A stretch of DNA of 64,000 nucleotides from Thermodesulfobacteriota bacterium (lineage in GTDB: Bacteria > Desulfobacterota > UBA8473). Numbering within the stretch: position 1 is the first letter of the stretch; every line of letters starts with the position of its first letter. The notes beneath the pieces were generated by a model that saw nothing but the letters and a program-made list of their open reading frames with translations, searched no databases and was not told the origin of the DNA. Shown in pieces: positions 1-64,000 of the stretch. The position numbers and the translations under genes were made by a program. The stretch lies in the NCBI GenBank assembly GCA_040757775.1, contig JBFLWQ010000010.1, forward strand, positions 1 through 64,000, given 5' to 3'.

Positions 1-84
1 GTAGTTTTTCCAACACAACTTTACTAAAAACCGCCGAGCTATATTCTCAGTCTTTACGGTATGTTCGAATGACTTTATGTCCAT

Positions 85-106
85 GACACCATTATATTAT
101 GGTGCC
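85..106. promoter_or_regulatory. Inverted repeat downstream of the STAS gene
   Basis: The arms GACACCAT and ATGGTGCC flank a six-base AT loop (one G-T pair on the minus strand). No T-tract follows on either strand, so it is not a standard intrinsic terminator. It shares the ATGGTG/CACCAT word with the dyad at 673-692 but in the opposite arrangement. It could be an operator for whatever gene lies left of the window. Bases 1-146 hold nothing else recognisable. Confidence 0.3.
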
Positions 107-146
107 AAATCTTTTACAATCACCTAAAATTTTATACCTGGTTCCA

Positions 147-500
147 TTACTTCATCAGAGAGGTTGCTCCTTCAAAACCACATGGTGATGTATATTCAGG
201 TACATTCACCATTCCCAGATTTTTGAAGTTGCCTTCCTGCCCCGATGAAATTCCAAGTATTTTTATTGATTGAACCGTTTTTTTTAACTCCCGTACAACA
301 CTCGAAAGCAAAAAGGTGCCAAAGGTTGTATATTGGTCAATTTCTTTAAGATCGATGGTCAAATGCTGACAATGGGGAGAAAGGGAGTCGTTCAGGAAAG
401 AATAGATATCGTAAACCGTTTTGGGACTGAGCTCTCCCTGAATCTGAATATAAGACTCTTTGCCTGAATGTTTGAACAAAAAATTGACAGGGTTGTCCAT
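147..500 (-). CDS. STAS-domain protein (anti-sigma-factor-antagonist-like)
   Basis: A 117-residue single-domain protein with the STAS layout: an N-terminal beta pair (GELSPKTVYD), a central strand LTIDLKEIDQ and then the loop-helix region YTTFGTFLLSSVVREL, where STAS proteins usually carry D-S-S-G. Here the phosphorylatable serine position appears to be threonine (TTFG). STAS proteins bind partner kinases or other regulators through this loop. The start ATG at 498-500 has GGAG six bases upstream. The gene follows the NtrC-type activator gene on the same strand after 326 bp and has its own sigma54-like promoter, so it looks like the target of that two-component system. The C-terminal segment with GFEGATSLMK is unusual for a minimal STAS domain. 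The partner is not identifiable here. Confidence 0.6.
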   Translation of the reverse strand: MDNPVNFLFKHSGKESYIQIQGELSPKTVYDIYSFLNDSLSPHCQHLTIDLKEIDQYTTFGTFLLSSVVRELKKTVQSIKILGISSGQEGNFKNLGMVNVPEYTSPCGFEGATSLMK

Positions 501-545
501 GAGTTACTCCTTCCCCACGAAAGCTTCGAAGAAATAATTAGAGTT

Positions 546-564
546 AAAGCAATTTTCATTCCAA
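546..564 (-). promoter_or_regulatory. Sigma54-type (-24/-12) promoter of the STAS gene
   Basis: On the minus strand the site reads TTGGAATGAAAATTGCTTT. GG and GC are separated by exactly ten bases, as sigma54 requires, and the -12 block TTGCTTT fits the consensus fully; the -24 block is TTGGaA rather than TTGGCAC. Transcription would start near 537, leaving a leader of about 37 bases before the ATG at 500. The gene immediately upstream encodes a GAFTGA-containing sigma54 activator, which supports the call. Confidence 0.6.
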
Positions 565-672
565 CTTCAAAAAGTCTGAATACAATACCTGAAGAAAGCT
601 ATAACTATCTTATTTATAAAGGGTAATTTATAATTGTTTTGACTTATTTTAAATCAGCCGTTCCCTCTTTGG

Positions 673-692
673 TTATGGTGTTTTCACCATAA
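673..692. promoter_or_regulatory. Perfect dyad, candidate enhancer site for the NtrC-type regulator
   Basis: TTATGGTG and CACCATAA form a perfect eight-base inverted repeat around TTTT. Its centre lies about 145 bases upstream of the start site predicted from the sigma54-like promoter at 546-564, a typical distance for an enhancer-binding protein. As RNA it would also be a hairpin, but no T-tract follows. It could alternatively be a weak terminator of the upstream operon. Confidence 0.45.
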
Positions 693-826
693 TTGTGTTG
701 CGGTAAGTTTGGCTATCTATCTGTAATCTTTGGAGTTTATTGGAAAGAAAGGGCTACTCCCTAAGCCAGAAGAGTTATGGGTAAATCCCCATAAGAGCAT
801 TGGATACATCTGAGCTTTTTGATGAT

Positions 827-2224
827 TTAGAGGAACTCTTTCCTGTCAAGACCATACCTGACCAACTTCTCATAGAAGGTCTTATAATTCAATCCTGCCT
901 GCTTGGCTGCCAGTGTAATATTTCCTCTGTTTTTGGAGAGCACTGCCTTCAGGTATTCATTTTCCCATGCATAAATAAGCCCTTTTTTCATTTCCCTGAA
1001 GGGCATGCTGGTATCGAGGGGCAAAGGTGAGTTGGCTTGCCTGGAGAAGGAGTTTACCTCGAATATAGGCGAATAATCAAACCTTTGAATTGTTGGCCCT
1101 TTTTCTATCAATACAGACTTTTCTATAGTATTTTCCAGCTCCCTTATATTCCCTGGCCAGTGGTACTGGAATAATAAATTTAATGCCTCAGGAGAAACGT
1201 TTTTTATCCCTCCGCTTCGAGGATCTCCGTATTTTTCCAAAAAATGGGAAACTAAAAGGGGAATATCGTCCAGTCTCTCTCTCAGAGGGGGAAGATTAAT
1301 ATATAAGACATTGATCCTGTAGTAAAGGTCTTCTCGAAATTTTCCCTGTTTTACACATTCTTCCAGATTTTGATTTGTCGCTGATATAACTCTGGCATCG
1401 ACTTTTATAATCCTGTTTCCCCCTACCCGACGTATCTCCTTCTCCTGAAGAAATCGCAGCAGCTTTCCCTGGATGGAAAGGGGGCAATCGCCTATCTCGT
1501 CCAGGAACAGGGTTCCCTGGTGTGCCAACTCAAAACTGCCAATCTTCTGGTTGTGGGCACCTGTAAAGGCACCCTTTTCATGTCCAAAAAGCTCAGATTC
1601 CAGCAGGGTTTCAGGGATAGCAGCACAGTTTACCGTGATCAGAGGTTTCTTTTTTCGGGTGCTATGGTAATGGATAGCCTTTGCCACCAGTTCCTTTCCC
1701 GTTCCTGTTTCCCCCCTGATCAGGGTTGTGGTGTCACTCTCCGCAGCCAGGGTGATAAGCTCATACACCCTCTTCATCCTGTGGTTCTTCCCCACTATTT
1801 GATGAAAATCGTATCTTTCCTCGACCTCTCTCCTCAAGGAGACATTTTCCTCCATCAAGGCATGGGTCTGGAGTATCTTTTTCAGGGAGAGTTCCAGAAG
1901 ATTTATATCAAAGGGTTTCTGGATGAAGTCATAGGCTCCCAGCTTCATAGCCTGAACCACCTGTGGTATCTCTCCGTAAGCGGTAACGATAACCACGTAT
2001 ATGTGGGGATAGGATTTTCTTATATTCTCCAGAAGCTGAAGCCCGTCCATACCCGGCATCTTCAGGTCGGTCACAACAATATTGAAATTCCTTTCCTCCA
2101 GTTTATTCAGGGCATCTGCCCCGTTTCTGGCAGTGGAGATTTCCAGCCCCATCCCTTTCAATGCCATCTTTAGCTGAACCAGAAATATCTCCTCGTCATC
2201 AACAATCAGTATACGTCTTTTCAT
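827..2224 (-). CDS. NtrC-family sigma54-dependent response regulator
   Basis: A 465-residue protein with three parts. Residues 1-120 are a receiver (acidic DD at 9-10, phospho-acceptor D53 in VVTDLKMPGMDG, lysine in IQKPFD). Residues about 140-370 are the AAA+ sigma54-interaction domain, with Walker A GETGTGKE, the sigma54-contacting GAFTGA loop and the R-finger region ELENTIEKSV. A C-terminal Fis-type helix-turn-helix follows (GNITLAAKQAGLNYKTFYEKL). The ATG overlaps the stop of the upstream kinase gene by four bases (ATGA), so the two are translationally coupled. Family knowledge says phosphorylation drives oligomerisation and open-complex formation at sigma54 promoters. The best visible target is the STAS gene just downstream. 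Confidence 0.93.
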   Translation of the reverse strand: MKRRILIVDDEEIFLVQLKMALKGMGLEISTARNGADALNKLEERNFNIVVTDLKMPGMDGLQLLENIRKSYPHIYVVIVTAYGEIPQVVQAMKLGAYDFIQKPFDINLLELSLKKILQTHALMEENVSLRREVEERYDFHQIVGKNHRMKRVYELITLAAESDTTTLIRGETGTGKELVAKAIHYHSTRKKKPLITVNCAAIPETLLESELFGHEKGAFTGAHNQKIGSFELAHQGTLFLDEIGDCPLSIQGKLLRFLQEKEIRRVGGNRIIKVDARVISATNQNLEECVKQGKFREDLYYRINVLYINLPPLRERLDDIPLLVSHFLEKYGDPRSGGIKNVSPEALNLLFQYHWPGNIRELENTIEKSVLIEKGPTIQRFDYSPIFEVNSFSRQANSPLPLDTSMPFREMKKGLIYAWENEYLKAVLSKNRGNITLAAKQAGLNYKTFYEKLVRYGLDRKEFL

Positions 2225-3684
2225 TTGATCGACAACCTGACAACCATCTGGGTACCTTCACCTACCTTGCTTTCCACCAGTATCTCCCCCTTATGGAGGT
2301 TAATCATGTTCCTGGTAATAGCCAGACCCAGCCCAATCCCTTTATCCTTGGTGGTATAGAAGGGTTGAAATATCCTCTCGACTTCTTCTTCAGAGATTCC
2401 GCAGCCGGTATCGGCAAACTTCACCTCCAGGACATCGGCAGTTTTCCTGCTCCCCTCTTCCTCCCTGATGCAGGTGGTGATAGTGAGATTACCCCCATGT
2501 GGCATGGCCTCCATGGCATTTTTTACAATATTCTGGAAGGCATGTTTGATCTTGAAGCCATCCGCCCAGATCCTTTGAAGTTTCTTATCATAACGCTTGT
2601 TGACCTGAATATTTGACTTCCTGAACGCCTCCTCGACCTGAAACAGGACACCATCGAGGACATCATGGATATCTACCTTATTGCAGGTAAGCTCTACCGG
2701 CCTGGCATAGTCCAGGAGATCGGTTATAATCCTGTTGATAGAACCCACTCCATCCACGATTCCTTCGAGTGCAATCCTTTCTTCTTCATCAATAGTAGAA
2801 TGTTTCTGGAAACACTGAACCCCTGTGAGGACCTGCTGTAAAGGATTCCTGATTTCATGGGCTACCCGGGCTGCGGTTTCCCCCAGGGCAGCCATCTTTT
2901 GAGACTGAAAAAGCTCCTTCTCCAACCGGTTCTGCTCTGTTAAATCCTGAATCACCAGAAGGATACCTGTCTCCTCCCCTGTTACCCTGGATAAAGGTAT
3001 CTCTGAGATGCTCGCGTTCAAGACCTTTATCCCGTCTCCGGGGCAATGGTATCTTAATTCCAGCCCGTACAACGGTTCATGGCTCCTCTGGACCCTGTAT
3101 AATTTCTCCTCTAACCTCTCTATGGGCAAAACATCTTTTAAGGGCTTACCACTGGCATCCCCTCTTGCGATCTGGAAGATTTCACAACAGCTCCTATTTG
3201 CCAGCATTATGTTAAACTCTTTATCCATTACCAGAAGTCCAGAGGGACTGTAAGATACTATATTCTCATTGAATCTTTTTAACAGCAGGTTTTCCATAGC
3301 TATACGCTGTTTTTCCAGGGCATTTCGGATTACTGCTCTCACCTCATCCAGATCCAGGGGCTTTATGAGGTAGGAGAACGCCCCTATACTAAGGGCATCT
3401 ATTGAATTCTTGAGGGAGGCATTGCCGGTGATAATGATGCCCTCGGTTTGAGGAGAAATCTCCTTAACCTTTTTCAGAACCTCTATCCCGCTTATATCAG
3501 GGAGTATTATATCTATGAGGACGACATGGAAGAAAGTATGCTCTGCCTTAGCTACAGCTTCTTTACCTCTCTGGACGGCATCTACCTGATACCCTATATC
3601 CTGAAATACATCCTTCAAGACTTCGCAGAGTTCTTCCTGGTCATCAACTATCAGGAGGTTTACATTTTCAGACATCTTCTCCAT
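2221..3684 (-). CDS. Receiver-PAS-histidine kinase
   Basis: A 487-residue soluble kinase. Residues 1-125 are a receiver with D58 in VVLIDIILPDISG. A PAS-like sensor covers about 140-260 (SPSGLLVMDKEFNIMLANRS). Then comes a HisKA helix with intact phospho-acceptor in AARVAHEIRNPLQQVL, and a HATPase_c domain with N box (NIVKNAMEAM), DTGCGIS and GIGLGLAI motifs. No membrane segment is visible, so it senses a cytoplasmic signal or is controlled through its own receiver. It is the only kinase of this operon with a normal histidine and is the likely phosphate source for the coupled NtrC-type regulator. It lies nine bases after the tandem receiver gene. Two close ATGs (residues 1 and 4) are possible starts. 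Confidence 0.92.
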   Translation of the reverse strand: MEKMSENVNLLIVDDQEELCEVLKDVFQDIGYQVDAVQRGKEAVAKAEHTFFHVVLIDIILPDISGIEVLKKVKEISPQTEGIIITGNASLKNSIDALSIGAFSYLIKPLDLDEVRAVIRNALEKQRIAMENLLLKRFNENIVSYSPSGLLVMDKEFNIMLANRSCCEIFQIARGDASGKPLKDVLPIERLEEKLYRVQRSHEPLYGLELRYHCPGDGIKVLNASISEIPLSRVTGEETGILLVIQDLTEQNRLEKELFQSQKMAALGETAARVAHEIRNPLQQVLTGVQCFQKHSTIDEEERIALEGIVDGVGSINRIITDLLDYARPVELTCNKVDIHDVLDGVLFQVEEAFRKSNIQVNKRYDKKLQRIWADGFKIKHAFQNIVKNAMEAMPHGGNLTITTCIREEEGSRKTADVLEVKFADTGCGISEEEVERIFQPFYTTKDKGIGLGLAITRNMINLHKGEILVESKVGEGTQMVVRLSIK

Positions 3685-3693
3685 TTTCCCTTC

Positions 3694-4458
3694 TCATACT
3701 TTGATCCCCTTCCTGTTACCCCTGCATATCTCATCCACTACATTTAATACCTCATCCATGTTCAGGGGTTTATAAAGGCAGGTATAGGCACTGCTGTCCA
3801 GTGCCTCTTCCACCAGTGCCTTTACTTCCTGTCGGTAACCCGTCATCATCACCGCACAGGCCAGGGGGTTAATCCCCTTAATAGCCTTATAGATCTCCAG
3901 TCCATTGAGTAACGGCATCTTCACATCAATGAATACAATGCAAAACTGTTTATCCCTGGCTAACTCGATGGCTCTTTGCCCGGAATCTGCGATAAACACA
4001 GTATGTCCCTTGGTCTGGAGGATGTCTCTCAGGTTATGGAGGATACCCTTATCATCATCGACTATCAGGATTAACCGTCCTTTCTCCTCCTTGAGAGATT
4101 CTTCGATAGCGATCAATAGCCTGCTGATATCCAAAGGCTTATAAAAGACGTCATAAGCCCCGGAAGCCAGCGCCTCCCCTACCAGGTCTTCCACAGCATA
4201 GGCAGTCATCATAATGGTTACTGTCCCGGAGCTGACCTCTTTTATCCGTTTGTAGGTTTCTACCCCGTCCATTCCCGGCATTTTTATATCCATAAGAATG
4301 AGGTCAAACCTCTCCTTCTTCACTGTGTCAATAGCTCTATGTCCATCCGGACAGACATATGCCTTGTAGCCCTTGAGTTCTAACACATCAGCCAGGTTGT
4401 AGGCAAAGTCCACGTTATCATCAACGATCAAGAGTCTGGTCTTTTCTACCATCTTCAT
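3694..4458 (-). CDS. Tandem receiver protein without output domain
   Basis: A 254-residue protein made of two complete CheY-like receivers (about 1-125 and 130-250) and nothing else. Each has its acidic pair (VDDN, VDDD), phospho-acceptor aspartate (LILMDIKMPGMDG and IVFIDVKMPLLNG) and switch lysine (FYKPLD, LYKPLN). With no DNA-binding or enzymatic output it probably passes or drains phosphoryl groups between the operon's kinases and the NtrC-type regulator. It sits between the degenerate kinase gene (38 bases upstream) and the receiver-PAS-kinase gene (nine bases downstream). Such genes are often annotated only as response regulator. Confidence 0.9.
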   Translation of the reverse strand: MKMVEKTRLLIVDDNVDFAYNLADVLELKGYKAYVCPDGHRAIDTVKKERFDLILMDIKMPGMDGVETYKRIKEVSSGTVTIMMTAYAVEDLVGEALASGAYDVFYKPLDISRLLIAIEESLKEEKGRLILIVDDDKGILHNLRDILQTKGHTVFIADSGQRAIELARDKQFCIVFIDVKMPLLNGLEIYKAIKGINPLACAVMMTGYRQEVKALVEEALDSSAYTCLYKPLNMDEVLNVVDEICRGNRKGIKV

Positions 4459-4496
4459 CTCCTGAAAAAAAATTAAGGGTGTAAGGGTAACTTCGT

Positions 4497-5849
4497 CTAA
4501 CCTATGGGTAATCTTATAGAAAAGGCGGTTCCTTTACCAACTTCACTTTCAACCTCAATTGTACCACCATGCCCTTCCACCAGAGACTTGCAAAGGGTGA
4601 GTCCAAGACCGATGCCAGCGGGCTTACTGGAAAAGAGGGGGGCAAAGATATTGCTCTTGTCTTCCCTGGAGACCCCACAACCAGTGTCTTTGAACTCTAT
4701 CTCCTGGAAACCGTCTTTCTCTCCGGTTTTGATATGCAGCCTTCCTCCCCCGGACATTGCCTCAACGGCATTTGTAACCATATTTATGAATACCAACCGG
4801 AGTTGATCCTTATCCGCCTTAATTGCAGGCAGGGTGCTTTTCATGTCCTTAACTATTTCTATTCCTTCAGGCACTGCAATGTTGGATAACACATCATCAA
4901 TAATATCGCTGACCAGAACCTCCACCAGGACGGGAGTCCTCATACGAGAAAAGTCCAGGAGGTCTGATATGATCTTGTCAGACAGACTTATCTGTCTTTC
5001 TATCCTTTGGAGGTGTTCTATAACCTTCTCTTCAGGATCCCTAAGCTTCATGTTGAGGTAGTAAACCGAGGATTTGATTACCGACAGGGGGTTTCTCAGC
5101 TCGTACCCTACGTGGGCGGCCAATTGCCCTATGGTAGCCAGCCTTTCCGTTTTAATGAGTTCTTCCCTGTTCGCTTTCAGCTTTTTCCTCATATCATCTA
5201 AAGAAGCAGCCAGGTCCCCGATCTCATCAGGTGATGACATCTTTACTTCATAATCCAGGTTTCCCTGAGCCACTGCCCCGGCAAAGTCCTTTAAATGACT
5301 TATGGGTGTTACTATGCCGGCAGAAAGGCGTCTTCCCAGGAATATAAGGGTAATAATGCCAGCGATGAATACTGCGATAGTAATCATGAAGTCTTTTCTA
5401 TGAGATGAGCTTATAAGCCTGTCTGTCTCTGCCCTAAATTCCTCCATGATGGCATGTACTTTCCTTGCCTTTTTCCTCAGTTCAATCATCTGTTCCTGGC
5501 TTGGTCTGCCAGTGGCGACTATCTTTTCAAATACGGCTATGTGATCATCCAGTGCACTTATAAGTCTACCTTCACCCTTCCCTGCCTCTTTGATTCTGGC
5601 TATAGCATCTCTGAACCTTTCCATGGAGGTCTCTTTTCCCGGAGAAAACCGATCTTCTCCAAACAAAAGCCAGTTTTTCTCCTCTCTCCTTGCATCCAAA
5701 AAATTAATCTCTATTTCATCCAATCTCTGATGTACCTCAAGCCATTGGTCGGTCCTGTGGAGATATACTATATGTGTACCCCCTACTATGCCTACAAAAA
5801 GCAGGACGAATAGGGAAAGTCCAAGACTTAACCTTTTGCTGATCTTCAT
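4497..5849 (-). CDS. Membrane sensor histidine kinase with Tyr in place of the phospho-acceptor His
   Basis: A 450-residue membrane protein. TM1 is at about 8-28, a helical periplasmic sensor with a 4-helix-bundle look spans 30-150, TM2 is at about 153-172, and a HAMP linker (ITPISHLKDFAGAVAQGNLDYEV) follows. In the HisKA region the usual H-E-L-R-N-P box reads VGYELRNPLSVI: Y249 (TAC at 5103-5105) replaces histidine, with H246 three residues earlier. The HATPase_c domain looks intact (NMVTNAVEAM, DTGCGVS, GIGLGLTLCKSL). As read it cannot autophosphorylate in the normal way, so it may be a ligand-sensing pseudokinase or phosphatase acting on the adjacent receivers, or carry a one-base change from CAC. 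A good RBS (GGGAAG) precedes the ATG. Confidence 0.88.
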   Translation of the reverse strand: MKISKRLSLGLSLFVLLFVGIVGGTHIVYLHRTDQWLEVHQRLDEIEINFLDARREEKNWLLFGEDRFSPGKETSMERFRDAIARIKEAGKGEGRLISALDDHIAVFEKIVATGRPSQEQMIELRKKARKVHAIMEEFRAETDRLISSSHRKDFMITIAVFIAGIITLIFLGRRLSAGIVTPISHLKDFAGAVAQGNLDYEVKMSSPDEIGDLAASLDDMRKKLKANREELIKTERLATIGQLAAHVGYELRNPLSVIKSSVYYLNMKLRDPEEKVIEHLQRIERQISLSDKIISDLLDFSRMRTPVLVEVLVSDIIDDVLSNIAVPEGIEIVKDMKSTLPAIKADKDQLRLVFINMVTNAVEAMSGGGRLHIKTGEKDGFQEIEFKDTGCGVSREDKSNIFAPLFSSKPAGIGLGLTLCKSLVEGHGGTIEVESEVGKGTAFSIRLPIG

Positions 5850-5894
5850 TTTTTCTTCCCTGTGGCTACACAGTAGACAGTGAAAGGTAAAGAG

Positions 5895-7280
5895 TTAAAA
5901 TACATGTATTGCCTTTCCGTATACACTATGGGCAGCTTCCATCACGCTCTCGAACAGCGTAGGGTGGGCATGGATAGTGGCACTCAATTCTTTAGCTGTT
6001 ATTCCCAGTTTGATAGTCAAAGCAATCTCATGGATCAATTCCGTTGCAAGGGGGCCTATGATCTGACCACCCACAATCTTTTCTGTCCCCTTTTCCACCA
6101 CCAGCTGGACCGAACCAACAGCCTGCCCCATGGCCATGGCTTTACCGGATGCTGAAAAGGGAAACCACCCTGTCTTAACCTCTACCCCTGATGCCCGTGC
6201 ATCATCTGCTGTCAGACCAACACTGGCTATCTCAGGGGAAGTATAAGCGCAACGGGGGATAACAGAATAATCAATTTTAGAGTCTATCCCCATGGCATTC
6301 TCAACTGCTGCAATACCCTCAGCATATGCCACATGGGCAAGGAGTATCCCTCCGGTAACATCCCCAACGGCATAAATACCCCTGATATTTGTCTCCATCC
6401 TGTCATTCACCAATATATTCCCTTTTTCATCGAGATTAACTCCCAGATACTCTAATCCAATGCCTTTTGAGTTGGGGATCCTTCCGATGGAAATAAGGAG
6501 CTTATCACCTGCAATCTCATCACCGTTGCCCAAAAGACAGGTAATGCCTTCATCTTTGTAAGAGAGCACATCCTTTACTCTGGTCTTCACAAGGATCTTA
6601 ATTCCCCTTTTTCTCAGAATTTGTGTCATCTGCCTCGAAATCCTTTTATCCTCTCTGGGCAGTATCTGATCCATCATCTCAACCAGGGTGACCTTTACGC
6701 CTAAGGCATTGAAGAAACAGGCAAACTCTAACCCAATTGCCCCTCCTCCAATAATAAGGACACTTTTGGGTAGTTTATCCAGTTTTAGTGCCTGGGTACT
6801 CGTTAAAACGGAGGGGTGCTCAGAATTTAGGAGAGGCAGCATTGCTGGTTTAGAGCCGGTCGCTATTACGATCTTTGTGGCATCTATATCTTCAGCACCA
6901 GAAGGGGATTCCACCCTGATCTTTGTTGGTGAGATTAAAGTTGCAGTACCCCTGACAAATCTGATACCCCTTTTCTTGAATATCCCGTGTATACCATTGC
7001 CCAGGCCTTCGACAACACGACCCTTCCGTTCCATAATCTTTCCGAGATCAGCACGAACTTCGTTAACATAAACCCCAAACTCTCCTGCTTCCTTTATAGA
7101 GGTAAAGAGTTCAGCGGATGCAAGAATGGCCTTGGTAGGGATACAACCATGGTTGAGACAGGTACCTCCGATAGCATCCTTTTCTATAACAGTAACCTCA
7201 GCACCTAACTGTGAAGCCCTTATTGCCCCTACATAACCACCAGGTCCAGAACCGATAATAACGATCTTTTCCTTGCCCAA
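5895..7280 (-). CDS. lpdA: Dihydrolipoamide dehydrogenase (E3)
   Basis: A flavoprotein disulfide reductase that reoxidises dihydrolipoyl groups of 2-oxoacid dehydrogenases or the glycine cleavage system with NAD. It shows the FAD fold GSGPGGYVGAIRA, the redox-active pair in GGTCLNHGCIPTK, the NAD site GGGAIGLEFA, the second FAD site GIYAVGDVTG and the C-terminal catalytic HAHPTLFE. I place the start at the TTG at 7280, eight bases after GGGAGG; an in-frame ATG exists at 7313 but it lies upstream of this RBS. That gives about 461 residues, normal for the family. No E1, E2 or lipoyl-protein gene is in the window. It is divergent from cooC, and the signalling operon follows 45 bases downstream, so read-through is plausible. 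Confidence 0.93.
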   Translation of the reverse strand: MGKEKIVIIGSGPGGYVGAIRASQLGAEVTVIEKDAIGGTCLNHGCIPTKAILASAELFTSIKEAGEFGVYVNEVRADLGKIMERKGRVVEGLGNGIHGIFKKRGIRFVRGTATLISPTKIRVESPSGAEDIDATKIVIATGSKPAMLPLLNSEHPSVLTSTQALKLDKLPKSVLIIGGGAIGLEFACFFNALGVKVTLVEMMDQILPREDKRISRQMTQILRKRGIKILVKTRVKDVLSYKDEGITCLLGNGDEIAGDKLLISIGRIPNSKGIGLEYLGVNLDEKGNILVNDRMETNIRGIYAVGDVTGGILLAHVAYAEGIAAVENAMGIDSKIDYSVIPRCAYTSPEIASVGLTADDARASGVEVKTGWFPFSASGKAMAMGQAVGSVQLVVEKGTEKIVGGQIIGPLATELIHEIALTIKLGITAKELSATIHAHPTLFESVMEAAHSVYGKAIHVF

Positions 7281-7321
7281 AAATTCCACCTCCCTCCTAT
7301 GTACTTTAATCACTTTTAAAT

Positions 7322-7351
7322 CTCATAACAAATTCATATACCCTATGTCAA
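7322..7351 (-). promoter_or_regulatory. Candidate sigma70 promoter of lpdA
   Basis: On the minus strand TTGACA is followed after 17-18 bases by TTATGA/TATGAG. The -35 is perfect and the -10 moderate. It lies about 50 bases upstream of the lpdA start in the divergent lpdA-cooC spacer. Confidence 0.45.
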
Positions 7352-7367
7352 GATATATAGTTTTCCC

Positions 7368-7408
7368 TTGACACCTTCTTTTATTCCTAGTAGCTTAGGT
7401 TTAACCTA
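7368..7408 (+). promoter_or_regulatory. Candidate promoter and palindrome ahead of cooC
   Basis: TTGACA at 7368-7373 is followed 17 bases later by a weak -10 (TAGCTT). The perfect palindrome TAGGTTTAACCTA at 7396-7408 overlaps the region just downstream of the -10 and ends a few bases before the RBS. It is a plausible repressor site; no cognate regulator is adjacent. Confidence 0.35.
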
Positions 7409-7426
7409 TAAGCCAAGGAGATGAAT

Positions 7427-8224
7427 ATGACAAGCCTTCAAGACGACCTTGCGAAGTCAAATAAAAAGTCTGTTATAGCCGTTTCTGGGAAAGGTGGTAC
7501 AGGAAAGACGGTCATATCCACAATCATTATAAAACACCTAAAGAAGAAAGACTTGAAGATTCTGGCAATCGATGCTGATCCGGCAACGAGCCTCCCCCCT
7601 GCATTGGGTGTCAGTATCAAGAAGACCATAGGAGACATAAGAGAGACGCTCGTTCAAGGACCCGGAAGAGGTCCAACCACCGATTTGCCCGTTGATCTGA
7701 TGCTGGAATATCAGATACGGGGTATCCTGGCTGAGATACCAAAAATCTCTATTCTGGCCATTGGTCGCCCAGAAGGTCCGGGATGTTACTGTCTTGTCAA
7801 CGACATCCTCAGACATGCCATAGAAAAGTTCTCAGGCTATTATGATGTCACAGTAATCGACTGTGAAGCGGGTCTGGAACATCTGAGCAGGAGAACAACA
7901 AGAAGCGTTGATACCATGATCATAGTGACTGATGCCACTCAGAGGGGTATTAATACGGCAAAATTGATAAAAGAACTGGCAGAGAGTCTGGAGATAAATT
8001 TCTATAAAATATGCGTTATCCTCAATAGGGCATCGGAAGAACAGGCAAGAGTATTCAGCGAGAGTGCATCAAAATACGGAATTGAGCTTGCAGGGATAGT
8101 GCCGTATGATCAGAATATTACAGAGTACGATCTTGCCGGGAAGCCACTGATTGACCTGCCCGATGATTCCCCAGCTGTCATTGCCGTAGGGCAGATACTG
8201 GACAAACTAGAAATCCTCGTCTAG
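7427..8224 (+). CDS. cooC: CooC-type nickel-insertion ATPase (MinD/ParA superfamily)
   Basis: A P-loop ATPase with the deviant Walker A SGKGGTGKT at the N-terminus, the DADPATSLPPALG segment and the family signature IDCEAGLEHLSRRTTRSVD followed by a Walker B-like IIVTDATQRG. CooC proteins load nickel into the C-cluster of carbon monoxide dehydrogenase and related enzymes. The GCYCLVN segment matches the metal-binding cysteine pair region of CooC. AAGGAG (7415-7420) touches the first ATG at 7421, so the second in-frame ATG at 7427, six bases on, is the better start (265 residues). No CODH gene is in the window; the nearest metalloenzyme genes are the Hdr/Fwd cluster 1.2 kb downstream on the same strand. 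The 3' end overlaps the convergent next gene by 18 bases. Confidence 0.85.
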   Translation: MTSLQDDLAKSNKKSVIAVSGKGGTGKTVISTIIIKHLKKKDLKILAIDADPATSLPPALGVSIKKTIGDIRETLVQGPGRGPTTDLPVDLMLEYQIRGILAEIPKISILAIGRPEGPGCYCLVNDILRHAIEKFSGYYDVTVIDCEAGLEHLSRRTTRSVDTMIIVTDATQRGINTAKLIKELAESLEINFYKICVILNRASEEQARVFSESASKYGIELAGIVPYDQNITEYDLAGKPLIDLPDDSPAVIAVGQILDKLEILV

Positions 8225-9007
8225 CACCCTGGACCTTACTGCCCCTTTTATCCAATTCTGGCATGCCTGGAGGGACTTCTCAGGGTCTTTAAAATTTTTC
8301 CATATCTCCTTATCTTTTGGGGTCCCCATAAATGGGTTTATGGTCCCTTCCAGTGAATTGGCGACCCATATCATCATCTTAACATTTTCCTTTAGTTTAT
8401 CTATGTTTTCCCGGATGAAGTTTACAAAGGGAGCAGGACTTTTCTCTGAAGGAACTACCACTATGTGTTCAGCAGTTACCCCCTTTAATGTTTCCAGAAT
8501 TTCAGCTATAAATACAATCGATGGAAATATAAAGAGCTGGAGTTCATGGTTGTCTTTAACTGCCTTAATGGTCTTACTGGTACCCTGTATCTCTGCCTGA
8601 ATATCCGATACCTCATATCCTGATTTGCACATCAGATCCTTTACTGCATCCTCTACTATCCGGGAAACCATAGGGAACCGCAAATTGGCAAGACGTTTAA
8701 ATCCCCTTTCCAGTTCCTCAGGCATGTACTTATGGGTGGGGGGGGTGTAAAATACCTCTCCCAGGTAGTTAAGCTGTACATGCATATCCGGAGAGAAAAC
8801 AGAGAGGCGAATCTTTCCTGTTATACCGTCAAAGATCATCTGTTTTACATCACCTTCCAGTAGTTTTTCCAGCCTCTTGTTATCATCCTCAGTCAGACCG
8901 TCTATTTCTTGATCTATCTTCCACATCAATTCCTCAGCGGATACCGCCCTGTACTTCATCAGGTAACTCGATATATTCCCTAAAACCTTTGGTAATAAAC
9001 TATCCAT
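8207..9007 (-). CDS. Unrecognised 266-residue protein
   Basis: I do not recognise this protein. It is soluble by appearance, with no signal peptide or membrane segment. The N-terminal third is charged and helical (KVLGNISSYLMKYRAV, EIDGLTEDDNKRLEKLL). The centre has a conserved-looking YTPPTHKYMPEELERGFKRL stretch. The C-terminal half alternates strands and helices (LQLFIFPSIVFIAEILETL, HIVVVPSEKSPAPFVNFI, VKMMIWVANSLEG) in a pattern that could be a Rossmann-like or nuclease-like fold. Its end overlaps cooC by 18 bases tail to tail. Start ATG at 9005-9007 with GGA upstream. No function is assigned. Confidence 0.7.
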   Translation of the reverse strand: MDSLLPKVLGNISSYLMKYRAVSAEELMWKIDQEIDGLTEDDNKRLEKLLEGDVKQMIFDGITGKIRLSVFSPDMHVQLNYLGEVFYTPPTHKYMPEELERGFKRLANLRFPMVSRIVEDAVKDLMCKSGYEVSDIQAEIQGTSKTIKAVKDNHELQLFIFPSIVFIAEILETLKGVTAEHIVVVPSEKSPAPFVNFIRENIDKLKENVKMMIWVANSLEGTINPFMGTPKDKEIWKNFKDPEKSLQACQNWIKGAVRSRVLDEDF

Positions 9008-9450
9008 TTTAAGAGTCCTCCGTAAAAACTTAGGGTACAGTCATTCTTATCAATACACATATCGACGTCATTTTTTAAGGTAACACCTTTCTGCCGCTGA
9101 GTAAAGTCTTTTTTACACCCTGCACTTTCAGCTATCCAGCCCTTGAATTTTCAGTGGTTGCGTCTTATATTAGATGTGTTATTGATTGTATGCACAGCTT
9201 TCAAAAGATAGAAAATTCCATAAATGTTATTGACAACATCCCGCTATTTAATTATCTATAGAGGGTGCTGGTTTTTATTGCCTGTTTAATAGAACGAGAC
9301 TTTTGAAAAATACGCACTTTGTCATTTCGACTGGAAGGAGAAATCTTACAACTCATTGATAAATAATAAGATTGCCACGTCGCTCCGCTCCTCGCAATGA
9401 CAGTTTGTATAGATTCCTAAAGCCCTCAGAGCACTAATTCGGGAGATATT
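9008..9450. other. Intergenic stretch before the redox cluster
   Basis: No supported gene. It must hold the promoters for the unknown gene (minus) and the polyferredoxin (plus); no clear -35/-10 pair stands out. Its right half is filled by the inverted repeat at 9319-9403. A GGGAG motif at 9440-9444 is the RBS of the next gene. Confidence 0.5.
9319..9403. repeat. Dispersed inverted repeat (REP/BIME-like)
   Basis: Two arms face each other. The left begins TTGTCATTTCGAC and ends GAGAAATCTT; the right begins AAGATTGCCACGTCGC and ends CTCGCAATGACA. Read from outside in, both start TGTCATT and end AATCTT, so the whole is an imperfect palindrome. From general knowledge, near-identical words (TGTCATTGCGAGGAGC type) are scattered through many bacterial genomes. 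Confidence 0.7.
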
Positions 9451-10284
9451 ATGATTGCTTTAAATACAAAGACTGAAACAGATGAAAAGATAGAGATTAA
9501 GCTGAAGCTGTATGTGGATGAAATCTCCCTGACCTTGAATAAATTGGTTTGTATTAAATGCGATATATGTAAAACGGTTTGCCCAAAGGATGCTATCTCG
9601 GTAATTCGGGATGAAAAAGAGGTCAGGATTGATATTGATGAGGAGAAATGTGTCCTTTGCGAGGTCTGCTCTCACTTCTGCCCTGTATCAGCAATCACCC
9701 TAGCCTACAATAATGTTCCAAAAAGTATTCTTCTGGACAACCAGGGAGTACTTTCATTCCCAAAGAGGATAGAGATAGATACCAGCAGATGCCCCAGTCA
9801 CTGCTCTAAAAACCCGGAGGGAGAACACCGGTGGTGTCGCAGAAATGACGAAACAATCGATAATACTTATGAAGACTGTCCCAAGTTCTGTTTTTTATGC
9901 GCTGAAAATTGTCCGAGAGACTTAATAAAAGTAGAGGATGAATCAGTAAAACCCAATGAAGCCCGATGTCTTGGCTGCCCCCATTGCCAGGACAATTGTG
10001 AGTATGGTTCAATAATCATAACCCCTGTATTTTCTGGAGAGATAGGTATTGACAGCAGGCTCTGCCCTGAAGAATGTACAAAGTGCATAGATATATGTCC
10101 AACTGAGGCAATCAGTCGAGAGGGGAAAGAGGTTTTTGTCAATGACAGATACTGCTCATTCTGTGGGGCATGTGTGAATATATGTGACAAAGAGGCGATC
10201 GACCTGAAAAGGACAGATGTGAAAGCGGAAGAGGGGGAGTTTACGGCTGTATGGTCGAATGCAGTAGAGAAGTTAATGGGTTGA
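9451..10284 (+). CDS. Polyferredoxin with multiple 4Fe-4S motifs, FwdF-like
   Basis: A 277-residue soluble electron carrier with at least six cysteine motifs of CxxCxxCxxxC type: CIKCDICKTVCP, CVLCEVCSHFCP, CPKFCFLCAENCP, CLGCPHCQDNCE, CPEECTKCIDICP and CSFCGACVNICD, plus a partial set around CPSHC...RWC. This spacing resembles the polyferredoxin FwdF of formylmethanofuran dehydrogenases and polyferredoxins of Hdr systems. It begins the plus-strand redox cluster, 234 bases before the HdrA-MvhD fusion, and probably wires electrons between HdrA modules and the FwdB module. ATG with GGGAG seven bases upstream. The exact partner is inferred from position only. Confidence 0.82.
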   Translation: MIALNTKTETDEKIEIKLKLYVDEISLTLNKLVCIKCDICKTVCPKDAISVIRDEKEVRIDIDEEKCVLCEVCSHFCPVSAITLAYNNVPKSILLDNQGVLSFPKRIEIDTSRCPSHCSKNPEGEHRWCRRNDETIDNTYEDCPKFCFLCAENCPRDLIKVEDESVKPNEARCLGCPHCQDNCEYGSIIITPVFSGEIGIDSRLCPEECTKCIDICPTEAISREGKEVFVNDRYCSFCGACVNICDKEAIDLKRTDVKAEEGEFTAVWSNAVEKLMG

Positions 10285-10308
10285 GTTGTGAGTTACGGGT
10301 TACGGGGT

Positions 10309-10487
10309 TTGAAAAAGTATCCCTGAGAGCGAATTCATAGATTTTTTGGGGAACCCTTCTTAGCGAGCGTAATGTAGAAAATTAACATGTTTGACCCGCC
10401 ATAGGCGGGGAGTTTGTTAATTTTCACTGGAGCGAGCTTAGATGGGTCAAAAAATGTATGCTGAAGCGAAAAGGGATACTTTTTCAA
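10309..10487. repeat. Nested-palindrome repeat element, copy A
   Basis: A 179-base intergenic element with perfect 16-base terminal inverted repeats (TTGAAAAAGTATCCCT at 10309-10324 and its complement at 10472-10487). Inside are nested arms: TTTTTTG..CCC against GGGTCAAAAAA, GAAAATTAACA against TGTTAATTTTC (11 bases perfect), and CCCGCC-ATA-GGCGGG at the centre. It could fold as one long hairpin. It lies between the polyferredoxin and hdrA genes and encodes nothing. Related pieces occur at 17311, 36741, 43473, 46145 and 51064. Confidence 0.8.
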
Positions 10488-10518
10488 GGCGTTCAATAGG
10501 TTAGAATTAGGTGATTTC

Positions 10519-12858
10519 ATGAATGAAGAGATACGGATAGGGGTATATGTATGCCATTGCGGTAAGAACATCGCAGCGGTTGTTAACCCTTCTGCTGTGG
10601 TCGATTTTGCATCTTCCCTGGATAACGTGGTTATAGCCAGGGAGAATACCTACTGCTGCGCTGAAACCGGTCAGGCCCAGATTAGAGATGACATAAAGGA
10701 ACATAACCTCAATCGGGTTGTGGTAGCCTCATGTTCTCCCAAACTCCATGAGCCCACCTTCAGGAGAACAGTGTCAGAAGCCGGTCTTAACCCCTATCTT
10801 ATGGAGATGGTAAATATCAGGGAGCACTGCTCCTGGGTCCATATGCGCGAGCCCGATGCGGCAACGAAAAAGGCTATGGACCTGGTCAGAATGGGGGTAG
10901 CAAAGGCAAGGCTTCTTCAACCATTGAGCGACAGAGAAGTGCCTACCACGAAAAATGCTCTGGTCATAGGTGGCGGTATTGCCGGGCTTCAGGCAGCTAT
11001 TGACATAGCCAATGCAGGTCACCGTGTATACCTGGTCGAAAAGGCCCCTTCGCTGGGAGGTAAGGTAGCTCAACTGTCAGGTGTCTCACCATATCACCAA
11101 TCTCCGGAATGCCTGCTTATCCCCATGATGACAGAGGCAATAATCCACCCGAATATAGAGGTGTTCACAAATGCCGAGGTAAAATCCGTAGATGGATATA
11201 TAGGCAACTTCAAAGTTAAAATCATAAAACACCCCCGATATGTGAAGAAAAGCTGCATCCTGTGCGGTGAATGCAATGCTGTATGTCCTGTAGAGGTTAA
11301 AGATGAGTTCAATGCAGGAATGGATTTCAGAAAGGCTGTCTATCTTCCCTTTGAACAGGCTACCCCTTCTACTTATGTGATAGATATGGAACAATGCACA
11401 AGGTGTGGACTCTGTGTTGAGAGCTGTTCCGTAAATGCTATAAATCTGGAAGAGGGGGAAGAAGAGCTGGAGCTTGAGATTGGCAGTATCATAGTGGCAA
11501 CCGGTTTTGAATCCTTCGATCCCAAGGATAAACCAAAATACAGTTATAGTCAATTCAAGAACGTCATAACCTCACTTCAACTGGAGAGGATGCTGGACAC
11601 TGAAGGTCCAACGGATGGCAAACCCCTGAGACCTTCTGATGGCAGGAAGCCCACAAAAATCGCCTTTATACAATGTATTGGTTCCAGGGAGGAAGACGGG
11701 AACCAGTACTGTTCAAAAATCTGCTGCATGTCAACGATAAAACAGGCAAAGAGACTGAATGCCCTCTTCCCTGAGACTGATATAACTGTATATTACAGAG
11801 ACATAAGGCTGCCAAAAAAAGAGCTTGAGGAGATGTATAGAGAAGTAAGAGAGGCGGGCGTACTTTTCGTAAGAGGGGAAATCAGAGAAGTATCGGAAAC
11901 AGAGGGTAATAACCTGTTGATAAGTGCCTTCAGTGATACTTTAGCCGACTTAATCGTTCAAGATGTTGAAATGGTGGTATTGGCTGTTGGGCTTGAACCC
12001 TGTATAGACGGGAATTTAATAAAAGAAATAGTGAAGGTTCCCGTAAGCCCAGATGGCTTCTTTATGGAGGCACATCCGAAGCTTAAACCTATAGATACTG
12101 TTATTGACGGAGTCTTTCTGGCCGGCGCCTGTCTGAGTCCCAAAGACATTGCTGAGTCTATAGCTCAGGCAAGCGGGGCAGCGGCCAAGGTATGCGGCAT
12201 TTTCTCAAAAGACAGGTTAAAGCTTGACGGGATAATATCGAAGGTAGATACAGAGGTATGTATTGGGTGCGGGATTTGCATAAAACAGTGTCCATTCCAG
12301 GCAATCATAGAAGAGGAAATTGAAGGAGAAAAAAAGGCAAAGGTTGTTGAGGCTGCATGTAAGGGTTGTGGTGTGTGTGCAGGAGCTTGCCCCACAGGGG
12401 CAATAGAGGCATTCAGCTTTACAACCGAGCAGCTGCATGCCCAGATAGATGCAGCACTGGAAGAGAATCCTGGAGAAAAGATAATCGCATTCTGTTGTAA
12501 CTGGTGTTCCTATGCCGGCGCAGATTTTGCCGGTGTATCCCGACTGCAATATCCATCCAATGTCAGGATAATCCGTACCATGTGTTCAGGCAGGTTGAGC
12601 AAGGACATTATACTGTACGCCTTTGAGAAAGGTGCAGGAATGATTCTCGTTTCAGGGTGCCATCCCCCAGGGGATTGTCATTATGTATCCGGTAATTACA
12701 GGTGCGAAGAACGGGTAAATTCTTTAATGAAGAGCCTGCCTAAGAAGGGCATAGACCCAAAAAGGCTCAGGCTGGAATGGATATCCGCTGCAGAGGGGGT
12801 TGTGTTTCAGAGGGTTACTCAAGAGATGGCAAAGCAGTTGAAGGATTTAAAGGGGTAA
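10519..12858 (+). CDS. hdrA: HdrA-MvhD fusion: FAD and iron-sulfur heterodisulfide-reductase-type subunit
   Basis: A 779-residue fusion. The HdrA part has the N-terminal CHCGKNI and YCCAETGQ motifs, the FAD site IGGGIAGLQAA (about 150-165), two inserted 4Fe-4S motifs (CILCGECNAVCP, CTRCGLCVESC), the GSREEDGNQYCSKICCM cysteine segment, the second flavin motif GVFLAGACLSPKDI, and two C-terminal 4Fe-4S motifs (CIGCGICIKQCP, CKGCGVCAGACP). From about residue 640 it continues as MvhD (CCNWCSYAGADFAG, MCSGRLS, GCHPPGDCHY), the 2Fe-2S partner that normally links Hdr to a hydrogenase or formate dehydrogenase. Known HdrA proteins bifurcate electrons at FAD. HdrB and HdrC are not in the window, so the terminal acceptor is unknown. 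Four bases separate it from the next hdrA-like gene. Confidence 0.92.
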   Translation: MNEEIRIGVYVCHCGKNIAAVVNPSAVVDFASSLDNVVIARENTYCCAETGQAQIRDDIKEHNLNRVVVASCSPKLHEPTFRRTVSEAGLNPYLMEMVNIREHCSWVHMREPDAATKKAMDLVRMGVAKARLLQPLSDREVPTTKNALVIGGGIAGLQAAIDIANAGHRVYLVEKAPSLGGKVAQLSGVSPYHQSPECLLIPMMTEAIIHPNIEVFTNAEVKSVDGYIGNFKVKIIKHPRYVKKSCILCGECNAVCPVEVKDEFNAGMDFRKAVYLPFEQATPSTYVIDMEQCTRCGLCVESCSVNAINLEEGEEELELEIGSIIVATGFESFDPKDKPKYSYSQFKNVITSLQLERMLDTEGPTDGKPLRPSDGRKPTKIAFIQCIGSREEDGNQYCSKICCMSTIKQAKRLNALFPETDITVYYRDIRLPKKELEEMYREVREAGVLFVRGEIREVSETEGNNLLISAFSDTLADLIVQDVEMVVLAVGLEPCIDGNLIKEIVKVPVSPDGFFMEAHPKLKPIDTVIDGVFLAGACLSPKDIAESIAQASGAAAKVCGIFSKDRLKLDGIISKVDTEVCIGCGICIKQCPFQAIIEEEIEGEKKAKVVEAACKGCGVCAGACPTGAIEAFSFTTEQLHAQIDAALEENPGEKIIAFCCNWCSYAGADFAGVSRLQYPSNVRIIRTMCSGRLSKDIILYAFEKGAGMILVSGCHPPGDCHYVSGNYRCEERVNSLMKSLPKKGIDPKRLRLEWISAAEGVVFQRVTQEMAKQLKDLKG

Positions 12859-12861
12859 GGG

Positions 12862-14517
12862 ATGAATAAAACCGGCATATTCCTGTGTACATGTCCATCT
12901 GCAACTTCAGCTATTGATATAGAAAAAACTGCGAAAAGCCTCGACTTACCCAATACGGTCGTTCGCTCCTACAGATATCTCTGTTCACAAAGGGGATTGA
13001 GGTTTTTAGATGATTGTATCGATAAGGATAAACTCGATCGCATATTCATTGTGGCATGTCCAGAGGATATTCACCGTCGCGTCTTTGATAGGGCATCTTT
13101 ATCGAAAGGGCTTCGTATAGAATACATTGATATAGGAAAGGTGAAGGATGAAAAAAACCTCATAGATTCAATAAAAGAAAGACTAAAAGAAGGTGAAGGG
13201 GAGATTGTCAAGGAAGAGGTTATGACCAGGGATGTCCTCGTTATAGGTGGTGGTGTAGGTGGGGTTCAGGCTGCCCTTGATATCGCCGAAGAGGGTTATA
13301 AGGTTTATGTGTTGGAGAAAACCCTGTCTGTTGGCGGCGTTATGGCACAGCTTGACAAGACATTTCCCACCATGGACTGCTCAATATGTATCCTTGGGCC
13401 AAAGCTCGTGGATGCCGGCAAACACCCCGAGATTGAGCTGATAACAAATGCCGACATAAAGAACATAACTGGCAAGGCAGGGGATTTCAATGTGGAGGTT
13501 GAAATACAACCAAGATATGTGGATATGGAAAAGTGTAATGGATGTAGTGCCTGTGTAGAGGTCTGTCCTGTGATATTGCCCAACGAGTGGGACTTAAACC
13601 TGAAGCCCAGGAAGTGCATTTATGTGATGTTTGCCCAGTCTGTCCCCTTGAGATATACAATAGATAAAGAAAAGTGTATTGAGTGTGAACTGTGTAAGAA
13701 GGTCTGCGAACTGGATGCAATTAATCTCAACGAAGAACCGAAGAGCCGAACTTTACACGTGGGGGCTATCGTTGTAGCTACAGGCACCCAGACCTTTGAT
13801 GCCTCCAGAAAAGAGCAGTATGGATATGGCAGGGTGAGGAATGTGGTTACCAATATCGAGTTCGAGCGCATAGTTTGCGCTTCCGGTCCAACCAGTGGAG
13901 AACTCATAAGGCCGGATGGTAAGCATATAAAGAAGGTGGCATTTATCCAATGTGTTGGCTCCCGGGATTTGCATTTCCACGAGTACTGTTCCTTTTACTG
14001 CTGTATGGCGAGTATAAAAGAGGGCAGACTGGTTATGGAACATGCGCAGGATGCAGAGGTGTGGATATTCTACAATGACCTTCGTGCCTTTGGGAAGGGG
14101 TTTGAAGAGCTCTATGTACGATCGGAAAAAGAGGGAATGAAGTTCATCAAAGGTCTACCAGGGGAGATAAGAGAGAACCCTGTTACTGAAAATCCCATTG
14201 TAGTATTTGAAGACCCTAAGAATGGGAAACACAGTGAGATTGAGTTTGATATGGTAGTTCTGGCATTGGCATTAGAACCTTCGAAACAGAACCCCCGCCT
14301 CGCTGAAATGCTCGGTCTGGAGGTTGATTGCCATGGTTTTTTCAAAGAGCTGGATTCGACTTCAAGACCACTGGAGACCTCCAACAGGGGGGTATTTTTA
14401 GCCGGTACCTGCCAGGGACCTAAGGATATACCGGAGACAGTCGCTCAGGCAAGCGGGGCAGCAGCAAAGGTGTGTACGCTGTTTTCTCAGATAAACCGGA
14501 CAACAAAAAGTCTGTAA
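12862..14517 (+). CDS. Second HdrA-like flavin/iron-sulfur protein
   Basis: A 551-residue HdrA paralogue. It has the FAD site IGGGVGGVQAALDIA (about 120-135), the DCSICILGPKLVD cysteine segment, two 4Fe-4S motifs (CNGCSACVEVCP, CIECELCKKVCE), the GSRDLHFHEYCSFYCCM segment and the flavin motif GVFLAGTCQGPKDI. Unlike the upstream copy it lacks the C-terminal ferredoxin pair and the MvhD domain. Its N-terminal part (CTCPSATSAID, VRSYRYLCSQ) is a reduced version of the HdrA N-terminal domain. Two HdrA flavoproteins in tandem recall Qmo complexes, but QmoC and HdrBC-type partners are missing. It ends the first half of the cluster; foreign sequence begins right after its stop. Confidence 0.9.
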   Translation: MNKTGIFLCTCPSATSAIDIEKTAKSLDLPNTVVRSYRYLCSQRGLRFLDDCIDKDKLDRIFIVACPEDIHRRVFDRASLSKGLRIEYIDIGKVKDEKNLIDSIKERLKEGEGEIVKEEVMTRDVLVIGGGVGGVQAALDIAEEGYKVYVLEKTLSVGGVMAQLDKTFPTMDCSICILGPKLVDAGKHPEIELITNADIKNITGKAGDFNVEVEIQPRYVDMEKCNGCSACVEVCPVILPNEWDLNLKPRKCIYVMFAQSVPLRYTIDKEKCIECELCKKVCELDAINLNEEPKSRTLHVGAIVVATGTQTFDASRKEQYGYGRVRNVVTNIEFERIVCASGPTSGELIRPDGKHIKKVAFIQCVGSRDLHFHEYCSFYCCMASIKEGRLVMEHAQDAEVWIFYNDLRAFGKGFEELYVRSEKEGMKFIKGLPGEIRENPVTENPIVVFEDPKNGKHSEIEFDMVVLALALEPSKQNPRLAEMLGLEVDCHGFFKELDSTSRPLETSNRGVFLAGTCQGPKDIPETVAQASGAAAKVCTLFSQINRTTKSL

Positions 14518-14528
14518 GGAAATTATGA

Positions 14529-14660
14529 AATTTAAGATTTGAGGCAATCCTGACCGCCAGGCACAAGTTCGATAAAGATGGCGAATGGATAATTGCCTGC
14601 AAGGTGCAGGATAATCTGGCGGGGGAGACGGTGCTGGCGAATAGGGTAATGGTAGAGTAA
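14529..14660 (+). pseudogene. C-terminal coding remnant without start
   Basis: An open frame of 43 codons ending in TAA, with no usable start and a stop codon just before it. It reads ...LTARHKFDKDGEWIIACKVQDNL, AGETVLANRVMVE. The final part looks like a beta-rich C-terminus such as that of some DNA methylases of restriction systems, but this resemblance is weak. Together with the two genes that follow it suggests a decayed defence-type insertion. It directly follows the second hdrA gene. Confidence 0.4.
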
Positions 14661-14690
14661 TTTATGTTTGTCCATAAAGTCTGCTTTTTC

Positions 14691-14757
14691 GTCATTCCTG
14701 CGGAGGCAGGAATCCAGGCAACTAGATGCTGTGTCAAGCGCGGCATGACAGAAATTG
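14691..14757. repeat. Dispersed repeat of the GTCATTCCTGCGGAGGCAGGAATCC type
   Basis: The left half holds the hairpin ATTCCTGC-GGAG-GCAGGAAT; the right half ends GCGGCATGACAG, so the outer ends GTCAT and ATGAC are complementary. From general knowledge this is the common intergenic repeat seen as GTCATTCC...GGCATGAC in many genomes. It lies in the 296-base gap ahead of the foreign gene; the rest of that gap holds the coding remnant. Confidence 0.65.
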
Positions 14758-14813
14758 ACAAGGGGTATACCGTTTTACTTATAAACCCTCTTGAAAGAGC
14801 GAAATAAAAACCT

Positions 14814-16544
14814 ATGAATCAAAACAGAATACTAGAGAAATTAGATCAAATATCCAAAATCCCAGAACACGGAACTGAGGATTATAAGCAGTGGCTTGAA
14901 CAAAAAGAATTTCTGCAATTTTTATTGAATACAAGTATTGGTGAAATTCCTCTGTATGTTTCATATAACGGAACTTATATCTATTCTGTATTACTTCCAC
15001 AAAGTTGTTTGAAAGAGAATTATGTTGATGATTTAATGCAATGGCAATGCGGTCCTAATAGCTCTTGGAGATATGGTTATTCTTCTGGTGAGAAGGGAAA
15101 ACCAAAGAGTATTTCTATTTCAAAACCACTTGATTCCGACAGATCAAAATTATTAAAAAAAGCTACGCCTATTACATTTTCAAGAAGTTTTGTCGGTAAA
15201 GTTGGCCAAAAAAGCTATATTGAACTTAATCAGTTCTTGACCCACCTTCATAATTTACATTTCGTGGAAGAAAGGAATGCTTATTGCTGCTTAAATGAGG
15301 ACGGCGATATTGAAGAGGTTATTAAAATACACTATACACAAGGAGAAGTTTTAGTAACTATAAAACAAGATGTGCTTGATTTTCACTTATTTTTGACTAA
15401 ATCGGTATTGTTGAGGTTTTTTGATAGAACCCTTGGTAATGATTGGTTTGGTGAAAAAAGCAGACAAGAATCTGAGCTGCACGACCAGAAGAATGAAATT
15501 TATGCTCGGCGAGGCATAGCATTTAGTAAAGAAAAGCTTCCTACGGTGAGCTGGCTCAGAGGCTTTCAAATTATACGAAATGATCAACCCCGCAAAAAAA
15601 TGATTGCAATTTTGACTGGAAAAGATTTGGAACCCAAAAAATACGAGAGATTTATTACTTCGGACTGGAAGCATAATAGAATTGCTGAATGCTCATGTGA
15701 CCCTAAAGAACTTGGTAATTATTTTGTTGAATCAGATAAACCCTTTGAAATTTCGCCCGTCTTCTTCAAACCAGAAGTTTTATTAAGGTATAAGCAAGAC
15801 CCAGAAAAGTATACTATTAATCAGCAAACTATCAGTTGTAGAGGTAGTTGGTATTTACAAACATATGATATTAACGAAGCAGGACAGGTGCATACCTACT
15901 TAAAATACTTAGGATATCTTCCTTATTCGGAGCAGGTTTATTGGAAATCATTTAATGAAGAACCAAAAGCTGGCGTATCAGAGAGAGCCTTTAAAACGGA
16001 TTTTGAGGGAGAATGGGATTTATCTTATGAGCCACTTTCAGAATTAAAGGAAACTTTGAAAAAATTAGAGAAAGAAAAAGTCGAGCTTTGGTCATGTACC
16101 AATGAGAAACTATTCCAGCAACTCAATTATCCGGTTACGGATTCAGTAAAAGAATATGCAGACGAAATTCATACATTGGACAAACTTGTTGTTGAAGGTC
16201 TTAAACATTCTTACTTGAAAACATTAGCCATATCATTAAAATGTTATGATAAAAACTCTGAAGAAGATCGAAAACTTAGGAGCATAAAATTGCTTGAAAG
16301 AGTCTTGGAAACAAAAGGCATTGATGAGCATGAAGTCAACGACATCATATCTCCGTTGGATGAGGTTCATTCTCTGAGGACAAAGTTAGCCGGGCATAGC
16401 TCTGGGGAAAAGGCAGATAAGATCAGAAAAGATTTGATTGCAAAGCATGGAAATTTAAAAAACCATTTTCAGCAGCTTGTAGAAAGTGTTGATAAAAGCA
16501 TAAAGGCACTTTTAGAAATAATACAAAATGCACTATTCCTTTAA
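14814..16544 (+). CDS. Unknown protein with HEPN-like C-terminal motif, probable defence gene
   Basis: A 576-residue protein I cannot assign. It is visibly richer in AT and lysine than its neighbours. The N-terminal 400 residues are mixed alpha/beta (PLYVSYNGTYIYSVLLPQSC, WLRGFQIIRNDQPRKKMIAI). The C-terminal 170 residues are helical and contain LRTKLAGHSSGEKA, an R-x5-H arrangement (about R522 and H528) like the active-site motif of HEPN RNases. Its stop overlaps the start of a helicase remnant by 17 bases, so the two formed an operon. The pair interrupts the redox cluster and looks horizontally acquired. The RBS is weak. Function as an RNase toxin or sensor is a guess from one motif. Confidence 0.6.
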   Translation: MNQNRILEKLDQISKIPEHGTEDYKQWLEQKEFLQFLLNTSIGEIPLYVSYNGTYIYSVLLPQSCLKENYVDDLMQWQCGPNSSWRYGYSSGEKGKPKSISISKPLDSDRSKLLKKATPITFSRSFVGKVGQKSYIELNQFLTHLHNLHFVEERNAYCCLNEDGDIEEVIKIHYTQGEVLVTIKQDVLDFHLFLTKSVLLRFFDRTLGNDWFGEKSRQESELHDQKNEIYARRGIAFSKEKLPTVSWLRGFQIIRNDQPRKKMIAILTGKDLEPKKYERFITSDWKHNRIAECSCDPKELGNYFVESDKPFEISPVFFKPEVLLRYKQDPEKYTINQQTISCRGSWYLQTYDINEAGQVHTYLKYLGYLPYSEQVYWKSFNEEPKAGVSERAFKTDFEGEWDLSYEPLSELKETLKKLEKEKVELWSCTNEKLFQQLNYPVTDSVKEYADEIHTLDKLVVEGLKHSYLKTLAISLKCYDKNSEEDRKLRSIKLLERVLETKGIDEHEVNDIISPLDEVHSLRTKLAGHSSGEKADKIRKDLIAKHGNLKNHFQQLVESVDKSIKALLEIIQNALFL

Positions 16545-16833
16545 ACCACACGAAGAAAATTTTAAGGACTGGATAAAATCGGGATTTATGGGTATCTCTG
16601 AGCCTGGTATTGCATTTTTAAGACATCTCTCCTCTTCTCACTTTAAGCCCAAGATGGAACTCTTTAGCGAGAAACAGTGGAGTATGCAGCTTGAGGCAAT
16701 ACAGCGCTCTGTTTATTGTTTTGAAATCTTAAGAGAAAAAGACCTTTTGACAAATATCGTTACCGGCGGTGGAAAGACCACAATCATTGGGGCAGTGATC
16801 GCCTGTATGATGACTGTTAATGACCAGAAGTAA
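16528..16833 (+). pseudogene. Truncated DEAD/DEAH-type helicase (N-terminus only)
   Basis: A 101-residue open frame with a Q-motif-like segment (FSEKQWSMQLEAIQ) followed by motif I IVTGGGKTTIIGAVIA, then a stop at VNDQK. Superfamily-2 helicases need several hundred more residues (motifs Ia-VI), none of which are present. The stop falls 13 bases before the next redox gene, so a deletion fused the helicase front to that gene's upstream region. It overlaps the end of the HEPN-like gene. The likely parent is a restriction- or defence-associated helicase; no activity is expected. Confidence 0.75.
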
Positions 16834-16846
16834 ATAAGGTGATTTT

Positions 16847-17308
16847 ATGGCAAAGTTATCCATGTACCAACTGTATCAATATCTGCCGAAGACCGATTGT
16901 GAGAAGTGCGGTTTTTCATGTATGGGGTTTGCTAATCGCCTTATTTCCAGAGATGTTAGACCGGAGGATTGCCCTTTCCTGCTAGAACATGAGTACTCAG
17001 GGTCCCTGACCGAACTGAACAGGCTTTTGGGTCCTGAGGTTGAAAAAGAGATTACAGGACTTATAATTGACCAGGAAAAGTGCAATGGATGCGGTATATG
17101 CGTTACTGTATGTGAAGTAAATATGGAAAAGAGCAAAGAGGTAGAGTCAGGGAGAGGTCCCGGGTATTCAGACAATGTGGTGTTACGAATAGATGATGGA
17201 AAGATTAAGCTGGTTGACCCCCAATCCTGCAGACGGGCGAACCCCTCTTCCCATATTTGCAGGGCATGTGCGGAGCTATGCCCCACAAAGGCTATTAGCC
17301 TTGTTTGA
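16847..17308 (+). CDS. Iron-sulfur protein: CODH-gamma-type Fe-S domain plus ferredoxin
   Basis: A 153-residue protein with two parts. Residues 1-50 match the Fe-S domain found at the N-terminus of corrinoid/CODH gamma subunits (TDCEKCGFSCMGFA...RPEDCP). Residues 75-153 are a two-cluster ferredoxin (CNGCGICVTVCEVN and a spaced C...CRACAELCP). Similar proteins occur with archaeal formylmethanofuran dehydrogenase genes. Its position ahead of fwdB suggests an electron carrier for FwdB. RBS AAGGTG precedes the ATG. Before the foreign insertion it was probably directly linked to the upstream hdrA gene. Confidence 0.82.
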   Translation: MAKLSMYQLYQYLPKTDCEKCGFSCMGFANRLISRDVRPEDCPFLLEHEYSGSLTELNRLLGPEVEKEITGLIIDQEKCNGCGICVTVCEVNMEKSKEVESGRGPGYSDNVVLRIDDGKIKLVDPQSCRRANPSSHICRACAELCPTKAISLV

Positions 17309-17310
17309 TT

Positions 17311-17353
17311 TTGGTATTTCTATGAATTCGCTCTCAGAGGACTTCTTCAAAGC
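17311..17353. repeat. Half copy of the nested-palindrome repeat (copy E, reversed)
   Basis: Read on the minus strand it gives GCTTTGAAGAAGTCCTCTGAGAGCGAATTCATAGA, closely matching the left end of copy A (10309 onward: TTTGAAAAAGTATCCCTGAGAGCGAATTCATAGA). The inner and right parts are missing. It sits just after the ferredoxin stop, ahead of the fwdB RBS. Confidence 0.65.
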
Positions 17354-17397
17354 TTTCGGCAGTTTGCGCAAAGGTCTAAAACAAATGGAGGTAAAAT

Positions 17398-18681
17398 TTG
17401 TCGGAAATACTGTATGAATCCGTAGTATGCCCATCCTGTGGCTGCCTGTGTGATGACATAGATGTAGTCGTTGAGGAGAACAGGGTAAAGAGTATAAGAA
17501 ATGTATGTGAATGGGGCATAAACAAGTTTCTTTTTACCAAGAAATTCACTTCAAATGTAAGAAGGGGACGGGTAGAAAAGCCGATGATCAGGGGGAAAAC
17601 CCTGATAGAGACTGATTATGAGACAGCCATTTCCAGGGCAGTGGATATATTACAGGGTTCAAAAAAGCCCCTGATTTATGGGCTGACAAACTCAGGGTAT
17701 AACGCCCAAAAAATCGCACTAAATATTGCAAGAAGGTTAAAGGGATTGTTTGAACCAAGGGGGGCAGCCCTCTTGAGTTCATATTATGCAGCAATGGGTA
17801 ATTCAAACTTTTACGTAGCACCTCTGGAGGAGATAAGGAACAATGCTGATCTTATAATCTATTGGGGGTGTAACCCTATACATTCCACTCCAAGGCACCT
17901 TGCCCGATATTCGGTATATCCAAGGGGAAGATGCAAGGAAAGAGGGAGTCAGGACAGGGTGGTTTTTACTGTGGATGTTGCTGAGAACGAGATGGGAAAG
18001 CTGTCCCGCCAATTTCTTCAAGTGGAACGGGGCACTGATTTTCTGGCAATGGAAACGATGATGAAATTGCTTAGGGGGGAAAGCGTTGAAGACTATAAAG
18101 GGGATATTGTTAGCATAGAAAACATGGTCAAGTATATGACCAAAGTATCTTATGGTACGATATTCTTCGGTTTGGGATTGTCAGGCAAGGATAGTGCGAA
18201 GAGAAACGTCGAGAATCTTATGGCACTGGTTAAGGAGTTAAACAGTAAAACCAGATTTGTGATTCTTCCTCTGTATGATGATTTCAATACAAGCGGGGTG
18301 ATACAGCTTCTTATCAGGGAGTTGAAAAGCCCAATGCCAGTAGATTTTTCCGGTAATTACGATGCCAACAGTAGTAAATACTCCTTGTTGGAAAACATTC
18401 ACGAGATAGACGCTGCCTTAATAGTTGGAGACGATCCATTTTGGTCTCTTCCTTCTGAAAAGTCCGATTTCTTGAAAGAAATACCTGTGGTTCTTATTGA
18501 TCCTTTCTGGACAAGGACAACCAGCAAGTGCCAGGTGGTTTTCCCAACAGCCGTTACGGGTATAGAGGCAGGGGGGATTGCTTACAGAATGGATGGTCTG
18601 CCTCTCAAATTGAAAAAGGTCATGGAGAGTGAATATCCATCGGACGAACGCATATTGGGAGATATATATCAGCGTTTGTAA
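17398..18681 (+). CDS. fwdB: FwdB-like formylmethanofuran dehydrogenase subunit lacking the metal-ligand Cys
   Basis: A 427-residue member of the molybdo/tungstopterin family. The N-terminal 4Fe-4S ligands are present (CPSCGCLCDDID...NVC). The FwdB signature IIYWGCNPIHSTPRHLARYSVYPRG and the C-terminal VVFPTAVTGIEAGGIAYRMDG are well kept. At the position where FwdB carries S-V-C-H-G-P, with Cys as metal ligand, this protein reads ALLSSYYAAMG (about residues 123-133), so the ligand is gone. FwdB normally reduces CO2 to formate at W/Mo; loss of the ligand suggests another role, comparable to the inactive FhcB of methylotroph formyltransferase/hydrolase complexes. The start is TTG (17398) behind GGAGG at a six-base spacing. 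The next gene is fwdA. Confidence 0.87.
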   Translation: MSEILYESVVCPSCGCLCDDIDVVVEENRVKSIRNVCEWGINKFLFTKKFTSNVRRGRVEKPMIRGKTLIETDYETAISRAVDILQGSKKPLIYGLTNSGYNAQKIALNIARRLKGLFEPRGAALLSSYYAAMGNSNFYVAPLEEIRNNADLIIYWGCNPIHSTPRHLARYSVYPRGRCKERGSQDRVVFTVDVAENEMGKLSRQFLQVERGTDFLAMETMMKLLRGESVEDYKGDIVSIENMVKYMTKVSYGTIFFGLGLSGKDSAKRNVENLMALVKELNSKTRFVILPLYDDFNTSGVIQLLIRELKSPMPVDFSGNYDANSSKYSLLENIHEIDAALIVGDDPFWSLPSEKSDFLKEIPVVLIDPFWTRTTSKCQVVFPTAVTGIEAGGIAYRMDGLPLKLKKVMESEYPSDERILGDIYQRL

Positions 18682-18694
18682 TAAAGGAATTCCA

Positions 18695-20095
18695 ATGAAG
18701 ATAAAGATAGAAGGCGGAAGGCTATACGACCCCAGAAACAACCTGGATGGAAAAGAGAGAGACATCTTCATAGAGGATGGCATAATAGTAGACAGATTCT
18801 CCAGTGCCGACAGGACTATCAATGCCTCCGGGAAAACCATTATGGCAGGTGGCATCGATATTCACAGTCATATAGCTACCTATGGTTTAAACCTCATAAG
18901 AGGAACGGGCCGCTTTTATTCACCCAGAGAGATTGGCCATATATACGCCAAGATGGGATACACCCACGTAAACGAACCTTTCATGACTCAGGTTACTGCC
19001 AGATACGTTCATCATGAACTGTCCTCAATACCTATATTAGACACCTCTGCCTTTTTGGTATTGAATCTCAGGGATGTTGAAGCCAGGATCAAGTCCGTCA
19101 AACATCTGGAAGAGGTTGAGAAGATTATACCCATTATCATTGCAGGAACCAAGGCTATCGGGTTAAAGATATATGAACCCTTCGTGAGATATGCTCAGAG
19201 AACGCATATCTTGAGAAATGTAACGGCGAAGAAAGCCCTAAGTTTCTTTTCAAGTATAAACAGGGAAATCATTCCAAGGATAATCATGCATAGTTCCCCT
19301 GAACTCTTTGGTGAAGAGATTGAAAATCCCGCAGGCTTCCACTTCTCCCATGTTGGATCAGTCATAGGCAATGAAGAAGCCTACCAGAAGGTCTTGAGCT
19401 ACCTTAATGCAGGGGCAACCGCAGATTTAGGATTATTCGATTTTGGGCAAAACCTAAGGATATCAAATCCTAAACAGACCGTTGGCGAGGTTTTCGGCAG
19501 GGTAGATATGGGACTTTCAGAGGATATTGTGTTCTCGCAAGGGAATGCCTCTGAGAGCGAAACCCCATTTTTTGCCTTTAAACTTGCCCTTAGCCAGCCC
19601 TCCGGTCATATATCTTTTTCAACAGACAGCCCTGCCAATGCCTCATTTGAGGCGTACCCTAAGATATTTTCATGGTTGATGAAGGCAGAGAATAGAGCCA
19701 ATCTGTTCGCTAAAGAGCTTCCAGATTTCGAGTACTCCCTTCTAGATATTGCAAGTATTACAAGGCATAATCCTGCAGTTATCCTTGGCTTAAAAAATAA
19801 AGGGCATCTGGGGGTAGGAGCAGAAGCAGATATAGCCATCTATGATATTAACGAAGACACAAAACCAGATAAACTGGTGGCTAGTTTCAGAGACTGTGAC
19901 TATCTGATAAAGAGTGGAAGTATTGTTGTAGAGGATCACAAGATAGTAAATGACCAGGCAGAAAAGAAGACCTATTACAGAGGCGTGGAAACCCTTGACT
20001 ACGAACCTGCAAAGATTCTGGCAAGCTACAGTACCTTCCGATTCGAGAACCTTATGGTAGATGAGGCATTTACCGCGAAAGAAGTTAAGGTCTGA
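18695..20095 (+). CDS. fwdA: FwdA-like amidohydrolase subunit
   Basis: A 466-residue amidohydrolase of the formylmethanofuran dehydrogenase A family. It has the metal motif GGIDIHSHIA (HxH), a lysine in AIGLKIYEP that may be the carboxylated metal-bridging residue, histidines in IIMHSSPEL and HFSHVGS, and the aspartate in FSTDSPANASFEAYPKIFSWLM. In FwdABC this subunit condenses formate with methanofuran at a binuclear zinc centre; the bacterial cofactor here is unknown. The ATG at 18695 has AAGGA seven bases before it, 13 bases after fwdB; a longer frame reaches back to 18629 inside fwdB but has no RBS. FwdC and FwdD do not follow. The end overlaps the convergent cusA stop by 11 bases. Confidence 0.87.
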   Translation: MKIKIEGGRLYDPRNNLDGKERDIFIEDGIIVDRFSSADRTINASGKTIMAGGIDIHSHIATYGLNLIRGTGRFYSPREIGHIYAKMGYTHVNEPFMTQVTARYVHHELSSIPILDTSAFLVLNLRDVEARIKSVKHLEEVEKIIPIIIAGTKAIGLKIYEPFVRYAQRTHILRNVTAKKALSFFSSINREIIPRIIMHSSPELFGEEIENPAGFHFSHVGSVIGNEEAYQKVLSYLNAGATADLGLFDFGQNLRISNPKQTVGEVFGRVDMGLSEDIVFSQGNASESETPFFAFKLALSQPSGHISFSTDSPANASFEAYPKIFSWLMKAENRANLFAKELPDFEYSLLDIASITRHNPAVILGLKNKGHLGVGAEADIAIYDINEDTKPDKLVASFRDCDYLIKSGSIVVEDHKIVNDQAEKKTYYRGVETLDYEPAKILASYSTFRFENLMVDEAFTAKEVKV

Positions 20096-23000
20096 TCTTT
20101 TTGAACTCTCTCCCTTTCCATATCATGTAAATGGCTGGGTAAATAGCCAGTTCCAGAATTGTAGAAGTAGTAACTCCACCTACCATCGGAGCTGCAATAC
20201 GTTTCATCACATCGGCACCGGTGCCTTGGCTGAACATGATTGGGATAAGGCCCGCAAGAATGACGCTTACCGTCATAATCTTGGGACGAATTCTTTTCAC
20301 GGCGCCGTACATAATGGCTTCTTTCAGGTCAAACACGTTGTTCATTCTCCCCCCCTTTTTCCATTTCTCATAGGCAAGGTCAAGATACAGGAGCATCACC
20401 ACGCCCGTTTCCGCATCCAGTCCGGCAAGAGCGATGATGCCCACCCATACGGCAATACTCATGTTGTAATTGAGAAGATAGAGAAGCCAGAATGAACCGA
20501 CCAGTGAAAAGGGAACAGCGAGGAGGACAATCGCCGTTTTCGTGACTGATTTTGTATTGAAGTAGATCAGGATAAAAATGATGAAGAGCGTAAGAGGGAT
20601 GACCAGTTTCAATCTCTCATGCGTCTTAATCAGGTATTCATATTCGCCGCTCCAGGAAAGACGGTAGCCTTCGGGGATCTTCAGAGAGGCTACCTTCTTT
20701 TTGGCCTCATCAACATAACCACCCACATCCCTGCCTGAGTAATCTACATAGACATAGGAGGTCAAGAGTCCTTCCTCACTCTTTATGGCTGTAGGGCCTT
20801 TGACAATCCTGATGTCTGCAAGCTCCCCCAGGGGTATTTGGAGAGGACCTGGTGAGCCGGACATACCCGCAGCCGATTGGGCAACCGGGCGGTTTGCCAT
20901 CATTACCGGCACGAGTACACGCCTGAGCTTTTCCACGTCATTTCGTAATTCCCTTGAATACCGAATATTGACGGGATAGCGCTCCCGCCCCTCGACAGTG
21001 GTGGTCAGGTTCATACCCCCGATGGCGACCTGGATCACTTCCCCGATATCATCTACCGTCAAACCATATCGCGCTGCCTCGTTCTTCTTAATAACGATAT
21101 CCAGAAAGTAGCCAGTCGTGACCCTCTCCGCGTAAACACTACGGGTTCCCGGAATATCCTTGATATGATGCTCTATGGCAAGTCCTATCTTTTCTATTTC
21201 TTCGAGGTTCTGCCCTAAAATCTTGATCCCCACAGGAGTCCTGATCCCCGTGGCAAGCATGTCAATGCGGGCCTTGATCGGCATGGTAAAGGAATTTGCG
21301 ATACCCGGTATCGTAAGCGCATCGTTCATCTCGTCCTTGAGTTTTTCCACTGTCATTCCTTCGCGCCACCCGGATTCCGGTTTCAGGTTGATCACCGTCT
21401 CGAACATCTCAAGGGGGGCGGGATCTGTCGCGGTTTCCGCCCTGCCAGCCTTTCCGAAAACCTGGGCAACCTCCGGGATTTTTTTCAGGATTTTATCCTG
21501 TATCTGCAATAGTTTGGAGACTTCGGAAATAGATGCCCCGGGCATGGTCACCGGCATGTAAAAAAGGGTCCCTTCGTAAAGGGGGGGCATAAATTCCGAC
21601 CCCAGCTTCGTAAAGGGATAAACGGTCAGTATCAGAATAATGGCGGCAGCGATAATAACCGTCTTTCTAAATCTGAGGACAAATACAGCAACAGGTTCAT
21701 AGAGCTTATGAAGAATGATACTAATAGGATTTTTTTCTTCTGGTCTTATCTTCCCCTTTATAAAGAGAGTCATCAATACCGGCGTCAGGGTAATGGCAAG
21801 GAATGATGAAAAAAGCATGGCAAACGTTTTCGTGTATGCCAGCGGTTTGAACAATCTGCCCGCCTGTGCCTGCAATGTGAATACGGGAAGGAATCCCACG
21901 GTGATCACCAGAAGGGAAAAAAAGAGAGAAGGTCCGACTTCCCTGGCTGCATCGATAATCACTTCTGTCCTGTTTCCCGGTCTTCCTTGTGCTTCCCATT
22001 CTTCCAGCTTCTTGTGGGCGTTTTCTACCATGATGATGGAGGCATCGACCATGGCTCCAATGGCGATAGCAATACCGCTCAAACTCATGATATTTGACGT
22101 GACTCCAAGATAGTACATGCATATAAACGACATAATGATCGCAACGGGTAATGTGAGAATTACAACCAGGGCACTGGGCAGATGGAATAGAAAAATAATG
22201 CAGACAACACCGACCGCCACCGCCAGCTTGATGATCTCATCTTTCAAGGTATCGATGGAACGATTGATCAGGTCTGACCTGTCATACGTAGTGACTATCT
22301 TCACCCCTTCGGGAAGGCTTGGGGCAATGTCTTTGTTGATCTTCTCTTTTACCCGCTCAATAACAGAAAGGACATTCTCACCGAAGCGCACGACGACAAT
22401 ACCACCCGAGACTTCTCCCTTACCGTCCAGTTCTGCCATGCCTCTCCTGATTTCCGGTCCGAACTGAACATGGGCCACATCTTTCAAATAAATGGGGGTT
22501 CCCGCACTGTTCGTTCCCAGAGAGACATCTTCCAGATCCCTGAGGTTTTTTATGTATCCCCTGCCTCTTACCATGTATTCCACACCCGACATCTCCAGAA
22601 CCCTGCCTTCCACGTCCCGGTTGCTCTTTCGGATCGCCTCCATCACTTTTGTAATCGGGATATTGTAGGCAAGAAGCCGGTTTGGATCGATGGTGACCTG
22701 GTATTGCTTGACGAATCCGCCGATGCTGGCTGTTTGAGAAACACCGGGGACGCTTTCAATGGCGAGTTTTATGTTGTAGTCCTGAACAGAGCGAAGCTCC
22801 GAAAGATCATGCCGACCTGTTTCATCAACCACGGCGTATGAAAACCCCCATCCCAGGCTCGTTGCATCGGGCCCCAGGATGGGGTTTACATCGGCAGGGA
22901 TCTTGTTTTTGACAGCCTGGAGATACTCCAGCACCCGGCTTCTCGCCCAGTAGATATTCGTCCCCTCCTTGAAAATAACATAGATGAATGAGCTGCCAAG

Positions 23001-23261
23001 ATAGGAAAACCCTCTGACTGCCTGCACCTGAGGGGCGGCAAGGAGGGTGGAGGAAATGGGATAGGTGATCTGGTCTTCCACAAGGTCGGGACTCCGACCT
23101 GCCCATTCCGTGTAGATGATGACCTGGGTGTCGCTCAGGTCCGGGATGGCGTCCAACGGCGTATTCTTCAACGCCCAGTAACCCCAGGCGAGGGAGATGA
23201 ACACCATCAGAAAGATGACAAACTTATTCCGGGCACTATATTCAATTATCTTTGCAATCAT
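20085..23261 (-). CDS. cusA: Heavy-metal RND efflux pump, CusA type
   Basis: A 1058-residue inner-membrane proton antiporter that drives metal export through a tripartite channel. It starts with TM1 (FVIFLMVFISLAWGYWAL) and the family box NTPLDAIPDLSDTQVI, has two large periplasmic loops and about twelve membrane segments, and ends IYPAIYMIWKG. The TM4 region GIAIAIGAMVDASIIMVENAHKKLE carries the conserved charged residues for proton relay. The monovalent copper/silver subclass is suggested by the ARSRVLEYL box and many periplasmic methionines; zinc/cobalt specificity cannot be excluded. It abuts cusB (shared base at 23261) in an operon ytkA-like-cusC-cusB-cusA. Confidence 0.92.
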   Translation of the reverse strand: MIAKIIEYSARNKFVIFLMVFISLAWGYWALKNTPLDAIPDLSDTQVIIYTEWAGRSPDLVEDQITYPISSTLLAAPQVQAVRGFSYLGSSFIYVIFKEGTNIYWARSRVLEYLQAVKNKIPADVNPILGPDATSLGWGFSYAVVDETGRHDLSELRSVQDYNIKLAIESVPGVSQTASIGGFVKQYQVTIDPNRLLAYNIPITKVMEAIRKSNRDVEGRVLEMSGVEYMVRGRGYIKNLRDLEDVSLGTNSAGTPIYLKDVAHVQFGPEIRRGMAELDGKGEVSGGIVVVRFGENVLSVIERVKEKINKDIAPSLPEGVKIVTTYDRSDLINRSIDTLKDEIIKLAVAVGVVCIIFLFHLPSALVVILTLPVAIIMSFICMYYLGVTSNIMSLSGIAIAIGAMVDASIIMVENAHKKLEEWEAQGRPGNRTEVIIDAAREVGPSLFFSLLVITVGFLPVFTLQAQAGRLFKPLAYTKTFAMLFSSFLAITLTPVLMTLFIKGKIRPEEKNPISIILHKLYEPVAVFVLRFRKTVIIAAAIILILTVYPFTKLGSEFMPPLYEGTLFYMPVTMPGASISEVSKLLQIQDKILKKIPEVAQVFGKAGRAETATDPAPLEMFETVINLKPESGWREGMTVEKLKDEMNDALTIPGIANSFTMPIKARIDMLATGIRTPVGIKILGQNLEEIEKIGLAIEHHIKDIPGTRSVYAERVTTGYFLDIVIKKNEAARYGLTVDDIGEVIQVAIGGMNLTTTVEGRERYPVNIRYSRELRNDVEKLRRVLVPVMMANRPVAQSAAGMSGSPGPLQIPLGELADIRIVKGPTAIKSEEGLLTSYVYVDYSGRDVGGYVDEAKKKVASLKIPEGYRLSWSGEYEYLIKTHERLKLVIPLTLFIIFILIYFNTKSVTKTAIVLLAVPFSLVGSFWLLYLLNYNMSIAVWVGIIALAGLDAETGVVMLLYLDLAYEKWKKGGRMNNVFDLKEAIMYGAVKRIRPKIMTVSVILAGLIPIMFSQGTGADVMKRIAAPMVGGVTTSTILELAIYPAIYMIWKGREFKKIRP

Positions 23262-24496
23262 TATCTGATGACACCCTTAAGTTTTGCCTCTGAATCAATA
23301 AGGAAGTTAGCTGATGACGCCACTTTTTCTTTGATCTTGAGACCTCTTATAACCTCCACCATCCCATCGGCTTTAAGGCCCAGGGTAACTTCCCTCGGCT
23401 CGAAATATCCTTCCCCTCTGTCAACATAGACTATCTGTCTTATCCCTGTATCAATTACAGCATCCTCTGGAATGACAAGCCTTTTACCGAGTTTGACCTT
23501 TATTTCCACATTGGTGAACATCTGAGGTTTCATCTGTCCGCCGGGGTTGGGGATGGTAAATCTTACCTTTGCTGTTCTTGTTTCCCCTGCGAGGCTGGGA
23601 TAGACATAATCAATGAGCGCGGAAAATTCTCTGCCGGGTAAATAGCTGAGACTGATAACAGCTGTCTGTCCCGCTTTTACAAGCGACAACTCATATTCAT
23701 AGATATCGGAGATGATCCAGACAGAAGATAAATCGGCAACATCGAAGAGTTTTTCTCCGGGCATCACACGCATTCCCTGTATGGCCATTTTTTGCACCAC
23801 ATAACCGCTTACCGGACTGTAGATAGTCATCGTCCTTATCGGCTTCCCCGTCTCCTCTATCTTTTTTATCTGCCTATCCGTTATGTCCCAGAGTCTTAAC
23901 CTTTCTTTTGCAGCCTCAACTATTGCCTCAGCATCTCTTGAGAGCATCTTTCCCGTTTCTGATTTCTGATTTCCGATCTCTGGTCTCGCCCCCCACTTTA
24001 ATAAGCTTATGAATTCCTGTTGAGTGGCAAAGAGCTCAGGGCTGTAAATCTCTACCAGTGGCTCTCCTTTTTTGACATACTTGCCTGTGTAGTCCACATA
24101 GAGCTTCTCGATCCATCCCTCGATTTTTGTGTTGACAGTGGCGAGTTTGGTTTCATCATATTCAATGCGCCCTACCGTCCTGATAATTTTTTGCAACGGT
24201 TTTATGGCTACCTCCAATGTCTTAACACCTATCAATTGTTGTTTTTCGAGGGGTATCTCAACGGTTGGAACTTCCTCTGCCGTTTGTCCCTGTGTTTTAT
24301 CCGACCCAGCCTGAGACTGTATGCCTCCGCCTGTATGTCCCTGATGCTCTGTTAGAGTCCCTGTTTTTACAGGTTCTGAAGTTCCGGATTTTAAGATTTT
24401 AGAAACGAGACCCGCTCGGGAAAGATAAAACAAGACTCCTGTCGTCAAGATCAAGCCTGCAATGATTACAAGATTCTTTCGCTTCATCTTTTTCAT
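23261..24496 (-). CDS. cusB: Periplasmic adaptor (membrane fusion protein), CusB type
   Basis: A 411-residue adaptor that joins CusA to the outer-membrane channel. It has an N-terminal membrane anchor (about 8-28), a linker with HQGHTGGG, the barrel-sandwich hybrid (TKIEGWIEKLYVDYTGKYVKKGEPL), a hairpin helix pair and a C-terminal membrane-proximal domain (LGLKADGMVEVIRGLKIKEKV). Inside the helical hairpin, at about residues 170-183, lies EIGNQKSETGK, encoded by tandem AAATCAG words at 23950-23985; this looks like an intergenic repeat that entered the gene in frame. The insertion sits at a loop and probably leaves the fold intact. Spacing to cusC is 18 bases. Confidence 0.9.
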   Translation of the reverse strand: MKKMKRKNLVIIAGLILTTGVLFYLSRAGLVSKILKSGTSEPVKTGTLTEHQGHTGGGIQSQAGSDKTQGQTAEEVPTVEIPLEKQQLIGVKTLEVAIKPLQKIIRTVGRIEYDETKLATVNTKIEGWIEKLYVDYTGKYVKKGEPLVEIYSPELFATQQEFISLLKWGARPEIGNQKSETGKMLSRDAEAIVEAAKERLRLWDITDRQIKKIEETGKPIRTMTIYSPVSGYVVQKMAIQGMRVMPGEKLFDVADLSSVWIISDIYEYELSLVKAGQTAVISLSYLPGREFSALIDYVYPSLAGETRTAKVRFTIPNPGGQMKPQMFTNVEIKVKLGKRLVIPEDAVIDTGIRQIVYVDRGEGYFEPREVTLGLKADGMVEVIRGLKIKEKVASSANFLIDSEAKLKGVIR

Positions 24497-24514
24497 GATC
24501 TCTTTTTCCCCTGT

Positions 24515-25825
24515 TTACTGATTTCTGACTCCTGTTAAAGCCTCAAGCCTCGCTATTGCCTTTTCCCTTTCCACAAACTGTTCCCAGTATAACAGTTCGT
24601 AGTCAATGAAGGATTTTAACCTCGAGATAACAGTTATGGCCTCGATCTTTCCCGTTGTATATCCGGCAATAGCCTGTTCAAAGTCCTGGTATGTTTTGGG
24701 AATCAAACCATTCTTATATAATTCCATTAGTCTCTCTGTCGTGGTGAGCATTGAGTAATTTTCCCTTATGCCTGAGGCAAGCATAAGTTTAGTTGCCTCA
24801 ATTTCATGCCTTGCTTCTGAGAGGGCGGATGTTGCCTCAAGCACAGCCATCCTCTGCTTTGTCCTGTAGAAGATGGGAATGTTGATTGTGGTTGTAAGGC
24901 TCCACATATCATCAAGCTCTCCCCTTCTCTTATAGAGATTGGCACCAAGGGTAAAATCAGGATAGTATTCCTTTTTTGCCATCTGAACCTTTGCCTCAGC
25001 ACTGGCGATCATCTTTTCTCTGAATTTTATTTCGGGAGAATTTTCATAGGCTGTTTTAATCTGTTCATCCATGATGTGGGGATATGGAGTATAAACAGGC
25101 TCAATTGGTCTGCCAAGGGGAGAGTTAACATTCCTCCCGACAGTTGTGTTAAGCATTGCCTCCAGGGATTGAACCTTCTGTTTGAGCATCTCTTCTTTTT
25201 CGAGGAGCATATATTTTTCCGTCTGTGCCATCAGCACCTCCTGCTGGAGTGCCATGCCTGCTGAATACCGTGCCAGTGAGGCATCTTCTATGCGTGAAAA
25301 AAGTGCGGCTTTGCTCCTTATGAGGTCGAGGCTCTTGTGGGCAAGGAAGAGGTTATAGTAGATATCTTTAACCCTTAGTATGGTTTTTAGCCTGGTAGAT
25401 TCATACGATGCTGCAAGGGTTTCAGAATCCCTTACAGCCATTTCTTCCTTTACTGACAGTTTGCCAGGAAAGGGGAAGTTTTGGGAGGCAGAAAACATCC
25501 ATTGCGCGCCCAGCATATCACCGTAGGTGTATCTTTCGTATCCCTCATTTTGATAGCCGAACATAAACATGGGATCAGGAAGACTCTTTGCCTGTGGTAT
25601 CCTGTACTTTGAGACTGCTACCCTTGATTCGGATGCGAGTATCTCATGGTTGTTTTTCAGGGCTTCATCTATCATGTCCTGGAGTTTTAGATCCACAGCG
25701 ATGGCATTTGCGGCAGGAGTCAGTAGACAGTAAACAGTAAAGTATACGAGGATTCGGGAGATCAGGGGTTTGAATGCTTGGATTTTTGAATCTCTGTACT
25801 TTTTTCTTTTACCGTGCATCCACAT
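24515..25825 (-). CDS. cusC: Outer-membrane efflux channel (TolC/CusC family)
   Basis: A 436-residue TolC-type protein with an N-terminal signal-like segment (ISRILVYFTVYCLLTPAANA) and two repeats of long helices (QAKSLPDPMFMFG, ARYSAGMALQQEVLMAQTE, AKKEYYPDFTLGANLYK, ELYKNGLIPKTYQDFEQAIAGYTTGK). It forms the outer-membrane tunnel of the Cus pump. The first ATG is at 25825, overlapping the end of the ytkA-like gene by 17 bases. The signal-peptide codons contain the dispersed word CTGTTTACTGTCTACTG, and the last codons (GVRNQ) come from a GTCAGAAATCAG word, so both ends seem touched by repeat DNA. Confidence 0.87.
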   Translation of the reverse strand: MWMHGKRKKYRDSKIQAFKPLISRILVYFTVYCLLTPAANAIAVDLKLQDMIDEALKNNHEILASESRVAVSKYRIPQAKSLPDPMFMFGYQNEGYERYTYGDMLGAQWMFSASQNFPFPGKLSVKEEMAVRDSETLAASYESTRLKTILRVKDIYYNLFLAHKSLDLIRSKAALFSRIEDASLARYSAGMALQQEVLMAQTEKYMLLEKEEMLKQKVQSLEAMLNTTVGRNVNSPLGRPIEPVYTPYPHIMDEQIKTAYENSPEIKFREKMIASAEAKVQMAKKEYYPDFTLGANLYKRRGELDDMWSLTTTINIPIFYRTKQRMAVLEATSALSEARHEIEATKLMLASGIRENYSMLTTTERLMELYKNGLIPKTYQDFEQAIAGYTTGKIEAITVISRLKSFIDYELLYWEQFVEREKAIARLEALTGVRNQ

Positions 25826-26198
25826 TGAATTTTACCTTTGTTATCTTCCCTCCACGAGTTATCATAACAGAGGTGTTCCATGACCCTGACATTGAAAGAT
25901 TGATTGTCGCCCTGTACTTATAACCTTTAAGCACTGTATCTGTCTTGTAGTTCATCGCAGGCATACCCGGCATTGCCGGCATGGAGTATTCAACTCTTAC
26001 CTTTGCGTCAGTAACATATTTCCCAGATGCATCTTTAATTCCGATCTCGATATTGTTATTGCCCACAACAGGTTGGCTTTTATCTATCTTTATCTCTACA
26101 TCATACTCCCCTGCTGTTTTCTTTACTTCATAATCCTTTGCGTATGCTATGCCTCCCATTAAGAGCAGTACCATACTAAATAGAGCTAACCTCTTCAT
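25809..26198 (-). CDS. YtkA/FixH-like periplasmic protein
   Basis: A 129-residue secreted protein with a clear signal peptide (LFSMVLLLMGGIAYA) and a single beta-sandwich domain (YDVEIKIDKSQPVVGNNNIEIGI...VRVEYSMPAMPGMPAMNY). The methionine-proline-rich loop SMPAMPGMPAMNY is typical of YtkA-like proteins in copper operons and may bind Cu(I). It is the first gene of the cus operon, preceded by AGGAGG and a strong promoter. The role as periplasmic copper binder is inferred from loop composition and neighbours. Confidence 0.8.
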   Translation of the reverse strand: MKRLALFSMVLLLMGGIAYAKDYEVKKTAGEYDVEIKIDKSQPVVGNNNIEIGIKDASGKYVTDAKVRVEYSMPAMPGMPAMNYKTDTVLKGYKYRATINLSMSGSWNTSVMITRGGKITKVKFNVDAR

Positions 26199-26297
26199 AA
26201 TCTACCTCCTCTGACTGATAATGTTGTCTCTTTGGTTTTTCAAAGTTCTACCATTTACTTCACGGTTACTTCAAGATATTTCATAATTTACCTTGTA

Positions 26298-26325
26298 ATT
26301 ATACAAACTTTCGCTTATCTGTCAA
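26298..26325 (-). promoter_or_regulatory. Near-consensus sigma70 promoter of the cus operon
   Basis: On the minus strand TTGACA is followed by 16 bases and a perfect TATAAT. The start would be near 26290, giving a leader of about 90 bases. The leader contains a nine-codon frame (MKYLEVTVK) of uncertain meaning. A metal-responsive repressor would be expected with so strong a core promoter; none is adjacent. Confidence 0.75.
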
Positions 26326-26364
26326 TTAAAAAGGCACCACTGTGTTGTGTCATCAAAATTCAAG

Positions 26365-27999
26365 TTATATTTTGTTTATCATATCTTTGCGGCGACATAG
26401 TTCTTTTATCTTTTTCTCAGTTTCAATGGGTCTCATGGAAGCGTTAATGCCAGTGTAGTACATAGCTGTTGAAAGTGTTCCAGGACTCGGGGTAAATATC
26501 TGCACATCATTATGCCTTAAGCTCAGTGCCCTCAATTTTCTTTTCATCTCCAGGACATCACGGAAACTCTCTCCAGGATGTCCAATAATGATATAAGATG
26601 CAAGTTCAATCCTACGTTTTAGTCTTTTATTGATTGAGCGAAACAGATTCACGAACTCTTCCAGGATACTAAAAGGTGGTTTCCTCATCAGTTGCAAAAC
26701 CGCATCTTCAGTGTGCTCAGGGGCTATACGCAGGGATTTGCCGGCATAATGGAGCATAATCTCCTCCAGCACCTCGGGATATCTCACCATAACATCATGG
26801 CGTATGCCAGAACCCAGAAATATTTTCTTGACCCCATCTACCTGTCTGCACGTCCTTAATAGTTCTATGTATGACTTTGCCGGAGAAAAGAATTTACAGG
26901 ATACCGGATAGAGGCATGACGGCTTCTTGCATGAATGTCTTTGACACGTTACTCCGTACATCTCAGCAGAGGCACCACCGATATCTGAAATGTATCCCTG
27001 CCATAGAGGATGGTGGGTTAGCTGGACTACTTCATCCACAATAGATTCCTGGGATCGGGAAACAATTTTTCTTCCCTGGTGAGGGGCTATGGAACAGAAG
27101 GAACACCCTCCGCAGCAGCCGCGATGGGAGGTTATAGAAAAGATATTCATTTGAAGCGCAGGTGTAAGGCTGGAGCCTCTCAGATGGTTGCGGGTGTACG
27201 TTTGCCCGTAGATCCGATCAATATCCGAGGGATAATACTCCTCAGATCTATGTGCTACCACATAGCGGTCTCCGTGTTTCTGAGCTACCCCATTTCCTTC
27301 GGATATAGCCCTTTCCAGTGCGAGTTGCATTCCTATCAGTGCAGACCTGTCAGATTGCACTGATTCAAAGGAAGGCAATTCTACAAAACCCTTCTCTGCC
27401 GGTAACTGACTGGCCATCATGGCAATTCCGGGCATATTGAGCTTTTCCAAAGACCCGCCTTTTGCAAGGAAATGGGCGATTGAAACGAGCTGCTTCTCGC
27501 CTATACCTATGACCGCTGCGTCAGCTCTTGAATCGACCAGTACGGAACGCCTGATCTTGTCCTGCTGAAAATCATAATGGGAGAAAAGACGGAGTGAGGC
27601 TTCAAGACCCCCGATTATAATGGGGACATCTTTGAATATCTCTCTGATACGGTTGGCAAAGACTATAGTGGTACGATCCGGTCTGATCTTGTTGCTGATG
27701 GAAGGTGGTGTACCCTCAAAATATGCCTGCCCACTTATCTGATAGAGGTCTTCTCTTCGCCTCTTTCGGGACGAGGTATAGTTTAATACTATGGAGTCAA
27801 CAGGTCCCGGAATAATGCCAAAAAAGAGACTGGGTCTGCCAAGTAAAGAAAAGGATTGGCTTTTCTGCCAGCATGGAGTTTCAATAATCCCTACCCGAAA
27901 GCCTTCAATCTCCAGGGCTTTTTTTAGAATCCCTTCAGGAAAAGAGGGGTGATCCGAAAATGGATAGGGAAGTACGAGAATAACATCATATGAAGACAT
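26365..27999 (-). CDS. YgiQ-family radical SAM protein
   Basis: A 544-residue radical SAM protein. The cluster motif is in GCCGGCSFCSIAPHQGR (CxxxCxxC). The N-terminal part has the family's PFSDHPSFPEG segment and a Rossmann-like region (VPIIIGGLEASLRLFSHYDFQQ); the region after the motif has SDIGGASAEMYG and a further cysteine-rich patch (CQRHSCKKPSCLYPVSC), then IAPEHTEDAVLQLM. The E. coli homologue is longer, with an extra C-terminal domain, so this is the shorter form. The reaction is not known. Start at 27999. It is upstream of and on the same strand as the cus operon, which has its own promoter. Confidence 0.88.
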   Translation of the reverse strand: MSSYDVILVLPYPFSDHPSFPEGILKKALEIEGFRVGIIETPCWQKSQSFSLLGRPSLFFGIIPGPVDSIVLNYTSSRKRRREDLYQISGQAYFEGTPPSISNKIRPDRTTIVFANRIREIFKDVPIIIGGLEASLRLFSHYDFQQDKIRRSVLVDSRADAAVIGIGEKQLVSIAHFLAKGGSLEKLNMPGIAMMASQLPAEKGFVELPSFESVQSDRSALIGMQLALERAISEGNGVAQKHGDRYVVAHRSEEYYPSDIDRIYGQTYTRNHLRGSSLTPALQMNIFSITSHRGCCGGCSFCSIAPHQGRKIVSRSQESIVDEVVQLTHHPLWQGYISDIGGASAEMYGVTCQRHSCKKPSCLYPVSCKFFSPAKSYIELLRTCRQVDGVKKIFLGSGIRHDVMVRYPEVLEEIMLHYAGKSLRIAPEHTEDAVLQLMRKPPFSILEEFVNLFRSINKRLKRRIELASYIIIGHPGESFRDVLEMKRKLRALSLRHNDVQIFTPSPGTLSTAMYYTGINASMRPIETEKKIKELCRRKDMINKI

Positions 28000-28427
28000 T
28001 TGTTTATTTTACAGGAATTGAAATGCAAAGGGAAGGGCAAACTACCTAATTTAATTCGCTACTTAATTTTTCACGAAGAAGCCGCATTTTTTTTCTTGAC
28101 ATGTAAATTACAGTACGCTAGAGTAATAACATTTCATATTGAGCATCTTTCTATAATATAAATAGAAAATAATCTTATAAATACAAATAGTTAACTATAG
28201 TAACAATGTTTCTTTAATGGTTATACGGTTGACTTGCTTAGAAAAATAATCTATTATTTTCAATATGTTATAAATAACGGATGCCTTCAATAAATATCTA
28301 TCTGGATATATTGGTAACAATGTTATTCCAATATGGTTGGTATTAAAACCTTACTTATTCCTAAAACCTGACTCTTAACAGAAACATATCTTTTTGATAT
28401 GCAAATTCCGGGCAAAAGAGATAGTAA
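28000..28427. other. AT-rich divergent regulatory gap between ygiQ-like and tetR genes
   Basis: No gene. A promoter-like pair TTGACA-N17-TAGAGT lies at 28096-28124 on the plus strand, with the 11-base palindrome TGTAAATTACA at 28101-28111 over its spacer. Two copies of GTAACAATGTT occur at 28200-28210 and 28314-28324, the second inside the dyad at 28308-28334. The arrangement looks like a TetR-controlled upstream region. Confidence 0.4.
28308..28334. promoter_or_regulatory. Dyad upstream of tetR, candidate operator
   Basis: ATATTGG and CCAATAT flank an inner TAACA-A-TGTTA pair; the arms differ by a two-base offset. It lies about 95 bases ahead of the TetR-type gene and repeats the GTAACAATGTT word found at 28200-28210. 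TetR regulators commonly bind such imperfect palindromes near their own gene. Confidence 0.4.
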
Positions 28428-29027
28428 ATGAATTATTCCCTTGACGAGTTAAGTCCTGAGATACAAGATAGAATTGAAGCGGCTGTCCTGGATGTTTTTG
28501 CTAAGAATAATTTCCATGAAGCATCCATCCGTACTGTTGCCAAGAAGGCAAGAGTCAGTCTCAGTTACATATATAAATATTACGGGAACAAGGAAAAACT
28601 AGTGTTGTTTTTTGCTGATAAATGGCTCAAGGAACTGACCGGGCGTATGATCGATCACCTTAATGGTATTGAGGAACCAAAGGAGAAATTGAGAAAGATA
28701 TTCTGGTTATGTCTGGAATTCTGTGAGCGAAAAATAGATGAGGCACGGATTATGTTTTTGAACATTCCACTTAATAGTTGGGTAAGAGATGAAAGTTTTA
28801 AACAGGAAAAGTACTATAAAGTACTATCAGATGTTCTTAAAGATGGCCAGAAGAGTGGAGTTTTCAATCCGGACGTTCACCCAAGCATGTTACTCGACAT
28901 CATCAATGGTATTCTTATTAGACGCTTTAGTATGTGGTTTTCCCGGGGAGAAAAAGAAAGCCTGACTAACGATGTTAATAAGTTGTTTGAGATGGTCTGG
29001 CAGGCTATTTCTAATTCAAGGAAGTAA
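28428..29027 (+). CDS. TetR-family transcriptional regulator
   Basis: A 199-residue repressor with an N-terminal TetR helix-turn-helix (AAVLDVFAKNNFHEASIRTVAKKARVSLSYIYKYYGNKEKL, residues about 17-57) and a helical ligand-binding C-terminal domain. The ligand is unknown. The next gene downstream is a branched-chain-type binding protein; in syntrophic and aromatic degraders such pairs often answer to acyl-CoA or aromatic substrates, but nothing here decides it. Dyads in the upstream gap suggest autoregulation. Start ATG at 28428 has only a weak RBS (AAAGAG). Confidence 0.88.
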   Translation: MNYSLDELSPEIQDRIEAAVLDVFAKNNFHEASIRTVAKKARVSLSYIYKYYGNKEKLVLFFADKWLKELTGRMIDHLNGIEEPKEKLRKIFWLCLEFCERKIDEARIMFLNIPLNSWVRDESFKQEKYYKVLSDVLKDGQKSGVFNPDVHPSMLLDIINGILIRRFSMWFSRGEKESLTNDVNKLFEMVWQAISNSRK

Positions 29028-29045
29028 TTTAGAGAAAAGGAGGTG

Positions 29046-29111
29046 ATGATGAAAAAAAGAGGTTACAATATTCAAGCCGTTTTAACCCCATACAACGAAA
29101 GGAGAGTATAA
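29046..29111 (+). CDS. Possible 21-codon leader peptide
   Basis: A short frame MMKKRGYNIQAVLTPYNERRV begins behind a strong AAGGAGGTG site and stops in TAATG, so its stop overlaps the start of the binding-protein gene by one base. The gene behind it also has its own GGAG. This layout is typical of translational coupling. It could equally be a decayed gene start. No homologue is recognised. Confidence 0.3.
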   Translation: MMKKRGYNIQAVLTPYNERRV

Positions 29112-30319
29112 TGAAAAAAAAGTTGCTGATAACCATGTGTCTTTCTGTTTCAACTCTAATCTTCTTGTTAAGTGCACCTTCATACGCTGGAATAAAGGAT
29201 GGGGTAACGAATGACCTGGCAAAAATTGGGGTAATGGTAGATATGACAGGTCCTACTTCTAATGTCGGAGTTCTGATGGCACTTGCCTATAGAAATCTTG
29301 TTTCCGATATAAATGATAGGGGGGGGATACACGGAAGAAAGATTAGTTTAATAATCGAGGATAATCGTTATTCTATACCATTACATATTTCAGCATTTAA
29401 GAAACTGGTTTTTAAAGACAGTGTTTTTGCTATCATGGGGCCAGTGAGCGTGGGTGGAAGCAGAGTATTATTTAAGGATATTCAAAAAAACCAAATTCCT
29501 ACACTGCCGTGGACGCCAGACGACTCACTGAAGGTTCCCTATAAGAGGTACGTTTTGCCGGTGAATGGTTTCTATGATACTGAAGTAGGTGTTATATTTG
29601 ATTATATTGTAAATACGTTAAAGCCCAAAAACTTGAAGTTAGCCTTTCTCACATTTGATGTTGAATCAGGCATGAGAATGAAGGAACTGGTTAAAAAATG
29701 GGCTGACGTGTTTGGGATAACGGACATTGATTACGAGGTCATTCCGATGGCTGTTATAGATGTCACCTCCCAGGTCCTTACGATGCAGAGAGCTCGGGCA
29801 ACGCATCTCTTTATACATCATGTTGCACCAGGTGTATCTGCCACATTGAAAGACATGAAGAGGTTTGGTTTTGTTGTTCCAACATTTGGATCAAGTGCTG
29901 CATGCACAGAGGATATTATGAGGATAGCCGGAGAGGCGACAAAGAGTTTTATTGGTGCCACTTCTTATAGCTCCTGGCATGAGGATTACCCTGGCATGAA
30001 GAGGGCTAGAAATATAAGCATGAAATATAACCCTAATGCCAAAGCGTCTTATCCGAACAGGAGTTATCTGTATGGATGGGTTCTCGCTGAAGTTCTTTTT
30101 GAAGGAATGACGAAGGCTGGAAAAGATTTGGACAGAGAAAAACTGGTAGACGCTTTAGAAACCATGAGAAATTTTGATACAAAGGGTCTGTCTAGTCCCA
30201 TAACTTATACCCCAACAATGCATTATGGAATGACTATGGTTAAACTTGTGAAAACGGATCCTCCAAATCAGAGGTTCATACCTGTTACTGATTGGAAGTC
30301 GGAACCTTCAACAAAATAG
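29111..30319 (+). CDS. Periplasmic binding protein, branched-chain amino acid/amide (LivK) type
   Basis: A 402-residue secreted receptor. It has a signal peptide (LLITMCLSVSTLIFLLSAPSYA), then the two-lobed type I binding fold (IGVMVDMTGPTSNVG, LVSDINDRGGIHGRKISLIIEDNRY, AIMGPVSVGG, LKLAFLTFDVESG). It would hand a small amino-acid-like, aromatic or carboxylate substrate to an ABC transporter; no permease or ATPase gene is adjacent, so it is an orphan receptor or serves a transporter elsewhere. It follows the tetR gene on the same strand and ends before a clear terminator. Confidence 0.87.
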   Translation: MKKKLLITMCLSVSTLIFLLSAPSYAGIKDGVTNDLAKIGVMVDMTGPTSNVGVLMALAYRNLVSDINDRGGIHGRKISLIIEDNRYSIPLHISAFKKLVFKDSVFAIMGPVSVGGSRVLFKDIQKNQIPTLPWTPDDSLKVPYKRYVLPVNGFYDTEVGVIFDYIVNTLKPKNLKLAFLTFDVESGMRMKELVKKWADVFGITDIDYEVIPMAVIDVTSQVLTMQRARATHLFIHHVAPGVSATLKDMKRFGFVVPTFGSSAACTEDIMRIAGEATKSFIGATSYSSWHEDYPGMKRARNISMKYNPNAKASYPNRSYLYGWVLAEVLFEGMTKAGKDLDREKLVDALETMRNFDTKGLSSPITYTPTMHYGMTMVKLVKTDPPNQRFIPVTDWKSEPSTK

Positions 30320-30398
30320 GGATATTATCTCAGAACAGGGAATTAAAAAGATGAATATTTGAGAATTGCCATATATTCATGAAAAACTAACCCTGGAT

Positions 30399-30424
30399 AC
30401 CCCGTGCAGAAGCACGGGGTTTTT
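30399..30424 (+). terminator. Intrinsic terminator of the tetR/binding-protein operon
   Basis: ACCCCGTG and CACGGGGT form an eight-base GC-rich stem around CAGAAG, followed by TTTTT. It lies 80 bases after the binding-protein stop. Confidence 0.85.
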
Positions 30425-30463
30425 CCCCAATTTGTTCCCAGTCTTTTTATTAACCTCTTCGAT

Positions 30464-30607
30464 TTATCCAGAGCTACGTGTTAGATGCCCCCTCTGAACT
30501 GCCTGTCGTATCAGATTCCATTCACCCCGGGGTATAGCATCACTTACCCATCGCCTGTAACGCTTTTGAGTTTGTCCCTGCTTATCAAACCTTGAAAAAA
30601 ACTGCAT
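30464..30607 (-). pseudogene. C-terminal remnant of a REP-associated (Y1-type) transposase
   Basis: A 47-codon frame reading MQFFSRFDKQGQTQKRYRRW, then VSDAIPRGEWNLIRQAVQRG and HLTRSSG before TAA. The YRRWV...EW..IR.AVQRG pattern recalls the region after the catalytic domain of REP-associated tyrosine transposases. The catalytic HUH and Tyr motifs are missing. It overlaps nothing but ends at the vapC stop. The identification is by eye and moderate. Confidence 0.45.
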
Positions 30608-30608
30608 T

Positions 30609-30980
30609 TTATTTTGGAAAAAACTTTACATCCGGTAAATTTTCAAAATCTGAATCTTGTGTCCAAATCAAACATCCGTAAGATTGAGCCGTAGACAGAA
30701 TGATACTGTCAGCCATAGGCAGCCTATACTGTATGCTCAACTTCGAAGCATTCATTGCAATACTTGTGGTAAGGTCTATAATCGTACCTTTTTGCATCGC
30801 AGCTACGACTTGAAGAGCCTCATTTTCACTTGATTCGCGTAACACCACTTTGAACACTTCATATATGGTAATGACAGGTACAATTAACGATGACGAATCT
30901 TGAAGAGGGGTTGAGAAGTTGTCCGAATTGGGTCCTCCTGAAAAATATTCTAGCCATCCCGAAGAATCGACGATATTCAT
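30609..30980 (-). CDS. vapC: VapC-type PIN-domain toxin
   Basis: A 123-residue PIN RNase. Acidic residues expected for metal binding are visible: D5 in NIVDSSGW, E in YEVFKVVL, D in LPMADSIILSTA and D in WTQDSDFENL. PIN toxins of VapBC pairs cleave tRNA or rRNA in the cytoplasm. Its start overlaps the stop of the AbrB-type antitoxin gene by four bases. Length and motif order are normal. Confidence 0.87.
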   Translation of the reverse strand: MNIVDSSGWLEYFSGGPNSDNFSTPLQDSSSLIVPVITIYEVFKVVLRESSENEALQVVAAMQKGTIIDLTTSIAMNASKLSIQYRLPMADSIILSTAQSYGCLIWTQDSDFENLPDVKFFPK

Positions 30981-31183
30981 AACCTGTCACCCTCACGTAT
31001 GAAGTCCGTATTAATTCCTTTGAGGAAACCTCTTAAGTCGGATATTTCTCGGTCGGGTATTAGCTCTATTCGCCCATTATATTCTATAACTTTCATTTTC
31101 TGACCGGGGCGAAGTTGCAGAGAATCTCTTATATTCTTTGGAATGACAACTTGGTATTTAGGAGAAACTGTAACGGTATTCAT
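30977..31183 (-). CDS. vapB: VapB-type antitoxin with AbrB fold
   Basis: A 68-residue protein with a SpoVT/AbrB DNA-binding domain (VTVSPKYQVVIPKNIRDSLQLRPGQKMKVIEYNGRIEL) and a short C-terminal tail (REISDLRGFLKGI) that would bind the toxin. Antitoxins of this type repress their own operon by binding palindromes at the promoter; a matching dyad is present upstream. RBS AAGGAGG lies eight bases before the ATG. Confidence 0.88.
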   Translation of the reverse strand: MNTVTVSPKYQVVIPKNIRDSLQLRPGQKMKVIEYNGRIELIPDREISDLRGFLKGINTDFIREGDRL

Positions 31184-31197
31184 GATGACCTCCTTAT

Positions 31198-31245
31198 CGA
31201 TGATATTTAGGTATTACAATATCATCATCGTTATCGTTTTGTCAA
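31198..31245 (-). promoter_or_regulatory. vapBC promoter with overlapping operator dyad
   Basis: On the minus strand TTGACA (31240-31245) is followed after 18 bases by TATTGT. The dyad GATGATAT (31199-31206) / ATATCATC (31219-31226) covers the -10 and the start region, as expected for autoregulation by VapB. A second ATGATG word upstream makes a repeated half-site. Confidence 0.6.
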
Positions 31246-31480
31246 TCATCGGACCAACAATTATTATGGTGAATCAGTTTACACCTTTGATTTATGCTTA
31301 ACAATACTATATTTTAACCAAAGAAACAAATATTTTTGAAGATAAATCTTCTTAAATGCTTTAAATGGTTCATGGCATAACCAGAATTACTCCTTGAAAA
31401 AAACAATGATTCATGAGATATAGACTGACAGCTTTAGCAAACAAAAATAAGATGCTTTTTATTCGGAGCTATTCGTCAAA

Positions 31481-33490
31481 ATGAGTCTTCTGACAGTCGT
31501 AAAAGCCTCACTTTCATTTGCCGGGAGGCAGATTTTTAGTGAAATAGGGTTACAGGTAGAACCGAGAGACCGGATAGGCCTGGTAGGTCCAAACGGATCC
31601 GGGAAAACCACTCTGCTCCGGCTTATCATGGGGGAGGTTTCCCCTGACAGTGGAGAAGTCATCGTAACAAAAGACACCCGGGTAGGCTACCTGCCCCAGA
31701 GCATACAGGAAACCCTGTCAGGACCTATCTTGCAATCTGTTATTGATTCCGTTCCCGGGCGGGTAGACATGGAAAATGAGCTTAGAAAGGCAGAGGCATC
31801 TCTTGAAGAAGCATCTCGTAAACGGGATCAAACGAGCATCGCCGAAAAACTGGGAGAGATACATCAGGAGATCAACCGGCTCGACCTGGAATACCCGCGT
31901 CATGCGGCGGAAAAGATACTGTTGGGGCTTGGGTTTGTGACTTCTGATTTTGACAGACTTGTTTCTTCTCTAAGCAGTGGATGGAAAATGAGAGCGGCAC
32001 TGGCCAGTCTTCTATACCAGAGACCCGACTTGCTCCTCCTGGATGAGCCTACTAACCACCTTGACATCCCGTCCGTGCATTGGCTTGAACAGTTTCTGAA
32101 GGACTACAGTGGTGCTATGATTCTTGTGTCCCATGACAGGGATTTCATAAACCGGCAGATCAATCGAATTATCAGCTTTGGTCAGGAAGGGATGAAATCT
32201 TACAGCGGCAATTACGATTTCTACCTGAAAGCCCGTGAGGAAGAGCACAGAACCCTTGAGGCAAATGCCAGAAAGCAGGAGCAAAGAGTTAAAGAGGCGG
32301 AGAAATTTATTGAAAGATTTCGTGCCAAGGCCAGTAAAGCCAGACAGGCACAGAGCAAGATTAAATTGCTCAACAAAATGGAACTGGTTAAAACCCACCG
32401 CAGAGAAAAGGCACCCCATTTTTCCTTCCCTGCCGCTCCTCGAAGTGGAATGGTTGTCGTGTCCATCAAAGGTATGTCAAAAGGGTTTGATGAAAGGCCT
32501 TTGTATAAAGACATTAACTTGAGCGTGTTAAGGGGGGAAAGGACAGCCATTATCGGGCCAAACGGATATGGTAAGACAACCTTGCTCAGGATGGTTGCCG
32601 GTGAAATAGAACCGGATAAGGGAGAGATATCGTTGGGGCACAAGGTCAGTATGAGCTATTTTGCACAGCATCACTCAGACATGCTTGACCATCAAAAGAC
32701 AGTGATTGAAGAGGTGTACCAGGTTTCTCCGGATGAGAGTATCGGTTTCGTAAGAGGGGTCTGTGGGGCATTCCTGTTCTCAGGGCAGGACGTGGACAAG
32801 ACTATAGGTGTTCTATCTGGGGGAGAAAGGGCCCGTGTCTCACTTGCAAAGCTTCTTATCAAGCCCGGAAATCTTATGGTGATGGATGAACCAACCAACC
32901 ATCTTGACATTTCATCTTCAGAGGCATTGATCGATGCGCTTTCTGAATACAACGGAACCCTGCTTTTTGTATCGCATAACCAGTCATTTGTCAACAGGCT
33001 GGCAACAAAGATATGGGATATAAGAGGAGGCGGAATCGTAGAGTACCCGGGAAATCTGGACGAATATTATTTCCATATTGCCATGGCAGAGGAGGAACCT
33101 GCTAACGGTTATGACCAGGGGACATTATGTGAAAGAAGAAGGGGGAAGAAGGCATCGGTCAAAAAGGGGCAGGATCGAAAAAAAGAAAAAAGGGGGAAAG
33201 CAGAAAAACGGCAACTGATATACGGTACGCTGAAACCGATCATGACCGAAGTGGGTCGTTTGGAAGAACGAATTGCTGAGCTTGAAGCAAGGCAGGAAGA
33301 TCTGGAAAGACTGCTTGAAGAACCGAACATCTTTAATGATAACGACAGGGGTGTTCTGCTTCTTAAAGAATACAAAGCAGTCAGGGAAGAGCAGGATGAG
33401 TTACTTCTGAAATGGGAAAGGACTCAGGACAAGCTGGAAACAAGAAGAAGGGAGCTGTCAGACTGTCTGGCAGGGAGAGATGTTTTATGA
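31481..33490 (+). CDS. ABC-F family ATPase (Uup/EttA-like)
   Basis: A 669-residue soluble protein with two ABC ATPase domains: Walker [13 protein letters not shown] and [12 protein letters not shown], signatures [12 protein letters not shown] and [12 protein letters not shown], Walker [13 protein letters not shown] and [13 protein letters not shown] linker of charged helices ([23 protein letters not shown]) joins them and a coiled-coil C-terminal domain (about 560-660) follows, as in Uup. ABC-F proteins act on the ribosome rather than in transport. The stop overlaps the typA start by four bases (ATGA). The N-terminal domain signature SSGW departs from SGGE, which is common in this group. Confidence 0.9.
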
Positions 33491-35292
33491 AACGAGAGAA
33501 TTTAAGGAATATCGCCATTATTGCCCATGTTGATCATGGCAAAACGACCCTTGTGGATGGCATGCTTCATCAGGCCGGTATTTTTCGTGCCAATGAAAAG
33601 GTGCAGGAAAGGGTCATGGACAGTATTGACCTGGAGCGGGAAAAGGGAATTACCATTATGGCAAAGAATACCGCGGTTACATACAACGGTATAAAGATAA
33701 ATATTATTGACACCCCGGGGCATGCCGATTTCGGCGGTGAAGTGGAAAGAACAATGAAGATGGCGGATGGTGTTCTCCTGTTAGTTGATGCCTCCGAGGG
33801 TACGCTGCCTCAGACAAGATTCGTCCTGAAAAAGGCTCTTGAGCTGAATCTGCCGGTAATCCTGGTTATTAATAAAATAGACAGGTCTGATGCCAGGATA
33901 GAGGAGGTTTTGAATGAAGTCTATGACCTGTTCATCGACCTCGATGCTACAGAAGATCAACTGGAGTTTCCAATTGTCTATACTAATGCCAAACAGGGGG
34001 TTGCAAAACGCAATCTCAGTGACAAATCAGGCAATTTAATGCCGCTCTTTGAGCTTATCCTCGGAACTATCCCTGCGCCTGAAGGCGACAACAATGCCGT
34101 ACTCCAATATCTGGTTACAAACATAGACTACAATGACTATCTGGGCAGGCTTGCCATAGGAAAGGTGTTTTCAGGGTCAATAAGGATTGGGGACAACGTG
34201 GCTGTAATAAATGGTGATGGAAATGCCGTTAAAAGAAATATAAGCTCAATGTACACCTTTCATGGACTTGAACGTGAAGAGGCAAAGAAAGTGTCTGTAG
34301 GTGATATCGTTGTACTGGCAGGGATTGAAGGCATCAATATCGGGGATACGATTACGGAGATTGAAAACCCAAAACCCCTTCCACGGATCAAGGTTGACGA
34401 GCCGACCATCTCAATGGTCTTTTCAGTGAATACCTCTCCCTTTGCCGGTAGGGAAGGAAGGTATGTTACCTCCAGAAATTTAAGGGAAAGGCTGGAGAAG
34501 GAATTGCTATACAATGTTTCCATAAAGGTCGATTTCACGAATACGGATTCATTTAAGGTTATGGGACGAGGAGAACTACAGCTTGCAATCCTCATAGAGA
34601 TGATGAGGCGTGAGGGTTATGAGCTTTCAGTATCAATGCCCGAGATAATAACAAGGGAAGTAAACGGCGCATTGCATGAGCCCATTGAACTGCTCGTTAT
34701 TGATTTGCCGGAAGAGTTTATTGGTGTGGTAACGCAGCAGGTTGGATTGAGAAAGGGAAAGATGCAGAAGATGCATAACAACGGACGCGGAAGGGTGAGG
34801 CTTGAGTTCAGGATACCCTCAAGAGGTCTGATAGGCTTCAGGTCACAGTTTCTCACCGACACGAGAGGTACCGGGCTTCTCAACCACCTGTTCGACGGGT
34901 ACGAGTCATGGCATGGACACATGTCGAAAAGACAGACCGGTGCCCTTGTGTCTGACAGAAATGGCAAGTCAACCACATATGCGCTAGTCCATCTTCAGCC
35001 AAGGGGAACCATTTTTATTAAAGAAAACACACCGGTTTATGAAGGGATGATTATAGGCGAAAATTCAAGGGACAATGATCTGGACGTGAATGTTACAAAG
35101 GAAAAAGCGCTCACAAACATGCGGGCAGCAGGTTCTGACGAAGCATTGCAGTTAGTCCCTCCAAGACTACTGACTCTGGAACAGTCTATTGAGTTCATCA
35201 GAGAAGACGAATTGGTTGAAGTAACGCCACAGTCTATCAGGTTGAGAAAAGGAGTCCTCGATGTCAATAAGAGGCCGAAGTGGAAGTCCTGA
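33487..35292 (+). CDS. typA: GTP-binding protein TypA/BipA
   Basis: A 601-residue translational GTPase: G1 [16 protein letters not shown]3 [15 protein letters not shown]4 NKIDRSDAR, then EF-G-like domains III and V and the BipA-specific C-terminal domain ([15 protein letters not shown], ERGxIF-like [20 protein letters not shown]). It binds ribosomes and helps assembly and stress growth. I place the start at the ATG 33487, which overlaps the ABC-F stop; a longer frame from 33412 lies inside the ABC-F gene and would add 25 unrelated residues. Motifs are complete. Confidence 0.95.
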
Positions 35293-35330
35293 AAAATTCT
35301 CTTATATGATTACCTTATTTGTTCTATTGA

Positions 35331-36584
35331 TTACCTCCCTTTGCTTGCCAGCAGGGCTTCAACAAATGAATCGAGATTTGCCTTGGAAGAAATATCATCA
35401 TATTCTCTTATATCTATGCCGTCTAAATCAAAGATGGTTGTAGGCACACCAAATTCTTTGTATACAATATCTTTTACCGGTCTCATATATCCGGGCAAGA
35501 GCCCACATGTCCTCTTTACCAGCCCGAAAACTCCGTCTATGTTGAAATCACTGATAGTTCTTTTAATAAAATCCGCTATATTTCCGGATGGCGGATTGAA
35601 TATGTCACCGAGGGTCTTGTAGGCAAGGCTCTCAAGGGGTTTCTCCGGATCCATATTAGAAGAAGCATATACCCCGCCTCCTATATATTCTAACATGCTC
35701 TTCACAACTACTGCGCCGTATTTCTCAACATAGTTGAAAAGCCCCAGATTATAGACAGGAGGTACTCCAAAGCACATGAGTCTCAACTTTTCTTCTTCAA
35801 TAACACCCTCTTTTCTTTTTACCTTTTCCTTCAGCTCTGCAAGCAGTTTTTCATATAACTCAACTCCGAGTTCAGTACCAGCCAGCTGTATCAGTGGATA
35901 CGCAGCAGTAAGCCCATCGACTGCACTTATGGGAGTAGGCACAGACTTTCTGCAGTCTTCTATTTTGTTCCATAGCTCAATGAGTCTCATGGAAAGGCGG
36001 ACGGACTCCTTAAGCCTGTCTATATCAACCTTGTACCCATGCTCCTCCATAAAATCCAACGCCCCCTGTAGCTGGTCCTTATAGTATTCAACGGCATAAT
36101 CAGGGATATCCTTCCCCCATGTGTTTATAGGGGCATCTATAAAATAATATGGACAACCGTAGTGATCAGCCACGTACAGGAAGGACTTAGACTCAGACAT
36201 GCAGGGAATATTACTGGCTATTATAAGATCAGGTGGGACAAAAAGTTTCTCAATATACGGGTCCATCTCTTCGATAACAGTACAGCCTAAATAACTCCTG
36301 TGACCGGCACAGACATCTCTTGATATTCCTTCTTGTTCGGCAGCCTGTATGTACTTTCCTGATAGCTGTTTCGCCGTCATGAAAAGTATGAAATGCTCCA
36401 TGAAAACTACTGGTACATCCAACGCATGGAATATTTCTCTGGGGGTAAATCCAACAGACCAGACTATCGGTTTTCCTTCTTTCTTGGCTTCCTTTATATT
36501 TCCATAATATGCCTTAATGGCTTTGCTTACCTCTAATGTTGAGTTTAAATTCTTTTTACCCGGAACTGTTACTTTTGTTGTCAT
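35331..36584 (-). CDS. 2-hydroxyacyl-CoA dehydratase / benzoyl-CoA reductase family subunit
   Basis: A 417-residue member of the HgdB/BcrB family, which binds a 4Fe-4S cluster and receives ATP-driven electrons for reductive dehydration or ring reduction. Cysteines expected as ligands lie in RDVCAGHRSYLG, ASNIPCMSESKSF and VKRTCGLLPGYM. Normally two related subunits and an activator ATPase act together; none is adjacent, so it may be an orphan or pair with genes elsewhere. It is convergent with typA (38 bases between stops). Start at 36584 with AGGTGAGG upstream. The substrate cannot be read from the sequence. Confidence 0.85.
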   Translation of the reverse strand: MTTKVTVPGKKNLNSTLEVSKAIKAYYGNIKEAKKEGKPIVWSVGFTPREIFHALDVPVVFMEHFILFMTAKQLSGKYIQAAEQEGISRDVCAGHRSYLGCTVIEEMDPYIEKLFVPPDLIIASNIPCMSESKSFLYVADHYGCPYYFIDAPINTWGKDIPDYAVEYYKDQLQGALDFMEEHGYKVDIDRLKESVRLSMRLIELWNKIEDCRKSVPTPISAVDGLTAAYPLIQLAGTELGVELYEKLLAELKEKVKRKEGVIEEEKLRLMCFGVPPVYNLGLFNYVEKYGAVVVKSMLEYIGGGVYASSNMDPEKPLESLAYKTLGDIFNPPSGNIADFIKRTISDFNIDGVFGLVKRTCGLLPGYMRPVKDIVYKEFGVPTTIFDLDGIDIREYDDISSKANLDSFVEALLASKGR

Positions 36585-36740
36585 ACCTCACCTCCTGTGT
36601 AATGAGACCTTGCGCAACCTGCCGAGAGGTTTGAAGATTTTAAGATGATCTGTGCAACTTATGGGGACGGTTAATCTTTTTATCAAAAGAAGTTCTGAAA
36701 AGTCAAGAAAAATGGTCAATACTTTCCAGTAGTCAGAAAT

Positions 36741-36779
36741 CAAAAGATCTTTCATTTTTCAGGGTGGACTATTTGGTAT
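36741..36779. repeat. Partial end of the nested-palindrome repeat (copy F)
   Basis: CAAAAGATCTTTCATTTTTC followed by AGGGTGGACTATTTGGT matches the end of copy C (GAATTTTTCAGGGCAAACTATTTAG) and, reversed, the left end of copy B (ACCCTGAAAAACGAAAAATTTCTTTTG). Only about 40 bases remain. It precedes the fabH stop in the 211-base gap. The word AGTCAGAAATC lies beside it. Confidence 0.55.
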
Positions 36780-36795
36780 TCTTAAGGTATGTCTC

Positions 36796-37812
36796 TTATT
36801 TCTTTGATAAGATGTTGTCCATAGCCCACCTAAGGTAGACTCCCCCCCATGCAAATCCAGCACCGAAAGAGGCAACTATGACTCTGTCTCCTTTTTTTAA
36901 ACGCCCTTGCTCTACAGCATCACAGAAACACAAAGGTATGGTTCCACATGTTGTATTAGCATACCTGTCTATGTTGACCATCACTTTGTCAATACCCAGA
37001 TCCATACGCTTAGCACACGCCTCAATGATTCGCAAATTGGCTTGATGGGGAACAAAAAGATCCAAATCACTATTTTGAATATTATTTCGCTCCATCATTG
37101 CTACTGCTATGTCGGCCATGTTCTTAACAGCATATTTGAAGACTGTTTTGCCATCCTGATACACAAAATGTTCGTTATTTTTAACGGTTTCAAGGGTTGT
37201 AGGGCTTCTACTCCCCCCACTTTTTACATGAAGATAAGGTTCCCCCACCCCGTCAATGCGTTTCTCAAAATCGATGATTCCAAGAGCAGGGTCCACTGAT
37301 GGTTCAAGGAGCACAGCGCCCGCCCCATCCCCAAAAAGCACATAGGTACTCCTGTCCTCAGGACTGAGGAAAGTTGTATTTACATCGCTCCCTACTACCA
37401 GAACCTTTTTGTAGCGGCCGGACTCTATAAACTGGGCACCCGTTGTCATGGCAAAGACGAAACCGGAACATCCAGAAGACAAATCAAAACCCCAGGCATT
37501 GTTTGCCCGTATCATCTTCTGAACCAGACATGCTGTCGATGGAAAGAACATGTCGGGTGAGATTGTACCTACAATGATTGCATCAATCTCCGAAGGGAGC
37601 ACTCCCACCTTCTTTAAACAATCTTTGGCAGCCCTGCTAGCCATGTAGGAGTTACCCAAGCCCGGTTCTAAGAAGTGCCTTGAACGAATACCCGTCCTCT
37701 GAACGATCCATTCGTCCGACGTATCTATCATCTCTTCCATGTCTTTGTTGGTTACTATGCGTTTAGGAAGAAATCTTCCCACACTTGTTATGGCTGCTCT
37801 GGTCAAACTCAC
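36796..37812 (-). CDS. fabH: 3-oxoacyl-ACP synthase III
   Basis: A 338-residue condensing enzyme that starts fatty-acid synthesis by joining acyl-CoA with malonyl-ACP. The Cys-His-Asn triad is present: C in SSGCSGFVFAM, H in FVPHQANLRI and N in DRYANTTCGTIPL (the usual GNTSAAS box is changed to ANTTCGTIP). The N-terminal SVGRFLPKRIVTNKDMEE and DEWIVQRTGIRSR boxes are normal. The start is GTG at 37812 behind GGGGTG. It stands alone, divergent from uvrB, without other fab genes. The altered Asn box may mean a different acyl donor. Confidence 0.92.
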   Translation of the reverse strand: MSLTRAAITSVGRFLPKRIVTNKDMEEMIDTSDEWIVQRTGIRSRHFLEPGLGNSYMASRAAKDCLKKVGVLPSEIDAIIVGTISPDMFFPSTACLVQKMIRANNAWGFDLSSGCSGFVFAMTTGAQFIESGRYKKVLVVGSDVNTTFLSPEDRSTYVLFGDGAGAVLLEPSVDPALGIIDFEKRIDGVGEPYLHVKSGGSRSPTTLETVKNNEHFVYQDGKTVFKYAVKNMADIAVAMMERNNIQNSDLDLFVPHQANLRIIEACAKRMDLGIDKVMVNIDRYANTTCGTIPLCFCDAVEQGRLKKGDRVIVASFGAGFAWGGVYLRWAMDNILSKK

Positions 37813-38003
37813 TTATCACCCCTGGATTTCATGTAGTCTGGTTGCTGCGCTGTTTATTATTATCTGTGATTCACATTTTTATATAAAAACCAATAGACAA
37901 AAAATTATAAAAGTGAGAAAAAGTAAATTGTATATCAGATAAGAAGACATCTTGCAATAGAAAAATTTCATAGAAAAATTTCTGCCAAGCAAACATATTA
38001 GCT

Positions 38004-40001
38004 ATGAATAAATTCAAACTTACAACAGAGTTTATACCCAGAGGTGACCAGCCCCAGGCTATCGAGAAACTGAGCAATGGAATTGCTGCTGGAGAAAGGT
38101 ACCAGGTCTTACTGGGGGTCACCGGATCAGGTAAGACATTTACCATGGCCAATGTAATCGAAAAAGTTCAGAAACCCACTCTGGTTATTGCTCACAATAA
38201 AACCCTTGCCGCACAACTCTTTAGTGAATTCAAAGAGCTCTTCCCTGAAAATGCAGTGGAATACTTTGTAAGCTATTATGACTACTATCAACCGGAGGCG
38301 TACATACCTCAATCGGACACTTATATAGAAAAGGATGCCTCTATAAACGAGAAAATCGATAAAATGAGGCACTCTGCTACCCGTTCTCTTCTTGAGAGAA
38401 ATGATGTTATAATCGTAGCCAGCGTCTCCTGCATCTATGGTCTGGGCTCTCCAGAGGCGTATTATGGAATGTTATTGTCACTGGAAGAGGGGCATGAGAT
38501 TTCCAGGGATAAGATTATATCAAAGCTCGTGGAAATCCAATATGAAAGGAATGACTTCGACTTCCATAGAGGGAGATTCCGTGTCAAGGGTGATGTGATA
38601 GAGATCTTCCCTGCATATGAAGAGGATATGGCCATTAGGGTTCAGTTATTCGGTGACCTTGTGGAGGCTATCTTCGAAATTGATCCCCTCCTGGGAAAAA
38701 GGATCAGAAAACTGGAAAAGGTTGCCATATATCCGGGAAGTCATTACGTCACCCCTAAAGATATGCTAAAAAAAGCTATTGAAGCCATCAAGGGAGAATT
38801 AAAGGGACAGATTCGTTTTTTTTATTCCCATAATAAACTTTTAGAGGCTCAAAGGATAGAGGAGAGGACCAATTTTGATATCGAAATGCTGGAGGAAGCA
38901 GGTTACTGTACAGGTATAGAAAACTATTCCAGACACATGAATGGCAGAAAACCAGGAGAGCCACCACCTACACTAGTGGATTATTTTCCCAAGAATTTTC
39001 TTATTTTCGTAGACGAAAGTCATGTAACAATCCCTCAGCTTCATGGTATGTATCGTGGGGACAGGTCAAGAAAAGAAACCCTGGTAGAGTACGGATTTCG
39101 TCTCCCATCAGCCCTTGATAACCGGCCCCTTAATTTCCATGAATTTGAGGGGCTTATAAACCAGGCTATTTTTGTCTCCGCGACCCCGGGAGATTATGAA
39201 TTTAAAAAGAGCAAAGGCAAAATTGTTGAACAGATTATTCGCCCTACAGGCCTAATGGATCCGGCAATCACAGTCAAGCCTGCCAGGGATCAAGTCGATG
39301 ATCTCCTGCATGAAATCAATAAACGGTGTAAACGCAAGGAAAGGGTACTGGTTACCACCCTGACCAAAAGGATGGCTGAGGACCTTTCTGAATACTACAG
39401 TGAGCTGGGAATAAGGGTTAGGTATCTTCACTCGGATATTGAAACTCTGGAAAGGGTAAAAATAATCAGAAGTTTACGCATGAACGAATTCGATTGCCTC
39501 ATAGGGATAAACCTGCTCAGAGAGGGACTGGATATCCCCGAGGTATCTCTGGTTGCCATATTAGATGCTGACAAAGAAGGATTCCTTCGCTCTGAAAGGT
39601 CATTGATACAGATGTGCGGAAGGGCATCCAGAAACATAGCCGGAGAGGTAATAATGTATAGCGACACCATTACCCGGTCTATAGAGGCTACCATCCATGA
39701 AACAAGCCGCAGGAGAAAAATTCAGGCTGAGTTTAACAAAAAGAATAACATTACCCCTGAAAGTATAAAAAAATCTATATCCAGCATCCTAACCTCAATC
39801 TATGAAGCAGATTATTACACTGTACCCATTGTCAATGAACCTGAAGAAGAATATATACCTTCAGATGAGATACCAAAACTCATTAAAAATTTGAAAGCCC
39901 GGATGAAAAAAGCGGCTGATAATCTTGAATTTGAAAAAGCAGCAGAGTTTAGAGACAGAATCAAAAAGTTGCAAAATGTGGAATTGGAATTATGGAGTTG
40001 A
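38004..40001 (+). CDS. uvrB: Excinuclease ABC subunit B
   Basis: A 665-residue nucleotide-excision-repair helicase. It has Walker [13 protein letters not shown], the beta-hairpin [12 protein letters not shown] that probes the helix, DEAD-like box [10 protein letters not shown], helicase motifs V and VI ([38 protein letters not shown]) and the C-terminal UVR motif ([28 protein letters not shown]) that contacts UvrC. Length is normal. It is divergent from fabH in a 190-base AT-rich spacer; no convincing LexA box was found there. Confidence 0.97.
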
Positions 40002-40037
40002 TCTAAGTTAAGTTGCAGTGTTGCTAAGTTAGCTCTT

Positions 40038-40538
40038 TTACATTTTATACTTGCCAAAGTCCTCTGGAGACATATTTTCTAAAATTTCAGCCCATTTTTC
40101 TGGTTCTTTACCTTCTTTCCCCACGGTTGTCTCTCTTAAGTCAATCCTCCTGGACCGAGCAATGACCTCTTCACTGACATATATGGGAGAATTGGTTCTC
40201 AAGGCTATAGCAATTGCATCACTGGGACGAGAATCAATAGCATACTTCTTGTTACCCATCTTAAGATATAGGGTAGCATAGAAGGTGTTGTCCTGCAAGT
40301 CGTTAACCTCTACCTTAATTACATCAACCTTGAAGTTGTCCAAAATATTCTTTAATAAATCATGGGTCATAGGTCTGGGAAGCTGAATTTTTTCAAGCTC
40401 AGTAGCTATAGCACTGGCTTCCAGCAGTCCAATCCAGATTGGAACCGCACTCTTATCTTCCATGTCCTTAAGGATAATAATAGGCATGTTGGTAAAAGGG
40501 TCCACTGTTAATCCCGCTACTCTCATTTCTTTAAACAT
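40038..40538 (-). CDS. DUF151 bifunctional-nuclease family protein
   Basis: A 166-residue protein of the BFN/DUF151 family (GLTVDPFTNMPIIILKD, VPIWIGLLEASAIATELEK, YAIDSRPSDAIAIALRTNSPIYVSEEVI). Members are described as nucleases in plants and thermophiles; the bacterial role is not established. It is 12 bases downstream of miaB in the same operon. Convergent with uvrB, 36 bases between stops. RBS AGGAGG before the ATG. Confidence 0.85.
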   Translation of the reverse strand: MFKEMRVAGLTVDPFTNMPIIILKDMEDKSAVPIWIGLLEASAIATELEKIQLPRPMTHDLLKNILDNFKVDVIKVEVNDLQDNTFYATLYLKMGNKKYAIDSRPSDAIAIALRTNSPIYVSEEVIARSRRIDLRETTVGKEGKEPEKWAEILENMSPEDFGKYKM

Positions 40539-40550
40539 ATAGACCTCCTA

Positions 40551-41885
40551 TTAACCACAATAAGTGGTATTTATCTCTCCCTCCAGCGAATTAAGGAATG
40601 CCCTCTTTATTCTGACAGGCACTATACATCCTCTTAAATCAGATGACCCTTCAAAATTAACTACTTTATTTGATCTGGTTCTGCCGGTCAAACGCGTTAG
40701 GTTAGTTTTGCTCGGGCCTTCTACTAATATCTCTTCCTCTTTACCTTCCAATTCTCTGTTTTTAGTTAAAGTAAAAAGTTTTTGATAGGTTTGGAGGATA
40801 CTTAACCTTTTGGCTTTGACCTCATCATCGACTTTTTCAGTGAGGGTTGATGCCTTTGTTTCAACCCTGTCAGAATATTTAAAAGAAAAAAGACTGTCGA
40901 ATTTAACTACCCCTATTAATTCAAGGGTATCTTTAAAATCCTTTTCAGTTTCCCCGGGAAATCCCACGATAATATCCGATGTTATGCTTATTTTCGGACA
41001 AGTATTCCTGAGCCTTTCTACCTTTGCAATGTATTCTTCTGCCGTATATCTCCTCTTCATAGCCTCCAGGACTGAATTAGAACCAGATTGAACAGGCAAA
41101 TGAATATGTTCACATAATTTATCCAATTGTCCAAAAGAAGAAATCAATTCCTCAGATAGGTCTTTGGGGTGGGATGTGGTAAAACGTATCCTCTCTATTC
41201 CTTCTATCTCATTTATGGAGTACAACAGTCGGGGGAAAGTCATACCCTCTGTAATGCCCTTCCCGTAAGAATTTACATTTTGGCCCAGTAACGTTACCTC
41301 TTTTACGCCCCTCTCCGACAGTCTTTTTACCTCCTCCAGTATCTCTCCGTTTGGCCTGCTTATCTCCCTGCCCCTTACATAGGGAACTATACAATAAGAA
41401 CAGTAATTATCACAACCCTGCATAATTGTAACATAGGATTTTATCTCTTTTTCTCTGGGGTTAGAGTAAACTCCAAGGGAAGGAACTGAATCATACAGAC
41501 TGGTTTCCAGAATTCTCCTCCCTGTCCGCTCAACATCATGAATAAATTCGGGCAATTTATGGATATTGTGGGTTCCAAATACTATATCCAGATAAGGAAC
41601 CCTGTGCAAAAGTCTTTCTCCTTCCTGTTGGGCTACACATCCACCAACACCGATGATAAGTTTAGGGTTTTTCCCCTTTAATCTTCTAAGCCTTCCAAGG
41701 CTGCTGTAAACCTTGTGCTCCGCCTTTTCTCTTATACTACAGGTATTCAGCAAAACCAGATCGGCATCGTTAATATTCTCTGTTAATTTATAGTCGTGAT
41801 CTCCCAGGATTCTGTGGATCTTTTCAGAATCATGTTCGTTCATTTGACATCCAAAAGTCTTAATAAAAACGGCCTTTTGTTTCAT
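40551..41885 (-). CDS. miaB: tRNA-2-methylthio-N6-dimethylallyladenosine synthase
   Basis: A 444-residue methylthiotransferase that adds a methylthio group to i6A37 of tRNAs reading UNN codons. The N-terminal domain has cysteines in KTFGCQMNEHDSE, LLNTCSIREKAE and GVGGCVAQQEG for the auxiliary cluster; the radical SAM motif is GCDNYCSYCIVPYVRG; a TRAM domain ends it (REIEGKEEEILVEGPSK...). Complete and of normal length. It lies in a minus-strand run with the cNMP-binding gene upstream (18 bases) and the DUF151 gene downstream. Confidence 0.95.
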   Translation of the reverse strand: MKQKAVFIKTFGCQMNEHDSEKIHRILGDHDYKLTENINDADLVLLNTCSIREKAEHKVYSSLGRLRRLKGKNPKLIIGVGGCVAQQEGERLLHRVPYLDIVFGTHNIHKLPEFIHDVERTGRRILETSLYDSVPSLGVYSNPREKEIKSYVTIMQGCDNYCSYCIVPYVRGREISRPNGEILEEVKRLSERGVKEVTLLGQNVNSYGKGITEGMTFPRLLYSINEIEGIERIRFTTSHPKDLSEELISSFGQLDKLCEHIHLPVQSGSNSVLEAMKRRYTAEEYIAKVERLRNTCPKISITSDIIVGFPGETEKDFKDTLELIGVVKFDSLFSFKYSDRVETKASTLTEKVDDEVKAKRLSILQTYQKLFTLTKNRELEGKEEEILVEGPSKTNLTRLTGRTRSNKVVNFEGSSDLRGCIVPVRIKRAFLNSLEGEINTTYCG

Positions 41886-41903
41886 AAAAGTCTTTCAATC
41901 CTT

Positions 41904-42725
41904 CTATATCATACTTATATGGTCGTCTTCTTCAATTCCATGCTTTTTTGTACCCTTCTTTTTAAATGCCTTAATGATCCTTTTATTTGCTTCTGCCAGG
42001 CGATAAGCTAAGTCCTCTAACAATTTTCTTGCTATTTTTGGATACGATTCAATAATCTCATCCAGGTTAGCACCAGAAAATACCTGCACCACACTCTTCC
42101 CTATGGATGTAACAGTTGCAGATCTTGGCTGGCTCAGTAGCCCACTCATCTCTCCAAAGAATTCCCCAGACTTATTGATCCTGCCCACCTCTTTACCCTC
42201 CTTCGTCACCAATAACCCACCTTCTGCTCTTAGGAGCCTAAAAAAATCATAGCTCATAGCCCCTTCTTTTATTATCACCTCACCATCTTCATAGACCTTC
42301 TCATTGAGGTCTATTAAACCTTCCAACACAATATTATCTTTAGCAATCTGCGTTGTTTGCTCCAGTTGGCTCAGAACAGAGATTAGTATCTTCTCGGTCA
42401 GTTGGGGTTTAGTGTATATAATATCCTTCAACACTTTTGTACTATAGATAGCTATACGCGTAGTGGTTAATGCCCGAACGGTTGTTGTGTAAGGCCTATA
42501 TAAGAAAAAATTCTCGATGCCAAATACATCTTCTTCTTTTAACACACGTACACTTTTGCCCTTTTGGAATACCTCTACCGAACCTTGTAAAATTACATAA
42601 AAGTACTCATTCTTCTCACCCTCACTTATTATAGTCTGCCTGGGCTTATATATCTTAACATTTACAGCATATATATCTGGGGCGGTTTTCGTCCCCAATG
42701 CAGATTCACTATCTTCAGCCTTCAT
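41904..42725 (-). CDS. Protein with two cyclic-nucleotide-binding domains
   Basis: A 273-residue protein with tandem cNMP-binding beta-barrels: residues about 25-140 (YKPRQTIISEGEKNEYFYVILQGSVEVFQKG) and 145-260 (DGEVIIKEGAMSYDFFRLLRAEGGLLVTKEGKEVGRINKSGEFFGEMSGLLSQPRSATVTSIG). The second keeps the GE(M)..L...PRSATV phosphate-binding cassette, so it probably binds a nucleotide; the first is degenerate (EEDVFGIENFFLYRPYTTTV). No helix-turn-helix is present, so it is not a Crp-type DNA binder. A class III cyclase lies in the same window (56664). Confidence 0.82.
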   Translation of the reverse strand: MKAEDSESALGTKTAPDIYAVNVKIYKPRQTIISEGEKNEYFYVILQGSVEVFQKGKSVRVLKEEDVFGIENFFLYRPYTTTVRALTTTRIAIYSTKVLKDIIYTKPQLTEKILISVLSQLEQTTQIAKDNIVLEGLIDLNEKVYEDGEVIIKEGAMSYDFFRLLRAEGGLLVTKEGKEVGRINKSGEFFGEMSGLLSQPRSATVTSIGKSVVQVFSGANLDEIIESYPKIARKLLEDLAYRLAEANKRIIKAFKKKGTKKHGIEEDDHISMI

Positions 42726-42815
42726 CTTTTTTCCTCTAGTTGAATACTATAGAAATAAACTAATGAATTTTACTACAAATTTTCCGCCTGTTTAATAACA
42801 AACTAGGCAGATGGC

Positions 42816-43448
42816 TTATTTTCGACATTTGGGAGTTACGGTTAGCTTGTCTGAAGGAGTAACAATCCCTCCAGACATTATTAATTTAAAGGCATCTTCC
42901 ACAGTCATATCCAGGTTTATAACATCTTTCTCTGGAACCAGAAGATATAATCCAGTAGTGGGGTTTGGTGTGGTAGGAACGAACACATTAACAACCCTCT
43001 TTTCAGTTTTATCCTGGACCTCCCCTTCGGTAACACCAGTTAAGAAGCCCATAATCCACATGTCCTTCATGGGAGCCTCAACCAATACAACTCGTTTAAA
43101 ACCCTTCGAATCCTGGGCAAATATGGCTTCGACCAGTTGCTTGATGGCAAGATATATATTTCTAACAAAGGGAACTCTCGATACTGCCCATTCCCATAGG
43201 TAGACCAACTTTTTCCCCAAGAGGTTCTGGGTAAGGATCCCCACGAGGATTGTGAAAACCGCTGTTGCAATCAGCCCCAGCCCTGGGATATGAAAGGGTA
43301 GGTAAGTATCAGGATGGAACTTTAATGGTAGGTAGTTAAGAACCCTGTCCATAATACCAATAAGGATATCCAGGATGTAAATTGTTAAACCAGCAGGTAT
43401 AATTACTAATAAACCCGTTATAAAATAATTTTTTATCCGCGTTTTCAT
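42816..43448 (-). CDS. DUF502 family membrane protein
   Basis: A 210-residue protein with two N-terminal membrane segments (YFITGLLVIIPAGLTIYILDILIG, LIATAVFTILVGILTQNLLG) and a cytoplasmic or periplasmic C-terminal domain with the family box VPTTPNPTTGLYLLVPEKDVINLDMTVEDAFKLIMSGGIV. The function of the family is unknown in bacteria; plant members are ER membrane proteins. It heads the minus-strand run toward miaB and is preceded by repeat copy C. Confidence 0.85.
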   Translation of the reverse strand: MKTRIKNYFITGLLVIIPAGLTIYILDILIGIMDRVLNYLPLKFHPDTYLPFHIPGLGLIATAVFTILVGILTQNLLGKKLVYLWEWAVSRVPFVRNIYLAIKQLVEAIFAQDSKGFKRVVLVEAPMKDMWIMGFLTGVTEGEVQDKTEKRVVNVFVPTTPNPTTGLYLLVPEKDVINLDMTVEDAFKLIMSGGIVTPSDKLTVTPKCRK

Positions 43449-43472
43449 TTTTATGTATCTTTCGAGAGCTTT

Positions 43473-43574
43473 TAAAAAAGTGTCTCTGAGAGCAAGTTCA
43501 TAGATTCCTGCCTTCGCAGGAACATGCTTTTTGGAAATCCACTTTAAGGAGTGGGAAAGGGAATTTTTCAGGGC
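43473..43574. repeat. Nested-palindrome repeat, copy C
   Basis: About 100 bases. The left end TTTAAAAAAGTGTCTCTGAG plus AGCAAGTTCATAGATT resembles the left end of copy A; the right end GGGAAAGGGAATTTTTCAGG resembles that of copy B. The inside differs: a hairpin TTCCTGC-CTTC-GCAGGAA at 43505-43522 and the pair CCACTTTAAGGAGTGG. It fills most of the 270-base gap between panD and the DUF502 gene; the rest shows nothing clear. Confidence 0.65.
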
Positions 43575-43718
43575 AAACTATTTAGCAGTTTAACAGAGAG
43601 GATAATCTTTTTCAATAAAATAATTATAAGCAGCCCCCTTTTGAAGGCTTCACCCAGGTGAGGTATCTCCTCTCTTTAGTATCCAATACCGAATACTGCC
43701 CGAAATAAAAGGAAAAAT

Positions 43719-44099
43719 TTAAAGTGACTGGAGATATACTGATGATTTTTTCTCTATTTTTCTATTATTTGCATCAACATAGATAAGCTTAGGTTTGTGG
43801 TTTATCGCCTCTTTTTCCTCATAGTGCGCATAATTAGCAATTATTATTAGGTCACCAATACTGACCTTATGGGCAGCGGCCCCATTAAGACAAATAGTAC
43901 CAGAGTTAGCTTCCCCTTTAATGGCATACGTTTCAAACCTTTCACCATTGGAGATATTATAGATGTGAACCGATTCGTAGGGTATTATGCCTGCATCTTC
44001 CATCAGGAGCTCATCAATGGTAATACTTCCTTCATAATCCAGATTAGCATCTGTAACCCTTACCCGGTGTATTTTGGATTTCAGCATGATTCTCTGCAC
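43719..44099 (-). CDS. panD: Aspartate 1-decarboxylase
   Basis: Makes beta-alanine for pantothenate. The self-cleavage site is YEGSITID, where Gly-Ser is split to leave a pyruvoyl group. [25 protein letters not shown] is the family's core. I place the start at the GTG at 44099, ten bases after GGAGG: the product then begins (M)[17 protein letters not shown], as PanD proteins do, with 126 residues. A frame reaching back to 44177 would overlap the end of panC. Third gene of the panBCD operon. Confidence 0.93.
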
Positions 44100-44127
44100 G
44101 TCACTTCTTCCTCCTTCACAAAATTTG

Positions 44128-44979
44128 TCATCTTCTTCTTTCAAAAGTACAATTATCAATAAGTCTTGTTTTGCCAACCTTCACTGCCATTGCCAGCACT
44201 GCGTCTCTATCAATCTCTTTAATGTACTCCAGTGTTTGAGAGTCACATATATTAACATAATCGATGTCCGTTAGACTTTCTGATTCAATTCTTTTCTCAA
44301 CCTCCCGAAGAATACTTTCGGACCTTCTTTCACCTGATTTGAATAACTCCTTCGCCTCAGACATTGCTTGATTTAAGCTTAGTGCAGCTTTGCGCTCTTC
44401 TGGGGTCAGGTAAGTATTTCTGGAACTCATTGCCAGACCGTCCTTTTCCCGGACAGTAGGGATTCCAATGATCTCTATATCAAAATTAAGGTCTTTAACC
44501 ATCTGCCTGATAGTAACTAACTGCTGAAAATCCTTCTCTCCAAAAATGGCAATATGCGGCTTAACAATATTGAATAACTTTGCGACTACCGTTGTTACAC
44601 CTCTGAAATGGGTAGGTCTGGAAGCACCGCACAGGTTCCTGGTTACATATTCTACATTTACATAGGTCTGATAGGTTTTGGGATACATCTCGGAAGCAGT
44701 AGGGGCAAAGATAATATCAACGCCAACTCCTTCTGCCAATTTCTTATCTTTTTCTAAATCTCTGGGATATTTTTCAAGGTCTTCTCCTACTCCAAATTGG
44801 GTAGGATTAACAAATATACTGATTATTGAGATATCAGCCCTTCTCCCTCCCTCCTCAATTAGCTTGAGATGGCCATCGTGGAGAAAACCCATGGTTGGAA
44901 CCAGAGCAATTATCTTATTCTTCAGACGGGAGCCCTCTGAAAACTCCTGCATCTCTTTGATACTACTTACCATCTTCAT
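44128..44979 (-). CDS. panC: Pantothenate synthetase
   Basis: A 283-residue ATP-dependent ligase of pantoate and beta-alanine. The nucleotidyltransferase motif is [14 protein letters not shown]; also present are [20 protein letters not shown], the central [17 protein letters not shown] and the KMSKS-like [19 protein letters not shown]. Complete and normal in length. It is 39 bases downstream of panB and 28 bases upstream of the panD start. Confidence 0.96.
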
Positions 44980-45018
44980 ATTTAGCCTAAATCACCCCTC
45001 ACATTTCACTACATCATA

Positions 45019-45819
45019 TCACTTAAAGCTATGCTCGTCATTGGGAAAGGCTTTGTTCTTTACCTCCGAGATATACTCTTTAACTGCCTTTGAGATTACC
45101 TCTTCCAAATTCACATATTTCTTTACAAACTTCGGTCGAAATTCACCAGACAGCCCTAATAAATCGTTGATCACCAAGACTTGACCATCACATTTTATGC
45201 CCGCTCCAATGCCTATGGTTGGAATTTTCAGCCTTTTGGTAATCTCTTCACCAAGTTGACTGGGGATCACCTCCAGGACAACGGAAAATGCCCCTGCCCT
45301 CTCAACTGCCAGGGCATCTGCCAGGAGTTTTTCTCTCTGTTTATCTTCTTTTCCTTGAACCCGATAGCCTCCCATTCTATGAACTGACTGGGGTGTTAAA
45401 CCAATATGTGCCATTACAGGTATGTCTATATCTGTAATAGCCTTGATGGTGTCCTCCATATTAGCCCCACCCTCAAGTTTTACAGCCTCAGCCCCACTCT
45501 CTTTTATCATCCTGCCCGCATTCCTCTTGGCATCCTCTATACTGGTCTGGTAAGACATAAACGGCATGTCTATGACAACGAGCGCATTTTTACAAGCCCT
45601 TGCAACTGCCTTGGTGTGGTGAATCATATCTCCGATAGATACCGGCAGGGTATTTGCCTGCCCCAGGACAACGTTGCCAACTGAGTCGCCAACCAATAAG
45701 ATATCCACTCCACAGGCATCGAGAATCCTGGCAGTAGGGTAATCATAAGCAGTAAGCATCGTTATCTTTTCCCCTTCATCTTTCATCCTTTGTAAGTCTA
45801 AGATCGTTATCTTTCCCAT
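45019..45819 (-). CDS. panB: 3-methyl-2-oxobutanoate hydroxymethyltransferase
   Basis: A 266-residue TIM-barrel enzyme that makes ketopantoate from 2-oxoisovalerate and methylene-tetrahydrofolate. Family motifs: [96 protein letters not shown]. First gene of panBCD, behind a structured leader with a terminator 20 bases before the start. RBS GGGGG is close to the ATG. Confidence 0.96.
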
Positions 45820-45839
45820 CTATACCCCCTAAGTTAAAA

Positions 45840-45874
45840 CAAAAAAGCCTTCTGGACTGAGTCCAGAAGGCTTT
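45840..45874 (-). terminator. Leader terminator (attenuator) ahead of panB
   Basis: On the minus strand AAAGCCTTCTGGAC and GTCCAGAAGGCTTT form a perfect 14-base stem around a three-base loop, followed by TTTTTT and more T's. It lies between the promoter and panB with no gene before it, so it can only stop transcription of the pan operon itself. Part of the stem (CTCAGTCCA) can pair instead with an upstream leader segment. Confidence 0.85.
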
Positions 45875-45879
45875 CTATC

Positions 45880-46012
45880 AATGGGCTAACGAATAGACCT
45901 AGGGGGAATTCCCCTGATCAACTATCCCATTTATCGACCCTATCGAAGTTCCTTCCGTCTCAGTCCAAATATATGGATCCAAGCGGGATAACAAATTGTT
46001 AAATCTTTTTAG
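45880..46012 (-). ncRNA. Structured pan operon leader, candidate riboswitch/pan-motif RNA
   Basis: From the promoter to the terminator the leader has three visible elements. (1) TGGACTGAG at 45960-45968 is complementary to CTCAGTCCA in the terminator loop side, and the following GGAAGG can pair with CCTTCT, which makes an antiterminator. (2) AATGGG (45926-45931) pairs with CCCATT (45880-45885), enclosing ATAG/CTAT and GGGG-AATT-CCCC. (3) The terminator follows directly. A conserved hairpin RNA called the pan motif has been reported ahead of panBCD in several phyla; whether this is a member was not tested. The ligand is unknown. Confidence 0.6.
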
Positions 46013-46019
46013 AAGGATA

Positions 46020-46048
46020 TTTTTAGCATATTAAACTAGTTGTGTCAA
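46020..46048 (-). promoter_or_regulatory. Sigma70 promoter of the panBCD operon
   Basis: On the minus strand TTGACA, 17 bases, then TAAAAA(T). The start near 46012 gives a leader of about 190 bases before panB. The same TTGACA-N17-TAAAAA arrangement precedes the B12 riboswitch at 56429. Confidence 0.7.
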
Positions 46049-46144
46049 GAATTTTTGGCTTGAAACAAAAAAAACTTGATTTTAATACTTCTTTCAACTA
46101 TAAAATTCACGTCTATAGTATAGAGGCTTACTTTCTGTTCTGTC

Positions 46145-46366
46145 ACTAAATAATTCACCCTGAAAAACGAAAAATTTCTTTTGAAGCGAACATGAGCAGG
46201 ATTTTTGGGGTACCCATCTTGACGAAGCGGAAGATAAGCATTTTCAGGTGGTTGATCCGCCAAAGGCGGAGAGTTCCTGAAAATGCCTGAAGCGAGTCAT
46301 ATATGGGTCAAAAATACTGCACCAGAGAGCGGAAAAGGGAATTTTTCAGGATGAACTAAATAATTC
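46145..46366. repeat. Nested-palindrome repeat, copy B, with direct-repeat flanks
   Basis: An element with terminal pair TTCACCCTGAAAAA (46154-46167) / TTTTTCAGGATGAA (46342-46355) and nested arms ATTTTTG..ACCCAT against ATGGGTCAAAAAT, GCATTTTCAGG against CCTGAAAATGC (11 bases perfect) and CCGCC-AAA-GGCGG. The 12-base word ACTAAATAATTC stands at both outer edges in direct orientation (46145-46156 and 46355-46366). It lies between the pan promoter and the ferredoxin gene. The remaining parts of this 629-base gap hold the pan leader and a plain AT-rich stretch at 46050-46144. Confidence 0.78.
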
Positions 46367-46448
46367 TGAGCGGAATAAACAAGGCTTCTTATAATATGAG
46401 ATATAAGTACTTTAAAGAGGCTGTTGAAAAAATTAACAAGGGGTTAAA

Positions 46449-46676
46449 ATGATGGCAAAAAGTAAAGGAGAAATAGCTATAAGCGAACAATTTTGTAAAG
46501 GGTGTGGATATTGTGCAGAGTTCTGCCCTAAAGACTGTGTCATTATGGGAGATAAATTTAGCGCCCAGGGATACCAATTACCGATCTTTGTAAATGAAGA
46601 ATGCTGCACAGCATGTGCCATATGTGGAAAGATGTGCCCAGAGAGTGCAATTGAAGTGTATAAATATATCTCTTAA
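46449..46676 (+). CDS. Two-cluster ferredoxin, KorD/OorD-like
   Basis: A 75-residue ferredoxin with motifs CKGCGYCAEFCPKDC and CTACAICGKMCPESA, each loading a 4Fe-4S cluster. The sequence between them (GDKFSAQGYQLPIFVNEECC) is typical of the delta subunit of 2-oxoacid:ferredoxin oxidoreductases. The alpha, beta and gamma genes do not follow; a LysR gene does. AAGGGG precedes two adjacent ATGs. It may be an orphan carrier or a leftover of a kor operon. Confidence 0.85.
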   Translation: MMAKSKGEIAISEQFCKGCGYCAEFCPKDCVIMGDKFSAQGYQLPIFVNEECCTACAICGKMCPESAIEVYKYIS

Positions 46677-46729
46677 CAGACAGTGAGTTTCATGGGATTT
46701 AACATCAGCCGCTGATGTTAACTGTCTGT
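46676..46729. promoter_or_regulatory. Long bipartite hairpin between ferredoxin and lysR genes
   Basis: ACAGACAG (46676-46683) pairs with CTGTCTGT (46722-46729) and, inside, TTAACATCAG (46699-46708) pairs with CTGATGTTAA (46712-46721) around CCG; a 15-base bulge lies on the 5' side. It begins in the ferredoxin stop codon. No T-tract follows, so it may be an RNA processing or stability element, or a LysR-type operator. Confidence 0.5.
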
Positions 46730-46778
46730 ATGGTTTAAAACCCCATAACCTCATTACTCCATAGTTACCTCTAATTTG

Positions 46779-47675
46779 ATGGATTTAAGACAATTGGATA
46801 TATTCTGTAAAGTTGTTGAACTGGGTAGCTTTTCAAAGGCAGGCGAAGCAACATACTTAACTCAACCTACCATCAGCGAACATATTAAATCTCTGGAGGA
46901 CCATCTGGATGCGAGACTTTTAGACAGGATGGGAAGAGAGGTTATCCCCACCAAAGCCGGAGAAATCTTATACAGGTATGCGAAGAAGATATTGGAACTG
47001 AGGGTTGAGGCTAAACAGGTCCTGGAAAATTTTTCGGGGAAAATGTCTGGTGACATTACTATCGGAGGAAGCAATATACCGGGAGAATACGTTTTGCCCT
47101 ATTTACTCGGCAAATTTAAGGATAATTATCCAAATATCTCTATATGCTTAATGATTGGGGATACAAAAGAAATTATAGACCAGGTAATTAATAATAGAAT
47201 CGAGATGGGTATTGTGGGGGCAAAAATTCAGGACAGAAGGCTTGAGTACAGTGAATTCATCAAGGATGAGCTGATCTTGGTTGTTCCTTCCTCCCACCCA
47301 TGGAAATCAAAAACCTCTGTAAGACCAGAGGAACTTAAAGACCAATCCTATATTTCAAGAGAAAGGGGATCTGGAACCCGTATAACCATTGAAAAAGCTT
47401 TCCATGATAGTGGAACTAATTTGAACACTCTAAAGGTTATAGCTGAAATGGGGAGTACCGAAGCAATTAGGCAAGGGATCAAGGCTGGAATCGGTATATC
47501 TATTCTCTCCAAGAGGGCAGTAGAGGACGAATTGAAACTTGGGGTACTCAAAGAAATCAGAGTCAAGGGTCTTAAATTAATTAGAAACTTTTATATTGTA
47601 TTTCATAAAGGAAGAACAAGGTCCCCTCTGTTAGAGGCATTTATTGGTTTCTTAATGGAAAACCATCCTATTTAG
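46779..47675 (+). CDS. LysR-family regulator, selenium-metabolism-associated type
   Basis: A 298-residue regulator with an N-terminal winged helix-turn-helix (DLRQLDIFCKVVELGSFSKAGEATYLTQPTISEHIKSLED) and a LysR substrate-binding domain (GDITIGGSNIPGEYVLPYLLGKF, GIVGAKIQDRRLEYSEF, GSTEAIRQGIKAGIGISILS). The combination YRYAKKIL.LR.EAKQ and GGS.IPGEY.LP matches the group annotated as selenium metabolism-associated LysR regulators in anaerobes; the effector is not known to me. ATG at 46779 (a TTG codon directly precedes it) with no good RBS. No sel gene is in the window. Confidence 0.85.
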   Translation: MDLRQLDIFCKVVELGSFSKAGEATYLTQPTISEHIKSLEDHLDARLLDRMGREVIPTKAGEILYRYAKKILELRVEAKQVLENFSGKMSGDITIGGSNIPGEYVLPYLLGKFKDNYPNISICLMIGDTKEIIDQVINNRIEMGIVGAKIQDRRLEYSEFIKDELILVVPSSHPWKSKTSVRPEELKDQSYISRERGSGTRITIEKAFHDSGTNLNTLKVIAEMGSTEAIRQGIKAGIGISILSKRAVEDELKLGVLKEIRVKGLKLIRNFYIVFHKGRTRSPLLEAFIGFLMENHPI

Positions 47676-48504
47676 CGGTTATATTCAAAGTCCTACCAAT
47701 CAGTCTGGATAGAAAAACCTCTTTTCCCATCACTTTATGCAGGTTTTTGATCTGGCTTTCTCACGGCATCCATATTGTGCCATAATGTCCCATTCTGGCG
47801 ATCTGTCCCACTTTTTGCCCCTTTCGCTTTAGCATCCCAATCGTTACTATCAAGCATAAGTGCAATACTGTCCCAATCTCAACCTCTTAATCTACAATCA
47901 AAGTATACCAATAATGTCATCAAAACCTTTACTATCAAGCCTGGGAAGGTTTTATAAACAAGTCTATCATTTTTGGTATGCTAATTGCAGGCTTTATAAG
48001 TTAAGTTTAAAAAGGTCAATAAGGTAAAATCATTCAAGGATAAACAAAAGGGATAACACATGGTAGCAGAAATAAAAAACAACAGAACATTTCCTGTGTT
48101 TTCAAAAAACTTAGCGCAACTCTTCGCACGGTTTGGAAAAAAGGCAAAGTTGTCTAAAGCCAATAATCGTAAATTTTTAGGGAGAAAGCGACCTGACTGG
48201 ATAGATATCCTAAAATAGCATAGTAAAGAGGTGGTAGCAGTCCACCTGTTAAAATACAAGTATACGGGGTGCACTTCCGATCTTCCTGTTCCAGTTATTC
48301 TCTCGCTGTATGTGAAATGCTGTATCGTTCTTATCTCCTGTTGATTTAGTGAATGTTCAAGTTGAAGCGAATGTTGAATTGCAAATTGCTGTGCGGTTTC
48401 TCTTTCTGGGCTAAAGTTATTATGCTGTTAAAAAATATTTTAACACTTAGTTGATTACTCCATGTTGATGTTAGGAAGGGCACCCCACATTTTTATTTTT
48501 TCTC
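47676..48504. other. 829-base gap with little coding signal
   Basis: No recognisable gene apart from one small frame at 48060. The left part (47750-47960) repeats short words: GTCCCA/TCCCA four times and TTACTATCAAGC twice (about 47841 and 47929), which suggests a decayed repeat or operator region. Longer frames in this gap show no family resemblance. The right end near 48480 is the 3' side of the tonB gene. Confidence 0.45.
48060..48218 (+). CDS. Possible 52-residue basic protein
   Basis: The frame starts MVAEIKNNRTFPVFSKNLAQ and ends GRKRPDWIDILK, with many lysines and arginines. AAGGGATA stands six to nine bases before the ATG. No homologue or domain is recognised and no neighbour suggests a role. 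It may be a true small protein or chance. Confidence 0.33.
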   Translation: MVAEIKNNRTFPVFSKNLAQLFARFGKKAKLSKANNRKFLGRKRPDWIDILK

Positions 48505-49458
48505 TCATCTCTCCAATTCAAACCTTATAGGAATGCTTGCCCAGACTTTAACACTAATGCCATTCAATGTGGCAGGCAAGAACTTCCAATTTTTTACAGC
48601 CTCTAAAGCAGACTCGTCTAGTGCCTTGTACCCAGAGGATCTTTTCACCTCTATCTTCCCTACTCCCCCATCCCCCAAAACCTCCACTTTAAGTAAAACA
48701 ACCCCTTCCATCTTTCTTCTTATTGCTATCATTGGATACTGGGGTTTAGGATTCGCGATGAAAGAAGGGGCAGTACTCCGTAAAACTGGTTTTCGGCTAG
48801 ATAACGAGTAGCTAATTGGCATTCCACCTCGATTGATTCCTTCCTTCACCCCTTGCTCTCCGCCGAACTCTTCCTTGATGCCATAAAGAGCGTCTCCCTT
48901 TCTATCACTTAATTCCCTTACTCCTTGTTCTGGAAACCCCGGGTACCCTGTTTTTATTCTCTCATCAGGTTCGGAGAGACTTCCAACAATGCTGAGTTTG
49001 GGTTCAGGTTCAGAGCCAAATTCGGGCTTTGATTTATTTTGAGGCTTAGGTTCGGGTTTTGCCTCAGGCTCGGGAACTGCAATCCTTTCGTTTTCTATTT
49101 TAACCATCTTTGGGAAATTCTTGATGGGGTTAATAGGTTCAATTTTCCCAGCCTCTCTGTTTATCTGCTTTTTCCCTAATCCCAAAGGCTTCTCTGATGG
49201 AGATGAGACCAAACTAACAATATATATTTGGGGACAAGAGGTTCTCTTAATGTACAACGTTGAAGAAGCAATTATAAGGGCTATAATGGCTAGGTGGAGA
49301 AGAATTGATGGTATAATCATCTTCTCCAACCCTATTGAAGGGACGCCATTACAAAGAGTCTTATTGTTCAAAAGATTCATCTCTCTTTTTCCATGGGTTT
49401 GATAATCATACCTACTTACATAAGTCTTGTCTGCCTCTTCCCTCAACAAGTTGACCAT
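48505..49458 (-). CDS. tonB: TonB-family energy transducer
   Basis: A 317-residue protein with one membrane anchor (IIPSILLHLAIIALIIASSTLYI, about 48-70), a long Pro/Glu/Lys-rich periplasmic spacer (PEPEAKPEPKPQNKSKPEFGSEPEPK) and a C-terminal TonB domain (KPQYPMIAIRRKMEGVVLLKVEVLGDGGVGKIEVKRSSGYKALDESALEAVKNWKF). It couples the inner-membrane proton motive force to TonB-dependent receptors. As the last gene of the B12 operon it most likely serves the BtuB-like receptor. An internal ATG at residue 27 is also a possible start; the first 46 residues would be cytoplasmic. No exbB/exbD nearby. Confidence 0.88.
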   Translation of the reverse strand: MVNLLREEADKTYVSRYDYQTHGKREMNLLNNKTLCNGVPSIGLEKMIIPSILLHLAIIALIIASSTLYIKRTSCPQIYIVSLVSSPSEKPLGLGKKQINREAGKIEPINPIKNFPKMVKIENERIAVPEPEAKPEPKPQNKSKPEFGSEPEPKLSIVGSLSEPDERIKTGYPGFPEQGVRELSDRKGDALYGIKEEFGGEQGVKEGINRGGMPISYSLSSRKPVLRSTAPSFIANPKPQYPMIAIRRKMEGVVLLKVEVLGDGGVGKIEVKRSSGYKALDESALEAVKNWKFLPATLNGISVKVWASIPIRFELER

Positions 49459-49471
49459 CCAGCCTTACCTT

Positions 49472-51007
49472 TCACCTCAGACCTGCAATCCTGTAAAAGG
49501 TCTCCATATCGATATTTTTTCTGACAAGTGTTGCCAGCCTGTCGTATTGTGTCTCTTTAAACTCCTGGAAGTTGAAAGAAGTGTTTGTTTCTGATTCCCC
49601 TCTTGTAGCAATAGGAATGCCTTTTGCCAGTTTTATCCTTCTGATAAACTCCTCACGGAAACCATCATTGTCAAAGATACCGTGGATATATGTTCCCCAG
49701 ACTCTGCCGTTCTCAGATATAAATCCATCCGGAACCGAGATTGAGGAGCCGTCTCTCTCGACAATTTCAAGCATGCACCTTTCCTCATAGAAATCTGTCA
49801 GACCCATGTGTATTTCATAGCCTTTTAGTTCACCTGTATTTTTGAAAAACTGGTTTAAGGGATGGATTTTTGCACATACCTGAGATGTCACCTTTTCTTT
49901 TTCTATAGATGTTCTTACAGGCAAAAGACCAATTCCAGATATTTTGCTGAGAGAAGCTTCGATACAATAAGGATCCGCAATGTATTCACCAAGCATCTGA
50001 TAACCTCCGCAGACACCAACGACCGATCCACCCTTTTTATAGTGTCTGAGTATCTCTCCTGCATAGCCGAAATTGTACAGGTAGTTAAGGTCATCAATGG
50101 TGTTTTTGCTCCCTGGTATGATAATCACATCTACGTCCCCAATACACTCACCATGACTAACATATCTTAGGTTGATATCGGGCTCTTTTTCAAATGGATC
50201 AAAATCTGTAAAATTCGAGATATGGGGAAGATATATGACCGCTATATCAACCTTTCCGTTCTTGTTTGAAGTTATTAATCTTTCTAGTGATACGCTGTCT
50301 TCCTCCTGGATATAAATGTCTTTAAAATAGGGTATAGTACCTAATACCGGGACCCCCGTTCTTTTTTCTAAAAAATCGAGTCCTGGTTTCAAAAGGGAGA
50401 TATCACCCCTAAACTTGTTTATGATAAAACCCTTAACCCTTCGCCTCTCTTCTTCGGCAAGTAGTTCCATAGTACCAATAATGGAGGCAAATACCCCTCC
50501 TCTGTCTACGTCCCCTGCCAGTACCACAGGGCAGTCCGCAATTTCAGCCATTCCCATGTTAGCTATATCATTTTCCCGGAGGTTTATCTCCGCAGGAGAT
50601 CCCGCTCCTTCTATTACTATAAAGTCGTATTTCTCCCTCAACTTCCTGAAGCTCTCCCTGACAAACCCAAGGGCATCTTTTTTGAAACTATGATACAGGC
50701 ATGCAGACATATTTTTGTAAACCCTTCCATGAATTATTATCTGAGCCCCGATATCCGTATTAGGCTTTATCAATATAGGATTCATATCAACCTCTGGCTC
50801 CAACCCGGCGGCTTCTGCCTGTACGACCTGCGCCCTTCCCATTTCTCTCCCGTCCTTGGTGATAAAAGAGTTTAGTGCCATATTCTGGGCCTTGAAGGGC
50901 GCTACATTATACCCATCCTGTCTGAGTATCCGGCAGAATGCGGCAACCAGAACACTCTTTCCAACGTGTGATGCCGTTCCCTGAACCATCAAGGATCTGG
51001 ATTTCAT
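49472..51007 (-). CDS. cobQ: Cobyric acid synthase
   Basis: A 511-residue glutamine amidotransferase that amidates side chains b, d, e and g of the corrin ring. The N-terminal domain has the P-loop VQGTASHVGKSVLVAAFCRIL and the CobQ box AGLEPEVDMNPILIKP; the C-terminal class I glutaminase has the nucleophile in GVCGGYQMLG and the catalytic His in YIHGIFDN. The ATG at 51007 is preferred over a TTG three codons earlier. It lies between btuB and tonB, 14 bases from tonB, which points to corrinoid uptake with partial synthesis or remodelling. Other cob genes are absent here. Confidence 0.95.
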   Translation of the reverse strand: MKSRSLMVQGTASHVGKSVLVAAFCRILRQDGYNVAPFKAQNMALNSFITKDGREMGRAQVVQAEAAGLEPEVDMNPILIKPNTDIGAQIIIHGRVYKNMSACLYHSFKKDALGFVRESFRKLREKYDFIVIEGAGSPAEINLRENDIANMGMAEIADCPVVLAGDVDRGGVFASIIGTMELLAEEERRRVKGFIINKFRGDISLLKPGLDFLEKRTGVPVLGTIPYFKDIYIQEEDSVSLERLITSNKNGKVDIAVIYLPHISNFTDFDPFEKEPDINLRYVSHGECIGDVDVIIIPGSKNTIDDLNYLYNFGYAGEILRHYKKGGSVVGVCGGYQMLGEYIADPYCIEASLSKISGIGLLPVRTSIEKEKVTSQVCAKIHPLNQFFKNTGELKGYEIHMGLTDFYEERCMLEIVERDGSSISVPDGFISENGRVWGTYIHGIFDNDGFREEFIRRIKLAKGIPIATRGESETNTSFNFQEFKETQYDRLATLVRKNIDMETFYRIAGLR

Positions 51008-51063
51008 AGTTGTCAACCTACTATCTGATACCTGTTTTGTCTACGACTCGCGATTTACGATCA

Positions 51064-51126
51064 TAGATGGGTCAAAAAATTTCCGCCTGAGGCGGACTGA
51101 AGCGAAAAGGGATACTTTTTCAAAGC
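51064..51126. repeat. Half copy of the nested-palindrome repeat (copy D)
   Basis: ATAGATGGGTCAAAAAATTT, CCGCCTGAGGCGG and ACTGAAGCGAAAAGGGATACTTTTTCAA: the right end matches copy A base for base over TGAAGCGAAAAGGGATAC, but the left half is missing. It lies between the btuB stop and cobQ, inside the B12 operon. Confidence 0.7.
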
Positions 51127-51129
51127 TCT

Positions 51130-52983
51130 CTAAAATGTTATCTTGATTCCGCCATAGACCCCGATGCCTGGTTCTCCGTACTGATATACCGATTCGTAGT
51201 TTTGGTCTGTGATATTATCCACCCTTCCGAAGACCTGAAGGTGTTTGGTAATTTCATAAGACGCCGCTAAGTTCACAAGCGTATATTCAGGCATCTCAAG
51301 GGTATTGTCAGTGCTTCTATACCGCTTTCCCACATATTGAACATCAACATTCAGGTTTAATCCTTCCAGGGGGATCATGTTAAGGGCAACCCCCCCCTTA
51401 TGTCTTGGCCTGTATATCAAGTCTTTATCTGTCGTGTCGTCCTTTGCCTCGGTATAGGTGTAATTGACATCTAAGGTCAACCAGTCCAGTGGTTTAAAAG
51501 AGACCAATGTTTCCCAGCCCTTTGTCTTGACCTTACCAATGTTATAGTACTTCCATGTATCCCAATTCCAGTCAATCAACTCTCTGATCTCTGTGTGGAA
51601 GTATGTCACAGACAGCAGGACCTTTCTCCCGAAAAATTCCTGGTCTACACCCACATCGTAGCCTTTACTCTCCTCCGGTTTCAGGTTTTCATCACCGTAG
51701 GAAGAATAAAGCTGATATAGGGAGGGGGCATGGAATCCTGTTCCGTAACTTCCTCTTATCTTGGTGCCTGTCTCTTCATAGAGATAGGCAAGAGCACCCT
51801 TATATGTGTCCTCGCCACCAAAGGTCTGATGGTTATCATGCCGGGACCCTAAGGTGAAAGAGAGTCCTTTAAATGGGGTCAATTTGTTCTGGATAAAGAA
51901 GCTTTTTGTATCAACCTTCTTCTCAGAGATATTCCCCCACACACTCTCGAGATCCCCGCTTTCTTCCTGATAATCGAATCCCGCAGAGATGGTATCCTTG
52001 TCTTTGATAAAGAAATTGTGCTGCCATGACGCCAGGTTTGTTGTCCCTTTATAGGTCTCATCAAAAGAGCCATTGGCTGTATATTCCCTCTTTGTGCCTG
52101 TGGTGCCCAGCTTGACAACATGTTGCCACCATTCAAACAGGTTCTGATCGAAATTTGTAGAAATGCTGGTAATGCCAGTATCCTGAACCTTATCAGCATC
52201 AACTCCCGTGTCATCATAGTCCATCTTTGACTTAGAGTGGCGAACAGAGAAACCTGCCCTCACTGTTTCACTGATTTGGGCATCAAGCCGAGCAGAGGCA
52301 TTGGTACCGCGGTAGTAATCCGGTTCTGTATTTCCCATATCTCTGTCCGCCTTTGAGACCCCTTTGGTATCCGTACGTAATATAGAGGCAGAGTAACTTA
52401 CCTTATCATTTGATCCACTGACTCCTATCTTTTCTCTGAAGGTTTCAAAAGACCCCCCCTCTGCGGAAAGGTAAAATTCGGGCTTACCTTTACCCTTCTT
52501 GGTAATGACATTTATGACACCTCCAATAGCATCGGACCCATAAAGCACGCTTTGCATCCCTCTGACTACCTCTATTCTTTCGATGTTATCTGTAGATAAG
52601 TCAGAAATACTCATCTTTCCATCTGTGGCCATTGGATCCCCTACCTTCACTCCGTCAATCATAATCAATGTATGGGCAGTGTTAGTACCCCGCAGGTATA
52701 TAGATGCGGACCCTCCAAATTGACCGTACTGGGCAATAGAAACCCCTGGTACATCTCTGAGAACATCAATGACCGTTTTCGCCCCTTTTTTATGAATATC
52801 ATCCTCATTAACTACAGTAACCGAGTCAGGGGAGTATCTTAATGGCTCCTCCAACCTGCTGGCCGTTACGACCACTTCTTTCATCTCTACTTCCCCAGTT
52901 TTTTCCTCTGCACAAACCAGGGTGGACAATGACATAGACAAACATGCAAGTAATCCCACAATACAATTTAACAACATCTTCAT
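51130..52983 (-). CDS. btuB: TonB-dependent cobalamin receptor, BtuB-like
   Basis: A 617-residue outer-membrane receptor. It has a signal peptide (LLNCIVGLLACLSMSLSTLVCA), a TonB box-like MKEVVVTAS, the plug domain (DVLRDVPGVSIAQYG, IYLRGTNTAHTLIMIDG, IERIEVVRGMQSVLYGSDAIGGVINVITKKG) and a 22-strand barrel ending in GGIKITF with a terminal Phe. B12 as ligand is inferred from the cobalamin riboswitch directly upstream and btuFCD before it. RBS AAAGGAGG eight bases before the ATG. Confidence 0.92.
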   Translation of the reverse strand: MKMLLNCIVGLLACLSMSLSTLVCAEEKTGEVEMKEVVVTASRLEEPLRYSPDSVTVVNEDDIHKKGAKTVIDVLRDVPGVSIAQYGQFGGSASIYLRGTNTAHTLIMIDGVKVGDPMATDGKMSISDLSTDNIERIEVVRGMQSVLYGSDAIGGVINVITKKGKGKPEFYLSAEGGSFETFREKIGVSGSNDKVSYSASILRTDTKGVSKADRDMGNTEPDYYRGTNASARLDAQISETVRAGFSVRHSKSKMDYDDTGVDADKVQDTGITSISTNFDQNLFEWWQHVVKLGTTGTKREYTANGSFDETYKGTTNLASWQHNFFIKDKDTISAGFDYQEESGDLESVWGNISEKKVDTKSFFIQNKLTPFKGLSFTLGSRHDNHQTFGGEDTYKGALAYLYEETGTKIRGSYGTGFHAPSLYQLYSSYGDENLKPEESKGYDVGVDQEFFGRKVLLSVTYFHTEIRELIDWNWDTWKYYNIGKVKTKGWETLVSFKPLDWLTLDVNYTYTEAKDDTTDKDLIYRPRHKGGVALNMIPLEGLNLNVDVQYVGKRYRSTDNTLEMPEYTLVNLAASYEITKHLQVFGRVDNITDQNYESVYQYGEPGIGVYGGIKITF

Positions 52984-53029
52984 TTCCTAATCCTCCTTTT
53001 CCCCTCGGTCGGGATGTTTATTTGATCTG

Positions 53030-53256
53030 TCAAATAAGTCTCCTGGCTTACGGTTATGCCTAATCCCCATACCTTCCCGGCAGTTTTAAAACCACCAGTG
53101 GTTCAAAACAGTTAAAAGTTCAATGTTGCAGGTCAAAAGTATTTTGCTTTTTTATCCTTTTACTTTTAACTTTTCACTGTTGACTTTTAACTGTCTTTAT
53201 TGAGTTTCGTTCCGTCTACAGTTGCGGGGCAGCGTCGGCTTTTGACCGCCTTCCTT
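53030..53256 (-). ncRNA. Cobalamin riboswitch ahead of btuB, overlapping the btuD end
   Basis: On the minus strand the conserved blocks appear in order: GGAAGGCGGTCAAAAGCCG, GCTGCCCCGCAACTGTAGAC, GGAACGAAACTC, ACCACTGG, CTGCCGGGAAGG and AAGCCAGGAGAC (B12 box, usually AGTCAGGAGAC). The 5' part overlaps the last 40 bases of btuD: the codons AAPQL-stop are the riboswitch core. A variable arm (53098-53200) is expanded with CAGTTAAAAGT words in mirror orientation. Downstream TTATTTGA-CAGA-TCAAATAA and a short TCCC/GGGGA pair precede the RBS, with no T-tract, so control is probably at translation. Confidence 0.88.
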
Positions 53257-54046
53257 TATCTGACAGACTTGATGCTAAGAGCGTTACTCTCGGCAATCCG
53301 GTTTGCGGATTGGTATCAACTAATACATCGGCTTCATAAACCTCCTTTACATTGGATTCTGTGATTATATCCCCGGGAGTTCCTATACAGTGGACAGTTC
53401 CTTTACTTAAAAGCATGACCCTATCACAAAAAATAGAAGCTAAATTCACATCGTGAGTCACAGCTACAACCGTCAGTCCTTCTTCCCGATTTAAGGTCTT
53501 TATTAAATCAAAAAAGGCTACTTGATGCTTGATGTCTAAATAGGCTGTGGATTCATCGAGGAGTATGATCTGTGGCTGCTGGGCCAGTGCCCTTGCAATC
53601 AGTACCCTCTGCCTTTCACCCCCGCTTAATTCATTGATACTTCGAGTTGAAAATGAAAGGGTATCTGTCATCTCCATGGCATCTCTGACTATCGCATAGT
53701 CTTTCTCCCCTTCAAAACTAAGTCTACCAAGATAGGGTGATCTCCCCATCAAGACCACCTCCAATACAGTAAAAGGAAAAACAAGAGAAGTCTCCTGGGG
53801 AACCATACCTACAATCCTGGCTAACTCTCTTCTATTTGTATCCTTGATATTTGTCCCATTGATAAAGACATCTCCTTTTCCCATGGTAAGGGTTCTGTTA
53901 AGGCTCTTTAATAAGGTCGTCTTTCCAGAACCATTTGGACCAATTACCCCCAAAAGTTCCCCCTTCTTAACACCAAATGAGATATCCCTGAGCACCCATT
54001 CATGAACATACTTGAAGCTTACTCGAGAAACCTTGATTATATCCAT
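53216..54046 (-). CDS. btuD: B12 ABC transporter ATPase
   Basis: A 276-residue FecCD-type transporter ATPase: Walker [17 protein letters not shown]-loop MVPQETSLVFPF, signature ELSGGERQRVLIARALAQQ, Walker B IILLDESTAYLD, and switch His in VVAVTHDVNL. The typical ending DTNPQTGLPRVTLL is followed by an extra tail ASSLSDKGRRSKADAAPQL. The last codons of that tail are the conserved core of the cobalamin riboswitch, so the gene now ends inside an RNA element. ATG four bases after the btuC stop. Confidence 0.93.
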   Translation of the reverse strand: MDIIKVSRVSFKYVHEWVLRDISFGVKKGELLGVIGPNGSGKTTLLKSLNRTLTMGKGDVFINGTNIKDTNRRELARIVGMVPQETSLVFPFTVLEVVLMGRSPYLGRLSFEGEKDYAIVRDAMEMTDTLSFSTRSINELSGGERQRVLIARALAQQPQIILLDESTAYLDIKHQVAFFDLIKTLNREEGLTVVAVTHDVNLASIFCDRVMLLSKGTVHCIGTPGDIITESNVKEVYEADVLVDTNPQTGLPRVTLLASSLSDKGRRSKADAAPQL

Positions 54047-54049
54047 AAA

Positions 54050-55066
54050 TCAGACTCCTTTTCTTCGCAACAAGTAGATAAAAAATGGGGCCCCGAAGAT
54101 AGCTGTTATCACCCCCACAGGTAATTCCACAGGGGCAATTATGGTTCTTGCCATGGTATCCGCTATAACCAAGAAAGAAAGTCCAAAAAGAGCTGAGGCA
54201 GGCAAAAGAAGGCGGTGATCTGAACCAAATACCATACGCATCATGTGGGGAACGACAAGTCCCACGAAACCAATAACACCACTTACTGAAACAACCACCC
54301 CCGTAATTAAAGATGCAGTGATAAGCAAAAGTCTCCTTACCCTCTCCACCTCGACTCCCAGCTGGAGGGCAGTCTCTTCCCCTGTAACGATCAGGTTCAG
54401 GGGATGGGCATTCAAATAGATAATAAGGCATCCAATAATAACAAAGGGGGTAACAATTATAATCTCGTTGTACTTTGACAGGCTTAAATCCCCCATTAAC
54501 CAAAAGATAATACTATGAAGCCTCTCATCATGGGTAATGGACACCAAAAACATTATAATGGCAGAAAAGAAAGAACCAACTATTACACCTGCTAAAAGTA
54601 AAGTATTAGTTTGAAGTCTATATCCTGTCCTTGCAATGCCCAATACCAGTAAAATGGTCAACAGTGCCCCACAGAAAGAAGCAACGGGAATACTCAAGAA
54701 GCCTAGCCCTGCCCCTGAGATAATTGCCAGGATGGCACCTACAGCCGAACCACTTGAAATCCCTAAAATGTAAGGATCTGCAAGGGGATTTCGAAAAAGA
54801 GCCTGAAATACTACCCCAGCCACTGAAAGGGTAGCACCTACTATACCGGCCAGTATGATCCTAGGTAAGCGAACCTGAAATATAATTACTCTGTCGGTAT
54901 CTGTCCATCCGCGAATAGGGACAGTCCCCTCTCCAAATATCCCCCTCAATATTTTCATCAACCCTATATCAGCCGTTCCAAGAGAGATGGAAAGTATCGC
55001 AACTATGATGAAAACAAAAACAAGAGCAAGGGATACGAGTACTACTTTTCGAAGAGTTACCACCAT
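54050..55066 (-). CDS. btuC: B12 ABC transporter permease, FecCD family
   Basis: A 338-residue membrane protein with about ten transmembrane helices (VVLVSLALVFVFIIVAILSISLG, IILAGIVGATLSVAGVVFQALFRNPLADPYILGISSGSAVGAIL, VSVSGVIGFVGLVVPHMMR). The box RNPLADPYILGISSGS and GFVGLVVPH are the family hallmarks. B12 specificity is inferred from the riboswitches. It starts 102 bases after btuF, leaving a gap with no marked structure. Confidence 0.94.
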   Translation of the reverse strand: MVVTLRKVVLVSLALVFVFIIVAILSISLGTADIGLMKILRGIFGEGTVPIRGWTDTDRVIIFQVRLPRIILAGIVGATLSVAGVVFQALFRNPLADPYILGISSGSAVGAILAIISGAGLGFLSIPVASFCGALLTILLVLGIARTGYRLQTNTLLLAGVIVGSFFSAIIMFLVSITHDERLHSIIFWLMGDLSLSKYNEIIIVTPFVIIGCLIIYLNAHPLNLIVTGEETALQLGVEVERVRRLLLITASLITGVVVSVSGVIGFVGLVVPHMMRMVFGSDHRLLLPASALFGLSFLVIADTMARTIIAPVELPVGVITAIFGAPFFIYLLRRKGV

Positions 55067-55168
55067 AACTGAGTTACCTTTGCCTGGTTACAGGAGTTCG
55101 GCTATCAGCCGTTAGCTTTCAGTAAAAAAGAGGGCGATGGCTGAATGCTGACGACTGAACGCATACTC

Positions 55169-56056
55169 CTATCTAAACAATCTCGGATGAATCAACCTTG
55201 CCAGCTCTTCCAATCCATCGATAATACGAGGGGATGGATGATCAACCAGATCCGAGTCAATTATATAAATCCTTCCATTTTTTACTGCGGGGATGTTTTT
55301 CCACTTCATCCACTCTTTTTTCTTTCGCTCAAAACCACCACCCCTTTGCATAGAAGATATAATAATAATATCAGGGGCATTGAGCAAAATTTGCTCCATG
55401 CTGTATTGGGGATACTTTACTTTATCGCTTCCAGATACATTCAAACCACCTGCCATCTTTATCAGGTCATTATGAAAAGTATCCTTGCCTACTGTTACTA
55501 CAGGATTAATCCCGATCTGGAAGAAAACCCTTGGTCTTTCTATTCCTCTTGTACGACTCTCTACATAATTTACCCTGTTTTTCAACTCGTTAATAAGCCT
55601 ATTAGCTCTGCCAACGCAACCGGTTATTCTCCCTATGTTATAAATAGTCTGAAAGACATCCTTTACACACCTAGGGTTTATTGCATAGACACTGTATCCC
55701 AGCCTTTCCAGTGTATCCACTGACTCTTTTTTATTTCCATCCGCTATACCTATTATTAAATCTGGCTTCAACGAGATAATCTTTTCTATGTTCAGGTTTA
55801 TATAGCTTCCAACGTTCGGTTTCCTCTTTGCCTCATCAGGGTAGCTACTGAATTCCGTAACCCCTACAATTCTTTTCCCCACGTTCAGGAAATAAAGGGT
55901 CTCGGTGATGCTGGGAGCCAGAGAGACGATCCTCTTCGGGTCTGATGGAATATCCACCCTTCTTCCCATCTCATCCACATAAGTTGCCGGGAAGGCGGTA
56001 CCAACACCCATAATAACAAAAATGCATGCAAAAAATGATGTGATTATTGTCTTCAT
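55169..56056 (-). CDS. btuF: B12 ABC transporter periplasmic binding protein
   Basis: A 295-residue type III binding protein with signal peptide (IITSFFACIFVIMGVGTAFPA). Family boxes: RIVSLAPSITETLYFLNVGKRIVGVTEFSSYP, PNVGSYINLNIEKIISLKPDLIIG and AVKNGRIYIIDSDLVDHPSPRIIDGLEELARLIHP. It captures cobalamin for BtuCD. First gene of the operon, behind a riboswitch with terminator. RBS AAGGTG. Confidence 0.92.
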   Translation of the reverse strand: MKTIITSFFACIFVIMGVGTAFPATYVDEMGRRVDIPSDPKRIVSLAPSITETLYFLNVGKRIVGVTEFSSYPDEAKRKPNVGSYINLNIEKIISLKPDLIIGIADGNKKESVDTLERLGYSVYAINPRCVKDVFQTIYNIGRITGCVGRANRLINELKNRVNYVESRTRGIERPRVFFQIGINPVVTVGKDTFHNDLIKMAGGLNVSGSDKVKYPQYSMEQILLNAPDIIIISSMQRGGGFERKKKEWMKWKNIPAVKNGRIYIIDSDLVDHPSPRIIDGLEELARLIHPRLFR

Positions 56057-56077
56057 TTCACCTTAGAAAAAAGCAAT

Positions 56078-56110
56078 AAAAAAACCCTTAAATCCTTTTG
56101 GACTTAAGGG
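56078..56110 (-). terminator. Riboswitch-controlled terminator ahead of btuF
   Basis: On the minus strand CCCTTAAGTCC and GGATTTAAGGG form an 11-base stem (one G-T pair) around AAAA, followed by seven T's. It lies between the B12 box and the btuF RBS, so cobalamin binding would favour termination. Confidence 0.88.
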
Positions 56111-56168
56111 CTGCACCCAGCTTACTTCACCCCCCTTTCCTGGAAGAAGAGGCAAGTCCTATTTTATA

Positions 56169-56402
56169 GGCAGGTCTTCTGACTCTCAGATCTCCCTACT
56201 CCCCACACCTTCCCGGCAGTTTTAAAACTACCAGTGGTTTTAAAACAGTTCAAAATTGGAAGTTAAAAGTCTTTTGATTCTTTAACCTTTAACTGTTCAC
56301 TGTTCAACCTTGACTGTCTTTGTGGGTTTCGTCACTGATCACAGCGGCGGGACCGTCCCCGTTTTTTGGGGTTCCCTATTAAACCCTCTAAAGAGGGTAC
56401 CT
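56169..56402 (-). ncRNA. Cobalamin riboswitch ahead of btuFCD
   Basis: Blocks on the minus strand: GGTACCCTC (5' end), AGGGAACCCC, GTCCCGCCGCTGTGATC, GTGACGAAACCC, ACCACTGG, CTGCCGGGAAGG and GAGTCAGAAGACCTGCC (B12 box). The variable arm at 56234-56325 is expanded with AACAGTGAACAGTTAAAG words and a matching CTTTTAACTT strand, as in the second riboswitch at 53030. A terminator follows at 56078-56110, so the switch acts on transcription. The remaining gap to 56663 holds two outward promoters. Confidence 0.92.
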
Positions 56403-56428
56403 ATATAATGTATCTATTTATTTGTTAT

Positions 56429-56457
56429 TTTTTACCAAATTTACCTGAGAATGTCAA
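56429..56457 (-). promoter_or_regulatory. Sigma70 promoter of the B12 operon
   Basis: On the minus strand TTGACA, 17 bases, TAAAAA. The start near 56421 falls about 20 bases before the riboswitch 5' end. Confidence 0.7.
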
Positions 56458-56569
56458 TAAAAAAATTGAGTCGGACTGAAAGATAGACGGACATCCCTAT
56501 CAAATATCTTTGAATTTGACCTATTCATTACGAAAATGCTGGGATAGTTCTGGATTTTCTATTTTTTCA

Positions 56570-56599
56570 TTGACACACATCCTTTTATAATGTTAGATT
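56570..56599 (+). promoter_or_regulatory. Candidate promoter of the cyclase gene
   Basis: TTGACA, 18 bases, TAGATT, about 65 bases before the TTG start. A TATAAT within the spacer is too close to the -35 to pair with it. Confidence 0.5.
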
Positions 56600-56663
56600 C
56601 TTCTGGAATTACAATGTGTTGGACAATGAATAAAAACTGGGGCACAGAAATAAGGAGCACCCA

Positions 56664-59204
56664 TTGAATCTTAAAAAAAGACTGCGGGAAGTATCGATAG
56701 AAAAGAAGAATCTCAGGTACAGGCTCCCTGTCATATTTGCCTTTTTTTTCTTTGCTCCCATTATCAGCTTCTTCTATATGAGTCTGAAGTATAATATCCT
56801 GGAAGATGAATATATCGCTCTATTTTTTCTCCTCTTTCTTACTTCTTCACTGTTTGGGTTTGTTTTAATTCGGAGGATATTCGATCAAGTTTCTACAATT
56901 TCTAAAAATATAGCAGAAAATATTACAAAAGAAATTTCCGGTTTCTACCAACCCGGGGCTACAAACGAACTAAACGGAATCGTACAATCTTTCCGTGCCC
57001 TAGAAAAGGAACTCAGGATAAACTTTGAACAGATTAACAAACAAGAGACGCAGATTACCACCCTCAAAGAATTGTCGGACCTTTGTTATGTGACCTTCGA
57101 TACAGAAGACATTCTCCATATCGCCCTGGAACGGGCATTAAAGATGGTAAATGCCGATATAGGATCTGTTTTAATTCTGGAAGACCCCCATAAGGAAGCA
57201 TTTGTCGTCCATTCCTATTTTGGACCTGGAGAAATCCTAAAAAAGGGGGATAGGATTGATTTTTACACCAGTATCGCCAAATTTGCGGTTATTAATAGAT
57301 CCCCCCTCCTGGTTGAAGATATCGAAAAGGATACCCGCTTTGGTCGGGAAAACCGTCCTCACTATGGAACAAAATCTTTCCTATGTATGCCTTTGAAAAG
57401 TATCCATGATATCTTTGGAGTTTTGACCCTTTCCCGGGGTAAAATGGCACTCCCATTTACCCCGGAAGATGCCAACATCTTGACCTCCCTTTTAAGCAAT
57501 GCTGCCTTCACATATGACAATATTCAGCTGATTAAGAAAAACAGGGAGAAGGTTCAGCAGATCAAAACACTGGAAAATATCTTTAAGCTTCTGAATTCCA
57601 GCCTTCGGGAAAGTGAACTTTTTCACGCCCTCTTGAACGAATTTAGAGATGAGGTCCCCTTTGATCTGGTCCTTTTGATGACGCGGATGAAAAACATGCC
57701 GGACAGAATCTCCCTTCTGGATTTTGTTGCCTTTATGCCCACAAATCTCTCACGGAATTCAGAATACTACTTTATAGGTTCTGTCTTCGACCGGGTCATC
57801 AAACAGGAAAACACCCTGTCTTTACCGGGTACAACTAATTTAAACTACCCTATAGAACAAGAGCTATTTGGGAAACAGGGACTGAAAACAGTTGTTTTAT
57901 CTCCTCTAAAGATGGGAGGGAAAGTAATAGGGATACTTGCCGTTGGATCTCTCCGCCCGGGCATTTTGCAGGGAACAGAATACCAAATCATCCAGATGGC
58001 ATTTACCCTTACCTTAGCTATAGAGCAAAACCGTTTGACTTCCTCTATCATGAAGCGAGACCAGGAAATGGAAGCAATCAAACAGATCGGAGGGATACTG
58101 GCTTCCTCCACCTTTGACATGGATAAAGTCCTGAAACATACGATGGAAATGATTGAGGAGATTATGGACGTGGAAGCAGGTTCTCTGTTATTTCTGAATA
58201 AAAACGAACTCGAATTTAAGGCTGCCTTTAACCTTGATTTCGATGCACTTCATAATTTTCGACCTAAACTCGGACAGGGAATTGTTGGTTATTCCGCCGC
58301 TCGCGGGGAGCCGGTTCTGGTAAGAGATATTCAAACTTCCCAGTATTATGATCCGGAATTTGACCGGCGGACAGGTTTTAAAACCCGGTCCGTATTATGT
58401 GTGCCCATAATCTCCCAGGGAAAGGTTATTGGGGTTATCGAGGTCATTAACCGGCAGCACAGTATTTTTGATACCAATGATCTTCAACTCTTGCAATCGA
58501 TTGCCACCTCAGTCAGCATTGCCATAGAAAACTCACGGCTTTACCAGGAAACATTGTCCATGGCAGAACATGAACGGGCAATTCGCAATATGTTTCAGAA
58601 GTTTGTGCCTAAGGAGATTGTGGACAAAATCACCTATGATTCTTCGGGGGAAAAACCAGTGATCGATGAATTGAAAACGTTAACTTTACTCAATATCGAT
58701 ATCCGGAATTTTTCCACCCTTGCCAGCAGCATCGGTCCTCAAAAGACCGTGTCGATTTTAAACCATTTTTTTTCCGCTATGGGAGACATCGTCTTCAAGT
58801 ATAATGGGATCGTGGATAAGTACCTGGGAGATGGTTTTCTGGCTGTTTTTGGGGCTCCGATTTTAAGCACCTCTGATGCGGATAATGCCCTTTCCGCGGC
58901 ACTGGAAATGAAAAAAACCCTCGAAGTTATAAACAAATATTTATTCAACGAAATTGAAATTACCCTGACAATTGGGATCAGTATTCATACCGGAGAAGCC
59001 GTAGTAGGAAATATTGGTTTTGATAAAAAAATGGATTACACGGTAATCGGAGATTCGGTCAATATTGTCTTCAGGTTGCAGGAACTCACCAAGAACATAC
59101 CAAACGCTATTTTAATAAGCGAAAAGACCCGCCGGGCAGTCATGAACTCAATTCTGGATGTAAGGGAAATTGGAAAGTATAATGCCGGGCATATCCTTGG
59201 TTAA
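56664..59204 (+). CDS. GAF-domain class III adenylate/guanylate cyclase, C-terminus cut by in-frame stop
   Basis: An 846-residue protein: two N-terminal membrane helices (LPVIFAFFFFAPIISFFYMSL, IALFFLLFLTSSLFGFVLI), three GAF-type sensor domains (about 150-305, 315-460, 480-640) and a class III nucleotide cyclase domain (about 690-846). The cyclase keeps both metal aspartates (LLNIDIRNFS, YLGDGFLAVFG) and the transition-state Asn and Arg (DSVNIVFRLQELT). The start is TTG behind AAGGAG. The domain stops at KYNAGHILG; beyond the TAA (59202-59204) the same frame continues LKIYELLGQQDNVKSLMENR to TAG at 59271, the expected end of such a domain. A nonsense mutation is likely. Possible receiver of its product: the cNMP-binding protein at 41904. 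Confidence 0.88.
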   Translation: MNLKKRLREVSIEKKNLRYRLPVIFAFFFFAPIISFFYMSLKYNILEDEYIALFFLLFLTSSLFGFVLIRRIFDQVSTISKNIAENITKEISGFYQPGATNELNGIVQSFRALEKELRINFEQINKQETQITTLKELSDLCYVTFDTEDILHIALERALKMVNADIGSVLILEDPHKEAFVVHSYFGPGEILKKGDRIDFYTSIAKFAVINRSPLLVEDIEKDTRFGRENRPHYGTKSFLCMPLKSIHDIFGVLTLSRGKMALPFTPEDANILTSLLSNAAFTYDNIQLIKKNREKVQQIKTLENIFKLLNSSLRESELFHALLNEFRDEVPFDLVLLMTRMKNMPDRISLLDFVAFMPTNLSRNSEYYFIGSVFDRVIKQENTLSLPGTTNLNYPIEQELFGKQGLKTVVLSPLKMGGKVIGILAVGSLRPGILQGTEYQIIQMAFTLTLAIEQNRLTSSIMKRDQEMEAIKQIGGILASSTFDMDKVLKHTMEMIEEIMDVEAGSLLFLNKNELEFKAAFNLDFDALHNFRPKLGQGIVGYSAARGEPVLVRDIQTSQYYDPEFDRRTGFKTRSVLCVPIISQGKVIGVIEVINRQHSIFDTNDLQLLQSIATSVSIAIENSRLYQETLSMAEHERAIRNMFQKFVPKEIVDKITYDSSGEKPVIDELKTLTLLNIDIRNFSTLASSIGPQKTVSILNHFFSAMGDIVFKYNGIVDKYLGDGFLAVFGAPILSTSDADNALSAALEMKKTLEVINKYLFNEIEITLTIGISIHTGEAVVGNIGFDKKMDYTVIGDSVNIVFRLQELTKNIPNAILISEKTRRAVMNSILDVREIGKYNAGHILG

Positions 59205-59372
59205 TTAAAGATTTATGAACTCCTGGGACAACAGGACAACGTTAAAAGTCTCATGGAAAACAGAGCTATATAGCACAATAAATTATAGTCTTGACTAAAA
59301 TAGTGAGCTGATATAGATTCAAATATTATATTTATTATTATACCGCATAGATAACTTCTATAAGGAGGACAT

Positions 59373-61301
59373 ATGAATACATTGCAATTTAAAAGGTTAT
59401 TCGAGCCAATAAATATAGGACCCATGACCATCAAGAATCGCTTTGTCATGTCGCCCATGGGGACTGTTTTTTCAAGAGACGTCAATGAAGCCCACCAGCG
59501 GCGGTTAGCTTACTACGAGGCAAGGGCAAAGGGTGGTACCGGGATGATCATCGTTGAGGCTTCAGCTGTGGACCCCAGGGGAGCTGTGCTTCCTGGAATG
59601 ATATGTAATTATGACGACAAATTTCTTCATATATTGGAAGGCTATGCTGAGACAGTCAAAAAGCATGGGGCAAAGGCTGTAATACAACTCGCCCATGGAG
59701 GAGGAGCGACGAATTCCGCTATAAGCGGTATGACACCTGTAGCACCTTCTCCTGTTGCCCCCAGGCCAGGGGGAGAGATCCCGCGTGAGCTGACTATCCC
59801 TGAAATAAAGGAAATTGTTGAGAGTTTCGGAGAGGCTGCCCTCAGGGCCAAAAAGGCAGGTTTTGACGGTGTAGAGTTGCACGGTGCCCATGCCTATCTG
59901 TTTGTCCAGTTCTTTACCCCTGCATTCAACAAAAGGACAGATGAATACGGCGGTTCTCTGGAAAACAGGGCAAGATTCTATGTGGAAGTATTTCAATCCA
60001 TCAGAGATAAGGTCGGACCTGATTTTCCCGTGTGGTCTCGTATAAATGCATGTCACTTTAACCTCGATGGCGGTATTACCTTAGAGGACTCAAAGAAACT
60101 GGTAAAAATGATGGAAGAGGTTGGAGCCAGTGCGGTGAATGTTTCTTGCTACGGTATAGGAAAAGACAACTTCATAAATTGTACCAGCACCCCTGGTGGT
60201 CTGGTCTATTTGGCAGATGCCATAAAAAAGGAAACAAACCTGCCCGTAATAGCCATCGGGATGATGACGCCTGAGACAGGAGAAAGGGTTCTCGAAGAGG
60301 GGAAAGCCGATCTTATCGCATTCGCAAGGGGCTTTTTATGTGATCCGGAGATCCCCAATAAGGCAAAAGCAGGAAAAACAGAAGATATAGTACCGTGCAT
60401 CGCTTGTTTCAGGTGTTTGCAGGAAATGATCTTTAAGCTGAATCCCTTAATGTGTTCCGTAAATGCCTCACTTGGCCGTGAGAAAGAGTGCGAGATAAAA
60501 CCGGCGGAAAAGAGGAAAAAGGTCATGGTTGTCGGGAGCGGACCTGCCGGTATTGAAGCTTCCAGGGTTGCCGCCCTGAGGGGTCATGATATCACCTTAT
60601 ACGAGAAGGAAAAGGAACTGGGGGGACAGATTAGACAGGCAAGTATCCCTCCAGGGAAAGAAAGATTCAAAGCCTACTTAGAATATTTGAGAACTCAGGC
60701 AAAAAAACACGGGATTCAGGTACAGGTCGGTACAAATGTAACAGCCGATCTGGTTGAAAAGGAAAAGCCGGATGCTGTTGTCATCGCAACTGGTGGTATA
60801 CCTTTACTCCCTGAAATATCAGGTATAGACATGTCAAGGATTGTCACTGCTGGCGATGTCCTTCTGGGAAAGGTAAAAACCGGGGAAAAGGTTCTAATAA
60901 TAGGAGGCGGGTTAGTTGGTTGTGAGACGGCACACCATCTTATGGACAAAGGGAAAAAGATAACGATAACGGAGATATTGGATGCGATGGCAACCCAGAG
61001 GATACCCTTTATAAGGGAGGCATTTCTGGAAGAACTTGAAAAGAATGGAGTGGACCTATTGACAGGGGTTACCTACAAAGAAATTGTAGATAAAGGGGTC
61101 ATTCTTATTGACAACAAGGGTAAGGAAAGGATGATAGAGGCGGATACGATTATTCTGGCTGCAGGTGCCAAACCTGATGACAAACTATACGAAGAAATCA
61201 AAGGTAAGGTCAAAGAGGTTTACAGGGCAGGGGACTGTATTGAGCCAAGGCTGATAGGGGAAGCGGTTCAAGAAGGGATGCATATAGGGATGAGTCTTTA
61301 G
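59373..61301 (+). CDS. NADH:flavin oxidoreductase / 2,4-dienoyl-CoA reductase-type protein
   Basis: A 642-residue multi-cofactor enzyme. The N-terminal TIM barrel binds FMN (FEPINIGPMTIKNRFVMSPMG, VIQLAHGGG, GFDGVELHGAHAYLFVQFFTPAFNKRTDEYGGSLENRARF). A 4Fe-4S motif follows (PCIACFRCLQEM...PLMCSVN). The C-terminal half has FAD and NAD folds (VVGSGPAGIEASRVAALRG, LIIGGGLVGCETAHHL, YRAGDCIEP). The family includes FadH and enoate/ring reductases; the acid-base Tyr and the substrate cannot be fixed by eye. RBS AAGGAGG nine bases before the ATG. It stands alone between the cyclase and lpxC. Confidence 0.9.
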   Translation: MNTLQFKRLFEPINIGPMTIKNRFVMSPMGTVFSRDVNEAHQRRLAYYEARAKGGTGMIIVEASAVDPRGAVLPGMICNYDDKFLHILEGYAETVKKHGAKAVIQLAHGGGATNSAISGMTPVAPSPVAPRPGGEIPRELTIPEIKEIVESFGEAALRAKKAGFDGVELHGAHAYLFVQFFTPAFNKRTDEYGGSLENRARFYVEVFQSIRDKVGPDFPVWSRINACHFNLDGGITLEDSKKLVKMMEEVGASAVNVSCYGIGKDNFINCTSTPGGLVYLADAIKKETNLPVIAIGMMTPETGERVLEEGKADLIAFARGFLCDPEIPNKAKAGKTEDIVPCIACFRCLQEMIFKLNPLMCSVNASLGREKECEIKPAEKRKKVMVVGSGPAGIEASRVAALRGHDITLYEKEKELGGQIRQASIPPGKERFKAYLEYLRTQAKKHGIQVQVGTNVTADLVEKEKPDAVVIATGGIPLLPEISGIDMSRIVTAGDVLLGKVKTGEKVLIIGGGLVGCETAHHLMDKGKKITITEILDAMATQRIPFIREAFLEELEKNGVDLLTGVTYKEIVDKGVILIDNKGKERMIEADTIILAAGAKPDDKLYEEIKGKVKEVYRAGDCIEPRLIGEAVQEGMHIGMSL

Positions 61302-61362
61302 ACAACCCCTTATTCGAAAAAGAGAAAATGGGCAGATTGTTAATAAAAAATATAGAAGGGAG

Positions 61363-62283
61363 TTAGGCTGAAGCTGGTACCTGTTTCAATAATTCAAAAG
61401 AGGGAACATTGTATCTGTCAAATTCTTCGTTATAAACCTCTATCAGCTTCCAGTTCTTTTTATTAGAGATAACCTTTTTCATCAACCTATAATTTAGAGA
61501 ATGGCCCGATTTGTAAGCTATAAGATGGCCAATAACAGGAACACCTAGCAAGCTGAGGTCTCCGATAGAATCCAGTATTTTATGGCGAACAAATTCATCG
61601 TGGAATCTTAAGCCATCCTCATTTATAATCCTAAAATCCCCCACAACAATTGCATTATCCAGAGAACCCCCTTTTGCTAAACCATTTGCCTTGAGAACTT
61701 CAACATCCTTTAAGAAACCAAAAGTACGAGCCCTGGATATTTCTCTCTCAAAAGTCCCGTTACAGAATTTCGCAGAGTAGGATTGATTTGCTATAAGAGG
61801 ATGATCAAAATCCACGGTATATGTAATTTTAAGCCCTTTAAAAGGGGCTAAAATAACCCTCTTATCTCCATCGGAAACCTTTATAACCCTTTTTATTACT
61901 AGAAATTTTTTAGGCTTTTTTTGAGCTCTAATACCAGCAGTTTTCAAAAGATAGACAAAGGGAGAAGCACTGCCATCCATAATAGGTACTTCGGAGGAAT
62001 CAATCTCCACTAGCACATTATCTATTCCAAGTCCCATGAATGCTGCTAATAAATGTTCAACAGTAGATATCTTTACTCCATTATATCCAAGGGTTGTAGC
62101 GAATTTTGTGTCAACAACACTTGCCGCATTAGCCTTAATCTCCACAGGCTCCGGTGTATCTGTCCTTAAAAATATAATTCCATGATCTACGTTTGCTGGT
62201 CTAATGGTAACGTTTACCTTTTTTCCCAAATGCAGCCCAATACCCGTAAAACTTATCTGTCTAGCAATTGTCTTCTGATACAT
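61363..62283 (-). CDS. lpxC: UDP-3-O-acyl-N-acetylglucosamine deacetylase
   Basis: The committed step of lipid A synthesis, showing an LPS-type outer membrane. A 306-residue zinc hydrolase with TGIGLHLGKKVNVTIRPA, the zinc-site His in STVEHLLAAFMGLGIDNVLVEID, and HDEFVRHKILDSIGDLSLLG plus GHLIAYKSGHSLN, which supply the other zinc ligands and catalytic residues. I use the ATG at 62283; a TTG two codons earlier is nearer the AAGGA. Complete. Confidence 0.96.
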   Translation of the reverse strand: MYQKTIARQISFTGIGLHLGKKVNVTIRPANVDHGIIFLRTDTPEPVEIKANAASVVDTKFATTLGYNGVKISTVEHLLAAFMGLGIDNVLVEIDSSEVPIMDGSASPFVYLLKTAGIRAQKKPKKFLVIKRVIKVSDGDKRVILAPFKGLKITYTVDFDHPLIANQSYSAKFCNGTFEREISRARTFGFLKDVEVLKANGLAKGGSLDNAIVVGDFRIINEDGLRFHDEFVRHKILDSIGDLSLLGVPVIGHLIAYKSGHSLNYRLMKKVISNKKNWKLIEVYNEEFDRYNVPSFELLKQVPASA

Positions 62284-62604
62284 AAGCAAAGATTCCTTAA
62301 ATAAAAATTTAATAACTTAAGCTTGCAACATTTATGCCCAATTAACTAAAACAAACACTACTTTCCCTTAAATTAATTCCATATATTTATTATTAATACA
62401 ACAAAAACAACATACTACACTATTTAAAATTTGCGGAGTAGAGACATTTTTTTTTACACTACATTCCCTTTTAAGTAGACACCATGTATATTAAACAACA
62501 CACTTTTATGCTAACTGATGTATTTTTACAACAGCGTTTTGTCTGAAGATTATCCTCCTTGCTCACCTTCTAAAAAGATAAAAGAACAAGGTCAAAAGGA
62601 TAGT
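62284..62604. other. AT-rich gap upstream of lpxC
   Basis: About 320 bases of very AT-rich sequence with runs of A and T and no gene. It must carry the lpxC promoter on the minus strand, but several TTG..TATAAT-like words compete and none stands out. An AAGGAGG at about 62551-62557 (minus strand) is not followed by a start codon at proper spacing. Confidence 0.4.
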
Positions 62605-63141
62605 TTATGCATTCTTTTTGAGATACCTTTCCTTTTCGCTGTAAATACAGCCACAGTAATGCTGACGATATAATCCCAGATCCTTTGATATCTCTATGCC
62701 GTCATTCCATCCCTCGCGAAAGTCCCTATAGTAAAATTTAACCCTATACTCGCTGGCCAATCCCTCCCCAATTTCTTTTACCTTTTCATGCTTCTGAAAT
62801 TTACTATATAACAGGGTTGTGGTGAAAAAGTCGAATTTTTCTCTCTTTGCCAACTGAGCTGCTCGTTCCAAACGGGTATAATAACAATACAAGCACCGTT
62901 CATTTTCCCTAAAAACCACATTTTGCAAGAACTCTTCCAGTGCATATTCATTATGGTAAATCATCTTTAAATTAATCTTGTCCGAATATTCTTCCACAGC
63001 TTTAAGCCTTCTTCTGTATTCTTGATAAGGATGAATATTCGGGTTATAAAAGAACCCAAAGACCTCTATACCCTCTTTCTTCAGTTCTTGGACAGGATAA
63101 ATAGTACAGTTTGCACAACAGACGTGAAGCAATATCTTCAT
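62605..63141 (-). CDS. queH: Epoxyqueuosine reductase QueH
   Basis: A 178-residue iron-sulfur enzyme for the last step of queuosine synthesis in tRNA. The cysteine motifs are HVCCANCT near the N-terminus, ERCLYCYYTRLERAA in the middle and QHYCGCIYSEKE at the C-terminus, the QueH pattern. TTTLLYSKFQKHEKV is the family's central box. Twelve bases after the acyl-CoA dehydrogenase stop on the same strand. No other que genes in the window. Confidence 0.93.
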   Translation of the reverse strand: MKILLHVCCANCTIYPVQELKKEGIEVFGFFYNPNIHPYQEYRRRLKAVEEYSDKINLKMIYHNEYALEEFLQNVVFRENERCLYCYYTRLERAAQLAKREKFDFFTTTLLYSKFQKHEKVKEIGEGLASEYRVKFYYRDFREGWNDGIEISKDLGLYRQHYCGCIYSEKERYLKKNA

Positions 63142-63152
63142 AGAAAATCACA

Positions 63153-64000
63153 TCACCTTAACAATTCTCTCGCAATAACTACCCTTTGAATCTGGTTGGT
63201 TCCTTCAACGATCTGTCCTACCTTGGCCTCCCTCATATATCTTTCAACAGTGTAATCCTTCATATATCCATATCCACCCAGGATCTGGACAGCATCGGTT
63301 GTTACCTTCATGGCTACATCTGTGGCGAATCTCTTTGCCATGGCAGCCTCTTTCGTTACCTTAAGTCCTTGATCTTTCATATAAGCAGCTTTGTAGACGA
63401 GAAGTCTTGCAGCTTCAATTTCTGTAGCCATGTCCGCAAGCATAAATTGAATCCCCTGAAACTCGGAGATGGGTTTGCCGAACTGGACTCGCTCTTTGGA
63501 ATAACTCAACGCCTTGTCTAAGGCTGCCTGAGCAAGACCTACAGATATTGCACCTATGTTTATCCTCCCCCCATCGAGGGCCTCCATTATCATCTTGAAA
63601 CCCTTACCTTCATCACCTAAAAGATGTTCCTTAGAAACGATACAATCATCAAATATCAGCTCCCTTGTAGGGTAAGAGCACATCCCCATCTTTTTTTCTA
63701 TCTTACCAAAGGAAAAACCATGGGTCCCCTTTTCAACGACAAAAATACTGGCTCCAGAAGCCCCTTTTTCTTTATCAGTTTTTGCCACCACGGTATAAAT
63801 ATCGGCTTCTCCACCGGCGCTGATGAAGATTTTGCTCCCATTCAGGACATAACCATCACCTTTCTTTTCTGCAGAGGTCTGAATGGCTGCTGCATCAGAG
63901 CCAGCATTGGGTTCTGTGAGGGCAAAACCCCCGAACATATCCCCTTTAGCCAGGGGTATTACCCATCTTCTTCTCTGTTCTTCATTCCCGTTTTTATAAA
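63153..64000 (-). CDS. Acyl-CoA dehydrogenase, N-terminus beyond the window
   Basis: The C-terminal 282 codons of a FAD-dependent acyl-CoA dehydrogenase. The frame runs open to the right edge (KNGNEEQRRRWVIPLAKGDMFGGFALTEP), so the in-frame ATG at 63938 is internal. Motifs: FALTEPNAGSDAAAIQTSA, EGKGFKMIMEALDGGRINIGAISVGLAQAALD, QFGKPISEFQGIQFMLADMATEIEAARLL, VQILGGYGYMKDYTVERYMREAKVGQIVEGTNQIQR. The catalytic base region ..IVEGTNQIQR carries Glu at the usual place. Substrate chain length cannot be read. Confidence 0.94.
   Translation of the reverse strand, partial: YKNGNEEQRRRWVIPLAKGDMFGGFALTEPNAGSDAAAIQTSAEKKGDGYVLNGSKIFISAGGEADIYTVVAKTDKEKGASGASIFVVEKGTHGFSFGKIEKKMGMCSYPTRELIFDDCIVSKEHLLGDEGKGFKMIMEALDGGRINIGAISVGLAQAALDKALSYSKERVQFGKPISEFQGIQFMLADMATEIEAARLLVYKAAYMKDQGLKVTKEAAMAKRFATDVAMKVTTDAVQILGGYGYMKDYTVERYMREAKVGQIVEGTNQIQRVVIARELLR

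Follow-up and report, generated by a model that had tools for sequence, protein, structure and literature searches.

The window, a stretch of 64,000 nucleotides, carries on its minus strand the genes panB (45019..45819; ketopantoate hydroxymethyltransferase; TIGR00222, 365 bits), panC (44128..44979; pantoate--beta-alanine ligase; TIGR00018, 353 bits) and panD (43719..44177; aspartate 1-decarboxylase; TIGR00223, 148 bits), the last one overlapping the end of panC. A gene for a DUF502 protein lies 3' of panD (42816-43448, minus strand), and a similar gene follows panD in the congener L167 (5072-5776). The panB-panC-panD operon is preceded by a leader of about 193 nt on the same strand, extending from a putative transcription start near 46012 to the ATG of panB at 45819. 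The sigma-70-like promoter is formed by TTGACA (46048-46043) and AAAAAT (46024-46019) separated by 18 nt, with 10 of 12 consensus matches, and comparison of leaders identified the same TTGACA in the congeners L002, L003, L007 and L008. A 17-nt inverted repeat (46151-46167 / 46342-46358, 88%, arms 174 nt apart) is located between this promoter and a divergent LysR gene. Two cobalamin riboswitch matches were also identified on the minus strand of the window, at 56152-56419 (76.4 bits) and at 53036-53256 (42.2 bits), the latter covering only model positions 45-169 with a long insert.

The leader carries the pan RNA (45950..45987, minus strand), recognised both by Rfam RF01749 and by a single-hairpin model (R1), and comprises a hairpin (45987-45955) of the form CCGCUUGG-A-UCC/GGA-CUGAG-A-CGG with two bulged A and a GGAAGG tail. 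The 3' strand of the hairpin plus the tail constitute the antiterminator strand, UGGACUGAG-AC-GGAAGG (45951..45967, minus strand). Its partner, identified like it by duplex energy and step-wise folding, is the 5' arm and loop of the terminator, CCUUCU-GGA-CUCAGUCCA (45853..45870, minus strand). Folding and leader comparison placed a spacer hairpin, AAUGGG ... CCCAUU (45880..45931, minus strand; arms 45931-45926 and 45885-45880), between the two strands, and the terminator search identified an intrinsic terminator of 16 pairs with a loop of 3 followed by a U run (45842..45876, minus strand). A promoter, a leader of about 190 bases and a strong terminator before panB had been described in a first-pass annotation of this DNA, and all of them are present. 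The same annotation had included the central AATGGG/CCCATT hairpin in the architecture; the hairpin is real but was rejected as a part of the conserved motif, its sequence and length differing between genera, with another hairpin in L008 and none where the spacer is about 20 nt. The central hairpin is a lineage-specific spacer.

In a cmscan against all Rfam families the leader matched RF01749 "pan" at 46038-45951 with 37.0 bits, the cut-off being 36.2, which bears out, by the covariance search proposed with the published model, the earlier guess of a pan motif. The low score reflects the two hairpins expected by the Rfam model. The first of them was rejected in the window, where it falls on the promoter, and therefore only the second hairpin is real; sequence and step-wise folding gave no second pan hairpin 5' of it, the space being taken by the promoter and about 25 nt. 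The tandem arrangement stated for most members of RF01749 is absent from this leader, and the genes found downstream, panB-panC-panD, are those of the family context. Model R1, a covariance model built from relatives, scored the window at 47.3 bits (E 9.9e-8), the window sequence being among its building set. The pan stem in the alignment of relatives has 11 pairs, 99.1% paired and 5 of them with two-sided changes, and A12 and A24 (alignment A1) are invariant in 34 loci including the window. The window leader is a member of a known orphan RNA family, in single-hairpin form.

Across the phylum, RF01749 matched 45 of 395 genomes (E <= 0.001) and the single-hairpin model 139 of 395 (E <= 0.01), the ratio being approximate as the thresholds differ. 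Among 60 new single-hairpin places checked, which leave out the weakest matches, panB, panC or panD was downstream in 56, so most of the new places are real; a terminator of -8 kcal/mol or better was present at 52 of the 60. One RF01749 match, L016, is a false positive inside a panB gene and was excluded, leaving 44 genuine loci, all of them before pan genes (panB-panC or panC-panD). A promoter with at least 9 of 12 matches ends no more than 13 nt from the hairpin in 21 of these 44 loci (3.9 expected), leaving therefore no room for a first hairpin, although about a dozen other loci (e.g. L005, L006, L025) present by eye an upstream hairpin-like element. The usual form of pan in this lineage is a lone hairpin immediately 3' of the promoter, unlike the tandem pair of Rfam. 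A degenerate-pattern scan of genome contigs was too loose as a pan finder, Rfam confirming among the loci checked only L050, from Desulfuromonadaceae; it also recovered L100, a deltaproteobacterial locus recognised by eye and without an RF01749 match above cut-off.

Some genomes, in which panB is separate from panC-panD, have a pan attenuator near each of them: L266/L272 (G365), L271/L286 (G270), L164/L293 (G184) and L276/L300 (G385). Other genes were identified between the attenuator and panB, namely a ThiS/MoaD-like gene in congeners (L167 2484-2762) and an aldehyde ferredoxin oxidoreductase (AOR) gene in a sister genus (L008/L169; L169 1236-3227, minus strand). Both are absent from this interval in the window and, given their position inside it elsewhere, appear to be under pan control.

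The pairing between leader and terminator in the window is exact, as the first-pass annotation had claimed: TGGACTGAG (45967-45959) and GGAAGG (45956-45951), from the 3' strand and tail of the pan hairpin, are complementary to CCTTCT (45870-45865) and CTCAGTCCA (45861-45853), in the 5' arm and loop of the terminator. The duplex reaches -19.1 kcal/mol against a shuffle mean of -6.9, a value attained by none of 200 shuffles. As a control, 105 terminators from the sequence examined here were compared, and only the window's own terminator, that of L168 (the pan leader of a congener) and that of L100 (a pan-like locus with the same layout) reach the same energy. The whole leader folds at z = -4.6 relative to dinucleotide shuffles. 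In step-wise folding of the nascent chain the pan hairpin alone forms up to the terminator, and the antiterminator appears at lengths 150-162, with the pan hairpin and terminator before and after; these are minimum free energy folds and not kinetics, and invasion of the pan hairpin is limited to the time of about 12 nt of synthesis. The folds are thus mutually exclusive and, with panBCD downstream, the riboswitch-like terminator/antiterminator arrangement proposed earlier for pantothenate synthesis stands as an architecture.

At each of the 44 genuine RF01749 loci a terminator follows the pan hairpin at 9-87 nt; in 43 of them it reaches -10 kcal/mol or better within 100 nt (0.4 expected from shuffles). 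The mean duplex energy of the pan strand with its own terminator is -15.3 kcal/mol against -9.8 for dinucleotide shuffles, with 42 of 44 loci below their own shuffle mean, and an antiterminator state of at least 6 pairs was identified by step-wise folding in 39 of 44. Over all loci, a few lack the antiterminator: L014, whose pan 3' strand does not pair with the terminator, and L273 and L289, both before panC, where a terminator was not found. The terminator helix is 100% paired across relatives and 6 of its 8 pairs present two-sided changes. Counted in a fixed register the antiterminator is 91.1% paired against 89.3% when shuffled (5/500), with two-sided changes in 2 pairs, a modest covariation because most loci share the consensus; for this reason a register-free permutation was used, in which terminators are swapped between loci, keeping composition and terminator character. 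The observed mean was matched in about 4 per 100,000 permutations for 34 non-redundant loci (p about 4e-5), in none of 20,000 for 86 loci from the Rfam and single-hairpin searches, and in none of 100,000 with one locus per family (38 families; z about -5, from -4.3 to -6.4 in 40 random draws), the last version removing relatedness up to the level of family and retaining kinship above it. Each pan 3' strand finds a better partner in the terminator of its own locus than in the terminators of the rest. The covariation expected among relatives by the first-pass annotation was therefore found, strongly in the pan hairpin and the terminator and, for the antiterminator pairing, between loci.

Linked changes in all strands were identified in several divergent loci: L018 has UUCG.../...CGAAAGG (UUCG/CGAA) and a terminator with CCUUUCGU; L020 has UGG.../...CCAGAA (UGG/CCA) and a terminator with UUCUGGUC; and L004 has CUG/CAG and a terminator with CCUUCUGU. 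In L161 GGACGG is matched by CCGUCC. A different register is used in L012, where GACGGC pairs with GCCGUU deeper in the loop; this locus and, by eye, L281 and L285 of the same family carry GCCGUUCGGUC or similar in the terminator loop, and the switch logic is kept in the three of them despite the shift.

Related attenuators appear to occur in Bacillales and Chloroflexota. A pan RNA is also present in the B. subtilis control genome. The 30 Bacillales loci have a second hairpin upstream, a tail GACAGAGG and a terminator with CCUUCUGUC or similar, while in the 12 Chloroflexota loci the pairing is shifted to GACCGAGACGG with CCUUCUCGG-type arms. Pairing with the own terminator is better than the shuffle mean in 27 of 30 and 12 of 12 loci, respectively. 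Step-wise folding gave an antiterminator state of at least 6 pairs in 8 of the 12 Chloroflexota and 21 of the 24 Bacillales leaders scored, several long Bacillales leaders (e.g. L178, L194) falling outside the parse of the terminator finder. The swap test was not significant within Bacillales (z -1.2) or Chloroflexota (z -1.7) alone, so the pairing is present in these groups and its covariation there is not independently supported. Bacillales leaders (L170-L199) often present CCUCU shortly 5' of an AGGAGG ribosome binding site, possibly a second, translational layer. In Chloroflexota one pan leader lies before a DUF2520/Rossmann protein with a weak ketopantoate-reductase match (L200 1656-2513), itself before panD-panB, and another before a peptidase S58 family protein (L203 1635-2603); both are possible new genes of the pantothenate pathway.

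We propose, with a probability of about 0.85, that the window leader attenuates transcription and so places pantothenate synthesis under feedback control, working through antiterminator invasion of the pan hairpin. Comparison of sequences establishes the pan membership, the operon, the terminator, the exclusive folds and the co-variation across families of the pan 3' strand with its own terminator. It further indicates that across dozens of families the 3' half of the pan hairpin can itself block the downstream terminator, and would thereby make an on/off switch. RNA polymerase would make the pan hairpin first. When the effector, either a pathway product or a protein reporting on the pathway, is scarce, the GGAAGG tail would act as a toehold for the newly made 5' arm of the terminator, CCUUCU, and the pairing would then enter the pan 3' strand, where the three pairs beneath the second bulged A would open before any others and, in the window leader, the rest of the stem would follow. 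The antiterminator so formed would prevent the terminator and panBCD would be transcribed. With the effector plentiful, the pan hairpin would be held shut, the terminator would form and transcription would stop. A role as antiterminator toehold would explain the conserved tail, which the Rfam structure leaves unpaired.

We infer that the switch works in the OFF direction, in what order its steps follow, and that an effector exists and what kind it is. Since antitermination uses the pan 3' strand and its GGAAGG tail, it is the conserved fold that permits termination, hence the OFF direction. The most strongly conserved residues lie in the pan hairpin, and when this hairpin is formed the terminator is free to fold; recognition of pan, by whatever molecule, would therefore most likely promote termination and so act as feedback repression. 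In many leaders no more of the stem than its three basal pairs, those beneath the second bulged A, is displaced in step-wise folding, and binding at this bulge may therefore be what gates the switch.

It is very improbable that the terminator serves for constitutive control or for an upstream transcript and that its complementarity to the pan strand is incidental, arising from common descent or from duplication of a GGAAGG-type sequence. The consensus CCUUCUG is common to many loci and inflates complementarity without independent events; however, both strands change together in the divergent loci, the permutation result persists when each family is reduced to a single locus, no pairing occurs with unrelated terminators, and other phyla have related attenuators in other registers. 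We give as little weight to control at translation, through the ribosome binding site: the CCUCU seen by eye close to AGGAGG in some Bacillales leaders would fit it, but in the window the alternative folds lead up to a terminator with a U tract, roughly 20 nt 5' of panB, and leave the AGGGGG site out.

Two further readings share the attenuator and differ in what the hairpin binds. The chances seem about even that the ligand is a protein, either autoregulatory or a dedicated regulator, and not a metabolite. A protein-binding motif was suggested by Weinberg et al. (PMC2864571) and, at about 33 nt, the hairpin would be a small aptamer; on the other side, the motif is in this lineage usually single with the promoter directly 5', so that binding need not be dimeric. 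That the hairpin is a riboswitch aptamer, with pantothenate, 4'-phosphopantetheine, CoA or a precursor as ligand, is a reasonable but more tentative reading. The expression platform is of riboswitch type with exclusive folds, the downstream genes are strictly pathway-specific, the residues around both bulged A are very conserved, and CoA, listed among the ligands without a riboswitch, has been named as conspicuously missing (PMC9971707); against these stand the very simple fold and a motif known since 2010 for which the literature found reports no ligand. It seems doubtful that the single hairpin alone, at some 33 nt, forms a complete aptamer for pantothenate, CoA or a precursor; if true, these leaders would be among the smallest natural riboswitches and would supply the missing class for the CoA pathway.

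Attenuation through invasion of the pan hairpin resembles systems of both kinds. In the FMN and SAM-I OFF riboswitches the 3' strand of the domain is also the antiterminator strand, and the ligand-held fold lets the terminator form. In PyrR and ribosomal protein leaders a small conserved hairpin precedes the attenuator, and pan is likewise a small conserved hairpin ahead of an attenuator, in a biosynthetic operon. Compared with transcription-terminating OFF riboswitches the pan domain is far smaller and may be protein-dependent. The purine yxjA-type OFF riboswitch, as summarised in PMC9756952, shares with pan a conserved domain whose 3' strand is the antiterminator strand and a ligand-held fold that frees the terminator. 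The pan motif itself was defined in 2010 by comparative genomics, mostly as tandem copies (PMC2864571), a stem with two highly conserved bulged A in the leaders of panB, panC or panD operons, as in the window; the difference is the one hairpin found here against the tandem pair modelled by Rfam. The main text of that paper describes no explicit attenuator in which the pan 3' strand takes part, and later papers only annotate the motif (PMC5670726, PMC4342826, PMC4634765). Neither mechanism nor ligand is stated in the main texts of the openly readable literature found, which does not establish priority.

The mechanism thus appears well supported by comparative evidence, in a known family and with a single-hairpin form that is new. 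The orphan pan motif receives a concrete mechanism with testable strands, and many families manage with a single hairpin. Of the phylum genomes that the single-hairpin model finds, roughly two thirds escape the tandem model of Rfam. For the question of metabolite versus protein, the simplest construct is a minimal leader of this type, in which the promoter adjoins the lone hairpin and the spacer is short.
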